DNA of 52,031 nt, taken from positions 1 to 52,031 of the forward strand of contig CANRDP010000007.1 in the NCBI GenBank assembly GCA_947629415.1, in the 5' to 3' direction. The notes below the pieces were generated by a model. It made no database searches. It was given only the letters and a program-made list of their open reading frames with translations, and was not told where the DNA came from. Each line of letters begins with the position of its first letter. The first letter of the stretch is position 1. The stretch comes from an uncultured Bacilli bacterium. Its GTDB lineage: Bacteria > Bacillota_I > Bacilli_A > RFN20 > CAG-449. Positions 1 through 52,031 of the stretch are shown here, in pieces. A program made the position numbers and the translations under genes.

Positions 1-681
1 TGGTCGAATGTTGATTTTGAAAACAAACGCTTAAAAATTGAACAAGCGGTCACGCAAGATGTAAAGTATAATGATAAAGGAGATATATTAAAAAGGATAA
101 CCGTTATTGGAGAGACGAAAACAACTTGCTCTGTCAGAGAAATACCCATTGTGGACTTAGTTGTGGAAGTGCTGAAAGAATATAAAGACAAACAAAAGAA
201 GAAACAAAAATTAGAGAATTTGGATGCTGAACTTACGGCTCCAAATTCTTTTGTTTTTGCAAACAATGATGGTAGTGTGCGAACTTATTCAGGTTGCAGA
301 GTTATTTTCAATAGGTTTTTAAAAAGAAATAAGTTAATGGAATATGATATACATTTTCATGGACTACGCCACACTTTTTCAAATATGTTGTTTGAAATGA
401 ACGAAAACCCAAAAGTTATACAACAACTTTTAGGTCATCGAGATGTAAAGACAACAATTACAGTCTATAATTCTGTTGACAATGAGTATATACGGCAAAC
501 AACTGACAAACTTAATGAAAGAATTAAAGAAAACAATATTGTAAATGAAAGCAATTCTACCAAACAAGATGACAGTCCTACCGAGCAATTTACTGATGAT
601 GAGCTTGATGCCTTGTTTGAAAAACTTATGAAAGAAAGAGAAGAACGCAAAAGAAAACGAGAAAAAGATTTTGAAATGTAA
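1..681 (+). CDS. Tyrosine recombinase/phage-type integrase, C-terminal part (gene starts upstream of window)
   Basis: Frame is open from base 1 (WSNVDFENKRLKIEQAVTQD...). Catalytic-domain motifs HFHGLRHTFSNMLFE and QQLLGHRDVKTTITVY. The track ORF at 151 is only an internal Met. Confidence 0.93.
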   Translation, partial: WSNVDFENKRLKIEQAVTQDVKYNDKGDILKRITVIGETKTTCSVREIPIVDLVVEVLKEYKDKQKKKQKLENLDAELTAPNSFVFANNDGSVRTYSGCRVIFNRFLKRNKLMEYDIHFHGLRHTFSNMLFEMNENPKVIQQLLGHRDVKTTITVYNSVDNEYIRQTTDKLNERIKENNIVNESNSTKQDDSPTEQFTDDELDALFEKLMKEREERKRKREKDFEM

Positions 682-749
682 AAAACTGACAACAATTTGA
701 CAACAGTTGACAACAAATATACAAGTTTTTGGCAGTTTTAGAACGAATT

Positions 750-790
750 GGACCGAAGTTCAAAAAATGTGAACTTCGGTCCTTTTTTTT
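750..790 (+). terminator. Rho-independent terminator after integrase
   Basis: GGACCGAAGTTC-AAAAAAT-GTGAACTTCGGTCC-like hairpin followed by TTTTTTTT. Confidence 0.85.
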
Positions 791-850
791 GTGCTAAGTG
801 TAAAAAGTGTAAAGATTTTTGAAAATTTTTATTTGTTATGGAAAAATAAT

Positions 851-885
851 AAAAGTGCCTAAAATAAAGGAGTTTAGGCACTTTT
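851..885 (-). terminator. Hairpin terminator downstream of tRNA-Thr (minus strand)
   Basis: AAAAGTGCCTAAA...TTTAGGCACTTTT inverted repeat, T-rich on both sides, directly 3' of the minus-strand tRNA. Confidence 0.65.
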
Positions 886-888
886 TGA

Positions 889-963
889 TGGAGCTGGTGG
901 CGGGGATCGGACCCGCTCTCTCGGCCTTACCAAGGCCGCGCTTTCCCACTAAGCCACACCAGC
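889..963 (-). tRNA. tRNA-Thr (anticodon GGT), CCA encoded
   Basis: Reverse complement folds as GCTGGTG/CACCAGC acceptor (7 bp), GCTT/AAGC D-stem, CGGCC-TTGGTAA-GGCCG anticodon arm, GCGGG-TCCGATC-CCCGC T-arm, TCCA 3' end. Confidence 0.9.
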
Positions 964-1013
964 AAATTGGGGATATTTAGTTGTTTTTTACACCTGCAAA
1001 ACGCCACATTTTT

Positions 1014-1054
1014 GTCTTACCAAGGCTGTGCGCTACCTGCTGCGCCACATAAGC
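1014..1054 (-). pseudogene. Truncated tRNA-Thr-like 5' half
   Basis: Reverse complement GCTTATGTGGCGCAGCAGGTAGCGCACAGCCTTGGTAAGAC looks like acceptor 5' strand, D-arm and anticodon stem/loop (TTGGTAA). The sequence then diverges and no 3' half is present. Confidence 0.5.
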
Positions 1055-1076
1055 ATATGAAATTTTTGTTGAGTTT

Positions 1077-1709
1077 TTGGTGTTTGGATTTGCCACTTTT
1101 TTGTCTTACCATCGGGAATCGAAGATCCGTAAAGGATATTCTGGGGTAGCTATTTATACAAAAAGAAAACCGCTTTCGGTTCATTATGGGTTGGAAGATG
1201 GAAAATATGATGATGAAGGAAGAGTGATAACCTTGGAATTCAAGGATTTTTATTTTGTCTGTTGCTATGTGCCGAACTCCGGAGAGGCATTGAAAAGACT
1301 TGCTTATCGAATGGAGTTTGAAGAGAATATGCGAAAGTATTTGAAAAAATTGGATAGTGAAAAACCAGTGATTTATGGTGGAGATTTAAATGTTGCACCA
1401 CAAGAAATCGATGTAAAAAATGCCGAATTATATCAAGGATGTGCCGGATTCACATGGGAAGAAAGACATGCTTTTCAAGCATTGTTGAATCTTGGATTTT
1501 TCGATGTCTATCGCTATTTTTATCCGGAAAAAATTGCCTATACCTGGTGGAGTTATAAAATTTTCGGGCGTGAAAAAAATATCGGATGGAGAATTGATTA
1601 TTTTTTGATATCCGAGCGATTACTTCCGAAAGTAAAAAAAATAGAGATACATTCGGAGATTATGGGAAGTGACCATTGCCCGGTTTCTTTGGAACTTTCA
1701 TTTTCTTGA
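1077..1709 (+). pseudogene. 5'-truncated exodeoxyribonuclease III (ExoA/XthA, EEP family)
   Basis: KGYSGVAIYTKRKPLSVHYGL, VPNSGEALKRLAYRMEFE, GGDLNVAPQEIDV, GWRIDYFLIS and GSDHCPVSLEL are ExoIII motifs. The N-terminal block (MK.ISWNVNG..., QETK) is missing, and the only start is a TTG in non-homologous sequence. Confidence 0.8.
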
Positions 1710-1767
1710 AAGTGAAGATTGAAAAGGTCCGGTTAAGCGATTATAGTATAAATAATGGTGATTTGCG

Positions 1768-2931
1768 GTGAAAATCAAAGAAGAATATCTTGAAAAAATA
1801 GAAAAATTATCCGAAGAAGATTGGAGAAAAATCATCAAAGAAACCGAAAAAGAGACAAATTTTGTTTTTCCGATTTTGGGTTGCTTTTATTTTTTTATGG
1901 TTTTTCTGGTGCTTTTGCTTTTGTCTTACAATGAGAAATATTTGGCATGTATTATTCTGGGAAGTTTGTCCGCGACTTTTTTTATCATCTTTATTCTTTA
2001 TATCGTTTTTACTTATTTAAAATTGCAAAAGCTTGATATAAAGAATAAAGCGGCTTTTTATCTTCAGACGCATTGGTTTAAAGAAGAATATATTATTTCC
2101 CGGGATTCTTTTTCCGACGAGCAAGAAACTTTGGAAAATATCGGTTTATGTTATAAAAATCGTTTTTTGCGGATGCGGGGATTTTATGTTGCTCTTATCT
2201 TGGGAGTTCTTTTTCTCATCGGCTTTTTTACTTTTTTGATTTGTTCTTTGGAAGGGTGGAGATTTTTGATTTTCTTTCTTCCATTTACTATTGTTAGCGG
2301 ACTGATTCTTTTTTTCATTTATTACAAAAAAAATAAAAAAATTCAGCAAGAAGATTTGTTGAGTTTAGGAAAAGATTATTTGTCTTTTGATCGGAGAGTC
2401 ATCGGAAATAACCGGAAAAGATTTCAACGAAAAAAAGGAATCTATTTGACTTTCAGTATTGTTTTTTTTCTTGCTTCCATAATTTTCGGTTCGTTATATT
2501 TGCAACATTCCCAAATACCGAATTATGGTGTCATGAAAGATGTTTCCGGGACGATTGAAAATTATGAATATAAAAAGAATTTGACTTTTACGATAGCAGA
2601 GGATGAAAAAACATATATTGTATTAGAAAAATATGCCGTGCAAATGGAACAAGAGGATATAAACAATTTACCAGAGGAAAAAGTAAATCTAAAAATAAGT
2701 GAAATGGAAAATGATACGGCATATGTTTATTTTATCAAATCATCGGAAAAAGAGATTCTTTCCGAAGAAAAAATACGTTTGGGAGAAAAAAAAGAAATTC
2801 TTTCTTCGATGACACTTTTCTATTTTTCTTTATCGATTTTTGTTTTTGAAGCGATTCTTTGGATAACGGATTATTTTTATACGAAAGTTCGGGAAAAAAC
2901 GGAATTCCTTTCCATCGGAGAAAAAAAATGA
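1768..2931 (+). CDS. Uncharacterised multi-pass membrane protein (387 aa, GTG start)
   Basis: Long ORF with several hydrophobic segments; overlaps ispD start by ATGA. Confidence 0.75.
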   Translation: MKIKEEYLEKIEKLSEEDWRKIIKETEKETNFVFPILGCFYFFMVFLVLLLLSYNEKYLACIILGSLSATFFIIFILYIVFTYLKLQKLDIKNKAAFYLQTHWFKEEYIISRDSFSDEQETLENIGLCYKNRFLRMRGFYVALILGVLFLIGFFTFLICSLEGWRFLIFFLPFTIVSGLILFFIYYKKNKKIQQEDLLSLGKDYLSFDRRVIGNNRKRFQRKKGIYLTFSIVFFLASIIFGSLYLQHSQIPNYGVMKDVSGTIENYEYKKNLTFTIAEDEKTYIVLEKYAVQMEQEDINNLPEEKVNLKISEMENDTAYVYFIKSSEKEILSEEKIRLGEKKEILSSMTLFYFSLSIFVFEAILWITDYFYTKVREKTEFLSIGEKK

Positions 2932-3605
2932 ATATTGTTCTTTATCTTTGTGCCGGGCAAGGCTCACGAATGGAAGCTTCGGTTCCGAAACAATTTATCT
3001 CTGTCTGTGGAAAGCCTTTATTTTCTTATGCTTACGAAACATTTGCTTCACTAGAGGAAATCGATGCCATTGCTTTTGTTGTATCGAAAGAAAATTTGCA
3101 TTATTTCCAGGAAAATATTTCTTGTACGAAACCGATTTTTTTTATTCCCGGAGGAGATACTCGAGGGGAATCGGTTTATCAGGGATTAACATTTTTAAAA
3201 GAACATGTTTCTATGGAGGATCTTATTCTCATTCATGATTCGGCGCGAGCATTAATTGATAAAGAGACGATTTTAAATAATTTAAAGTGCGCGCAAAAAA
3301 ACGGAAATGCGATTACATCTATCGAAGTTGTCGATAGCGTTCTTTACGGAAAAGAAGAAGTGGAAAAAGAATTGAATCGGGAAGAATTATTTTTAGCGCA
3401 AACACCGCAGAGCTTTTATTTAAAAGACATTTGGAACGCCTATACTTATGCAAAAAAGAAAAATTTCTCTGCCAGTGACGATGCTTCGATTGCACTCTTT
3501 TACGGACAAAAAATCTATAAATCAAAGGGAAATATAAAGAATTTCAAAATTACGACAAAAGAAGATTTGAAGCGAATGCGATTGTGGCTAGAAAAAAGCC
3601 AGTAG
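2928..3605 (+). CDS. ispD: 2-C-methyl-D-erythritol 4-phosphate cytidylyltransferase
   Basis: MNIVLYLCAGQGSRMEASVPKQFISVCGKPL, HDSARALI, AQTPQSF, SDDASI motifs. Real start is ATG 2928, not the track start 2859. Confidence 0.9.
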   Translation: MNIVLYLCAGQGSRMEASVPKQFISVCGKPLFSYAYETFASLEEIDAIAFVVSKENLHYFQENISCTKPIFFIPGGDTRGESVYQGLTFLKEHVSMEDLILIHDSARALIDKETILNNLKCAQKNGNAITSIEVVDSVLYGKEEVEKELNREELFLAQTPQSFYLKDIWNAYTYAKKKNFSASDDASIALFYGQKIYKSKGNIKNFKITTKEDLKRMRLWLEKSQ

Positions 3606-3741
3606 GTGCCGGATAAGATTGTAATTATTCTCGAAATTCGTTAAAATAAAATCATCCAAATCCATTAGACGATAAAAAGTTCATTCTTTTTTTTAGAAAA
3701 GAAGGATTTGGAAATTTGAAAAAAGAAAAATAAGGAAAAGA

Positions 3742-3795
3742 ACGCAGGAAAAAGCCTGTGTATATGTCCTTTTCGGGACATTTTATTTTTAAAAG
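3742..3795 (+). promoter_or_regulatory. Two consecutive hairpins in tyrS leader, second terminator-like
   Basis: ACGCAGG-AAAAAG-CCTGTGT followed by TGTCC-TTTTC-GGGACA-TTTTATTTTT just upstream of the tyrS RBS. Confidence 0.4.
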
Positions 3796-3804
3796 GAGAA
3801 GACG

Positions 3805-5034
3805 ATGACATTTATTGAAGAATTAAAGAAAAGAGATTCGTTTTTTGATACGACGGATCCGGATATTGAAAAATATTTGGAAGAAAATAAAGTTACTTTT
3901 TATTTAGGATGTGATCCTACAGGAAATTCTCTTCATGTCGGACATCTTTTTACCTATATTGTGATGAAACGAATGGAACAATATGGCCATCATCCGGTTC
4001 TTCTTGTCGGAGGTGCTACCGGATTAATCGGTGATCCGAAGATGCAAGGTGAAAGGAAAATGCTTTCTTTGGAAGAAGTTAAAGAAAATGCCCGTCTTTT
4101 AAAAGAGCAAATCCGTTCTTTGTTTCATGTGGAAACCATTGTAGACAATTACGATTGGATTTCGCGAATTTCTTTGATTGAATTTTTTCGGGATTTCGGG
4201 AAAGAATTTAATGTTGCTACGATGCTGAATAAAGAAATTGTACGTTCCCGTTTGGATGAAGGAATTTCTTATACCGAATTTTCTTATCAAATGCTTCAGG
4301 CCATGGATTGGCTGGAACTTTATATGAGTCATGATTGTACCATTCAATTGGGAGGTCAGGATCAATGGGGAAATATTACTGCAGGTATGGATTTGATTCG
4401 AAAAAAATGCGGTCCGAATGCAAAAGTGTATGGATTGACGGTTCCTTTAATGCTTCGCAGCGATGGTACGAAATTCGGTAAATCGGAAGACGGAAAATCC
4501 ATATGGCTCGATAAAAACCGAACATCTCCTTATGAGTTTTATCAATTTTGGATTAATATTCCGGATGAAGAAGTTATTCAACGATTAAAACAATTTACTT
4601 TTTTGCCTTTAGAAGAAATTGAAAAAATAAAAGAAGAAATGGAAAAATGCCCGGAAAAAAGAGTGGCACAAAAAACTTTGGCTTTTGAAGTAACAAGTTT
4701 TGTTCACGGAAAGCAAGCAAGTATCGAAGCACAGCACATTTCGGAATCTTTATTTTCCGGTGATATTGCTTCTTTAACCGCATCTGAAATAGAAATGGGT
4801 TTTCAGGATTTAAAAACTACGGAAGGAAATAAAAGCCTTGTGGATGCTTTAATAGAAACGGGATTGGCCACTTCGAAAAGAGAAGCACGTGAATTTATTT
4901 TGAATGGAGCGGTTTCTTTGCAAGGAAAAAAAGTGACGGATGTTCAATTGTTTTTGACAAAAGAGTTGGCTATTGAAGAAAAATATATTCTTTTGAAAAG
5001 AGGAAAGAAAAAATACGCATTGGTGCGATTTTAA
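3805..5034 (+). CDS. tyrS: Tyrosyl-tRNA synthetase
   Basis: HVGH (HIGH-type), GGATGLIGDP, GGQDQWGNI, KFGKS motifs, C-terminal S4 domain. Confidence 0.97.
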   Translation: MTFIEELKKRDSFFDTTDPDIEKYLEENKVTFYLGCDPTGNSLHVGHLFTYIVMKRMEQYGHHPVLLVGGATGLIGDPKMQGERKMLSLEEVKENARLLKEQIRSLFHVETIVDNYDWISRISLIEFFRDFGKEFNVATMLNKEIVRSRLDEGISYTEFSYQMLQAMDWLELYMSHDCTIQLGGQDQWGNITAGMDLIRKKCGPNAKVYGLTVPLMLRSDGTKFGKSEDGKSIWLDKNRTSPYEFYQFWINIPDEEVIQRLKQFTFLPLEEIEKIKEEMEKCPEKRVAQKTLAFEVTSFVHGKQASIEAQHISESLFSGDIASLTASEIEMGFQDLKTTEGNKSLVDALIETGLATSKREAREFILNGAVSLQGKKVTDVQLFLTKELAIEEKYILLKRGKKKYALVRF

Positions 5035-5043
5035 GGTGATAAA

Positions 5044-5859
5044 ATGAAAATACGTTTGGTACATACGATTTTGGAAATTCACTTTCTTTATGAACAGGAT
5101 TATCTGGATTTTTTCTCACCTTATATGGTGGAAGAGGGAACACCTACGTACACCATTTTTCAAGATCTTTATTCCGAGGATGTTGAAAAAGGTGATTTGA
5201 AAATTACATCGAAAAATTATCAACTGTATGTAAAAGATCAAATAGAAACGCAATATCAATTTGCGGAAGGGAAAGAGGAATTTGAAGGAAAAATTGTTTA
5301 TGACAAGGACAAAATTTCTTTCAGTACAAAAGATGTTTACAATAAAGAAATGACATTGATTTTATTGCAATACATTGCTTCGCGAATTCTTTCAAAAGAA
5401 TATGCTTGTGTTTTAATGCAAGGAAGTGCTTTTTCTTTGAACGGCAAAGGAATATTGTTGACGGGTTCTTATTTTCATGAGCAAAAAGAATTGATGGAAG
5501 AATTTCTTCGTGAAGGTGCCGTGGTGATTAATGATATCCGAAATTATATTGTAAAAGAAGACGATCAGGTTTTTATATACGGAAATCCTTGGTCGAAAGA
5601 AAAAGAATGGCAACAAAATGTTATTGTTCCTTTAACTCATGTGATTTCTTTGATGTCCGGTCAGGAAACGATTTGTCGCAGGATGGATAAAAGAGATGCC
5701 TTTTTGAAATTAATGGGAGAAGCGGTTACTCCGCAGGCGGAAAATGATCTTCCGAAGTGGAATGAGACTATCGATGCTATTTTATCTTGTCCCTGTTACC
5801 TTGTTTTGGGAAAAAATCCGAAAAAAATATTTGCGGAAATTAAAAAGGAAATACTCTAA
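5044..5859 (+). CDS. HprK/PEPCK-like fold protein with degenerate P-loop
   Basis: GKGILLTGSYFHEQKELMEEFLREGAVVINDIR...VFIYGNPWSKE...NVIVPLTHVISLMSGQE matches the layout of HPr-kinase-like proteins (G.SG.GKST...GA.iiNDD...yG.PW.G...apL..i.fL.qg), but without Walker A. Confidence 0.6.
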   Translation: MKIRLVHTILEIHFLYEQDYLDFFSPYMVEEGTPTYTIFQDLYSEDVEKGDLKITSKNYQLYVKDQIETQYQFAEGKEEFEGKIVYDKDKISFSTKDVYNKEMTLILLQYIASRILSKEYACVLMQGSAFSLNGKGILLTGSYFHEQKELMEEFLREGAVVINDIRNYIVKEDDQVFIYGNPWSKEKEWQQNVIVPLTHVISLMSGQETICRRMDKRDAFLKLMGEAVTPQAENDLPKWNETIDAILSCPCYLVLGKNPKKIFAEIKKEIL

Positions 5860-5918
5860 GATACGGGAAAAATTCTTTTTTAGTTTCGAATTTTATATCT
5901 TCTCAAGTGAAAAAAACA

Positions 5919-5927
5919 TGATATAAT
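5919..5927 (+). promoter_or_regulatory. Extended -10 promoter (TGaTATAAT) for kduI operon
   Basis: TGATATAAT 30 nt upstream of kduI ATG. Confidence 0.55.
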
Positions 5928-5956
5928 AAAAATATAATTTTAAAGGAGAATAAAAT

Positions 5957-6787
5957 ATGGACGTTCGTTATTGCTCACATCCTGATGATTCAAAGTTTTA
6001 TACAACGGATGAATTGCGGGAAAAATACCTGATTGAAAAGGTTTTTGTTCCGGATGAAATTTCGTTGACGTATTCACATCAGGATCGAATGATTGCTGGC
6101 GGTGCTATGCCAGTAAGTAAGGCTTTGGTTTTGACTGCGGGAGATGAACTTCGCGCCGATTATTTTTTACAAAGAAGAGAATTGGGTGTAATTAATATCG
6201 GAGGAGAAGGAGTGATTACTTTAGACGATAAAAAATATACGATGGCGTCCCGTGACGGTCTTTATGTCGGAATGGGAGTGAAAAAAGTAGTTTTTGAGTC
6301 AAAAGATAGTAAAAATCCTGCTAAATTTTATTTAAATTCTGCGCCGGCACATACGAGTTATGAAACGGTGCATATTCCGTTTGAAAAAGCAAACCATGTT
6401 CCTCTTGGTGACAGCAAGAATATGAATAAGCGCGTCATCAATCAATACATTCATCCTTCGGTTTTGAAATCTTGTCAACTTTCCATGGGAATGACGGTAT
6501 TGGAAGAAGGTAGTGCCTGGAATACATGGCCATGTCATACGCATGAACGCCGTATGGAAGTTTATTTATATTTTGGCTTGGATGAAAATGATCGTGTTTT
6601 CCACTTTATGGGTCAACCGACAGAAACAAGACATATTGTAATGCGAAACGAACAAGCGGTTATTTCGCCTTCTTGGTCGATTCATTGTGGTTTTGCTACA
6701 AAAAATTATGCTTTTATTTGGGGAATGTGTGGAGAAAATCAAACATTCGATGATATGGATGTTTGCGATATGAAAACTTTCCGTTAA
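5957..6787 (+). CDS. kduI: 5-dehydro-4-deoxy-D-glucuronate isomerase
   Basis: Full-length KduI-like: YCSHPDDSKFYTTDELREKYLIEKVF, RMIAGGAMPV, WNTWPCHTHERRMEVYLYF, PSWSIHCGFATKNYAFIWGM. Confidence 0.96.
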   Translation: MDVRYCSHPDDSKFYTTDELREKYLIEKVFVPDEISLTYSHQDRMIAGGAMPVSKALVLTAGDELRADYFLQRRELGVINIGGEGVITLDDKKYTMASRDGLYVGMGVKKVVFESKDSKNPAKFYLNSAPAHTSYETVHIPFEKANHVPLGDSKNMNKRVINQYIHPSVLKSCQLSMGMTVLEEGSAWNTWPCHTHERRMEVYLYFGLDENDRVFHFMGQPTETRHIVMRNEQAVISPSWSIHCGFATKNYAFIWGMCGENQTFDDMDVCDMKTFR

Positions 6788-6814
6788 TGAATTAAAAAAA
6801 GAAAGAGAATAAGG

Positions 6815-7849
6815 ATGAAACGAAGACTTATATTCATCGTGCAACAATTGAACCGAGTGGATACGGCGGAGCTTTCTGCTGTCAGCATGGCAAGCGAGTT
6901 AGCCGAAGAATTCGATGTGTTTTTGTTTTCGCTGGAAGAAATCGATAATAAAAAAATTCATCCTTCGTTTAAAGTTCATCCTCGGGTAAGCGTGCGATCT
7001 TTTGCTTTGCCTCATGAAGAAAAAGAACGAGATGAGCTGCTGAAATCACACGGAGAAAAGTATCGCGATTTATTTTCCAGAGCACTTCACGGAGATGATG
7101 TCTTTTTCTTATATTCGGCAATTGTTCTTCCTTATCTTCCTCAAGGAGGAAGGAAAGTTTGGATGACCGGATTCGAAAAAATTGAAAATTATCATTCCTT
7201 TGATGCGGTTACTTTTTTGGCAAAAGAAGAATATTTGGAAGCATGTAAGAAAAATCCCGAATTAAAGGAGCGTTTTTTCTATGTACCTCCGTTTTCCCGA
7301 TTGGAAGGAAATGAAGATTATAAATTTCATGGGAATCGCATTTTGTTGATTTCTTCTTTGGAAGAAGAAAGAAATCCTCTTTTGGCTTTGAAAATCGCAA
7401 AAGAATTGAAAAAAAGCAATTTAAAATTTTTGATGACCATTTGCGGGGAAGGTTCTTTGGAAGAAAACATGAAAAAGCAGATAGTTACCGATAATCTTCA
7501 AAATTATGCGGAAATCGTACCTTTCGATGAATTGCATCGATGGTTTATGGAAGCGGATTTGTTTCTTTATTTAGCGGGAGATAAGTTTTATCCCTTGATG
7601 TTATTGGAATCCATTACTTCTTCGGTTCCTGTGGTATGTATGTCGGAAAATCCTTATGTCAAAGAAATTTTGGAAGATACCGGAAGTTATGCGGAAAACG
7701 AGGAAGAAATCGTGCAAAAAATTTTGGAAGTTTTTCGTGATAAAATACGTTTATCGAAAAAGAAATTTTGGGCTTTTGAAAGTTCCAAACGTTTTTCCAA
7801 AAAAAAGCATGATGAAGCCGTGCATATTTTATTATCTTATTTGGAGTAA
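6815..7849 (+). CDS. GT-B fold glycosyltransferase-like protein (group 1/GT4-type)
   Basis: RILLISSLEEERNPLLALKIAKEL, ICGEGSLEENMKK, ADLFLYLAGDKFYPLMLLESITSSVPVVCM are typical of GT4 C-terminal domains. Confidence 0.7.
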   Translation: MKRRLIFIVQQLNRVDTAELSAVSMASELAEEFDVFLFSLEEIDNKKIHPSFKVHPRVSVRSFALPHEEKERDELLKSHGEKYRDLFSRALHGDDVFFLYSAIVLPYLPQGGRKVWMTGFEKIENYHSFDAVTFLAKEEYLEACKKNPELKERFFYVPPFSRLEGNEDYKFHGNRILLISSLEEERNPLLALKIAKELKKSNLKFLMTICGEGSLEENMKKQIVTDNLQNYAEIVPFDELHRWFMEADLFLYLAGDKFYPLMLLESITSSVPVVCMSENPYVKEILEDTGSYAENEEEIVQKILEVFRDKIRLSKKKFWAFESSKRFSKKKHDEAVHILLSYLE

Positions 7850-7854
7850 GAAAG

Positions 7855-8676
7855 ATGGAAGACTTGCACTTTTTCTATCCGGGATTTTGCGAAAAATGCA
7901 TTACTTTCAGCTACGATGACGGAGTAATTCAAGATATTCCTTTTATCGAAAATATCAAAAATTCCGGATTCAAAGTAACTTTCAATTTAAATAGCGGCCT
8001 TTTCGGTCAAATAAAATTTCGTGATGGTGTCGATAATTCTCGACTCTCGGAAAAAGAAGTGAAAAAAATTTATGCAAATGCAAATTTCGAAGTTGCATCG
8101 CATTCGCTATATCATTATCATATGGAGAATCTTTCTTATTACGATAACCTTTATCAAATTCAGGAAGATACACGTCGTTTATCGAAAATTTTTCAAAAAG
8201 AAATTCGCGGATTTGCTTATCCTTTTGGAACATACGATGAAGATGTGCTTCGAGCACTGAAAGATTCCGATATGCTTTACGCCCGTACGACAAAATCAAC
8301 TTATTCTTTTACTTTACCGGAAGATTTTCTGATGTGGAATCCGACCATTCATCATTCCGATCCCGATCTTTTGCCCTTAATAAAAGATTTTAAGAATTCA
8401 AAAGAAGAATTGGCTTTATTTTATCTTTGGGGTCATACGTATGAATTTGAAAATAAAAATGCTTGGAACATCTTGTCGCTTCTTCAAACGCAGATGGCTC
8501 ATCAAGAATCGATTGCCTATATGACAAATCGGGAAGTTGTCGAATATATTTCCTCACTAAGAAAAGTACATAGATCATCGGATGAAATTTGGAATGATAG
8601 TGATGAAAATATTTATATTTCGTTTAAAAATCAAAAAATCGTGGTAAAGCCACGACAAAAAATAGAGATTGGATAA
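7855..8676 (+). CDS. Polysaccharide deacetylase (NodB/CE4-like), no signal peptide
   Basis: ITFSYDDGV (motif 1), ASHSLYHYH (HSxxH motif), GFAYPFGTYDE (motif 3). Confidence 0.82.
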   Translation: MEDLHFFYPGFCEKCITFSYDDGVIQDIPFIENIKNSGFKVTFNLNSGLFGQIKFRDGVDNSRLSEKEVKKIYANANFEVASHSLYHYHMENLSYYDNLYQIQEDTRRLSKIFQKEIRGFAYPFGTYDEDVLRALKDSDMLYARTTKSTYSFTLPEDFLMWNPTIHHSDPDLLPLIKDFKNSKEELALFYLWGHTYEFENKNAWNILSLLQTQMAHQESIAYMTNREVVEYISSLRKVHRSSDEIWNDSDENIYISFKNQKIVVKPRQKIEIG

Positions 8677-8688
8677 GGAGGTAATTTT

Positions 8689-9702
8689 ATGGAAAAAATC
8701 TTAACTCTAGGAGAAATTATGTTGCGATTAACTCCTCCGGATTATGCTCGAATTGATCAAACGAGGACTTTTATGGCAAATTATGGTGGTGCGGAAGCAA
8801 ATGTCGCAGTATCTCTTGCTTATTTTGGACATCGCTGCTTCTTTATAAGCAAATTACCACCTACCGAATTAGGGGATTCTGCCATTAAACATTTGCGAAG
8901 CCATAATGTCAACACAGATTATGTTGCCCGAGCTTCTTCTTTAATGGGAATTTATTTTTATGAATCCGGTTTTGGCGGTCGCCCTAGTAAAGTGATATAT
9001 AATCGAAAGCACAGTGCTTTTACAAGAATTGATGTATCGGAATTCGATTTTGACAAAATGTTTCAAGATGCGACTTGGTTTCATGTATCGGGAATTACAT
9101 TGTCCCTAGGAATAAGAGTGCGAAAAGTAACTTATGAATGCTTGAAATATTGCCGAAAATATCATGTTCCGGTAAGTTTTGATTTTAATTATCGCAGTCG
9201 CTTATGGGATGAGGAAACAGCTCGGGAAGCCTATAAGGAAACTCTTCCTTATGTGGATTATTTATTTGCTTCGTATTGGGATGCCAATACGATGATGGAA
9301 ATACGCCCGGAAAAGGAAGATGCACCTTTAGAAGAACGACGTAGAGAAGTAATGAGAAATTTAATGAAAAAATATAATATTCGTGCGGTATTTTCCACGG
9401 ATCGTACCGTATATTCGGCAACGGAGAATTCCTTACGTGCCAGTGTTATCACGGAAAATAGCGAATATCATTCTCAAGATTTGCGTTTTCAAATTTTGGA
9501 TCGTATCGGTGCCGGTGATGCTTTTGCCTCCGGTGTCATCCATTCTTTATTAAAGAACAAGGAGGATTTGCCGCATGCTGTTGATTTCGGCTTGGTAACC
9601 AGCGTGTTGAAACATACGATTGCCGGAGATTCTTCGCGATTAAAAGAAGAGGATGTTTATGATTATTTGGCCTCAAGCGGAAGCAAAGGTGTTATCCGCT
9701 AG
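8689..9702 (+). CDS. kdgK: PfkB-family sugar kinase, 2-keto-3-deoxygluconate kinase-like (paralog 1)
   Basis: LTLGEIMLRLTPP, YGGAEANVAVSLA, DRIGAGDAFASGVIH. Confidence 0.85.
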   Translation: MEKILTLGEIMLRLTPPDYARIDQTRTFMANYGGAEANVAVSLAYFGHRCFFISKLPPTELGDSAIKHLRSHNVNTDYVARASSLMGIYFYESGFGGRPSKVIYNRKHSAFTRIDVSEFDFDKMFQDATWFHVSGITLSLGIRVRKVTYECLKYCRKYHVPVSFDFNYRSRLWDEETAREAYKETLPYVDYLFASYWDANTMMEIRPEKEDAPLEERRREVMRNLMKKYNIRAVFSTDRTVYSATENSLRASVITENSEYHSQDLRFQILDRIGAGDAFASGVIHSLLKNKEDLPHAVDFGLVTSVLKHTIAGDSSRLKEEDVYDYLASSGSKGVIR

Positions 9703-9714
9703 AAAGGAGAGATT

Positions 9715-9963
9715 ATGGCTGAAGAAAAGAAAGTAGATATTTTGGGAAGAGTTTTATGCTCTTATTATGGAAAATCTTTATTGCAAAACGGCAAGGATCT
9801 TTATATTGTAAAAAAATATTTAGTTCCGGGAGAAGATGTATTCTTTAATCCGGAAGAAGCAATTTTAATGCCTTCCTATATGTTCGCTATGGCGGCAATG
9901 CAAGAAGAAAATTTTTCGGAAACTTTAAAATTTATTAAAAACAATTGGTTTGGTGATAAATAA
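9715..9963 (+). CDS. Hypothetical 82-aa protein in pectin operon
   Basis: Short ORF with good RBS (AAAGGAGAG) located between kdgK and the SGNH esterase. Confidence 0.65.
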   Translation: MAEEKKVDILGRVLCSYYGKSLLQNGKDLYIVKKYLVPGEDVFFNPEEAILMPSYMFAMAAMQEENFSETLKFIKNNWFGDK

Positions 9964-10687
9964 AAAAATGAAACGCTTTATTTATATGATTGGTGATTCC
10001 ATTATGCAAACCAATCAATATCCGACCTACCCTCAGACAGGATGGGGGCAAGTATTGAGTCTTTTTACAAAAGAAGATGTCGAAGTAATTAATCTTGCCA
10101 AAAACGGAACTTCAAGCAAATCCTTTTTGGATCAAGGTCGTTTTCTTCCGGTAGAAAAGAATATTAAAAAAGGAGATTGTCTTATCATCGGATTCGGTCA
10201 TAATGACGAAAAAATAAAAGATCCTTTGCGTTATACATCTCCTTATGATCTGTTCCAAAAAAATTTAGAGTATTTTATTGAAGTGGCAAAAGAAAAAGAA
10301 GCTTTTGCCGTTTTGACAACTCCGGTGATTCGCCGAAAATTTCAAGGAAATAAATTGGAAGAAACTCATGGCGTATATCCGGAGGCTATACGTTTCGTTG
10401 CAAAGAAAAATAAAGTTCCTTGTATTGATTTGAATCAAAAAACAAAAGAATACTATGAAGCATTGGGAGAAGAAAAATCCATGAGGAATTTCATGCATTT
10501 TCCGGCAAATATTTATGAAAATTATCCCAATGGTTCCGAAGATGATTCCCATCAAAGATATGAGGGTGCTGTATTGATTGCAAAGTTTTTTGTGGAAGGA
10601 ATCATGGAACAAAATTTACCTTTGAAAGAATTCTTTCTTCCTTTGCCAAAACCGATTTCTTGTGCTAGCGATACATACGAAAATTAA
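9950..10687 (+). CDS. SGNH/GDSL esterase, rhamnogalacturonan acetylesterase (CE12)-like
   Basis: MIGDSIMQ, GWGQVL, INLAKNGTSSKSFLDQGRF, IIGFGHND, DDSHQRYEGAVLIAKFFVE. Start may be ATG 9968. Confidence 0.8.
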   Translation: MVINKKMKRFIYMIGDSIMQTNQYPTYPQTGWGQVLSLFTKEDVEVINLAKNGTSSKSFLDQGRFLPVEKNIKKGDCLIIGFGHNDEKIKDPLRYTSPYDLFQKNLEYFIEVAKEKEAFAVLTTPVIRRKFQGNKLEETHGVYPEAIRFVAKKNKVPCIDLNQKTKEYYEALGEEKSMRNFMHFPANIYENYPNGSEDDSHQRYEGAVLIAKFFVEGIMEQNLPLKEFFLPLPKPISCASDTYEN

Positions 10688-10695
10688 CGGAGCAA

Positions 10696-10704
10696 TGCTA
10701 TAAT
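10696..10704 (+). promoter_or_regulatory. Extended -10 promoter (TGcTATAAT) for the ABC ATPase gene
   Basis: GCAATGCTATAATATT about 30 nt upstream of the ATPase start. Confidence 0.5.
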
Positions 10705-10736
10705 ATTTACGATTAAATTTTTAGGAGGTTTTCAGA

Positions 10737-11837
10737 ATGTCAGATATTAGCCTAAAGAATATTGAAAAAGTTTATGACAACGGTTTCCATGCCGTACATA
10801 ATTTTAACCTCGATATTAAGGATAAAGAATTTATTGTATTTGTCGGTCCTTCCGGTTGTGGAAAATCGACAACATTAAGAATGATTGCGGGACTTGAAGA
10901 AATCACGAGAGGAGAACTTACGATTAATGGTAAAGTCGTAAATTCTTTACCACCGAAAGAACGGGGTATTGCCATGGTTTTCCAATCCTATGCTCTTTAT
11001 CCACATTTGAGTGTTTATGAAAATTTAGCTTTTGGTTTGAAATTAGCTGGTTTTGATGAAGATGAAATTGATGAGAGAGTTCAAGAAACATCTAAGATTA
11101 TGGGGTTAAGCGAATATCTTGAACGAAAACCGAGAAATTTATCCGGTGGTCAACGTCAAAGAGTGGCTTTGGGACGTGCGGTTATCCGACATGCCGATGT
11201 CTTCTTGATGGATGAACCTCTATCCAATCTGGATGCAAAAATGCGTGTATCAATGCGTGCGGAATTAGTAAAAATTCATCGTTTGGTCGGTGCTACAACG
11301 ATTTATGTCACCCACGATCAAATCGAAGCAATGACGATGGCAACTCGAATTGTCGTTATGAAGTTAGGCCGTATCCAACAGGTAGGAACACCGGCAGATT
11401 TGTATTTCCGTCCGGCGAATTTATTCGTTGCGGGATTTATCGGTGATCCGCCAATGAATTTCTTGAAAGGAAAAGTCGAAAAGAAGAAATTTGTCTCGGA
11501 TGGTTTAGGTGATTTCGCTTTTGGAACAAAAATGAAAAATATTGTGAAAAAAGCCGAAGGAAAAGAAGTTGTCATCGGTTTCCGTCCGGAGAATATTCGT
11601 TTAGTAGCAAAAGAAGGCGATATTGCATATCACGGAACGGTAGAAATTACGGAAATGCTTGGTGACACAATGAATATTTACGTTACCATGGGAGATAATC
11701 ATTTAATTATTCGTACGACACCTTCCGATGCTTATAAAATTGGAGATGATATCGATTTCTATGTCGGATTTGAAAATCTCCATGTGTTTGATGGCGAAAC
11801 GGAAATGGTCATTAGCGACGAAGAAGACGAGAAATGA
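10737..11837 (+). CDS. UgpC/MsmX/MsmK-type carbohydrate ABC transporter ATP-binding protein (copy 1)
   Basis: GPSGCGKSTTLRMIAGLE, LSGGQRQRVALGRA, DEPLSNLDAKMR, C-terminal regulatory (TOBE/MalK-like) domain. Confidence 0.95.
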   Translation: MSDISLKNIEKVYDNGFHAVHNFNLDIKDKEFIVFVGPSGCGKSTTLRMIAGLEEITRGELTINGKVVNSLPPKERGIAMVFQSYALYPHLSVYENLAFGLKLAGFDEDEIDERVQETSKIMGLSEYLERKPRNLSGGQRQRVALGRAVIRHADVFLMDEPLSNLDAKMRVSMRAELVKIHRLVGATTIYVTHDQIEAMTMATRIVVMKLGRIQQVGTPADLYFRPANLFVAGFIGDPPMNFLKGKVEKKKFVSDGLGDFAFGTKMKNIVKKAEGKEVVIGFRPENIRLVAKEGDIAYHGTVEITEMLGDTMNIYVTMGDNHLIIRTTPSDAYKIGDDIDFYVGFENLHVFDGETEMVISDEEDEK

Positions 11838-11842
11838 CAAAA

Positions 11843-11867
11843 AGCAGGGTTCGCCCTGCTTTTTTTA
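11843..11867 (+). terminator. Rho-independent terminator
   Basis: AGCAGGG-TTCG-CCCTGCT followed by T tract. Confidence 0.92.
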
Positions 11868-11898
11868 AAAAGATAAAGATAAATAAGAAGGAGAATTT

Positions 11899-13350
11899 AT
11901 GGAACAACTGAGCAAAAAAATATGCGAAAAGAAAACGAGCAAAATAAAAGTAATGCAATTTGGTGAAGGGAATTTTTTACGTGCATTTGTCGATTGGATT
12001 ATCCAAAAAATGAATGATAAAGGTGTCTATGACGGTCATGTTGTCGTTGTTCAACCTATGCCGATGGGTCGTGTGGCGGATATTGAAAAACAAGATGGAT
12101 TGTATACACTCTACTTGCAAGGTATTGATAAAGGAGAACCGGTACGGAGTCATGAAGTTATTGATGTTCTCGATGATTTTATCAATCCGTTTACTCAATA
12201 TGAAAAATATCTGAAATATGCCGAAAGCGAAGATTTGGAAGTGGTGATTTCCAATACGACGGAAGCAGGTATTGCTTTGGACCCAAACGATTTGGATTTC
12301 AGCAAGTGCCCGACATCTTTTCCCGGAAAACTTCTTGCTTTCCTTTACCATCGTTATGAATATTTCAAAGGTGACGAAAATCGCGGTTTATGCATTGTTC
12401 CTTGCGAATTGATTGACAATAACGGAGATGAATTGCATCGGGTTCTTTTGGAACTTGCAAAGCGAAAAGGATATGATGAAAAATTTATTTCTTGGTTAGA
12501 TAAAAAGAATTATTATACTTCAACATTGGTGGATCGAATTGTCCCGGGATATCCAAGAGATGAAATCGATGCAATTCGTGAGGAATTGAAATATGAGGAT
12601 TCATCGATTGTAAAAGGAGAAATTTTCCATCTCTGGGTTTTGAAAAAAGAAGCTCATGTTCAAAAGGTTTTTCCTTGCGATAAAGCGGGATTGAATGTTA
12701 TTTATGCGGATTCGATTAAGCCTTATAAAGAAAGAAAAGTAAAAATTTTAAATGGAACGCATACGGCGATTGTTCCCGTCGCATATCTTTACGGAATTGA
12801 TACGGTAAGAGAAACCATCGAAGAAAAAAATCTTGGTCGATTTGCCCGTGAATTTATTTTTGACGAAGTGATTCCGACGATTGATTTACCACAAGATGAA
12901 ATGAATTCCTTTGCAAATTCGGTTTTGGAAAGATATTTAAATCCCTATGTCCGTCATGAATTGATGTCGATTGCCTTGAATTCCATCAGCAAATATAAAG
13001 CGAGAATTCTGAAGACAATCCATGATTATTTGGAAAGAAAAAAATCACTTCCTTCCCATGCTTTATTCTCTTTGGCTGCTTTGATTTTATTCTATCGTGG
13101 AAAAAGAGGAGAAGAAAATATTGCTTTGAAAGACGATGCACAATATCTTGACACTTTCCGAAAATTATATGAAAAATTCGATAAAGATCAGAATGTCGAT
13201 GCTTTGGTTCGTGCCGTTTTGAAAGATGAAACCATGTGGGGAGAAGATTTGACTTTAATTCCCGGATTCGAAAAGAAAGTAGCACAATATTTTGCTGATC
13301 AATGGAATCTCGGAATGGTTCAAGCTTTGAAAAAATTTTTGGGAGAGTAA
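11899..13350 (+). CDS. uxaB: Tagaturonate reductase (altronate oxidoreductase)
   Basis: IKVMQFGEGNFLRAFVDWIIQKMND, VISNTTEAGI, LVDRIVPGYPRDEI, KILNGTHTAIVPVAYLYG. Confidence 0.95.
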   Translation: MEQLSKKICEKKTSKIKVMQFGEGNFLRAFVDWIIQKMNDKGVYDGHVVVVQPMPMGRVADIEKQDGLYTLYLQGIDKGEPVRSHEVIDVLDDFINPFTQYEKYLKYAESEDLEVVISNTTEAGIALDPNDLDFSKCPTSFPGKLLAFLYHRYEYFKGDENRGLCIVPCELIDNNGDELHRVLLELAKRKGYDEKFISWLDKKNYYTSTLVDRIVPGYPRDEIDAIREELKYEDSSIVKGEIFHLWVLKKEAHVQKVFPCDKAGLNVIYADSIKPYKERKVKILNGTHTAIVPVAYLYGIDTVRETIEEKNLGRFAREFIFDEVIPTIDLPQDEMNSFANSVLERYLNPYVRHELMSIALNSISKYKARILKTIHDYLERKKSLPSHALFSLAALILFYRGKRGEENIALKDDAQYLDTFRKLYEKFDKDQNVDALVRAVLKDETMWGEDLTLIPGFEKKVAQYFADQWNLGMVQALKKFLGE

Positions 13351-13352
13351 AT

Positions 13353-14822
13353 ATGGATGCTCTTCTTATAAATAAAAATGACTCGGTCATGGTGGCTTTA
13401 AGGGATTTGAAAAAAGGGGAAGTCATCTCCGGAGTTGAACTGAAAGAAAATATAAAAACCGCGCATAAATTTGCCATCAAAAACATTAAAAAAGGCGAAA
13501 ATGTGTATAAGTATGGTTATCCGATCGGACATGCCAAAGAAGATATTTCCTGCGGATCTTGGGTTCATACTCATAACTTAATGACCAATTTGTCCGAACA
13601 ATTGGAATATCAATATGAACCGAAGAAAAATGTTTTGAAATCTTTACCGAAGCGAGAAGTTTATCTTTATGAAAGAGAAAACGGAACGTATGGAATACGA
13701 AATCATCTCTTGATTGTACCTTTGGTCGGTTGCGTGAATAATCAGGCCGAAAAAATTAAAGAGCGTCTTGAAAAAGAATGTTCTTTGGAAGGAACGGATG
13801 GCATCATTGTTTTAAAACATCCTTTCGGTTGCTCTCAAATGGGCGGCGATAAAGCTTTCACGGAACGCATTTTGCAAAAATGTGTTTTGCATCCCAATGC
13901 CGGAGGCGTATTAGTTCTTTCTTTGGGATGCGAAGAAAATCGTTTGGAACCTTTCATGGACGGATTAGGAAAGTATTCCAAAGATCGGATTAAATGCTTA
14001 AAGGCCCAAGAAGTCGAAGATGAAGTTGAAGAGGGAGTAAAACTCGGCAAGGAAATATTAAAAGTCATGAAAAACGATTGCCGCAGCAAACAAGATCTTT
14101 CTAAAATTCGTGTTGGATTAAAATGCGGTGGCAGTGATGGATTTTCCGGTATTACCGCGAATCCGCTTGTTGGTCTTTTTTCCGATTACATTGTTGCACA
14201 AGGGGGAACATCGGTATTAAGTGAAGTTCCCGAAATGTTTGGAGCGGAAAAAACATTGATGGCTCGGGCAGAGAACGAAGAAATATTTCAAAAAATCGTT
14301 CGTTTAATTAATAATTTTAAAAAATATTACGAAGATCATCACCAAGTATGCTATGAAAATCCTTCTCCCGGTAATAAGGAAGGAGGAATTACCACTTTGG
14401 AAGACAAATCGTTAGGTTGTGTTCAAAAAGCAGGGCATAGTAATGTTCAGGATGTCGTTTTTGATGACGGATTTGTAACCAAATCGGGATTAAATCTTCT
14501 GAATGGTCCCGGAAATGATATGGTGGCTTGTACGAATATTGCCGCCTCCGGTTGTCAATTAATTTTATTTACGACGGGACGGGGAACTCCTTTCGGTACC
14601 TTTGTTCCCACGGTAAAAATTGCCACGAATACTTCACTAGCAAAAAGAAAATCGAATTGGATTGATTTCAATGCCGGAGAATTGGTGGATGGATTATCCA
14701 TGGAAGAATTATTTGAAAAATTCGTGGAAAAATTAATTGCCATTATCAATGGTGAAAAGGCGAAAAACGAAATAAACGGGTTTGAAGAGATTTCCATTTT
14801 CAAAGATGGAGTGACTCTTTAA
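13353..14822 (+). CDS. uxaA: Altronate dehydratase
   Basis: Start ATG 13353. GIRNHLLIVPLVGCVNNQAEKI, HPFGCSQMGGD, GLKCGGSDGFSGITANPL, TTGRGTPFGTFVPTVKIATNT. Confidence 0.95.
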   Translation: MDALLINKNDSVMVALRDLKKGEVISGVELKENIKTAHKFAIKNIKKGENVYKYGYPIGHAKEDISCGSWVHTHNLMTNLSEQLEYQYEPKKNVLKSLPKREVYLYERENGTYGIRNHLLIVPLVGCVNNQAEKIKERLEKECSLEGTDGIIVLKHPFGCSQMGGDKAFTERILQKCVLHPNAGGVLVLSLGCEENRLEPFMDGLGKYSKDRIKCLKAQEVEDEVEEGVKLGKEILKVMKNDCRSKQDLSKIRVGLKCGGSDGFSGITANPLVGLFSDYIVAQGGTSVLSEVPEMFGAEKTLMARAENEEIFQKIVRLINNFKKYYEDHHQVCYENPSPGNKEGGITTLEDKSLGCVQKAGHSNVQDVVFDDGFVTKSGLNLLNGPGNDMVACTNIAASGCQLILFTTGRGTPFGTFVPTVKIATNTSLAKRKSNWIDFNAGELVDGLSMEELFEKFVEKLIAIINGEKAKNEINGFEEISIFKDGVTL

Positions 14823-14840
14823 TAAAGAAGGAGAAAAAAT

Positions 14841-16262
14841 ATGAAACCATTTTTAGACAAAGACTTTTTATTGGAAACGGATACAGCAAAAAAACTTTAT
14901 CATACGTATGCCGAGAAGATGCCAATTTTTGATTTTCACTGCCATCTTTCTCCCAAAGAAATTTATGAAGATAAAAAATATCGCTCATTGGAAGAAGTAT
15001 GGATTGGCGGAGGAAAAGATCATTACGGCGATCACTACAAATGGAGATTGATGCGTGAATTTGGTGTCGAAGAAAAATATATTACCGGAGATGCTTCGGA
15101 TTATGAGAAGTATGAAAAATTTGCGGAAATGATGCCATATGCCATCGGAAATCCGATTTATCATTGGTCGCATCTTGAATTACAACGATATTTTGGAATC
15201 AAAAAATTATTAAGTCCGGAAACCGCAAAAGAAATTTATGACGAAGCAAATAAGAAACTAGAAACATTAACTGCACGGAAAATGATTGAAATGAATAATG
15301 TTGCCGTCATTTATACTACCGATGATCCTGTAGACGATTTGCATTATCATGAATTGATTGCAAAAGATACCAGCTTCAAAACGAAAGTCTGTCCGGCTTT
15401 CCGTCCGGATAAAGCTTTGAATGTCGAATTGGATACTTTCTTTCCATGGTTTGAGAAATTGGAAGAATTGCATGGGAAGAAAATTCAAAATCTTTCGGAA
15501 TTCTTACTTGCTTTAGATGAAAGAGTAAAGTATTTTGACGATCATGGCACTGCAATTTCCGATCATGCTCTTGATGTTGTGATGTATGAAGATGCAAGTG
15601 AAGAAGAAGTGGAAGCGATCTTTGCGAAAGTATTGAGAAAAGAAATACTTACGGAAAAGGAACTCAATCAATACAAAGGATATATCTTGGTGCATTTGGG
15701 AAGACAATATCATAAATATGGTTGGGTGCAGCAATATCATATCGGTGCTTTACGAAATAATTCCAAACGAATGTATCGTTTAATCGGTGCCGATACCGGA
15801 TTTGACGCAACAGAAGATCAACCATTTGCCAGCAAATTATCCAGATTGTTAGGTGCTTTGGATGATACCGATGAATTACCTCGTACCATCTTATATTGTT
15901 TGAATCCTCGGGATAATGAAGTATTGGCAACTTTAAAGAATTGTTTCCAACAAGGCGGAGTGGTTGCAAAAATACAATTCGGTTCCGGTTGGTGGTTCAA
16001 TGATCAAAAAGATGGTATGGAACGGCAATTAACCGCATATATGAATGCGGGATTGCTCTCGAAATTTGTCGGTATGCTTACGGATTCCCGTTCCTTCCTC
16101 TCGTATACGCGTCATGAATATTTCCGTCGTACTTTATGTAATTTATTAGGTAACTTGATTGAATCCGGGCAATATCCGAATGACATTGAGTTCGTGGGAA
16201 AAGTTGTTGAAGACATTTGTTATTCAAATGCCGCGAATACTTTCAAAACTTTGAAAAAGTAA
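14841..16262 (+). CDS. uxaC: Glucuronate/galacturonate isomerase
   Basis: FDFHCHLSPKEIYEDKKYRSLEEVWIGGGKDHYGDHYKWRLMREFGV, TTDDPVDDL, QYHIGALRNN, GMLTDSRSFLSYTRHEYFRR. Confidence 0.97.
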   Translation: MKPFLDKDFLLETDTAKKLYHTYAEKMPIFDFHCHLSPKEIYEDKKYRSLEEVWIGGGKDHYGDHYKWRLMREFGVEEKYITGDASDYEKYEKFAEMMPYAIGNPIYHWSHLELQRYFGIKKLLSPETAKEIYDEANKKLETLTARKMIEMNNVAVIYTTDDPVDDLHYHELIAKDTSFKTKVCPAFRPDKALNVELDTFFPWFEKLEELHGKKIQNLSEFLLALDERVKYFDDHGTAISDHALDVVMYEDASEEEVEAIFAKVLRKEILTEKELNQYKGYILVHLGRQYHKYGWVQQYHIGALRNNSKRMYRLIGADTGFDATEDQPFASKLSRLLGALDDTDELPRTILYCLNPRDNEVLATLKNCFQQGGVVAKIQFGSGWWFNDQKDGMERQLTAYMNAGLLSKFVGMLTDSRSFLSYTRHEYFRRTLCNLLGNLIESGQYPNDIEFVGKVVEDICYSNAANTFKTLKK

Positions 16263-16268
16263 GAAAAA

Positions 16269-16297
16269 AACTAGATTGCAAAATCTAGTTTTTTTTA
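16269..16297 (+). terminator. Rho-independent terminator after uxaC
   Basis: AACTAGATTgcaAAATCTAGTT followed by TTTTTT. Confidence 0.88.
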
Positions 16298-16325
16298 TGC
16301 GTAAAATCGAGAAGAAATTTTTATT

Positions 16326-17240
16326 TTAAAAATCGAGATATTCTTGGAGAATACGCAGATATTTTTCATAGGTATAAGAATCCATTTGCTTAAAATAGGG
16401 TACTCTTCCCAAAACTTTCGGATATTCATAAAAACGAGAATAACGCATGGGATCCACATTATGCCATTCCTGAATACCTTCTTTTTTAATATGGTTATCA
16501 TATTGGGAATCGATAAATACTACTTTTCCGAAAGGTCTCCAGGGACGGGAAAGATAGACACAATTCTGTAGATGCGTTTGATTTACAAAATGACATTGAT
16601 AAAATAAAAATCCTTGATTTTGAAATTGACTATGTCCGGGTGCTGTTATAAATCCGGGTCGATTGGAAATAATTTCGCATTGGTAGAACAAAGCTTTTCC
16701 GGTTCCGAAGATAAAATCGATATCTCCTTCGATTTTGCAATGACTAAAACGAGAGATCAAACTCCCTTCAATGAATAATTCTTCCGCAGAAAGGAAATGA
16801 AAATAGCGTTCTTTCAAATCATCGGGTAAAGGGCCAAGAAATAAAGTATCATGATAAGATTTTATCTCTATATTTTCAGCGATAAAACGATTTCCGTATA
16901 TTGCCAAGGCAACAGCTTGACCTTTTGAAGGATCACCGTCATTACGAATGGTAAGATTCATGAGTTTACAATCACTTCCCGTGATGAGAAGCGTTGGAGT
17001 ACGAAAAGTATTATAATCTCGACCATCGGGATGAATTTTTTGCGAAGAGTCTTCAAAAAAAAGAATGGTTTTTCCTATTCCGGCACCACGCAAAGTTATA
17101 TGAGGGAGCGAAAGACGAATTTTTTCGTGATAAACGCCTTCGGAAAGAACAATTTCCGCATTACCCATAGGATCAATTTGTTTCAACGCATCCTTAATCG
17201 TTTTTATCGGTCCTTGAGGGGAAACACAAATTTTTTGCAT
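16326..17240 (-). CDS. Pectinesterase (CE8), no signal peptide
   Basis: GQAVALAIYG, SYHDTLFLGPLP, CKIEGDIDFIFGTGKALF, YLSRPWRPFGKVVF; right-handed beta-helix esterase motifs. Confidence 0.92.
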   Translation of the reverse strand: MQKICVSPQGPIKTIKDALKQIDPMGNAEIVLSEGVYHEKIRLSLPHITLRGAGIGKTILFFEDSSQKIHPDGRDYNTFRTPTLLITGSDCKLMNLTIRNDGDPSKGQAVALAIYGNRFIAENIEIKSYHDTLFLGPLPDDLKERYFHFLSAEELFIEGSLISRFSHCKIEGDIDFIFGTGKALFYQCEIISNRPGFITAPGHSQFQNQGFLFYQCHFVNQTHLQNCVYLSRPWRPFGKVVFIDSQYDNHIKKEGIQEWHNVDPMRYSRFYEYPKVLGRVPYFKQMDSYTYEKYLRILQEYLDF

Positions 17241-17263
17241 ACATACACCTTCATTTCATTATT

Positions 17264-17292
17264 ATTATAAATACGATAAAAATGATTGAAAA
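17264..17292 (-). promoter_or_regulatory. Sigma-70-type promoter for pectinesterase gene
   Basis: Minus strand TTTTCA-17 nt-TATAAT, about 25-50 nt upstream of the start. Confidence 0.65.
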
Positions 17293-17476
17293 GTAAAATA
17301 AATGTTTTCATGGAAAAAGAAGTAATAAAAAAAATGTAAATATTGTCTTAAAATATTGACAAATAAATTTCAGCACAAAAATAGATATTTTATTGTATTT
17401 TTTTTCTTTTTTACATTTTTCGTCAAGAAGAGAAAGAAAAAATTGCGGAAAAGCCGAACAAAATATAATTTTGTAA

Positions 17477-17505
17477 TTGACAAATAAATAGTGCTTCATT
17501 AAAAT
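17477..17505 (+). promoter_or_regulatory. Sigma-70-type promoter of transporter operon
   Basis: TTGACA-17 nt-TAAAAT upstream of 17541. Confidence 0.75.
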
Positions 17506-17516
17506 AAACATGTAGA

Positions 17517-17532
17517 GTGTAAACGCTTACAC
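17517..17532 (+). promoter_or_regulatory. cre/LacI-type operator overlapping the transcription start region
   Basis: GTGTAAACGCTTACAC; TGTAAACGCTTACA fits the cre consensus TGWAARCGYTWNCW at every position. Confidence 0.72.
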
Positions 17533-17540
17533 AAACCGAG

Positions 17541-18326
17541 GTGCTGGCTTTGTCAAAACGAAATTATATGATTTTCGATCTTGTGTTATTGACAATTATC
17601 GGAAGTGTCATAGAAGGTGTATTGACTTATGCAAGCAATCAGGTAATCTTCTTAATGGAAGGCTTTACCGTTTCCTTCGTTGTTCTATTTGCTCTAATTG
17701 GAATGTTTCGATGGAATTGGTTTGGCGTAATCCCGGGGATAGGCACAGCAGCAACACAGATTTTTATTCAAAATCAATGTAATGGTGCTTATCAAGCGAA
17801 TCCTTCAATGGCTGCTGGAATATTAAGCGGAATTTGCGCAACCGTATTTACTTGCTTCTTGTTCCGAGTGATTCCAAAAGAGAAAATGAAGGAAAAGATC
17901 GGGTTTTTGTTCCTCTATAGTGGTGTAGCATTTATACTTTATAGCCTTGTCTACGTATCTGTTTGGGTTATTTTCGGAAAAGTAGATTTCTTTTTTGCTT
18001 TTGGGAAGATTATTGGCTGGAACTTACTGAATTATGTCATGGCCTCCATTGTCCTTCTAATTGCAAATAAACAAAGGTACTTCTTGGTAGATATGAATGA
18101 TTATCTTCTTTATCTACATAATGTACCTGAAAGCGCACGAATCCGAGAAGAAATTCAAGAAGACAAGGAAAATTCCGTGATGAGCGAAATTGCTGACAGC
18201 GATGAAACAAATGACATCGCCTTGCTTGATGGCGGAACATTAAGCGAAGAACAGCTCATCGAACTTAAAAAAACTTTCGAAGAGAAGGAAGGAGAGAAAA
18301 AAGATGGAATTGGAAAGAGTCAGTGA
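17541..18326 (+). CDS. Uncharacterised multi-pass membrane protein A with acidic C-terminal tail; first gene of transporter operon
   Basis: Several hydrophobic segments then acidic/charged tail (EEIQEDKENSVMSEIADSDETND...). TTG at 17550 after GAGGTG may be the true start. Confidence 0.75.
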   Translation: MLALSKRNYMIFDLVLLTIIGSVIEGVLTYASNQVIFLMEGFTVSFVVLFALIGMFRWNWFGVIPGIGTAATQIFIQNQCNGAYQANPSMAAGILSGICATVFTCFLFRVIPKEKMKEKIGFLFLYSGVAFILYSLVYVSVWVIFGKVDFFFAFGKIIGWNLLNYVMASIVLLIANKQRYFLVDMNDYLLYLHNVPESARIREEIQEDKENSVMSEIADSDETNDIALLDGGTLSEEQLIELKKTFEEKEGEKKDGIGKSQ

Positions 18327-19314
18327 AGAAGAATTAGAACAAATCGAAAAAAATCACTGGTGGACCCAATTAAAGCGTATTGCCAAAGATTGGCGTCTTT
18401 ATGTGATGTTTCTTCCATTAGCGTTCGTCTTCGTATGTTGGAAGTATCTTCCATTATCCGGCTTATTGATCGGATTTGAAAACTATTCCGCTGCTGCTGG
18501 TGTAACCACATCGCGTTTAGTTGGATTAGAGTGGTTCCAAAGATTAATTTTTGGTGACATGAGTGCTGATTTCTGGTCGGCATTTCGTAATACCTTTGTC
18601 ATCAGTTTCTATGGATTAGTATTTGGTTTCCCATTCCCAATTATTCTTGCGTTATTGTTTTCTGAAATCAAGAATAACTACTATCGAAGCGTTGTGCAGA
18701 TTTTCTGTTACTTACCAAAATTCGTTTCAATCGTTGTTATTACGACAATTACAATTTGTATGTTGCGACCGGCTACAGGAAATAGTGGTGCGGGACCATT
18801 AGCGGCATTCTTTGATACTATTGGTTTCATTAAAGCAAGTGATGTTGCGGAAGGTATTGCAAGAGATCCTGAATATTTCCGTGCTATGTATCAAATAACT
18901 GGTATTTGGGAAACCGGTGGATATTCATCCATTGTTTATTTTGCGGCAATTATCGGTATTTCACCGACATCCTATGAAGCAGCAAGAATTGATGGAGCAA
19001 ATAAAATGGCTCAGATCAAATATGTTACTTTCCCGGGAATTGCTTCCACTTTAACCATCATGTTAATTCTTGAAATCGGACACTTACTTACGGTTGGTTA
19101 TGAAAAAGTTTTACTTTTGACAGGTAATGGATCTGCACCGAACCTTGCAACTGGTGAAGTTGTCACTTCCTTCGTTTACCGTATTTCTTTAGGTGCACAG
19201 AATCTGGAATCTCTCGGTGCTGCGGCTGATTTGCTGAATGCAATTATCGCTATGTTACTGGTTTTAGGTTCGAACCAAATTGCACGTCGAGTCTCTTCGA
19301 CATCGCTTTATTAA
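18304..19314 (+). CDS. ABC transporter permease, LplB/YteP-type
   Basis: WRLYVMFLPLAFVFVCWKYLPLSGLLIGFENYS, PFPIILALLFSEI, SPTSYEAARIDGANKMAQIKYVTFPGI (EAA motif). Confidence 0.93.
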   Translation: MELERVSEEELEQIEKNHWWTQLKRIAKDWRLYVMFLPLAFVFVCWKYLPLSGLLIGFENYSAAAGVTTSRLVGLEWFQRLIFGDMSADFWSAFRNTFVISFYGLVFGFPFPIILALLFSEIKNNYYRSVVQIFCYLPKFVSIVVITTITICMLRPATGNSGAGPLAAFFDTIGFIKASDVAEGIARDPEYFRAMYQITGIWETGGYSSIVYFAAIIGISPTSYEAARIDGANKMAQIKYVTFPGIASTLTIMLILEIGHLLTVGYEKVLLLTGNGSAPNLATGEVVTSFVYRISLGAQNLESLGAAADLLNAIIAMLLVLGSNQIARRVSSTSLY

Positions 19315-19330
19315 GGGAGGATAGTTATTT

Positions 19331-20230
19331 ATGGAAAAGAATTTAGATATTTCTGAAATTATATTTAAGATCTTTGCTTACCTTTTTGTAACGATCTTCG
19401 CCTTACTTTGTTTGTATCCCTTTATCTTCGTATTGAGTGCTTCGTTTTCCGGAGAAACCGCAATTGATATGGGAGAAGTTGTCTTATTCCCGGTGGATTT
19501 CCAGACGGTAGCGTTCAATACCATTATCATTGATGATGGATTCTGGATTAGTTATACCAATACATTGTTCATTACATTATATGGTACACTTTGGTCCATG
19601 ATTACCTCAATGCTTGGTGCTTATGCATTATCAAAGAAAAGACTTGTCTTCCGTAGACAATTGAATTTCTTGCTTGTATTTACTATGTGGTTCTCTGCAG
19701 GTATGGTTCCTACATATTTAAATTACTTGGATACACAAGATGTATTGAATGCACTCAGCATTACCGATAACAAATGGTTAATCGTCTTGGCAATGGGTAC
19801 TTCCGCATATAACGTTATTCTTTTAAGAAATGCCTTTGAAGGTGTTCCAAAAGAAATTGAAGAAGCTGCGACGGTTGATGGAGCAAGCGAATTCCAGATA
19901 TTCAAAAATGTCTATGTTCCTATGTCGAAAGCAACTATTGCTACCGTTGCCTTATTCTTCGGAATCAGCCGTTGGAATGGTTACTTCTGGGCAAGACAAA
20001 TGCTATCGGCGGACCCGAATGCACAACCTTTGCAAGTTTACATTCGAAATACTTTGGAGCGTTATGTCGACTCTTCTGGTTCGGAACCAGCACCCTTCCC
20101 TTATGAATGCTCTCCATATGCATTCGTATACGCTATGATTGTTTGCGCGATTATTCCGATTGTCATCATCTATCCGTTTATTCAAAAATATTTCGCTGTT
20201 GGTGTCAATTTAGGTGGCGTAAAAGAATAA
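19331..20230 (+). CDS. ABC transporter permease, YtcP/CarB-type
   Basis: ALLCLYPFIFVLSASFSGETAI, IEEAATVDGASEFQIFKNVYVPMSKATIATVALFFGISRWNGYF (EAA motif), GVNLGGVKE end. Confidence 0.93.
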   Translation: MEKNLDISEIIFKIFAYLFVTIFALLCLYPFIFVLSASFSGETAIDMGEVVLFPVDFQTVAFNTIIIDDGFWISYTNTLFITLYGTLWSMITSMLGAYALSKKRLVFRRQLNFLLVFTMWFSAGMVPTYLNYLDTQDVLNALSITDNKWLIVLAMGTSAYNVILLRNAFEGVPKEIEEAATVDGASEFQIFKNVYVPMSKATIATVALFFGISRWNGYFWARQMLSADPNAQPLQVYIRNTLERYVDSSGSEPAPFPYECSPYAFVYAMIVCAIIPIVIIYPFIQKYFAVGVNLGGVKE

Positions 20231-20249
20231 TTATTAAATTTGTTTAACC

Positions 20250-20268
20250 ATTCTTCGTCGCGAAGAAT
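20250..20268 (+). promoter_or_regulatory. Intercistronic stem-loop between permease and binding-protein genes
   Basis: ATTCTTCG-TCG-CGAAGAAT perfect 8-bp stem, no following U tract. Confidence 0.6.
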
Positions 20269-20310
20269 TGTTAATAAAAAGAATTTTTGAAAGGAGATTA
20301 AAGCTTAAAT

Positions 20311-22464
20311 ATGAAAAAGAAAATTCTTTTGATGGGACTTGCTTCCGTAGGTCTCATGGGTCTTGCATCTTGTAACAATGATTATCAACCGGATCTTTCA
20401 GAAAAAGTTGAACTCAACATGTCTGTTCAATATGCAAAGGCCGAAACACGTATGGCTTTCCATGCTGAAGCTACATCAGTTACATTACCATACACGGATC
20501 CATCCGGAAATGTGTATAATGATGGTGATTTGAAACCAGTTTGGAAGGCAGTATCTGACAAATTGAATATCAAAATTAATGATGTTTCACCAAAAGATTC
20601 TGTGAATGATTCCTTTAAAGATTGGCAAACAAGAGGCTTTGACAATGTTGATGTTTTCCAAGGTGGTGCCACCAATATTCAAAACTATGCTACCGAGCAT
20701 CCGGATGCCATCTTAGACTTAAATCAATACATGGATAAACTTCCGAATTTCCGTCGTTTCTTAGATGGTAACGCAGTCGTGAAGAGAACCATCACAAACT
20801 ATAGTGGTAATATCTACTATGCACCATATTTCGATGGATACGATGACATTGAAAAAATGGTATTGATGAGAGTTGACTTTGTAAAGAAACTTTTAGATGA
20901 TAATTTACCTTCCAATTTGGATGAATCAACGACAATTACTGCTTCTTATGATACCTTCTTACCGGAAACTTTTGAAAAGAAAGTTAAGGTAATGAAATCC
21001 GATTATAAAACAACAGAAGAAATTACCAAAAAATATACCAAGAATCCGATTACACGTCAAAATGAAAAAGGAACATTAAATGGCAAAAATTTGGTTCAAG
21101 CTTTGCGTGAACATATCGATCAAACCTACAACAACTACTATGGTACAAAACGTTCTGATTTGTTTATTGGCCCGAATGCAGCATATGATGCCGATGAATT
21201 AGTTGCTTTATTACGTTGTGTTAAAGCAAATCCGGCTTTCCTTACCGGAAGTGCAAGTAGTGAAATGTATCCAATTTTCAACCGTGAAAATAAAAACTCC
21301 CGTGTTGGTGACCTCTTTGGTTTAATGGGACAAATGTTCGGTGTCCGTGGAATGATGTCCAAGAACGGATATTTGTACATCAATAGCAATGGTGATGTCG
21401 TTGATGCAAGATGGCAAGATGATACTGTCGAAGCATTAAAACGTTTCCATCAAATGTATGCCGAAGGATTAATCCTTCCGAACTTCACTTCCGATACTGC
21501 TGGTGGTGGTACCGGTGGATCCATCTATAAGGCTGTTCATGGTAAGAATGTCGGTTTCTGTTCCTTTGACTATGCACAAACACAGACCGTCTATCATGAA
21601 ACATCCGTAGCGAAAAATATTGCAGATTACGATTTTGAACCTGTCATTTCTCCTGTTGCCAAATGGAATGGTAAAGATGAATTTACTCGTTTCCATGAAT
21701 CTTGGAGATCCGTTAAAACCGAAGGTTGGGGAATTTCCGGTTATGTGAAAAATAATCCGGCAAAATTAGATCGTTGTTTAGCTCTCTTTGATTATTTCTG
21801 GTCGGAAGAAGGACAACAATTGATGTCCTATGGTCCGGATTCCTATATTGCAAAAGATGCCAATGGTAATCTTGAAAAAATTGATTATATGGGAAAACAA
21901 GTTCCAAAACTTTCCGATGCAACCGTAAAACAATTAAAAGAAATTGCTGATTACAACTATACGAACTACTATCGTTATTATGTTGGTGGTACATTCCCAA
22001 TCGGTTATATTAAAGAACAAGGTATGGAATATCAATGTAATGCACCGCAAGGAAAAGCAGGACTTGATAAAGTTGAAAATGCCATTGCTCTTGGCGTTAT
22101 CGAATATCCGGATGTCACTTGGACAAATAGTGATAAGTGGAGATGGATTGTTCCGACAACCTTTGCTTTCGGTTCTGTCGATGCAAACGCTGTAACCCAA
22201 AACTATGTTGCATTAAATGACTACGTTAATAATACCAATGGTAAGATTAACAACTGGTCTGCTATTGTTATGTATGGATTTGGTACAACTGGACAAATCG
22301 ATGATGGTTCAACAGAAAAATTAAGTAATGGATCTGTGGTCAAAAAACCGCCGGTATCCGTCACAACACTTTCTGAATCTGCCTACAAGACTTATATGAA
22401 GACCGAATTAAAAGGTGATTCTTACGTCGAGCTTCATAACACAGCTTGGAAAGATATGTATTAA
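20311..22464 (+). CDS. ABC transporter substrate-binding lipoprotein (large, ~717 aa)
   Basis: Lipoprotein signal MKKKILLMGLASVGLMGLASC; LplA/YtcQ-type large solute-binding protein features and position after the two permeases. Confidence 0.88.
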   Translation: MKKKILLMGLASVGLMGLASCNNDYQPDLSEKVELNMSVQYAKAETRMAFHAEATSVTLPYTDPSGNVYNDGDLKPVWKAVSDKLNIKINDVSPKDSVNDSFKDWQTRGFDNVDVFQGGATNIQNYATEHPDAILDLNQYMDKLPNFRRFLDGNAVVKRTITNYSGNIYYAPYFDGYDDIEKMVLMRVDFVKKLLDDNLPSNLDESTTITASYDTFLPETFEKKVKVMKSDYKTTEEITKKYTKNPITRQNEKGTLNGKNLVQALREHIDQTYNNYYGTKRSDLFIGPNAAYDADELVALLRCVKANPAFLTGSASSEMYPIFNRENKNSRVGDLFGLMGQMFGVRGMMSKNGYLYINSNGDVVDARWQDDTVEALKRFHQMYAEGLILPNFTSDTAGGGTGGSIYKAVHGKNVGFCSFDYAQTQTVYHETSVAKNIADYDFEPVISPVAKWNGKDEFTRFHESWRSVKTEGWGISGYVKNNPAKLDRCLALFDYFWSEEGQQLMSYGPDSYIAKDANGNLEKIDYMGKQVPKLSDATVKQLKEIADYNYTNYYRYYVGGTFPIGYIKEQGMEYQCNAPQGKAGLDKVENAIALGVIEYPDVTWTNSDKWRWIVPTTFAFGSVDANAVTQNYVALNDYVNNTNGKINNWSAIVMYGFGTTGQIDDGSTEKLSNGSVVKKPPVSVTTLSESAYKTYMKTELKGDSYVELHNTAWKDMY

Positions 22465-22498
22465 TATCTCTCTCTTTGATCTTAATTTTTATTGATAT

Positions 22499-22540
22499 GT
22501 GGGAAGGAAGAGTGCTCTCCTTCCTCCCCACTTTCTATTT
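22499..22540 (+). terminator. Imperfect hairpin plus T-rich tract between SBP and downstream genes (partial terminator/attenuator)
   Basis: GTGGGAAGGAAGAGTGCTCTCCTTCCTCCCCAC followed by TTTCTATTTT. Confidence 0.6.
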
Positions 22541-22554
22541 TGGAGGATAAAATT

Positions 22555-23208
22555 ATGAAAAAATGGCTTCAAATAGTTCAAAAGTATGTTTTCCAAGTTT
22601 CGGTAGGAGTATTTGGCGTACTTTTCATCTATTCTTTAATCTTTTCTACACCGGTAGCTACGTTGGTAAGAGTTTTAGTCTCTTCCGGAGGTCTACCAAT
22701 AAAGGACAGAGTTCCGGATGCAATTAATGCACTTGCACCGAATGCGTTAGCTCTTGTGAATCAAAATGAAACAATCGGACGATCATTAATGTATTTATCT
22801 ATCGTCGGTTTGATTCTTTGCGGAATTAATATTGTTTATCGTTCGCATATTCGAAAGAAATATTATTTGACGAATAAAATCGTTGTCGGTATCTGGGTAG
22901 TGTTTACCTTAGGTTGTGCAATCTTTATGCTTGCAACCATTATCCCATTTATGATCGATTTTATGAATCTTCCTTTCGAAGCGATTAACGAAATTGTTAT
23001 TACCCGTGAATATACACCTTTGGATAGTGGTGCCATAGGGTATTATATTTTTGGAATTTTGCTTGCGATTGTTCTTTTGGTTTTCTTTGCCGGTGTGTTG
23101 ACGCTATTTATTCAAAAAATAAAAGAGAGTATGTCTTCAAAAGAAGAAGAATCTACAAATGTTGAAGTTAAAGTAGAGAATTCTGAATTAAACGAGGAGG
23201 TAAAATAA
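22555..23208 (+). CDS. Uncharacterised multi-pass membrane protein B
   Basis: ATG 22555 with GGAGG RBS (track start 22492 lies in the hairpin); about 4 hydrophobic segments, acidic C-terminal tail. Confidence 0.75.
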   Translation: MKKWLQIVQKYVFQVSVGVFGVLFIYSLIFSTPVATLVRVLVSSGGLPIKDRVPDAINALAPNALALVNQNETIGRSLMYLSIVGLILCGINIVYRSHIRKKYYLTNKIVVGIWVVFTLGCAIFMLATIIPFMIDFMNLPFEAINEIVITREYTPLDSGAIGYYIFGILLAIVLLVFFAGVLTLFIQKIKESMSSKEEESTNVEVKVENSELNEEVK

Positions 23209-23209
23209 G

Positions 23210-23692
23210 ATGGAAAATAATGTTTCAAAAGCAGAAATGATGCGTTATCGTCCGAATAAATTTGGCTTTTGGATGTGCATTCTTGCGATTATCTTGCAAT
23301 GTTTCTCGTTCATTTTTGTTTATCACTGTTTGCAATTATCAAAGAGCGTAATCAAAGCAAATACAGGTATTGATATTATCGTAAACATTATCTTCTTGTT
23401 GTTTGCCTTCCTGACAGCTGAAAAATTAAAGGCATACGATGTGAAATGGGGCTATATCGCCATTGCCATCGGAGTCGTTAATACCATTCGGGTATATACC
23501 TACTTATTCTCACCGTATTCCGGTGAAAATCTTGTTGATGTAATTCCAGCGCATTTCTTCTGGATTTCCTTTGTTTTCTACTTCTTAGTTGCAGCTGCTT
23601 TGGTTGCCGGTGGTGTTATCACAATTATTCGCGGAAGAATCTTAAATAGTTATATGTCTTCTCTTTCTGAAGAAGAGAAAGGAGCTCACTAA
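23210..23692 (+). CDS. Uncharacterised multi-pass membrane protein C
   Basis: About 4 hydrophobic segments; 1-nt gap from preceding gene. Confidence 0.75.
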   Translation: MENNVSKAEMMRYRPNKFGFWMCILAIILQCFSFIFVYHCLQLSKSVIKANTGIDIIVNIIFLLFAFLTAEKLKAYDVKWGYIAIAIGVVNTIRVYTYLFSPYSGENLVDVIPAHFFWISFVFYFLVAAALVAGGVITIIRGRILNSYMSSLSEEEKGAH

Positions 23693-23694
23693 TC

Positions 23695-24768
23695 ATGGCT
23701 ACTGTTAGTTTAAAGCACGTTGAAAAGCAATATAAAGGCAATCCGAGAAAATCGGTTATTGATTTCAATATTGATATCAACGATGGTGAATTCATTGTTC
23801 TCGTTGGTCCTTCCGGATGTGGTAAATCAACGACACTTCGTATGATTGCCGGATTGGAAGAAATTACTTCTGGTGAACTTTTTATCGATGATAAAAATTG
23901 TACGCATTTAGCTGCAAAAGATCGTGATATTGCTATGGTTTTCCAAAACTATGCTTTATATGGTCATATGACAATTTATCAAAACATGGCTTTCTCTTTA
24001 ACTCTAAGAAAAGAAAAAGCGGATGTTATTCATGAAAAAGTTATGGAAGCTGCACGAATTCTCGGATTAGTGGAGCAATTAAACAAAAAACCATCGCAAC
24101 TTTCCGGTGGACAAAGACAGCGTGTTGCTGTTGGACGTGCCATTGTTCGTTCTCCGAAAGTATTCCTCTTTGATGAACCTTTATCCAATTTGGATGCACA
24201 ATTGCGTTCGTCTTTAAGAAGAGAGTTGAAATTATTGCATCACCGTTTAGGTGCTACTATGATTTATGTTACGCATGACCAGACAGAAGCTTTGACTTTG
24301 GCTGATCGAATTGTTGTAATGTCGGAAGCCGTTGTAAAGCAAATCGGAACTTCAATTGAAGTTTATCGTGATCCGGATAATATCTTTGTTGCTTCCTTTA
24401 TGGGAACACCTCCAATGAATTTCATTCGTGGTACTTATGAAAAAGGTTCCATTCATGCGAATGGTATCGATGTGAAATTATCGGAAGATAATAAATCTTT
24501 GTTGGATAAAAGCGGATACGAAGGAAAAGAAGTTGTCTTTGGCGTTCGTCCCGAACATTTCAAGTTGGGAAAACGTATGAAATTTAATGTTGAGCACGTT
24601 GAAAGACTCGGTGCGTATTCCTTATTGCACGGAAAACTTGGCAATGAAGATATCATCGTGAAATTACAAGGTTGGACCGATGTTGAAATCGGACAAGTTA
24701 TTGATGTTGATTACGATTCAACCTTGGTATGTTTCTTTGATGCGGAAACGGAAGATCGTATTCGTTAG
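23695..24768 (+). CDS. UgpC/MsmX/MsmK-type ABC transporter ATP-binding protein (copy 2)
   Basis: GPSGCGKSTTLRMIAGLEE, LSGGQRQRVAVGRA, DEPLSNLDAQLR; 2-nt gap from preceding gene. Confidence 0.95.
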   Translation: MATVSLKHVEKQYKGNPRKSVIDFNIDINDGEFIVLVGPSGCGKSTTLRMIAGLEEITSGELFIDDKNCTHLAAKDRDIAMVFQNYALYGHMTIYQNMAFSLTLRKEKADVIHEKVMEAARILGLVEQLNKKPSQLSGGQRQRVAVGRAIVRSPKVFLFDEPLSNLDAQLRSSLRRELKLLHHRLGATMIYVTHDQTEALTLADRIVVMSEAVVKQIGTSIEVYRDPDNIFVASFMGTPPMNFIRGTYEKGSIHANGIDVKLSEDNKSLLDKSGYEGKEVVFGVRPEHFKLGKRMKFNVEHVERLGAYSLLHGKLGNEDIIVKLQGWTDVEIGQVIDVDYDSTLVCFFDAETEDRIR

Positions 24769-24782
24769 AGGAGGAGAATAAG

Positions 24783-25313
24783 ATGAAATTATTTTTTCGA
24801 AGACAAGCGATTTATTATAAAAATCATATTGATGCCTTTCCTTTCATTTTAACGGTTTTGGCATTAATCGTCTTTACTTTGGCAATTTATGTTTTTACCC
24901 CATTAGATATTAAACTTACCCATGCTCGTTGGCCTTGGGCACAAGGGGAAGCAGATCCAGAAGCACCTCTTGCCATGATTCAATTCTTTGCATGTTTGGC
25001 TTCAATTCTAAATGTTTTGGCGATCATGAACTTCCGTTCCACAAGAAAAGTCATGTATGCGGTAGTGTTCTATGTTTTCTCTGCTGTGCAGATTGTGAAC
25101 GATGTCTATTATATTCTTGAAGTGAATCGTCATATTTCCAGTGGTTGGTTGGAATCCGGCTACCCTGCAAGCAGTGGTTTGCTTTTCAGTTATCTTCATT
25201 TAGTACTCTTGATTTTATCGGTTATTTTACTTGCCTTATCTCCATTAATTCAAAAATATACAAGCAAAATTAAATTGAAACCAGTTAGTTCTCAAGACAA
25301 AGATTTAAATTAA
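24783..25313 (+). CDS. Uncharacterised multi-pass membrane protein D
   Basis: About 4 hydrophobic segments, WPWAQGEADPEAPLAMIQFFACLAS loop; RBS AGGAGG. Confidence 0.75.
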   Translation: MKLFFRRQAIYYKNHIDAFPFILTVLALIVFTLAIYVFTPLDIKLTHARWPWAQGEADPEAPLAMIQFFACLASILNVLAIMNFRSTRKVMYAVVFYVFSAVQIVNDVYYILEVNRHISSGWLESGYPASSGLLFSYLHLVLLILSVILLALSPLIQKYTSKIKLKPVSSQDKDLN

Positions 25314-25317
25314 TTTT

Positions 25318-25935
25318 ATGAAAAAAAATAAGATGGATGAAAACATAAGAGAAGACGAAGAAAAAAAGAAAAAGGAAACTTCGCCCGAAGAAATCCGTCC
25401 ATATATGAAACAGGGATTCTTATCGAGAATCCCTTATTCAGTTAAAGCTATATTTATGAAGTGGTGGTTTTTCGGATGTGGTTGCTTTTTCGTCCTTTGG
25501 GGATTATCAAACTTTTTTGGCGGTGATACTTCCACGAATGCGGGAATATCCATGATTTTGGCTATTGTTCTTGCATTATTTAATGGTGTTGTCACCGATC
25601 TTATGGTAGATAATTTATTGCTTCTTATGGATACGGATAAAAGAGAAAGTCAATGGTATATGATGTTTCATAACGGAAAATTGTATTCTTTGTTTATCAA
25701 TATCGTGTATTCATTTCTCGTTACTTTTGCTTCTGTAATAACTATTGATCTTATCGCATTTGCATTGGATCAGACGATTGGAAATGCCGGTCCGTTTGAA
25801 AATGGTGTTGAACCGATTTTATGTGGCATTATATGTTTAATCTTTGATTTGCTTTTTATCGGTATTAAAGATCTAATTGTTTATTATGTGAGAAAAAAGA
25901 AAGCAAAAAAGACTAAGGAGGAAACAAATGTTTGA
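25318..25935 (+). CDS. Uncharacterised multi-pass membrane protein E
   Basis: Charged N-terminal region then about 4 hydrophobic segments; overlaps GH28 start. Confidence 0.72.
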   Translation: MKKNKMDENIREDEEKKKKETSPEEIRPYMKQGFLSRIPYSVKAIFMKWWFFGCGCFFVLWGLSNFFGGDTSTNAGISMILAIVLALFNGVVTDLMVDNLLLLMDTDKRESQWYMMFHNGKLYSLFINIVYSFLVTFASVITIDLIAFALDQTIGNAGPFENGVEPILCGIICLIFDLLFIGIKDLIVYYVRKKKAKKTKEETNV

Positions 25936-27466
25936 TATATTATTTTTGTCGCCGACTTCGGTAAGTATCGAATTAGTGAATAAAGAAATTTATTATTCGA
26001 ATCAAAAGTATGATGTTTATGTAAATGGTGTTAAAACATTATGCGATCAAGATAAAAATGTTGTTTCTATTTATAATTTAACACCGAATACAGCTTACAA
26101 AATACAAATCGGTGAAGAAATAAAAGAAATCGTAACACCAAAAGTTCGAGTTATTTTCGACATTAATGATTTTGGAGTTTATAAAGACGGTATACATGAT
26201 GATACCAAGGCGATTAACCAGGCAATCATGATGTTACCTGAAAACGGATTATTGGTTTTCGATGAAGGTGTCTATCGTATTACATCCGTTTTTTTGAAAT
26301 CAAACATTGCCATCGAATTGAAAAAAGGAGCCGTTTTGAAGGCTTTGGAAGATGTAAACGAATATCCTGTTTTTAAAGGTGAAATACCGACAAATGAAGA
26401 TGAGGAATGCATTGAACTTGGTCAATGGGAAGGTAGTCCTTATCCGATGAAAGCTTCGATTATTTCGGGATATTGGCTGAAAAATGTCTATTTCTATGGT
26501 GAAGGAACCGTGGATGGAAATGCGCAAAATTCCACTTGGTGGATAAATCACAAAAATTTGCCTTGGGGAAGACCGCGTTTATTGTTTTTGGATGGTTGTG
26601 AAAATGTGCAGATTCAAGGACTTTCGTTTTGCAATACTCCTTGTTGGACTTTACACCCATTTTATTCGAAAAAAATCGGATTTTACGATATCCGTGTAAC
26701 GAATCCGAAAGATTCTCCGAATACCGATGGTATGGATCCGGAATCTTGCGATGATGTAAAAATTATCGGTGTTGTCTTTTCCGTTGGGGATGATTGCATT
26801 GCGATTAAATCCGGGAAGATGTATATGGGAATGAAATATAAAACACCGAGTTCGAATTTTATTATCCGGAATTGTTTGATGCAAAATGGTCATGGCGGAA
26901 TAGTATTAGGATCCGAAATGTCCGGCGGAATCAAAAATTTGACCGTCGAGCGTTGTATTTTCAAGAATACGGATCGCGGCTTACGAATTAAAACACGACG
27001 TGGCCGCGGAAAATACGCTGTTATTGATGGTGTAGAATTCCATGATATTCTTATGGATGGTGTTTTGACACCATTAGTTATCAACATGTTTTATTTTTGT
27101 GATCCGGACGGAAAAACGGAGTATGTCTATAGTAAAGAAAAATTACCTGTTGATGACAGAACACCGTATTTAGGCAAATTCACTTTTAAAAGAATTAAAG
27201 CAATTCATTCCGAATGGGCTGCCGGTTATTTTTATGGATTACCGGAAAGACCGATCGGTGAAATCAATATTGAAGATTCGTATTTTTCTTTCAAAGAAAA
27301 TACTTCAAAGGGTTGTCCGGCCATGATGTCTTTTGCTCCGGAGGTTTCCAAATTAGGTTTATATTTCAATGGTGTAGAAAAAGTGAATCTTCATAATGTG
27401 ACTTTAGTGGGTTATGAAGGCGAAAGAATTCTAGCTACAAATGTCGGGAGTGTTGAAGAAAAATGA
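25928..27466 (+). CDS. GH28 polygalacturonase-like glycoside hydrolase, no signal peptide
   Basis: SPNTDGMD, VGDDCIAIKSG, NGHGGIVLGSEMSGG, RGLRIKT: the full GH28 catalytic motif set. Confidence 0.95.
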   Translation: MFDILFLSPTSVSIELVNKEIYYSNQKYDVYVNGVKTLCDQDKNVVSIYNLTPNTAYKIQIGEEIKEIVTPKVRVIFDINDFGVYKDGIHDDTKAINQAIMMLPENGLLVFDEGVYRITSVFLKSNIAIELKKGAVLKALEDVNEYPVFKGEIPTNEDEECIELGQWEGSPYPMKASIISGYWLKNVYFYGEGTVDGNAQNSTWWINHKNLPWGRPRLLFLDGCENVQIQGLSFCNTPCWTLHPFYSKKIGFYDIRVTNPKDSPNTDGMDPESCDDVKIIGVVFSVGDDCIAIKSGKMYMGMKYKTPSSNFIIRNCLMQNGHGGIVLGSEMSGGIKNLTVERCIFKNTDRGLRIKTRRGRGKYAVIDGVEFHDILMDGVLTPLVINMFYFCDPDGKTEYVYSKEKLPVDDRTPYLGKFTFKRIKAIHSEWAAGYFYGLPERPIGEINIEDSYFSFKENTSKGCPAMMSFAPEVSKLGLYFNGVEKVNLHNVTLVGYEGERILATNVGSVEEK

Positions 27467-28041
27467 ATGGAATGAACTTATATGTCAAAACCGCGCATGA
27501 AATTCCGAAACATCGGATGGATTTGGCTTTTTCCACGATTATCGGAGGAAATTATCAATTTTTATGGAATGGAACATTCGGCACATTGGTTTTAGATCAA
27601 CCGCAGACACAATTTGTAAATTTAAAATTGAGTTTTGATGCCTTGAATGCCGATTTAATGGATGATTTAACTATGGTAATTGTTCCGAGACATGAAAAGA
27701 AAATTGCGGAACTTGTTCGTTCTTCTACTCGAATAGGACTCTATCATTTTACGCAAGAATTGCCACGCTTATTGCATGAAAATCCATTGATTCGCGACGA
27801 ATTGATGACTTTTACGGATGAAGTAAGTGAAGATGTCTTGCAAACCATACAAACGTATTTGGAATTAAATATGTCGGTAAACCTCGTGGCAAAAACGATG
27901 TACACCCATCGAAATACGGTTAATTATCGAATCAGTCGGTTCATCGAATTAACGGGAATTGATATCCGTGCGACAACCAATGGATATTATGTTTACACAC
28001 TTATAACTTGGCAAACTATGTCAGATTATAATAAAATGTAA
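27463..28041 (+). CDS. PucR/CdaR-type helix-turn-helix transcriptional regulator (short)
   Basis: C-terminal LQTIQTYLELNMSVNLVAKTMYTHRNTVNYRISRFIELTGIDI is the PucR HTH; ATGA overlap with GH28. Confidence 0.82.
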   Translation: MNGMNLYVKTAHEIPKHRMDLAFSTIIGGNYQFLWNGTFGTLVLDQPQTQFVNLKLSFDALNADLMDDLTMVIVPRHEKKIAELVRSSTRIGLYHFTQELPRLLHENPLIRDELMTFTDEVSEDVLQTIQTYLELNMSVNLVAKTMYTHRNTVNYRISRFIELTGIDIRATTNGYYVYTLITWQTMSDYNKM

Positions 28042-28061
28042 TTGGATAAGGAGGAAAGAAA

Positions 28062-28703
28062 ATGTTCAAATCCAAAATTATTGAAAGATTATGTGATTGC
28101 GGAGTAGTGGCCGTAGTCCGTGCTTCGAATGAAAAAGAAGCAATTGACATCGCAGATGCATGTATCAAAGGAGGAATCGTAGGAATCGAAGTTACCTTCA
28201 CCGTACCTGGTGCCGATCAAGTCATCCGTGCATTAAATGCAAAATTCGGTGATGCGAAACTTTTGGTTGGTGCCGGAACAGTCCTGGATGCTGTCACGGC
28301 AAGAGTGGCGATCCTTGCCGGATCAAAATTCATTGTCTCACCATGCTTTGATAAAGAAGTAGCTGAAATTTGTAATATTTATCAAGTACCATATATGCCT
28401 GGATGCTATACCATTACCGAAATGGTGAATGCCATGAAGGCCGGAGTTGATATTTTGAAGGTATTCCCGGGAAGTGCCGCTTCACCAGCATATATTAAGG
28501 CGGTAAAAGGACCTCTTCCTCAAGCAAATCTCATGCCTACCGGTGGTGTTTCGTTGGATAATTGTGCCGAATGGATTAAGGCAGGTTGTGTTGCTGTTGG
28601 TGTCGGTGGAGAACTTACAAAACCGGCAAAAACAGGTAATTTTGAAGAAGTTACTCGTTTAGCACAAGAATTTGTTGCTCGTGTGAAAAAAGCACGTGAA
28701 TAG
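28062..28703 (+). CDS. eda: 2-keto-3-deoxy-6-phosphogluconate aldolase
   Basis: CGVVAVVRASNEKEAIDIADACIKGGI, VGAGTVLDA, GSKFIVSPCFD, MPTGGVSLDN. Confidence 0.95.
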   Translation: MFKSKIIERLCDCGVVAVVRASNEKEAIDIADACIKGGIVGIEVTFTVPGADQVIRALNAKFGDAKLLVGAGTVLDAVTARVAILAGSKFIVSPCFDKEVAEICNIYQVPYMPGCYTITEMVNAMKAGVDILKVFPGSAASPAYIKAVKGPLPQANLMPTGGVSLDNCAEWIKAGCVAVGVGGELTKPAKTGNFEEVTRLAQEFVARVKKARE

Positions 28704-28727
28704 TAAAAAGATTAAGGAGAATAACAT

Positions 28728-29753
28728 ATGGCAAAAGTTATAACAATGGGTGAAATTATGCTTCGTCTTTCCACACCCGGATTTTCGCGCTTTGTACAAG
28801 CAAAATCGTTTGATGTTTGTTATGGCGGTGGTGAAGCAAATGTTGCTGTTTCTTTAGCAAATTATGGACATAATGCGAGTTTTGTAACCAAACTTCCGAA
28901 AAATGAAATCGGTGATAGTGCCATAAATTCATTAAGAGAATTCGGTGTTTGCACAAAATATATTGCACGTGGCGGAGAACGTGTCGGTATTTATTATTTG
29001 GAAACCGGTTGTTCTATGCGTCCTTCGAAAGTCGTTTACGATCGTGCTCATTCTTCAATTTCGGAAGCAAAACCGGAAGATTTTGATTTTGATGAAATCT
29101 TTAAAGGCGCGGATTGGTTCCATTTTACCGGTATTACACCGGCCTTGGGTGATGATGCGATTGATTTAACCGAAGCTGCTTTAAAAGCTGCAAAACGCAA
29201 TGGTGTCACGGTGAGCTGTGACTTGAATTTCCGTAAAAAGCTTTGGAGTAAAGAAAAAGCGCAAAAGGTAATGGATCGTTTGATGCAATATGTTGATGTT
29301 TGTATCGGAAATGAAGAAGATGCTGAGGCATGCTTGGGATTTAAAGCAGGTAAGACCGATGTCACAAAAGGATCTTTGGATTTAATGGCATATGAAGATG
29401 TTTTCCGTCAAATGGTGGAAAAATACAAATTCAAAGTCGTTTGTTCTTCTTTACGTGAATCCTACAGTGCTTCCGACAATGGTTGGTCTGCAGCCATCTA
29501 TGACGGAAAAGAATTCTATCATTCCAAAAAATATGATATCCGTATCGTCGATCGTGTCGGTGGTGGTGATTCTTTTGCCGCCGGACTCATCCATGGCTTG
29601 ATGGAATATAAATTCGATATCAAAAAGGCTGTTGAATTTGCCGTCGCCGCTTCTGCATTAAAACATACGATTCCAGGAGATACAAACCATGTTTCGAAAG
29701 AAGAAGTAGAAACCTTAATGAACGGGGATGCCTCCGGACGTGTTCAAAGATAA
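28728..29753 (+). CDS. kdgK: 2-keto-3-deoxygluconate kinase (paralog 2)
   Basis: MGEIMLRLSTPGFSRFVQAKSFDVCYGGGEANVAVSLA, CIGNEEDAEACLG, DRVGGGDSFAAGLIHGL. Confidence 0.93.
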   Translation: MAKVITMGEIMLRLSTPGFSRFVQAKSFDVCYGGGEANVAVSLANYGHNASFVTKLPKNEIGDSAINSLREFGVCTKYIARGGERVGIYYLETGCSMRPSKVVYDRAHSSISEAKPEDFDFDEIFKGADWFHFTGITPALGDDAIDLTEAALKAAKRNGVTVSCDLNFRKKLWSKEKAQKVMDRLMQYVDVCIGNEEDAEACLGFKAGKTDVTKGSLDLMAYEDVFRQMVEKYKFKVVCSSLRESYSASDNGWSAAIYDGKEFYHSKKYDIRIVDRVGGGDSFAAGLIHGLMEYKFDIKKAVEFAVAASALKHTIPGDTNHVSKEEVETLMNGDASGRVQR

Positions 29754-29773
29754 TTCTTCTTTGTAAAACAAAT

Positions 29774-29806
29774 AAACCCTATATTTTTCGGAATATAGGG
29801 TTTTTG
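29774..29806 (+). terminator. Rho-independent terminator closing the pectin locus
   Basis: AAACCCTATAT-TTTTCGGA-ATATAGGGTTT followed by T tract. Confidence 0.9.
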
Positions 29807-29884
29807 TTTTCAACGGAAAGTAGAAAACAATCGATGTTTCTTTGAGAAATAGGAAGGATTTGTTATAATAAAGAAGGTGAAACA

Positions 29885-30049
29885 ATGATATTTAAAAACA
29901 ATAAACCGATAAAAAGGCCGGAAAAAGAGAAGAAATTTTCTTTTAAAAATCCTGCAGATAAAGCAATTTTTTTCAGCTTACTGCTATTGCTTTTACTTGT
30001 CGCTGTTATCATTATTTGTGTGGTAATCTTCGGAGGATTACTTCCATAA
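29885..30049 (+). CDS. Small single-pass membrane protein (54 aa), absent from the ORF track
   Basis: ATG after GAAGGTGA: MIFKNNKPIKRPEKEKKFSFKNPADKAIFFSLLLLLLLVAVIIICVVIFGGLLP*. Basic N-terminus plus one TM helix. Confidence 0.65.
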   Translation: MIFKNNKPIKRPEKEKKFSFKNPADKAIFFSLLLLLLLVAVIIICVVIFGGLLP

Positions 30050-30062
30050 AAGGAGTAAAGAT

Positions 30063-31064
30063 ATGATAAAAAGAAATAAGAAGGCGTATAAAGAAGTTTT
30101 AAAAGAAATACGAAAAGCAGATACTATTGTTGTTTTTCGCCATGAAATCCCGGATTATGATGCCTTGGGAACGCAATATGGGTTGGTAACATGGTTGAAA
30201 AATAGTTTCCCGACAAAAAAAATCTTGGTTACCGGAAAAGATCATCCGGTTTTTACACCGCGGTTATATCCATCGATTGAACAGATAAGTGACGAAGATT
30301 TTCCTAAAGATTTTTTGGCAATTGTTGTGGATACCGCGAATACAAAACGTGTGGATGATAAACGATTTTTAAATGCTCAAAAAATAATCAAATTCGATCA
30401 TCATCCTAATGTGGAACCTTTTGGAGCAATCAATATTGTTCAGGATGAACTTTCCTCTTGCTCGGAACTCATCTATGATTTTATTTCCTATAAAAAGAAA
30501 AAATATCCTTTATCAAGAGTTGCGGCGATGTATTTATTTTCCGGTATTGCCGGGGATTCTGGAAGATTCCTGTTTTCCAGCGTCACAAAGAGTACTTTTC
30601 TTGTGGCTGGTGAGCTCATGGATACGGGATTGAATATATCCAAAGATGTTTATTTGAAGATGTATCAGAAAACGCATCAGGATTTATTGATTACCCGTCA
30701 TGTCATCAACTCCATCGTTTTTACGGAAGGCGGAGTAGCATATTATGTCTTAAAAGATGAAGATGTAAAACGTTTAAATATTACGCCGGGTCAAGGAAAA
30801 GATAATCTTTCTTTGATGAGCAATTTGGAAGATATTGAAGTTTGGATGAGTATTACCGAAGATGTGGAAAAGAACGAATGGCGACTTTCCATACGAAGTA
30901 AAGAAATGCCAATCAATGAGGTTGCTACGCATTTCGGCGGTGGCGGACATGCCAATGCCAGTGGAGGAAAATTAAAATCCTTAGATGAAATACCTTTATT
31001 GGTAAATGAATTGGAAGAAAGAATCCGAGTCTATCGGGATAAAAGTAAAATTTCAATAAAATAA
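30063..31064 (+). CDS. nrnA: DHH/DHHA1 phosphoesterase, NrnA-type nanoRNase/pAp phosphatase
   Basis: FRHEIPDYDALGTQYGL, VVDTANTKRVDD, KFDHHPN, FGGGGHANASGG. Confidence 0.9.
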   Translation: MIKRNKKAYKEVLKEIRKADTIVVFRHEIPDYDALGTQYGLVTWLKNSFPTKKILVTGKDHPVFTPRLYPSIEQISDEDFPKDFLAIVVDTANTKRVDDKRFLNAQKIIKFDHHPNVEPFGAINIVQDELSSCSELIYDFISYKKKKYPLSRVAAMYLFSGIAGDSGRFLFSSVTKSTFLVAGELMDTGLNISKDVYLKMYQKTHQDLLITRHVINSIVFTEGGVAYYVLKDEDVKRLNITPGQGKDNLSLMSNLEDIEVWMSITEDVEKNEWRLSIRSKEMPINEVATHFGGGGHANASGGKLKSLDEIPLLVNELEERIRVYRDKSKISIK

Positions 31065-31102
31065 AATAAAATAAATTACATAAAAAAATCATATCTTTTG
31101 AT

Positions 31103-31468
31103 ATGAATGAAGAAGCAAGGGAAACAATAAAGCAGTATAAGACACAAATTATTGCTGTCATATTCACAATCCTTGCTCTTTTTATATCCATCTATGTTTT
31201 AGCCGATTTAATTCGTGTGGCAAAAGGCGAGGATCCAACCGGGAATCTTCAAAAAGGAGCAATACAAAAGAGCGAAATATCTTCTTTGATTATTTTAATT
31301 GTTACTTTATATTTTTCCTATGCTGCCTATAAAACTTACAAAAAAAATCCATCTCAAGCAAATTTTACTTTTCTTATTGCCGTGCTTTTCGTATTAATTG
31401 CCGCGTTTATGCGTTTCCTTACGATTACGAATAGCGACACAGTATCCGGAGTGGAAGATGTCATTTAA
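31103..31468 (+). CDS. Small multi-pass membrane protein
   Basis: Three hydrophobic segments; 8-bp convergent overlap with the kinase gene. Confidence 0.6.
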   Translation: MNEEARETIKQYKTQIIAVIFTILALFISIYVLADLIRVAKGEDPTGNLQKGAIQKSEISSLIILIVTLYFSYAAYKTYKKNPSQANFTFLIAVLFVLIAAFMRFLTITNSDTVSGVEDVI

Positions 31469-32003
31469 TATTTTGAAAATGCGCATGATAAAGTTCAAAA
31501 ATTTTTTTGGCTAACTCTTCAATGGAATATTTTGAACTATCTAAAATATAATCGGCACCATATTCCGATTCTTTATTGAACCATTTTAAATCCTTTTTTA
31601 AGCGTTTTTGAATATTTTCTTCACTATCACCACGTTCCATCATTCTTTTTTTTCGGGTTTCATCATCTGCTTTTAAATAAAAAATAATGATGGAGGGATC
31701 CTTTAAAGAAAGAAAAGCATTTTTTCCGTTTGGATCGACAATAATTACTTTATTGTTTCCTAATTCCTTTCGGGAAGTTCCGTAATAATTGTCGTTATAG
31801 TAAGTTGTTTCCACGAAAACATTCTGCTTTTTCATTTCCAAGAAAGTTTCTTTTGTGACAAAGTGATAGTCAATATCATTTACCTCGTTTTTTCGCGGTA
31901 ATCGTGTTGTGTGGGTTACGACTTTTTTTATGTGAAATAAATGAAAAAGCTCATTTGCAACCTCTGTTTTTCCTACTGCAGATGGACCAATGAGCAAAAT
32001 CAT
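31461..32003 (-). CDS. Guanylate kinase-family protein
   Basis: LIGPSAVGKTEV P-loop, THTTRLPRKNEVNDIDYHFVTKETF, YYGTSRKEL. Confidence 0.8.
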   Translation of the reverse strand: MILLIGPSAVGKTEVANELFHLFHIKKVVTHTTRLPRKNEVNDIDYHFVTKETFLEMKKQNVFVETTYYNDNYYGTSRKELGNNKVIIVDPNGKNAFLSLKDPSIIIFYLKADDETRKKRMMERGDSEENIQKRLKKDLKWFNKESEYGADYILDSSKYSIEELAKKIFELYHAHFQNIK

Positions 32004-32077
32004 AGTGAGATCTCCTTTTTAATTATGATAACAAAAAAAACATTGGGAAATCAATAAAAAAAAGCTATAATGAAAAT

Positions 32078-33232
32078 ATGAAAAGTGTTGCAATTATCGG
32101 TAGTGGCCCTGCCGGTCTCATGAGTGCTTTTCTTCTTTCCAAGAAGAATATTTCTTGCGTATTGTTTGAAAAAGATAAGGAGATCGGAAAACGGCTGAAA
32201 GTATCCGGGAACGGACGATGTAATTTGTTTCATCATCCCATGGATTATACGCATTATTCAAATCCGTTTTTGGCAAAAAAATATATGGAAGATTTTATGA
32301 AAAACGAAAAAGAAATTTTTTCGCAATTAGGTCTACTTACTTTTGATGATGAAGAAGGAAGAACCTATCCTTTAAGTGAATCCGGTAAACAAGTAGTTTC
32401 TTTATTTTTGCACGCATTGAAAAAAAGCAATGTCGAAATACGAACATCCACGGAAGTGTTAGATATAAAAAAAGAGGGTAATGGAGTAAAAATTTGTTTA
32501 CAAGACGAAGAACTTTTTTTTGATGCATGTATCCTTGCTTTAGGTGGTTTTTCTTATCGATATTTGGTCGAAGAAAAAAGAAAATTTTATGATAAATTAG
32601 CAATTCCTTTGACTCCTTGCAGTCCATCATTGACTCCTCTTTATACTTCTTCATATCGAAATAAGAATTTAGAAGGGAAGCGTTATTCGGTTATACTTCG
32701 ATTATTTTATAAAGAACAATGCATTTTTAAAGAAAATGGAGAAATTCTGTTTAAAAAAGATGGAATATCGGGAATTGTTACGTTTAATGCCTCTGCAAAG
32801 TTGGCAAGATTGCATTTATATAATTTTGATGGCTATCGTGTTCATATCGATTTTGCTCCGAGATATAATGAAGAAGAACTAAAAAAAATTGTCTTTCATC
32901 CGGATTTTTCTTTGGAAGAAAATTTGGAAAGAATGGTAGGAAAGGAATTGGCAGAGGAATGGATGTGGCACATAAAAAAGGGAAATTCGCCTTTGCAAGT
33001 GATTAAAGATTTTTCATTAGATATTAAAGGACTATATCCTTTGGAACATTCTCAAGTTACTTCAGGAGGAATTGATTTTCATTGCTTAAATGAAGATGGA
33101 GCACTTTATACTTTACCTCAGATTTATCCCTGCGGTGAAATGTTAGATATTGACGGAGATTCCGGAGGATACAATATTGCTTTTGCTTTTGCATCTGCAT
33201 ATTTTGTTGTGCAAAAGATGGTAAAAAAGTGA
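32078..33232 (+). CDS. HI0933/YhiN-family NAD(P)/FAD-dependent flavoprotein
   Basis: VAIIGSGPAGLMSAFLLSKK, KVSGNGRCNLFH, TSGGIDF, CGEMLDIDGDSGGYNIAFAFASAY. Confidence 0.92.
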   Translation: MKSVAIIGSGPAGLMSAFLLSKKNISCVLFEKDKEIGKRLKVSGNGRCNLFHHPMDYTHYSNPFLAKKYMEDFMKNEKEIFSQLGLLTFDDEEGRTYPLSESGKQVVSLFLHALKKSNVEIRTSTEVLDIKKEGNGVKICLQDEELFFDACILALGGFSYRYLVEEKRKFYDKLAIPLTPCSPSLTPLYTSSYRNKNLEGKRYSVILRLFYKEQCIFKENGEILFKKDGISGIVTFNASAKLARLHLYNFDGYRVHIDFAPRYNEEELKKIVFHPDFSLEENLERMVGKELAEEWMWHIKKGNSPLQVIKDFSLDIKGLYPLEHSQVTSGGIDFHCLNEDGALYTLPQIYPCGEMLDIDGDSGGYNIAFAFASAYFVVQKMVKK

Positions 33233-33267
33233 AAAATTCGGTTAAAAAATTGTTTTCTATCATTTAT

Positions 33268-33304
33268 CAACTAACAGTTGGTATAAACAACCAACTATTG
33301 GTTG
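33268..33304 (+). promoter_or_regulatory. Tandem CAAC-N5-GTTG inverted repeats upstream of XRE regulator
   Basis: CAACTAACAGTTG (33268-33280) and CAACTATTGGTTG (33292-33304), 24 bp apart. The second also lies in CAACCAA-CTA-TTGGTTG followed by T8. Confidence 0.6.
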
Positions 33305-33351
33305 ATTTTTTTTACAGGGGATAAGTAAAATAAAATTGTGAGGTAAACGAA

Positions 33352-34068
33352 ATGACGGAAATTGATTATTTTGCAAAAAATTTGAAATATTTAAGACAGA
33401 AATCAGGTTTAAAGCAAGAAGATATTGCCTCCATTTTTTATGTTACAAGTCAAGCAGTAAGTAAATGGGAAACAGCAAAATCCATGCCGGATATTAAAAT
33501 CCTGATTCGTATCGGGGAATATTTTCATTATACAGTAGAAGAACTGATTACAAAAGATATTGAAAATTTCGATGAAGTTACCAATGAAAAAATGAAAGAT
33601 AAAAAAGCAAGCGTTACGGTTCCTTATAAAAATCCTTATTTTAATCTTACGGAATCAAAAGAAACAAAATCTTTTTTCTTTGCGAATTTAGTTGCAACCA
33701 TTTTATTTTTTTCTACCTATGTTTTTCTTTTTTTACCCATCGATTGGATTTCACAAATCATTATTATCGTTTTATCCATCATCAATACCGTCGCAATTGT
33801 ACAATGTATACGTGCCATGATCAAGGTGAAAAGGCATGTGCTGATTACTTCGGAAGGATATTTAAAGACACTTCAAATAGCGGCAATATTTAATTTTGTT
33901 GCTGCAATTTGGTTTTTATCTACCGGACTCATTTTCGTTGATTTTCTTCCCAGTAATGAAAATACTCTTACCTTGTATTACATCATTTTTATGATTCAAT
34001 ATTTTGTTACTGGTATCAGTGCTTGTGTTCTTAATATTTTTTATAATAAAGTAGAGAATAGTTTTTAA
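33352..34068 (+). CDS. XRE-family HTH regulator with C-terminal transmembrane segments
   Basis: LKYLRQKSGLKQEDIASIFYVTSQAVSKWETAKSMPDIKILIRIGEYF, then about 4 hydrophobic helices. Confidence 0.9.
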   Translation: MTEIDYFAKNLKYLRQKSGLKQEDIASIFYVTSQAVSKWETAKSMPDIKILIRIGEYFHYTVEELITKDIENFDEVTNEKMKDKKASVTVPYKNPYFNLTESKETKSFFFANLVATILFFSTYVFLFLPIDWISQIIIIVLSIINTVAIVQCIRAMIKVKRHVLITSEGYLKTLQIAAIFNFVAAIWFLSTGLIFVDFLPSNENTLTLYYIIFMIQYFVTGISACVLNIFYNKVENSF

Positions 34069-34078
34069 GGAGGTAAAT

Positions 34079-34444
34079 ATGAAAACGAAATTTATTTTAA
34101 AAAAAGCAAATGGTGAAGAAAAAGTTTTTTATCTGAAACGAGAAAATTCCAAATTTATTGCCATTTATAATGGGAAAGAATATGTACCCTACCCGGAAGG
34201 AACAATGGTAAATTACAATAATGCCCAAAGAATCGTAACAAAGGATATTTGTTTAATTAACGTTGAAGGTGATAATATTTTTGTTTTAGACAAAGGGAAA
34301 TTTGCCGGCCCAAATCCTTCTTCGGATAGCGGAAAAGTAACCTACAGTTTTGTTGGCAATAATTTGCGGGCAAGTTCTACCTTACTCGCGGTGTTTGGTG
34401 TTTTGATTGTTGCTATCATAATTATTATGATCGTAGCAAAATAA
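34079..34444 (+). CDS. Hypothetical protein with C-terminal transmembrane helix
   Basis: Good RBS (AAGGAGG), terminal ASSTLLAVFGVLIVAIIIIMIVAK. Confidence 0.65.
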   Translation: MKTKFILKKANGEEKVFYLKRENSKFIAIYNGKEYVPYPEGTMVNYNNAQRIVTKDICLINVEGDNIFVLDKGKFAGPNPSSDSGKVTYSFVGNNLRASSTLLAVFGVLIVAIIIIMIVAK

Positions 34445-34457
34445 AACGGAAGAAAAT

Positions 34458-36296
34458 TTATTTTTCTTCCTCTTGAGCAATCTTTTTATTGTGTGCATCA
34501 AATTTCTTTCGTTCCACGGTATCAAGAATCTTTTTTCGCATCCGATAATTTAAAGGCGTGACTTCGACCAGTTCATCGGTATTGATATAATCCAGACATT
34601 CTTCAAGAGACATTTTTCTCGGTGTTTTCAATACGACCGTAGTATCTTTGGAAGATGATCGCATGTTGGTTAAATTTTTTGCTTTTACGACGGTGACGGC
34701 GAGATCCATATCGTAGCGATTTTCACCGACAATCATACCTTCATAGACTTGTGTCCCCGGTTCGATAAAAAGTGTTCCGCGTTCTTCGACATGTTGAATG
34801 GCATAAGGAGTAGCTTGTCCATTATCGGTGGAAACAAGTACACCGACATTCCGTTCTCCGACAGACATTTTTAATTTTTCTCTATATTCACAAAAAGTAT
34901 GGTTGATGATTCCATATCCTTTTGTCATTGTCAAAAAAGAAGTGGTAAAGCCGAGAAGTGCACGTGAGGGTACAATGTAATTGACACGAACCTGATTTTG
35001 ATTATAAGCCATGTGAACAAGTTCTCCTCCGTGAGCACCGAAAGAATCCATAATATTTCCCAAATATTCCTCGGGACAATCAATTTGAACATCTTCATAA
35101 GGTTCGAGAATTTTGCCGTTTTCTTTCTTTAAAATAACTTCAGGTTTGGAAACTTGCAATTCAAATCCTTCACGGCGCATATTTTCAATCAAAATGGAAA
35201 GATGCAACTCTCCGCGCCCGGAGACAATGAAAGATTCACTATTCGGGATTTTTTCTACACGAAGAGATACATCTTTTTGACATTCCCGGAATAATCGTTC
35301 TTCAATTTTGGAATAGGTTAATAAATCTCCTTCTTTTCCAGCAAAAGGCGAGGAATTGACCCCAAAAGTCATTTGCAAAGTGGGCTCGTCAATACGTAAT
35401 TTCGGAAGAGGAAGAATATGATTGCAATCGCAAATGGTTTCACCGACGGAAAGATCACTTAAACCGGCAATAGCAACAATATTTCCGGCAGATGCTTCGT
35501 TTATTTCGATTTTTTTCAATCCTAAAAAACCATAAAGTTTCTGAATTTTGAAATTTTTTATTGAGCCATCATTTCGGCAACAAGCAACCATTTCTCCGGT
35601 ACGAATAGTTCCTGATTTGATTCTACCGATGCCGATTCTTCCGACATAGTCGTTATAATCCAATAAAGCCGGTTGAAATTGCAAAAAGCCATGAACATTG
35701 GTATCCGGAGCGGGAATTTCTTTTAAAATAGTATCAAAAATAGGATCCATTCCTTCTTTTTGTTCCGCTAAATCTTTGGAATAGGATGAAGTGCCCTTTA
35801 AAGCAGAGCAATAAATGGTTTTAAATTCCAATAAATCATCATCTGCGCCAAGTTCCATAAATAATTCCAAAACCTCATCGACTACTCGCTCGGGATCAGC
35901 AAAGGGACGATCGACTTTATTTACGACGACAACAGGTTTCACATGGGCTTCCAAAGCCTTTTTTAATACAAAACGTGTTTGCGGCATCGTTCCTTCAAAT
36001 GCATCGACTACAAGTAAAACACCATCAACCATATTCATGATTCTTTCCACTTCACCACCGAAATCGGCATGGCCTGGAGTATCCAATATATTGATTCGTA
36101 CACCTTTATAATCGATCGCCGTTGTTTTGGCTAAAATAGTGATACCACGCTCACGTTCAATATCATTACTATCCAATACACGATCTTGAATGGTTTCATT
36201 ATCCCGGAAGGTTCCGGAATATTTTAATAATTGATTGACTAAAGTTGTTTTTCCATGGTCAACATGTGCAATGATTGCAATATTTCGAATTTCCAT
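34458..36296 (-). CDS. typA: GTP-binding protein TypA/BipA
   Basis: AHVDHGKTTLVNQLL, RERGITILAKT, DTPGHADFGGEVERI, NKVDRP; full-length. Confidence 0.97.
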   Translation of the reverse strand: MEIRNIAIIAHVDHGKTTLVNQLLKYSGTFRDNETIQDRVLDSNDIERERGITILAKTTAIDYKGVRINILDTPGHADFGGEVERIMNMVDGVLLVVDAFEGTMPQTRFVLKKALEAHVKPVVVVNKVDRPFADPERVVDEVLELFMELGADDDLLEFKTIYCSALKGTSSYSKDLAEQKEGMDPIFDTILKEIPAPDTNVHGFLQFQPALLDYNDYVGRIGIGRIKSGTIRTGEMVACCRNDGSIKNFKIQKLYGFLGLKKIEINEASAGNIVAIAGLSDLSVGETICDCNHILPLPKLRIDEPTLQMTFGVNSSPFAGKEGDLLTYSKIEERLFRECQKDVSLRVEKIPNSESFIVSGRGELHLSILIENMRREGFELQVSKPEVILKKENGKILEPYEDVQIDCPEEYLGNIMDSFGAHGGELVHMAYNQNQVRVNYIVPSRALLGFTTSFLTMTKGYGIINHTFCEYREKLKMSVGERNVGVLVSTDNGQATPYAIQHVEERGTLFIEPGTQVYEGMIVGENRYDMDLAVTVVKAKNLTNMRSSSKDTTVVLKTPRKMSLEECLDYINTDELVEVTPLNYRMRKKILDTVERKKFDAHNKKIAQEEEK

Positions 36297-36310
36297 ACTT
36301 CCACCTTCTT

Positions 36311-37990
36311 TTAATCTAAATCGAGAATATTGGGGAAAATTAAAGGATTCTTTCCCGTTTCTTTTTTTACATACCGACTTATTTTATCACAAATCTTTTC
36401 CGTGAGTTCACTTTTTTTCGTATAATAACCGGATAAATAAATTTTTACTTGTTCTAAAAAAAGTGTTTGAATTTGTTTGACGATATTTTCCGAATCTTTT
36501 AGAAAAATAAAACCACGCATCTGGATATCCGGTCCGGCAATAATTTCTTTCTTTTCTTTGGAGATGGTAACGGCTAAGACGATAATTCCGTCACAAGCCA
36601 TTTTTTGTCTTTCTTCTATAATAACATCATTAATAGAATTGATGGAATTTCCATCAATTAATAAATCACCGGTAGGAATAGAATTATTGAAATCGGTAGA
36701 AGCTTTCCCATCCGTCAAGAGAAGAATCATTCCGTTATCATACACAAAAATATTGTTATGATTAAAACCTAAAGAAGAATTGAGTGCAATACGGGCATTT
36801 GCCATCAAGGTTTTATATTCACCTTTTAAGGGAAGATAATATTTTGGTTTCATTAAGGCCAACATCATTTTCAAATCTTCTTCCTGAGCATGCATACTGG
36901 CAATATCTTTTCGGGTCAAATTCACGATTCGGGCACCGGTTTTATAAATGTCATCGGTTGCCTGAATGGAGATGATTTCCGTCCCCGAAACAGAAGGAGA
37001 GGCCAAAACAAAAGTGTCGGTATCCTTGAATTCGATTTTTCTTCCGCGAATAATACCATTGGATATTTCTTGTAAAGACTGAAATAAACCTTCTCCGGCA
37101 CCGGTAATGAGAATAATCAAATCTTGTTCTCTTATACGGCTTATATCTTCCAAGGAAACAATATTTTCTCTTGGTATGGGATTTGAAGTATATTCCAATT
37201 CGTTGATTAATTTGAAATCTTCTTCGTTAATATAGAAGATTTTTTTATTATATTTCAGCGCTAAATCGATGACTTCTTTTTGATTAAAAGCATTTTGAGA
37301 ATATAAACTGATAAAAGTTCTGCCAATAGATTCGGTAAAGAGATTTTGGATATAGGGAGTTAAACGATGTTTTGGAGAAGTGTGACCGGCTTTTTCGGCG
37401 TCACAAGATTCCGATAATAAAAGTAAAACTCCTTTTTTGGCAATTTGAGCCAATAATTCCAGATCCATTTGATGATGCATCGGTGCTCCATAATCCACGA
37501 TAAAGTCCGAAGTATAGAAGATATATCCATTTGCGGTATCAATCGCAATTGCAAAAGATTCGGGCATAGCATGTGTCATTTCGACAAAAATAAATTTTCT
37601 GCCGCAAATATCTACCGTTTCACCACTTTTTACCAAATGAAAATCATATTGAATTTTCGTATTCAACCGATAATCGGATGTCTTACGTTCAATCATACAT
37701 TTCGTGGCACGTGAACAATAAATCGGAGCAGGTACTTGTTGATAAATATATGGAAGAGCACCCATTTGATCGTCATGACCATGCGAAATAATATAAGCTT
37801 TCACTCTGGATTTATTTTGGATTAGATACTGATAATCTGGAATGATGACATCAATTCCCGGAGTATGACGATCCGGATATTTAATACCGGCATCCAAAAC
37901 AAAAATATTGTCTTGAATTTCCAAAACGAACATATTTTTTCCGTTTTCATCTAATCCACCTAAAGCGAAGAACCGAATATTTTCTTGCAT
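36311..37990 (-). CDS. rnj: Ribonuclease J
   Basis: GGLDENGKNMFVLE, SHGHDDQMGALPYI, HAMPESFAIAIDT, HAQEEDLKMMLALMKPKYYLPLKGEY. Confidence 0.93.
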   Translation of the reverse strand: MQENIRFFALGGLDENGKNMFVLEIQDNIFVLDAGIKYPDRHTPGIDVIIPDYQYLIQNKSRVKAYIISHGHDDQMGALPYIYQQVPAPIYCSRATKCMIERKTSDYRLNTKIQYDFHLVKSGETVDICGRKFIFVEMTHAMPESFAIAIDTANGYIFYTSDFIVDYGAPMHHQMDLELLAQIAKKGVLLLLSESCDAEKAGHTSPKHRLTPYIQNLFTESIGRTFISLYSQNAFNQKEVIDLALKYNKKIFYINEEDFKLINELEYTSNPIPRENIVSLEDISRIREQDLIILITGAGEGLFQSLQEISNGIIRGRKIEFKDTDTFVLASPSVSGTEIISIQATDDIYKTGARIVNLTRKDIASMHAQEEDLKMMLALMKPKYYLPLKGEYKTLMANARIALNSSLGFNHNNIFVYDNGMILLLTDGKASTDFNNSIPTGDLLIDGNSINSINDVIIEERQKMACDGIIVLAVTISKEKKEIIAGPDIQMRGFIFLKDSENIVKQIQTLFLEQVKIYLSGYYTKKSELTEKICDKISRYVKKETGKNPLIFPNILDLD

Positions 37991-38022
37991 ATTATCCTCC
38001 TATATTTTTTCCATTTAAAAAT

Positions 38023-38031
38023 AGTATACCA
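38023..38031 (-). promoter_or_regulatory. Extended -10 promoter for RNase J gene
   Basis: Minus strand TGGTATACT. Confidence 0.45.
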
Positions 38032-38081
38032 TAAAGAAACCATGGCAATTGATTTTTCTTTTTCGTTTTCAAAAGAGAATT

Positions 38082-38957
38082 TTATCGTTTTTTACCGAAA
38101 TAAGAAACTAAGAAAGTGCCGGGACCGGAATGCATACCAATCACAGGACCGATATGCGAATAAATGACTTTTTTAACATGTAATACTTCTTGAATACGCT
38201 TTCCCATTTCAAGAGCCTCGTCATCGGCATCCGCGGAAGCAATATAAATAATATCATTTTCCAAATCCAATGCATCTTCTTTCAGTTGATTGAATAAAGC
38301 AATTAATGAAGCTTTTCGACCGCGACATTTTTGCATCGGAATTAATTTTCCTTCATCACTTACATGTAAAACGGGTTTTATTCCTAGTAAAGTTCCGAAA
38401 AATGCGGCAGTCGCAGATAATCTTCCACCTCTTTTTAAACAATTTAAATCATCAACGGTAAACCAAACGGCCAAAGAGGGAATTTTTTCACGAATGTCTT
38501 TTTCGTTTTCTTCTATACTCATTCCATTTTTTAAATTTTCGCAAGCACAAATAGTAATTTTTCCTTCTGCTGTGGAAGCACTAAGCGTGTCGATGCAAAT
38601 GATTTTCCGTTCGGGAAATTTATCTTTTAAAATATCTCGAGCAACCAAAGAACTATTGTATGTACCCGAAAGAGCACTGGAAAATGCAATATATAAAATA
38701 TCCAATCCTTTTTCCAAGAACGGAGTAAAGAAGTCTAAAAAACCAGAGGGAGATATTTGTGCCGTTGAACCGGTATGACCGGCTTTTAATAAAGCATAAA
38801 ACTCCTTTAAATTTATTTCTCGTTCATCGGGATAATTTTTATAATTTTTCCCATCCAAAACAAATTCCATCGGATAAACGGGAAGATGATACATATCCAC
38901 CAAATCTTGTGGTAAATCCGAACATGAATCCGTAACTACTATATAATTATTTGCCAT
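38082..38957 (-). CDS. DegV family (fatty-acid-binding) protein
   Basis: IVVTDSCSDLPQDL, AGHTGSTAQISPSGFLDFF, SSALSGTYNSS, HIGPVIGMHSGPGTFLVSYFG. Confidence 0.95.
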   Translation of the reverse strand: MANNYIVVTDSCSDLPQDLVDMYHLPVYPMEFVLDGKNYKNYPDEREINLKEFYALLKAGHTGSTAQISPSGFLDFFTPFLEKGLDILYIAFSSALSGTYNSSLVARDILKDKFPERKIICIDTLSASTAEGKITICACENLKNGMSIEENEKDIREKIPSLAVWFTVDDLNCLKRGGRLSATAAFFGTLLGIKPVLHVSDEGKLIPMQKCRGRKASLIALFNQLKEDALDLENDIIYIASADADDEALEMGKRIQEVLHVKKVIYSHIGPVIGMHSGPGTFLVSYFGKKR

Positions 38958-38985
38958 ACGTTTTCTCCTTAAAAAATGCTCTTTT

Positions 38986-39014
38986 ATTATAATGAATTCT
39001 TGCCTATGTGTCTA
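38986..39014 (-). promoter_or_regulatory. Promoter for degV gene
   Basis: Minus strand TAGACA-17 nt-TATAAT. Confidence 0.65.
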
Positions 39015-39041
39015 CTTTTTTTGTTGATTTGAAAAAAAGCC

Positions 39042-39070
39042 TTTACTAGAAAAAATGAATGAAGTAGAAT
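39042..39070 (+). promoter_or_regulatory. Promoter for tRNA-His
   Basis: TTTACT-17 nt-TAGAAT about 22 nt upstream of tRNA 5' end. Confidence 0.5.
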
Positions 39071-39092
39071 AACAATGTTGTCAAAGGGATAT

Positions 39093-39169
39093 GGCGATTG
39101 TGGTGAAGTGGTTAACACATCTGGCTGTGAACCAGACACGCGTGAGTTCGATTCTCATCAATCGCCCCA
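39093..39169 (+). tRNA. tRNA-His (anticodon GTG) with G-1 and encoded CCA
   Basis: GGCGATTG...CAATCGCCCCA acceptor, TCTGG-CTGTGAA-CCAGA anticodon arm, GTGAG-TTCGATT-CTCAT T-arm. Confidence 0.95.
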
Positions 39170-39182
39170 TATTGAATGCACC

Positions 39183-39212
39183 AGATGGATACAATGTATC
39201 CGTCTTTTTTTA
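39183..39212 (+). terminator. Rho-independent terminator of tRNA-His
   Basis: AGATGGATAC-AAT-GTATCCGTCT followed by TTTTTT. Confidence 0.85.
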
Positions 39213-39475
39213 TAAAATTCGACATTCAAGTCTAAGTATTTTATGAGAAAATAATATCTTAGGAAATGCAAAATTACACTTTTTAAGTCTTTTTTTCATT
39301 TGCTAAGTCAAAGTGTGACGATGATGAACGATAGGTAACGAAAGAGTAATTTTGACATGTATTTTTGGTAAAAAGGTCTCATTATTTATAATTTTTTTCT
39401 TTTATTACTTATTTAAAAGAAAAATGATAAAATAAAATCACTCTTTATATAAATAATGAAGAAAGCAGGTTTTTA

Positions 39476-40090
39476 ATGAAAGAAAATCATAAAAAGGAAA
39501 CGATATCAAAAAAAATAAAAAGCCTTCAATCGAAAGTAGAAAAAGGGGATAGTCTCGCTTTATTTTATCTAGGAATACATTACTATGCCGGTAAAGATAT
39601 TAAGCAAGATTATAAAAAAGCTTTTGAATGTTTTCAGAAAGTTGCAACCGAAGATGCCTGCAACCTTTGGAATGCACAGGCACAATTTTTTTTGGGAAAA
39701 TGTTATTTTTATGGTCATGGAAAAAGAAAAAATATTACTATGGCAATTCAATGGTATAAGTCCGCTGAAAAATTAAAACATCAACTTTTTGATTATAAGA
39801 TAGATTTTGATTTTCATGAAAATAATGCGAAAAAAGGGAATGCTATATCGCAAAATTTGCTTGGAGATTGCTACTTTTATGGTGAAGGTGTACCGCAAAA
39901 TTATGCTATGGCTCTAAAATGGTATAAAAGAGCTGCAGAGCAAGATTTTATGGATGCACAATGGAATTTAGGATATTGCTATTCTTGTGGTTTTGGTATT
40001 GAAAAAAATATGAAAGAGGCAAGAAAATGGTTTCGCAAAGCAAAAACAAAAATTGAAAATGAAATCAATAAAAAACTTTTTTGTTTGTGA
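39476..40090 (+). CDS. Sel1-like repeat (SLR) protein, cytoplasmic
   Basis: Repeats such as AQFFLGKCYFYGHGKRKNITMAIQWYKSA, NLLGDCYFYGEGVPQNYAMALKWYKRAAEQ, AQWNLGYCYSCGFGIEKNMKEARKWFRKA. Confidence 0.9.
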   Translation: MKENHKKETISKKIKSLQSKVEKGDSLALFYLGIHYYAGKDIKQDYKKAFECFQKVATEDACNLWNAQAQFFLGKCYFYGHGKRKNITMAIQWYKSAEKLKHQLFDYKIDFDFHENNAKKGNAISQNLLGDCYFYGEGVPQNYAMALKWYKRAAEQDFMDAQWNLGYCYSCGFGIEKNMKEARKWFRKAKTKIENEINKKLFCL

Positions 40091-40155
40091 CACTATTGGA
40101 AGAAAAAAGTGAGCAGGAAAGCATATATTTTAAGATAGACATCAAGTAGATAGAA

Positions 40156-40189
40156 AAAGAACCAAACTTTTATTTCCGTTTGGCTCTTT
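40156..40189. terminator. Possible bidirectional terminator between convergent genes
   Basis: AAAGAACCAAAC...GTTTGGCTCTTT (one mismatch) between converging sel1 and plsC genes. Confidence 0.45.
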
Positions 40190-40214
40190 CTGTTTACATT
40201 GGATCTGAACTGTC

Positions 40215-41060
40215 TTAATTTTTGCTTTTATATTTTTGACTCGTTTGGACGTTTAAACCATCCAACATTTTCTGATGAATTAAATTGGCAATTTCCTGAT
40301 GATTTAGATCTTTGTAATCTTCATAATTTAAAACATCGACAATTTTGAAATAGACGATATGCTTTTTGAACAAGATATTTTTTTTAACTTGATCCGTTCC
40401 GAAAACAAGGGAGATAACAATAGGTTTTTGCGATTTTGTGGCCAAACGAAAACAACCGATTTTAAAAGGCAAAAGTGGTTGATCGGTAAAATTTCTTGTT
40501 CCTTCCGGAGAAATTCCAACAGAACATTTCTCTTGTTTTAATAATTCAATTCCGTCGCAAATTGCAATATATTCTTGTCTGAGATTGGATCGATCCAATT
40601 TTATATATCCGATGGCATGAAGCATTTTTCCGAAAAAAGGAATTTTGAATAAAGATTTCTTGGCAACAAAAACCAAAGGATAGTCTTTCAATACGACATC
40701 CATTACCATGGAATCCAAATTCGAACGATGATTGAAAGTAATTAAAAAATTACTATCTTTTGGCAATTTTTCGATTCCTTCTTTTTTTATTTGAATACTG
40801 AATAAAGAAAAGCAAATTCTGGTGGCAAAAACCAAGATTTTTCGATAAAAAGCATTATATTGATGATTTTCTTTTTTGGTATTAATCGGTAATCCAATAA
40901 GAAAAGACAAAAGAAAAAACAGAAAAATTTCCAATAAAATATTTGCTATTGCGTAAACGAAAAATAAAAGAATTTGTAAATAGATAGCATCTACTGGGGT
41001 AATAAGAATTTCCCAAAGAGCAATACCGAAAGAGAGAAGTAATAAAATAAGTTTAATCAT
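40215..41060 (-). CDS. plsC: 1-acyl-sn-glycerol-3-phosphate acyltransferase
   Basis: FNHRSNLDSMV (HX4D), GISPEGTRNF, lysophospholipid acyltransferase layout. Confidence 0.9.
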   Translation of the reverse strand: MIKLILLLLSFGIALWEILITPVDAIYLQILLFFVYAIANILLEIFLFFLLSFLIGLPINTKKENHQYNAFYRKILVFATRICFSLFSIQIKKEGIEKLPKDSNFLITFNHRSNLDSMVMDVVLKDYPLVFVAKKSLFKIPFFGKMLHAIGYIKLDRSNLRQEYIAICDGIELLKQEKCSVGISPEGTRNFTDQPLLPFKIGCFRLATKSQKPIVISLVFGTDQVKKNILFKKHIVYFKIVDVLNYEDYKDLNHQEIANLIHQKMLDGLNVQTSQKYKSKN

Positions 41061-41062
41061 TT

Positions 41063-41890
41063 TTAAGCATGAACTTTATATGTGATGACATTACGAACCG
41101 TATCCCCGTCAATTTGAAGTGGAGTGGGACGATCAAAAGTAACAACAATTTCTTTTCCTTTGAATATCTTCACCATTTTTTCTTTTTTAATGTGTTCTCC
41201 TTTAAAAATGGAAGGGAAAGTCATTAAAGCTTTTAATTTACTTCTTGTTTTATAAATAACAACGGTAACAACACCTTTTTCGTTACGATTTTGATTTGGA
41301 GCTACCATCATACCTCCACCATAAAAGCGACCTTTCATCGAGGGAGCAAGCCATACATGTTGAAATTCATATTCTTTTCCATCAACCGAAATTTTTGCAT
41401 TTCTCGGTTTAAAATGGAAAAGTAAACCTTTAATGGCAATACTGGTATAATTTACCGGTTTATCGGATTTGGCTCTCAATTCATCTCCGACTTCACAACA
41501 ATACCCGTCAATACCGAATCCGATTCCGTTGATAAATTTTCTTTTGATTCCGTTTACTTCGACGGTAGGGAGATTTTTTAAATAAGGATTTAAAAGAATT
41601 TTTTCTTCTTCTCCTTTTATCACATCATGATAAAAATCATTTCCGGTTCCAGACGGAATAAGATAAATATCATTTTCCAATTCATCTATGGAAATTTCAT
41701 TTTCCAAATAATTTATCGTTCCGTCACCACCGAAAAGATAAATTACATCATTTTCCAAGAGATTTTGAAAAAAATCACGATAATCTAAATCTAAAACATC
41801 TTTTAAAATCATTCCTTCTTTTTGATAGTTTTCCAGTTTTTCATTTTTATTTTTATTATTTGCTACTGAATTATAAAGAACATAAATCAT
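41063..41890 (-). CDS. Diacylglycerol kinase-family lipid kinase (DagK/YegS-like)
   Basis: YLFGGDGTINYLEN, IPSGTGNDFYHDV, GFGIDGYCCEVGDE, LQIDGDTV. Confidence 0.9.
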   Translation of the reverse strand: MIYVLYNSVANNKNKNEKLENYQKEGMILKDVLDLDYRDFFQNLLENDVIYLFGGDGTINYLENEISIDELENDIYLIPSGTGNDFYHDVIKGEEEKILLNPYLKNLPTVEVNGIKRKFINGIGFGIDGYCCEVGDELRAKSDKPVNYTSIAIKGLLFHFKPRNAKISVDGKEYEFQHVWLAPSMKGRFYGGGMMVAPNQNRNEKGVVTVVIYKTRSKLKALMTFPSIFKGEHIKKEKMVKIFKGKEIVVTFDRPTPLQIDGDTVRNVITYKVHA

Positions 41891-42047
41891 ATTGAAACTC
41901 CTATTTATGTAATTTTTACTATGAAAAATTTACGTGCACATTTTAGCACACTTTCGACAAATTATACAATTATTGTACATTTTTTTTATAAGATTTTTAA
42001 TCTTTTACATAAATATTTGCATGCCTTTTAAAATTATGCCATAATTA

Positions 42048-42280
42048 CTTCAATGGCAATGAAAGAAACAGACGCCTGATTTTCTTTTGAAAGAGAGCCT
42101 TTGTTTGGTGCAAAAAGGTAAAAAAAATCAGAAACGGATCCTTCTGGAGCTGAGAAGAGGAAAGTAAAGTATTCTTCTCCGTAATAATGCGTTAAAAAAA
42201 ATGAAGAGCCCAATGTTTCGGGAACTGAGGTGGTACCGCGTCGTATAGGCGTCCTTAGAAGGACGTTTTTATTTTTTTTA
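42048..42280 (+). promoter_or_regulatory. T-box riboswitch leader of ileS
   Basis: Conserved AGGTGGTACCGCG (42228-42240) followed by terminator hairpin CGTCC-TTAGA-AGGACG-TTTTTATTTTTTTT. A plausible ATC specifier is at 42127-42129 but not resolved. Confidence 0.93.
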
Positions 42281-42291
42281 GGAGGAAAAAT

Positions 42292-45036
42292 ATGGAAGTT
42301 AATAAAACTTTGCTGATGGGAAAAACCGATTTTGAAATGCGGGGAAATTTGTCTCAAAAAGAACCAAAAATGCTTGAGGAATGGTATCAGGACAATTTAT
42401 ATGAAAAGATTTTGAAAAAACATGAAAAAGATCCGTGCTTCATGTTGCACGATGGTCCTCCTTATGCAAACGGAGATATGCATTGCGGACACATGCTGAA
42501 TCGTATTTTAAAAGACATCGTTTTACGTTACAAAGCGATGAGTGGTCATTATACGCCCTTTATTCCGGGTTGGGATACACATGGTTTGCCCATTGAAACG
42601 GCAGTGACAAAATCCGGAGTAAATCGGAAAACAATTCCTTTATGTGATTTTCGAAAAAAATGTGAAGAATATGCAAAAAAACAAGTAGATCGTCAGATGA
42701 ATCAAGTGAAAAGACTTGGTATTATGGCGGATTTTGATCATCGCTATGTTACGTTGGATAAAAAATTTGAAAAGGCACAAATTCATGTATTTAAGGAAAT
42801 GGCATTGAAAGGGCTGATTTTTAAAGGACTGAAGCCGGTGTATTGGTCTCCGTCCAGCGAGTCTGCTCTTGCCGAAGCGGAAATAGAGTATCAAGATGTT
42901 TCTGCGACAACCATATATGTGAAATTTGATGTTTTGGATGGAAAAGGAATTTTAACTCCACAGGATTCATTTGTCATTTGGACGACAACACCTTGGACGA
43001 TTCCTGCAAATTTAGCTATTTGTTTGAATCCGGATTTGGAGTATGGTCTTTTTGAAACGGAGAAAGGAAGACTTGTTTTCTTGACTTCTTTAAAAGATAG
43101 ATTAAAGGACGAATTACAACTTTCTTCCGTGAAATTATTAAAAACTTTTTTGGGAAAAGAATTGGAATATATTAAAACCAAGCATCCCTTATATCCTCGG
43201 GAATCGATAATTATTTTGGGAGATCATGTTACAAGTGATGCCGGTACCGGATGTGTACATACCGCACCGGGACATGGTGAAGATGACTATAAAGTAGGAA
43301 GAAAATATCAATTGGAACCTTATTGTCCGGTGGATGAACACGGAAATATGGACGAGACAACGGGAGAAAGACTGCAAGGACTTTTCTATGAAAAAGCCAA
43401 TGAAGAAGTTTTGAAAATGTTGGATGAAGTTCATGCTTTGCTTGCAAAAAATACGATTGTTCACTCTTATCCGCATGATTGGAGAACAAAAAAACCGGTT
43501 ATTTTCCGTGCTACGCCACAATGGTTCTGTTCCATTGATCTCATTCGTGAGGATTTATTAAAAGAAATCGATAAAGTTCAATGGGTCCCGGAATGGGGTC
43601 GTATTCGTATGCACAATATGATCAAAGATCGTGAAGACTGGTGTATTTCCCGTCAAAGAGCCTGGGGTGTTCCTTTACCGATTATTTATGATAAAAATGG
43701 AAATGCTTTGATGGAAAAAGAAGTATTTGATTTTATCGAGGAATTAATCGGGGAATATGGAAGTGATGTTTGGTTTACAAGAAATGTCGAAGATTTATTA
43801 CCCAAAGGTTATAAGGAAAAACATCAAGATCTGGCACCATTTCGAAAAGAAATGGACATCATGGATGTTTGGTTTGATTCCGGTTCTTCTTCGCGAGCCG
43901 TTATGGTGGAAAAAGGATTGAAATTTCCCGCGGATTTGTATTTGGAAGGCTGCGATCAATATCGTGGTTGGTTTAATGCTTCTTTAATCGTCTCGGTGGC
44001 TACAGAAGGTGTAGCACCTTATCGTTGTGTTGTAAGTCATGGCTTTGTTTTGGATGGAAATGGCAATAAGATGTCAAAGTCTTTAGGAAATGGTATTGAT
44101 CCGAATAAAGTAATCAATGTGTATGGTGCGGATATTTTAAGACTCTATACCGCTACTGTGGATTATCAATCCGATGTACGTATTTCCGATGCCATTCTGA
44201 AAACCTGTGCCGATACATATCGAAAGATTCGTAATACTTTTAAATTTATGTTGGCAAATCTTTCCGATGGCGAGGAAACCTTCAATTATAAAAAAGATGC
44301 CGTGCAAAAATTTTCCAAGTATTCACAATATGTTCTGGAACGTTTAAAAGAAGTCAAAAATATTGCTTTGGAAGAATATGAACAATATAATTTTGCCAAT
44401 ATGATTCAGGAGATTCTCACTTTTTTAACTCAGGATGTTTCCGCTTTCTATCTGTCCATTGCAAAAGATCCTTTGTATTGTGATCATAAAGATGCACCGT
44501 TGCGCCGTGAAATTCAAACAGTACTATTTAAAATAATACGCGAAATTTCACTTCTTTTGGCACCGACACTTGCATTTACCATGGAAGAAGTACAAAAATA
44601 TCTTCCTTACGAAGATAAGGAAAAATATATTGTTTTGGAAAGTATGCCGAAAAAAGAAAAAGTAGAGAATGCAATTTTAGACGAATATCATGATTTCTTA
44701 TCCATACGTAATGATGTCATGAAAGCACTGGAAGAGGCAAGAAGTGAGGGAAAAATCGGCTCTTCCTTGGAAGCAAAGGTAATGTTAAAAGCAAAAGATG
44801 ACATAGCAAAAAGAATTTTGAATGCATTTACCAAAGAAGAAAGAAATTTGCTGTTTATTGTTTCCGATAATGAAGTCGATGAAGCACAAAAAGAATATGA
44901 ACATCTTTTTGTTGATGTTTTACGCCATGATGGTGAAAAATGTGATCGTTGCTGGCAATATTTCCATCAACTGGAGGAATACGAAGGAGCTCATATTTGT
45001 TCTCGTTGCAAAAAGGAATTAGAAAAACATGAATAA
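42292..45036 (+). CDS. ileS: Isoleucyl-tRNA synthetase
   Basis: DGPPYANGDMHCGHMLNRILKD, GWDTHGLPIE, KMSKSLGN, C-terminal zinc motif CDRCW...CSRCKKEL. Confidence 0.98.
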   Translation: MEVNKTLLMGKTDFEMRGNLSQKEPKMLEEWYQDNLYEKILKKHEKDPCFMLHDGPPYANGDMHCGHMLNRILKDIVLRYKAMSGHYTPFIPGWDTHGLPIETAVTKSGVNRKTIPLCDFRKKCEEYAKKQVDRQMNQVKRLGIMADFDHRYVTLDKKFEKAQIHVFKEMALKGLIFKGLKPVYWSPSSESALAEAEIEYQDVSATTIYVKFDVLDGKGILTPQDSFVIWTTTPWTIPANLAICLNPDLEYGLFETEKGRLVFLTSLKDRLKDELQLSSVKLLKTFLGKELEYIKTKHPLYPRESIIILGDHVTSDAGTGCVHTAPGHGEDDYKVGRKYQLEPYCPVDEHGNMDETTGERLQGLFYEKANEEVLKMLDEVHALLAKNTIVHSYPHDWRTKKPVIFRATPQWFCSIDLIREDLLKEIDKVQWVPEWGRIRMHNMIKDREDWCISRQRAWGVPLPIIYDKNGNALMEKEVFDFIEELIGEYGSDVWFTRNVEDLLPKGYKEKHQDLAPFRKEMDIMDVWFDSGSSSRAVMVEKGLKFPADLYLEGCDQYRGWFNASLIVSVATEGVAPYRCVVSHGFVLDGNGNKMSKSLGNGIDPNKVINVYGADILRLYTATVDYQSDVRISDAILKTCADTYRKIRNTFKFMLANLSDGEETFNYKKDAVQKFSKYSQYVLERLKEVKNIALEEYEQYNFANMIQEILTFLTQDVSAFYLSIAKDPLYCDHKDAPLRREIQTVLFKIIREISLLLAPTLAFTMEEVQKYLPYEDKEKYIVLESMPKKEKVENAILDEYHDFLSIRNDVMKALEEARSEGKIGSSLEAKVMLKAKDDIAKRILNAFTKEERNLLFIVSDNEVDEAQKEYEHLFVDVLRHDGEKCDRCWQYFHQLEEYEGAHICSRCKKELEKHE

Positions 45037-45616
45037 AATTTTGGAAGCATGTAAAAAAGGATTCTTTTTCTTTTTTAAACATCACTTATATGTGATGGTT
45101 TTGCTTGTGGCTATTGACATGATTACAAAATTTACCATGGAACAAATCTTATTAAATACACCATCGCATAAAATCACTGTTCTTGATGGATTCTTCTATT
45201 TTACTTTGGTATATAATCCCGGTGGGTTTGCGGGAATGCTTGGCAATTATGAAATAGGAACTTTTCTTTTGATGCTTTGTTCTATTGCAGGAGCGACTCT
45301 TGCCATCTGGTATTTTGTCAAACATTTTTATACTATGGGAATTTTTATGCGCATAGGACTTTATTTGGTTATTCCCGGTTGTATTGGAAATTTAATCGAC
45401 CGTTTTTTAAAAGTCATCGGTATAAAACCCGGGGTAATCGATTTTTTGGATTTTCATCTTCCTTTAATCGGAGATTTTCCCGTTTTTAATTTTGCGGATA
45501 TGTGCTTAACCGTTTCGCTTGTTTTTATCGTTATCGGATTATTTATGGATGATAAAAAAGAAGAGAAAACAAAATCGGATGAAAAAGAAACCATTTCCGG
45601 GCAAGATCATGAATAA
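45029..45616 (+). CDS. lspA: Lipoprotein signal peptidase
   Basis: AIDMITKF, GNLIDRFLKVIGIKPGVIDFLDF, FPVFNFADMCLTV; four TM segments; follows ileS. Confidence 0.92.
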   Translation: MNKILEACKKGFFFFFKHHLYVMVLLVAIDMITKFTMEQILLNTPSHKITVLDGFFYFTLVYNPGGFAGMLGNYEIGTFLLMLCSIAGATLAIWYFVKHFYTMGIFMRIGLYLVIPGCIGNLIDRFLKVIGIKPGVIDFLDFHLPLIGDFPVFNFADMCLTVSLVFIVIGLFMDDKKEEKTKSDEKETISGQDHE

Positions 45617-46520
45617 ATTTATTGTTGAAGAAGAAAATGAAAATTTGCGTTTAGATGCTTTTTTGACATTGAAAATTTCCGATAAATCCCGTTCCTATAT
45701 TCAAAAAGCGATTAATATAGGAAATGTTTTGGTAAATCAGCGGCAAGTAAAAAGCTCTTATCGATTGAAACGTTTTGATGAAATTACTTATGAACCATTG
45801 AAAGAAAAAGTCTTGGAAATCGTGGAAAGCGATATACCTTTGAATATACTTTACGAAGATGAGGATCTTTTCGTTATCAATAAACCTCGCGGTATGGTAG
45901 TTCATCCCGCAAACGGACATTTTTCCGGTGGTACATTGGTGAATGCTTTGTTGCATCGTAAGGAGAGTCTTTCTTCCATTAACGGTATGATTCGACCGGG
46001 AATTGTTCATCGTATCGATAAAGATACATCCGGATTGATTGTTGTTGCCAAAAATGATGCCGCGCATTTATTTTTAGCCAGTCAATTGAAAGATAAAACC
46101 ATGCATCGGGAATACTATGCATTAGCGGAAGGAATCTTGGAAAATAATGAGATTTTAGTACGTGCACCGATTGGAAAAGATCCATATAATCGCCTGAAAA
46201 TGGCTGTAAATTTAGATTCCGGAAAAGAAGCGGTTACACATTTTCATGTACTGGAAAGATATAAAAATGCTACCTTTTTGTCGTGTCAATTGGAAACAGG
46301 AAGAACACATCAAATCCGTGTACATTTGGAATATATAAAACATCCGATTATTGGGGATTTTGTTTATGGAAGAAAATATCAACCATTGACAGATAAAGGA
46401 CAAATGCTTCATGCCTATCAATTGACTTTTATTCATCCGACAACAAAAAAATCAATGACTTTTACCTGTGATCCCGATGCGGAATTCAAAAGAGTCCAAA
46501 AAATATTGAAGGAAGAATAA
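45609..46520 (+). CDS. rluD: 23S rRNA pseudouridine synthase, RluD family
   Basis: Start ATG 45609. S4 domain, VINKPRGMVVHPANGHFSGTLVNALL-type and IVHRIDKDTSGLIVVAKND motifs. Confidence 0.92.
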   Translation: MNKFIVEEENENLRLDAFLTLKISDKSRSYIQKAINIGNVLVNQRQVKSSYRLKRFDEITYEPLKEKVLEIVESDIPLNILYEDEDLFVINKPRGMVVHPANGHFSGGTLVNALLHRKESLSSINGMIRPGIVHRIDKDTSGLIVVAKNDAAHLFLASQLKDKTMHREYYALAEGILENNEILVRAPIGKDPYNRLKMAVNLDSGKEAVTHFHVLERYKNATFLSCQLETGRTHQIRVHLEYIKHPIIGDFVYGRKYQPLTDKGQMLHAYQLTFIHPTTKKSMTFTCDPDAEFKRVQKILKEE

Positions 46521-46593
46521 AAAGAATTTTTTCTTTATCGTGGAAATTTTATGGATATTTTCCAAAGAAGAATTTTTATATAAGAGATGATTT

Positions 46594-47496
46594 TTAAAAA
46601 GAAGAAAGATTTTTGACGTTAGAAAAGTTTGTTTTTAAAACATATTTTAATTCATCTTTTCCAAAGAGTTCCAAGAAACGAAGAAGAGCTTCATCCGCGG
46701 CTTTCCCGGATCCTTTGGGAAATTTGAATTTATAAGCATTTTCCATTTTCTCCATTGCTTTTAAAAAGGAGTATCGAGCAACCATTGATGCGACAGCAAC
46801 ACTGGGGAAATGGCTTTCTCCCTGCGTGGAAAAGATAATGGGCATAAAAATATTTTTTTCCGTATTCAGGTAGGAAAAATATTTTTCTTTGGAACAAAAT
46901 TGGTCGATATAGGCATGTGCATAGTTGACTTTTTTCGATAAAGAAAGAAGTGCTTTATTGTGCAAATATGCTTTTATTTTATTCATGGACCATCCTTTTT
47001 GAATCAAATCATTATATTGTATTGGCATAAGCGTATATTGGGAAAGAATAAAATTTTCCGCAATTTCAGGGATAATTTTTAAAATATAATCATCGGATAT
47101 TTTTTTGGAATCATCAATATGATAATTCGAAAATAAATCTTTATTTTTCTGACAAAAAGAGCAAGCGGTAACGATAAGAGGACCAAATAAATCGCCTGTT
47201 CCTACTTCATCGCTGCCGATTTGGTCGGAATAGTCGATGAAAACTGTTTTTTCTTTTTTCTTTTTTGGTACATTTTCTTTTGCCATAGGAAAAAGAATCG
47301 TAGCTTCTTTCAATGGTTCTTCACCTTGATAGAGCACTTTATAACCTTTTTTGGATGTATAAATCAAAATTTGCGTTTCATAAGATTTCGCAGCAAAAAG
47401 AACATAGTCATTGGGATTTTCTATTTTATTTTCTTGATAAAAATCCATAATTTTGTCTTTTTCTTCGCTGGAAATGGGAATAGTTACATATTTCAT
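46594..47496 (-). CDS. rnhC: Ribonuclease HIII
   Basis: QIGSDEVGTGDLFGPLIVTAC, DDSKKISD, FPSVAVASMVARYSFLKAM, KFPKGSGKAADEAL. Confidence 0.95.
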   Translation of the reverse strand: MKYVTIPISSEEKDKIMDFYQENKIENPNDYVLFAAKSYETQILIYTSKKGYKVLYQGEEPLKEATILFPMAKENVPKKKKEKTVFIDYSDQIGSDEVGTGDLFGPLIVTACSFCQKNKDLFSNYHIDDSKKISDDYILKIIPEIAENFILSQYTLMPIQYNDLIQKGWSMNKIKAYLHNKALLSLSKKVNYAHAYIDQFCSKEKYFSYLNTEKNIFMPIIFSTQGESHFPSVAVASMVARYSFLKAMEKMENAYKFKFPKGSGKAADEALLRFLELFGKDELKYVLKTNFSNVKNLSSF

Positions 47497-47572
47497 ATAT
47501 TTATCTTAACATAAAATAACAAAAACAATGAGAAAAATAAAAGAAGATGATAAAATAAAGAAGGTGATTTTT

Positions 47573-49879
47573 ATGCAAAACGTTGCTTCTAAGCTGGAAT
47601 TTGATAAAATTTGTGCAAAATTAAAAGGTTTTACACATACAGAAATCGCGTCTTTTCAAGCAGAATCTTTAACCATGCTTTCCAAAGAAGATTTAAAAGA
47701 TACTTTGGAAGACCTAAAGGAAGCAATGAGTTATGCCGATAGTCATTCTTTACCTCCGATTCATTATCATAAGAATTTGATGCCTTTCTTATCGGTTTTA
47801 AAAAAAGAAGGAACCGGAGATATTTCTTTTTTCGTCGGTATAAGAGATTTGCTGGAAAATGTGAAAGAAATTTTGGATTTTTTTGAGGAAAACGAATCGT
47901 ATCCTTGTCTGAACAGATACCTTTTACGCTTAAATCCTTTGGAATCCTTAAAGAATCGTATTGATTCCGTGATTACAAAAAATTTGGATATTTACGATCA
48001 TGCAAGTACGGCTTTGTATCGTATCCGGAATGCCATAAAACAAGAAATGAATGGACAAAGTAAACTGCATCAATCTCTATTGGATCGATATAAAAAATAC
48101 TTAAATTCCGAGCGCCTTGTTTTAAGAGAGCAGGGTCTTGCTTTACCGATTTCTATTTCGTATAAGAATCAAATTGACGGAGTTACTATCGGCATTTCCG
48201 CATCAGGGAATACAGCTTTTATTTTACCGGTGGAAATCATGAAATCCAATCAAAAAATTCAATCGCTTCAAGAAGAAGAAAAAGAAGAGATATTGCGTAT
48301 TTTGCGGGATTTAGCCAAAGTAGTTTCCAAAGAAGTGGATGTTCTTAAAGAAGATGTATTTATCGTTTCTTCTTTGGATTTCCTTTTTGCCAAAGTTGCT
48401 TTGGCTCAAGAAATGAAAGCAACGATTGCCGAAATCAGCGAGAATAATTCCTTTTCATTGCAAAATGCCCGACATCCTTTGATTGCAAAAGAAAAAGTCG
48501 TGGCAAATTCTTTCGTTTTTGATAAAGAAAAAATAGTTCTGATTACCGGCCCGAATGCGGGAGGAAAAACGGTTTGTCTGAAAACCGTCGGTTTATTGAT
48601 TTATATGCATCAGGCGGGACTTGCTATCCCTTGTGATGAAGCAATTCTTCCTTATTTTACGAATTTGTTTGTGGATATCGGAGATGAACAGTCGCTGAAG
48701 GATCAGCTTTCTACTTTCACGGCACATATTCATATGCTAAAGGAAGCATTGGAAGATATCCATGAAACTTCTTTTGTCATCATTGATGAACTTGGTAGTG
48801 GAACATCACCTGAAGATGGTGAAGCATTAGGTGTTGGTGTAATCGAATTCCTTCATCAGAAAAATGCTTTTGCCTTACTTTCTTCTCATTATGACGGATT
48901 AAAATCGTTTGCTTTGGAAAACGATTATATTTTAAATGCTTCCATGATTTTTGATGAAGAAATTCTTACTCCAAAATACAAGATTCGTTTTGGTGTGGCA
49001 GGGAAAAGTTATGGTCTTGAAGTTGCTTCCAAAGAAGGATTAAATCCTTTTATTTTGGAAAGTGCCAAAAAATATTTGAAAAGTCGGGAAAGCGAAAATG
49101 AAAATCGATTAAAAATTCTAAACGAAAAATTGCTTGAAGTAGATAAATTAAGAGCCACTTTGGAAGAACAGAATCAAAAATTGAATGAAGAAATCTCTCA
49201 TATGGAAAAAGAACTTGCAAAAGTTCGGGAAGAAAAAAAGCGTTTGGAAAAAAATGCAGAAGAAGAAAAAGAGAAACTTGTTCTTGAAACGAAAAAGGAA
49301 ATTGAAGAAATTATGGAAAGTTTCAAAGCAAAAAAAGAACCGAAATTGCATGAAGCTATTGCCTTAAAAAGAGAAATCGAAAATCGTTTTGAATCAAAAG
49401 AAGAGGAAGAAGAATATTTATCTCAGGAAAGTTTTGCCATCGGTGACAGAGTACGGGAAAAAGATTCTCAAGCTATTGGTGTTATCGAAAAAATTTCCAA
49501 AGATACGGCACGAGTTCTTTTGGATTCCGGGTTATCGATGAATGTAAAGATGTCCTTTCTTCGAAAAGTTTCCCAGACAAAAGTTCAAAAAAAGACGAAA
49601 AGCGAATTTTACGGCTTTTCTTCCCTAGAAAAACAAGTACCTTTGGAATGTAATCTTATCGGTTTGCATGTGCAAGAAGCAATCGATGTTTTGGCAAAAT
49701 ATTTTGATGATGCGTTGACGATGCATTATCATGTTGTTCGTGTCATTCATGGATTTGGTACCGGTAAATTACGACATGCGGTTTGGGAATATTTGAAAAA
49801 ACAATCTTTTGTGGAATCGTTCCGTTTTGGCGGTATGAATGAAGGGGGCATGGGTGCCACCGTGGTGAATTTAAAATGA
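47573..49879 (+). CDS. mutS2: Endonuclease MutS2
   Basis: ITGPNAGGKTVCLKTVGLL, FVDIGDEQSLKDQLSTFTAHI, IDELGSGTSPEDGEALG, C-terminal Smr domain (LIGLHVQEAIDVL, RVIHGFGTGKLRHAV). Start likely ATG 47573. Confidence 0.96.
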   Translation: MQNVASKLEFDKICAKLKGFTHTEIASFQAESLTMLSKEDLKDTLEDLKEAMSYADSHSLPPIHYHKNLMPFLSVLKKEGTGDISFFVGIRDLLENVKEILDFFEENESYPCLNRYLLRLNPLESLKNRIDSVITKNLDIYDHASTALYRIRNAIKQEMNGQSKLHQSLLDRYKKYLNSERLVLREQGLALPISISYKNQIDGVTIGISASGNTAFILPVEIMKSNQKIQSLQEEEKEEILRILRDLAKVVSKEVDVLKEDVFIVSSLDFLFAKVALAQEMKATIAEISENNSFSLQNARHPLIAKEKVVANSFVFDKEKIVLITGPNAGGKTVCLKTVGLLIYMHQAGLAIPCDEAILPYFTNLFVDIGDEQSLKDQLSTFTAHIHMLKEALEDIHETSFVIIDELGSGTSPEDGEALGVGVIEFLHQKNAFALLSSHYDGLKSFALENDYILNASMIFDEEILTPKYKIRFGVAGKSYGLEVASKEGLNPFILESAKKYLKSRESENENRLKILNEKLLEVDKLRATLEEQNQKLNEEISHMEKELAKVREEKKRLEKNAEEEKEKLVLETKKEIEEIMESFKAKKEPKLHEAIALKREIENRFESKEEEEEYLSQESFAIGDRVREKDSQAIGVIEKISKDTARVLLDSGLSMNVKMSFLRKVSQTKVQKKTKSEFYGFSSLEKQVPLECNLIGLHVQEAIDVLAKYFDDALTMHYHVVRVIHGFGTGKLRHAVWEYLKKQSFVESFRFGGMNEGGMGATVVNLK

Positions 49880-51636
49880 ACGCATTATTGCAAGCGAAAA
49901 TTGATTTATTAAAGCCTGTTCCGGGCGTTTATTTAATGAAAGACGCTCAAAATAAGATTATCTATGTGGGGAAAGCAAAATCCTTGATTAAACGAGTAAA
50001 ACAATATTTCTTTCGTCCACAGGAAGGAAAAGTATTCCGCATGGTTCTGGAAGTTCATGACTTTGACACGATTGAAACGACTTCGGAAAAAGAAGCTTTA
50101 TTATTGGAATTGAATCTCATCCGAAAATATTATCCGAAATATAATATTCTTTTGAAAGACGGGAAATCTTATCCTTTTATTGCTTTACGGAAAAACGGCG
50201 ATCCTTTGTTGAAAATTGCTTATCGCGATCATGATAAAAATTATGTGTATTTTGGTCCATTTCCTTCCTCGCAGGCAACCTATAAAACGATTGATTTATT
50301 AAATAAACTTTATCCGCTAAGAAAATGTCAAACGATTCCGTCCGCTCCATGTTTATATTATCATTTGCATCAATGCATGGGGCCTTGTGTTCATAAAATT
50401 TCCAAAGAAGAATATCAGCCTTTAATTGAAGACATTCAGCGTTTTTTAAGAGGAGATACAACAAAAATTCAATCGGAAATCCGTCAAAAGATGAAAGAAG
50501 CAAGTGAAAATTTGGAATATGAAAAAGCCAAAGATTATAAAGATCTTCTTGAGGCAATTCAATATATCTCCGAACGTCAGGGAATTATGTCACAAAACCG
50601 TATTTCTCGGGATATTGTAGCGATTTCGAGCAGAGATTTTTATGTTTCTCTTGTCATTTTAACATATCGGAATGGAAATCTTCTGGGAAAAAATATTTTT
50701 GTCGTCGAAGAAGAGGAAGATATCGTGGAACAAGAAATTTCTTTACTTTATCAATATTATCAAAATCACGATTTGCCAAAAGAAATTGTGCTGGGAAATG
50801 AAAAGGTACAGGAACGTTTAAAAGAAGTTTTTTCCATTTCCATTCTCGTTCCGAGTCGGGGAATCAAAAGAGATCAATTACTTCTTGCTTTGGAAAATGC
50901 CAAAAATGCCATCGATGAACATTTTATGACGGCAAGACTGGAAGATGATATGCTATCACTTTTGGAAGAATTCGGTCAATTATTGCATATGCAAGCACCT
51001 TTGAGAATTGAATTATTCGATAATTCCCATCTACAAGGAGAAGAACCTATCGGTGCCATGGTTTGTTTTATTAATGGCGTGAAAGCTCCTTCTATGTATC
51101 GGAAATATAATATCCGTGAATCTTCGGGGAAAGATGATTTGGCTTCAATGAAAGAAGTTATTTTTCGCCGTTATCGAAGAATAAAAGAAGAAGGAGGCAC
51201 CTATCCGGATTTGATTATCGTGGATGGTGGGGAAAATCAAATGAACGCTGCAAAAGAAAGCCTTAATCAATTGGGAATATCCCTTCCACTAGCAGGATTA
51301 GCAAAAGATGATCATCATCATACGGCTTATTTAATAAAAGATAATGAAATTATTTCATTGAAAGAACATCAAAAATTATTTTTGTTTTTAATGCGAATGC
51401 AAGATGAAGTACACCGTTATGCGATTACATTTCATCGTAAAAAAAGAGAAAAGCACATGGGAATCGGTTTTTTCGATTCCATCTCGGGAATAGGAAAGAA
51501 AAGAAAAGAAATGCTTTTAAAAGCCTATCCCAGTATGGATAGTTTGGAAAAGGCTTCACTATCGGAATTAACGAATATTGTTCCGAAAAAAATTGCGGAA
51601 GAAATTATGGAAAAATTGCGAAATGAAAAGGAATAA
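49876..51636 (+). CDS. uvrC: Excinuclease ABC subunit C
   Basis: KPVPGVYLMKDAQNKIIYVGKAKSLIKRVKQYF, CLYYHLHQCMGPCVHKIS, FDNSHLQGEEPIGAMVCF, LIIVDGGENQMNAA; HhH C-terminus. Confidence 0.97.
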   Translation: MNALLQAKIDLLKPVPGVYLMKDAQNKIIYVGKAKSLIKRVKQYFFRPQEGKVFRMVLEVHDFDTIETTSEKEALLLELNLIRKYYPKYNILLKDGKSYPFIALRKNGDPLLKIAYRDHDKNYVYFGPFPSSQATYKTIDLLNKLYPLRKCQTIPSAPCLYYHLHQCMGPCVHKISKEEYQPLIEDIQRFLRGDTTKIQSEIRQKMKEASENLEYEKAKDYKDLLEAIQYISERQGIMSQNRISRDIVAISSRDFYVSLVILTYRNGNLLGKNIFVVEEEEDIVEQEISLLYQYYQNHDLPKEIVLGNEKVQERLKEVFSISILVPSRGIKRDQLLLALENAKNAIDEHFMTARLEDDMLSLLEEFGQLLHMQAPLRIELFDNSHLQGEEPIGAMVCFINGVKAPSMYRKYNIRESSGKDDLASMKEVIFRRYRRIKEEGGTYPDLIIVDGGENQMNAAKESLNQLGISLPLAGLAKDDHHHTAYLIKDNEIISLKEHQKLFLFLMRMQDEVHRYAITFHRKKREKHMGIGFFDSISGIGKKRKEMLLKAYPSMDSLEKASLSELTNIVPKKIAEEIMEKLRNEKE

Positions 51637-51682
51637 TGCACCAAAAAAGAAAAGAATCATACGCTAAGGTGAGGAGTTTCTT

Positions 51683-51886
51683 ATGCCGTCCATTTTGACA
51701 AAACGGGAAAAAGAGGTGTTCGAACTTCTAATAAAGAACATGTCTACGAAGGAAATTGCCTCTAGTCTTTTTATATCGGAAAAGACAGTGCGGAATCATA
51801 TATCCAATGTGATGCAAAAACTCGGTGTAAAGGGCAGAGCCCATGCCGTCATTGAACTTGTTAGAATGAACGAACTCTCGTTGTAG
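51683..51886 (+). CDS. Single-domain LuxR/GerE-type HTH protein (67 aa)
   Basis: LTKREKEVFELLIKNMSTKEIASSLFISEKTVRNHISNVMQKLGVKGRAHAVIELVRM. Confidence 0.92.
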   Translation: MPSILTKREKEVFELLIKNMSTKEIASSLFISEKTVRNHISNVMQKLGVKGRAHAVIELVRMNELSL

Positions 51887-51909
51887 CCTCCACTTGGGGC
51901 TACTTTTTT
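51883..51909 (+). terminator. Rho-independent terminator
   Basis: GTAGCC-TCCACTTGG-GGCTAC followed by TTTTTT; overlaps the stop codon. Confidence 0.8.
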
Positions 51910-52031
51910 AATGAAAGAATTTTTTCTTTTTCTATCCATTAAACTGTGTTATAGTCTCATCTTTGACAGTTAAATCAAAAAGAAACGAATAAAAGTGGCT
52001 AAATAAAGGCAATTTTATGTATTTTCAGTTA

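Follow-up and report, generated by a model that had tools for sequence, protein, structure and literature searches.

An HprK-fold protein stripped of its catalytic motifs, probably a pseudokinase stranded by cassette loss, is retained beside tyrS in a Bacilli genus

Our analysis showed that a 271-residue open reading frame of an uncultured Bacilli bacterium has lost the catalytic motifs of an HprK-like kinase family and is retained under constraint, in a genome from which three partner genes of its canonical relatives are absent. The gene lies in a window of 52,031 nucleotides, the whole stretch of DNA analysed (contig CANRDP010000007.1). The best explanation of the data as a whole, to which we assign a probability of roughly 0.6, is that a kinase was stranded by the loss of the gene cassette to which it belonged and is now a non-catalytic binding protein. 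The broader proposal, that this is a pseudokinase outside the Hanks fold, an HprK/PEPCK-fold enzyme whose active site was stripped after cassette loss and which was reused as a binder, with selection relocated towards the N-terminus and a loss that can be reconstructed stepwise, appears to us somewhat better than an even bet. In what follows, G000 denotes the window genome, G002 a second species of the genus that also has the pseudokinase, and G001 a third species with a canonical kinase. The locus in the window is composed as follows.

3805..5034, + strand: tyrS, tyrosyl-tRNA synthetase, directly upstream of the pseudokinase gene (9 nt from stop to start)
5033..5039, + strand: Shine-Dalgarno-like sequence AAGGTGA, 4 nt ahead of the pseudokinase ATG
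5044..5859, + strand: candidate pseudokinase gene, predicted HprK/PEPCK fold; 271 aa, ATG start, no internal stops
5900..5927, + strand: promoter-like site (10 of 12, TG before the -10) between the pseudokinase gene and kduI
5957..6787, + strand: kduI, first gene of the pectin/uronate locus

The coordinates of this otherwise intact frame and the motifs quoted for it in a first-pass annotation, made from the sequence without database searches, proved exact. That annotation also described the protein as following an HPr-kinase-like layout. Alone, the window protein has no Pfam or NCBIfam match and no convincing PDB match by sequence, so the recognition rested on layout only, and it was right. 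A pattern search of the genome contigs with the window protein alone also found nothing. Whole-genome searches recovered homologues, members of a large family of HprK-fold kinases, from its genus up through its family, order and class. Nearly all of those aligned have HGS/HSS, SGTGKSTH, INDDK and a P-W/F-S-G-K loop, and the series HGS...SGTGKSTH...INDDK...YGxPWSGK falls at places aligned to the layout of the window protein. The canonical orthologue in G001, at the same tyrS-kduI locus, is 44% identical to it (E 4.7e-70). A single-sequence AlphaFold2 model reached a pLDDT of 31, and we used instead a model based on an alignment of 66 sequences (65 relatives and the window protein), with a pLDDT of 94.6 and a pTM of 0.90. 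All PDB structures matched by Foldseek at E <= 0.001 were HprK/P and PEPCK (probability 1.00 or 0.99), with moderate TM-scores of up to about 0.5. In a comparison of the family profile with the genus's real HprK, the P-loop, Asp and His sites of the canonical relatives aligned (E 1.5e-05); a profile of the two pseudokinases alone gave no signal against HprK, and the case for homology is therefore made through the canonical relatives and the structure. Taken together, the motifs of the homologues, the structural matches and the profile alignment support the predicted HprK/PEPCK fold of the window protein, and with it the earlier proposal that the fold has been kept.

Although HprK/P (TIGR00679 / PF07475) has the same fold, the window protein matches neither of these models and its canonical relatives are marginal at most, with weak hits against NCBIfam models of HprK-related proteins and a single one against Hpr_kinase_C. 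The nearest named families of the canonical relatives are ScmC (TIGR04249), HprK_rel_A (TIGR04352) and HprK_rel_B (TIGR04355), with a best E of 2e-11 (locus L050), but scores do not exceed 43.7 bits against curated cut-offs of 125-200; the window protein and its G002 orthologue have no relevant score against the three models. The genome's true HprK is intact elsewhere (C9:31270-31773, 322.5 bits). The presence of this separate, intact gene and the difference in family rule out a degenerate paralogue of the housekeeping HprK. The window protein appears, from sequence comparison, to descend from a different HprK-fold family, one found in a cassette reminiscent of peptide-modification systems.

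The positions at which the window protein departs from its canonical relatives, and the N-terminal domain discussed below, are the following.

5044..5340, + strand: N-terminal domain, residues 1-99; 69% identity between the two pseudokinases, among their best conserved parts, and the least conserved part in canonical pairs
5419..5421, + strand: residue 126, Gln in the window and Glu in G002; the His of HGS/HSS in 64/64 canonical rows
5464..5493, + strand: old Walker A motif (P-loop), residues 141-150; GSYFHEQKEL in place of A-P-S-G-T-G-K-S-T-H
5530..5541, + strand: old N-D-D-K site, residues 163-166; N-D-I-R, and N-T-I-R in G002, with the second Asp and the Lys gone in both
5593..5601, + strand: old S-G-K loop, residues 184-186; S-K-E (S-N-E in G002) after a retained YGNPW

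Where the window protein thus reads QGS, NDIR and PWSKE and lacks the canonical SGxGKSTH, the canonical rows of the alignment hardly vary. The pre-loop His, S-G-x-G-K-x-T-H, Asn and the second Asp in NDD, and both Pro and Gly in the PW-GK loop occur in 64/64 rows; this count is biased, since a Walker A pattern served to retrieve many of the rows. The Walker Ser/Thr, the first Asp and the two other Lys are nearly invariant. At the Walker A position, canonical in 64/64 rows, G002 reads GSYLDGRLSL. The further homologues inspected, collected by similarity search with no motif selection, all have a GKS/T P-loop except L182, and three of them read SQTGKST or SRVGKST. L182 itself, a hit that could not be placed, is a 620-aa open frame that contains a radical SAM-like segment and is matched by the family profile; it is possibly a fusion with an HprK-like domain. 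The loss of Walker A and of the second Asp reported earlier is thus real, but the damage is larger: the pre-loop His is also gone, as are the final His in SGTGKSTH, the Lys in DDK and the GK pair in PWSGK. The associated suggestion that nucleotide chemistry has been lost is strongly supported, on sequence grounds, by the absence of the motifs from two species and their presence in essentially all remaining homologues examined. The window protein very probably does not use ATP, and a non-canonical nucleotide site is conceivable.

The G002 orthologue is 61% identical to the window protein, lies between tyrS and kduI and is equally degenerate. Seven identical substitutions within or next to the motifs are common to both proteins (A141G, S143Y, H150L, W154F, D165I, K166R and K186E), a pattern pointing to a single loss that predates the divergence of the two species. 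They form a clade with 100% bootstrap support, and their sister in the trees is the fully canonical kinase of G001, encoded between tyrS and kduI; the presence of a canonical kinase at the same place in a third species indicates that the motif loss is derived. This loss most likely happened once; the degenerate form is carried by only two species. A canonical Walker A in orthologues had been proposed as a sign of sequencing error in the window; G001 does have one, but G002 is degenerate with identical replacements, and a sequencing error or single-genome artefact is ruled out by the same loss in this second genome.

Between G000 and G002, the kinase gene differs at 0.60 of fourfold sites, with an NG86 dS of 1.9 and a dN of 0.34, giving a dN/dS of about 0.18, which is approximate because synonymous sites are about saturated. 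The same comparison gave 0.19 for tyrS and 0.26 for the neighbouring polysaccharide deacetylase gene; in codon maximum-likelihood fits, branches ran to their limits and no omega was readable. When neutral evolution was simulated at 0.5, 1.0 and 1.9 substitutions per site (300 runs each), 17-23 stops arose and 0/900 runs kept a stop-free frame. These two results, the low dN/dS at saturated synonymous sites and neutral runs that are never stop-free, led us to reject a pseudogene as the main reading. As judged from its sequence, the window gene would qualify as a pseudokinase gene, in that its catalytic motifs are lost and it is retained under selection. The Shine-Dalgarno-like sequence is also present in the other species (AAGGAGTGA in G002, GAAGGTAA in G001). 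It might nevertheless be argued that the gene is a remnant in slow decay, in which the active site was the first part to go after cassette loss and the intact frame is transient, as the missing PqqD, peptidase and nucleotidyltransferase partners, the long stem branch of the pseudokinase pair and the small genome (1.2 Mb) would allow. We consider this unlikely, since the frame is full-length and stop-free and has its Shine-Dalgarno-like site in both species despite saturated synonymous divergence, since the neutral runs never preserved such a frame, and since active relatives that are about as similar overall have a less conserved N-terminal domain.

The distribution of constraint along the protein has shifted. 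Canonical pairs of 45-64% overall identity, a small and non-independent set, show 26-49% identity in the N-terminal part and 74-86% in the P-loop. Between the two pseudokinases, the old P-loop segment is the least conserved part, with 22% or 43% identity depending on the alignment and a dN of 0.68, and block 141-150 is also the least confident part of the AlphaFold2 model (pLDDT 79). This is unlike an active site and makes it very doubtful that the old fold has gained a new catalytic activity through clade-specific residues, even though several such residues are conserved in the old site (GSY 141-143, I165, R166 and E186). The stem of the pseudokinase pair is five times longer in the kinase tree than in the tyrS tree (0.78 vs 0.16) and its tips are 1.3-1.8 times longer (0.34 and 0.32 vs 0.19 and 0.25); the tip of the canonical G001 is shorter in the kinase tree than in the tyrS tree. 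The branch lengths indicate a burst of change after the loss, followed by renewed constraint.

In most relatives whose neighbourhood was read, the kinase gene is followed by a PqqD-like gene, a gene for a 140-aa S24/S26-type peptidase, an ABC transporter and an NTP_transf_5 nucleotidyltransferase, a cassette that looks like a peptide-modification system; a few canonical loci have no peptidase gene or stand alone. This cassette is widespread in gut Firmicutes, with examples at L130:5396-9599, L131:4526-8683, L133:4818-9023, L139:2533-6673 and L142:6315-11467. Three genomes belonging to one genus (G186, G187 and G189) have a gap of about 360 bp where the cassette peptidase gene would lie (L135:6113-6474, L136:7713-8074 and L137:7923-8284), with no clear open reading frame in the L135 and L136 gaps. 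In G001, the kinase, PqqD and peptidase genes lie together at tyrS, the PqqD and S24/S26-like genes sitting between the kinase and kduI, and the nucleotidyltransferase is encoded elsewhere in the genome. No match to a cassette-type PqqD, S24/S26-type peptidase or NTP_transf_5 was found in G000 or G002, both drafts (90-91% complete) in which the locus itself is contiguous, and the pseudokinase locus retains no trace of a PqqD or peptidase gene. Among 15 related genomes, these three partners are present in 9/9 with a canonical kinase, 0/2 with the pseudokinase and 0/4 with neither (Fisher p = 2e-4, relatedness ignored; of the cassette partners, the test covered these three).

Peptide systems are known in which the producer genes have been lost and a single binding protein kept, and the window protein could on this model be an orphan decoy or immunity protein that still binds the cassette peptide of its relatives, or a similar one, and protects against it or titrates it. 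The retention of parts outside the active site and the presence of the full cassette in relatives of the same family are compatible with such a role. We regard it as decidedly unlikely, however, because nothing indicates that canonical members confer immunity and because the cassette peptide is only hypothetical; a cursory look for precursor peptides of the canonical cassette found none.

The canonical relatives resemble the kinases of modified lasso peptide clusters, which are encoded among the same kinds of gene. These clusters contain an HPr-kinase homologue, a PqqD-like B1 protein, an ABC transporter and, in some, a nucleotidyltransferase, and the kinase phosphorylates the C-terminal Ser of the precursor (PMC8498205); a rumen survey also covers parts of modified lasso peptide clusters (PMC7533575). 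PadeK of paeninodin and its relatives are described as HprK-homologous lasso peptide kinases (Zhu et al., 2016, as cited in PMC8498205). The cassettes seen here differ in having an S24/S26-type peptidase, with no lasso cyclase or transglutaminase-type protease noticed, and the window protein differs from PadeK, compared by description rather than by alignment, in having neither catalytic residues nor a cassette. Hanks-type bacterial pseudokinases have likewise lost catalytic residues while keeping fold and open reading frame, with a presumed non-catalytic role (reviewed in PMC12599244), but their fold is another one, the window protein being a predicted P-loop HprK/PEPCK-fold pseudokinase; the review contains no mention of HPr-type kinases. 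Pseudokinases as a kind, and HprK-fold kinases with PqqD-type partners from lasso peptides, are thus already known. In the open-licence literature searched, we found neither an HprK-fold pseudokinase nor active and dead orthologues at one locus in a genus. Bacterial pseudokinases described so far are mostly of the Hanks fold. The occurrence of active and dead forms at one locus means that the conversion of an enzyme into a non-enzyme can be reconstructed step by step, and makes the fate of an enzyme after removal of its pathway directly testable. The case also draws attention to the widespread kinase-PqqD-peptidase-ABC-nucleotidyltransferase cassette.

For the stranded kinase that we favour, the following course may be envisaged. 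The ancestor would have been an active P-loop kinase of the cassette, which probably phosphorylated a ribosomal peptide or a protein. The common ancestor of the two species would have lost the PqqD, peptidase and nucleotidyltransferase partners, and in the kinase the Walker A loop with its lysine, the catalytic Asp, the His ahead of that loop and the GK loop would have disappeared. The protein would have changed fast for a time before coming under new purifying selection on the N-terminal domain and the strand region 158-190. Its present role is most likely non-catalytic binding, presumably through the N-terminal domain, as a scaffold, adaptor or titrating regulator. The binding or sensor role suggested in the first-pass annotation would fit this retained and relocated constraint and, in contrast to the fold and the motif loss, is still an inference; TyrS, HPr/HprK and a residual peptide are hypothetical candidate partners.

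The same annotation had placed the gene beside a pectin locus. The kduI gene is indeed downstream, but by its spacing the pseudokinase gene groups with tyrS, with which it is probably co-transcribed and which is also the upstream neighbour of the orthologue in G002 and G001; the promoter-like site before kduI comes from a scan that yields no more sites than shuffled sequence. A regulator of carbon catabolite repression that binds HPr or HprK would match the adjoining pectin genes, the HprK-like fold and the intact true HprK of the genome. This role seems most improbable to us, given a sequence that places the protein in the cassette kinase family and not with HprK, the grouping with tyrS together with the promoter-like site, and canonical relatives that elsewhere do not adjoin pectin genes. 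Within the pectin/uronate region of the window, a 717-aa open reading frame (20311-22464) has no Pfam match at E <= 1e-5. A T-box was sought upstream of tyrS and none was found; a terminator-like hairpin lies shortly ahead of the tyrS start (3764-3781) and could either terminate the unit upstream or act as an attenuator. A T-box leader (111.9 bits) is present elsewhere in the window, at 42050-42259, upstream of a 914-aa open reading frame (42292-45036).
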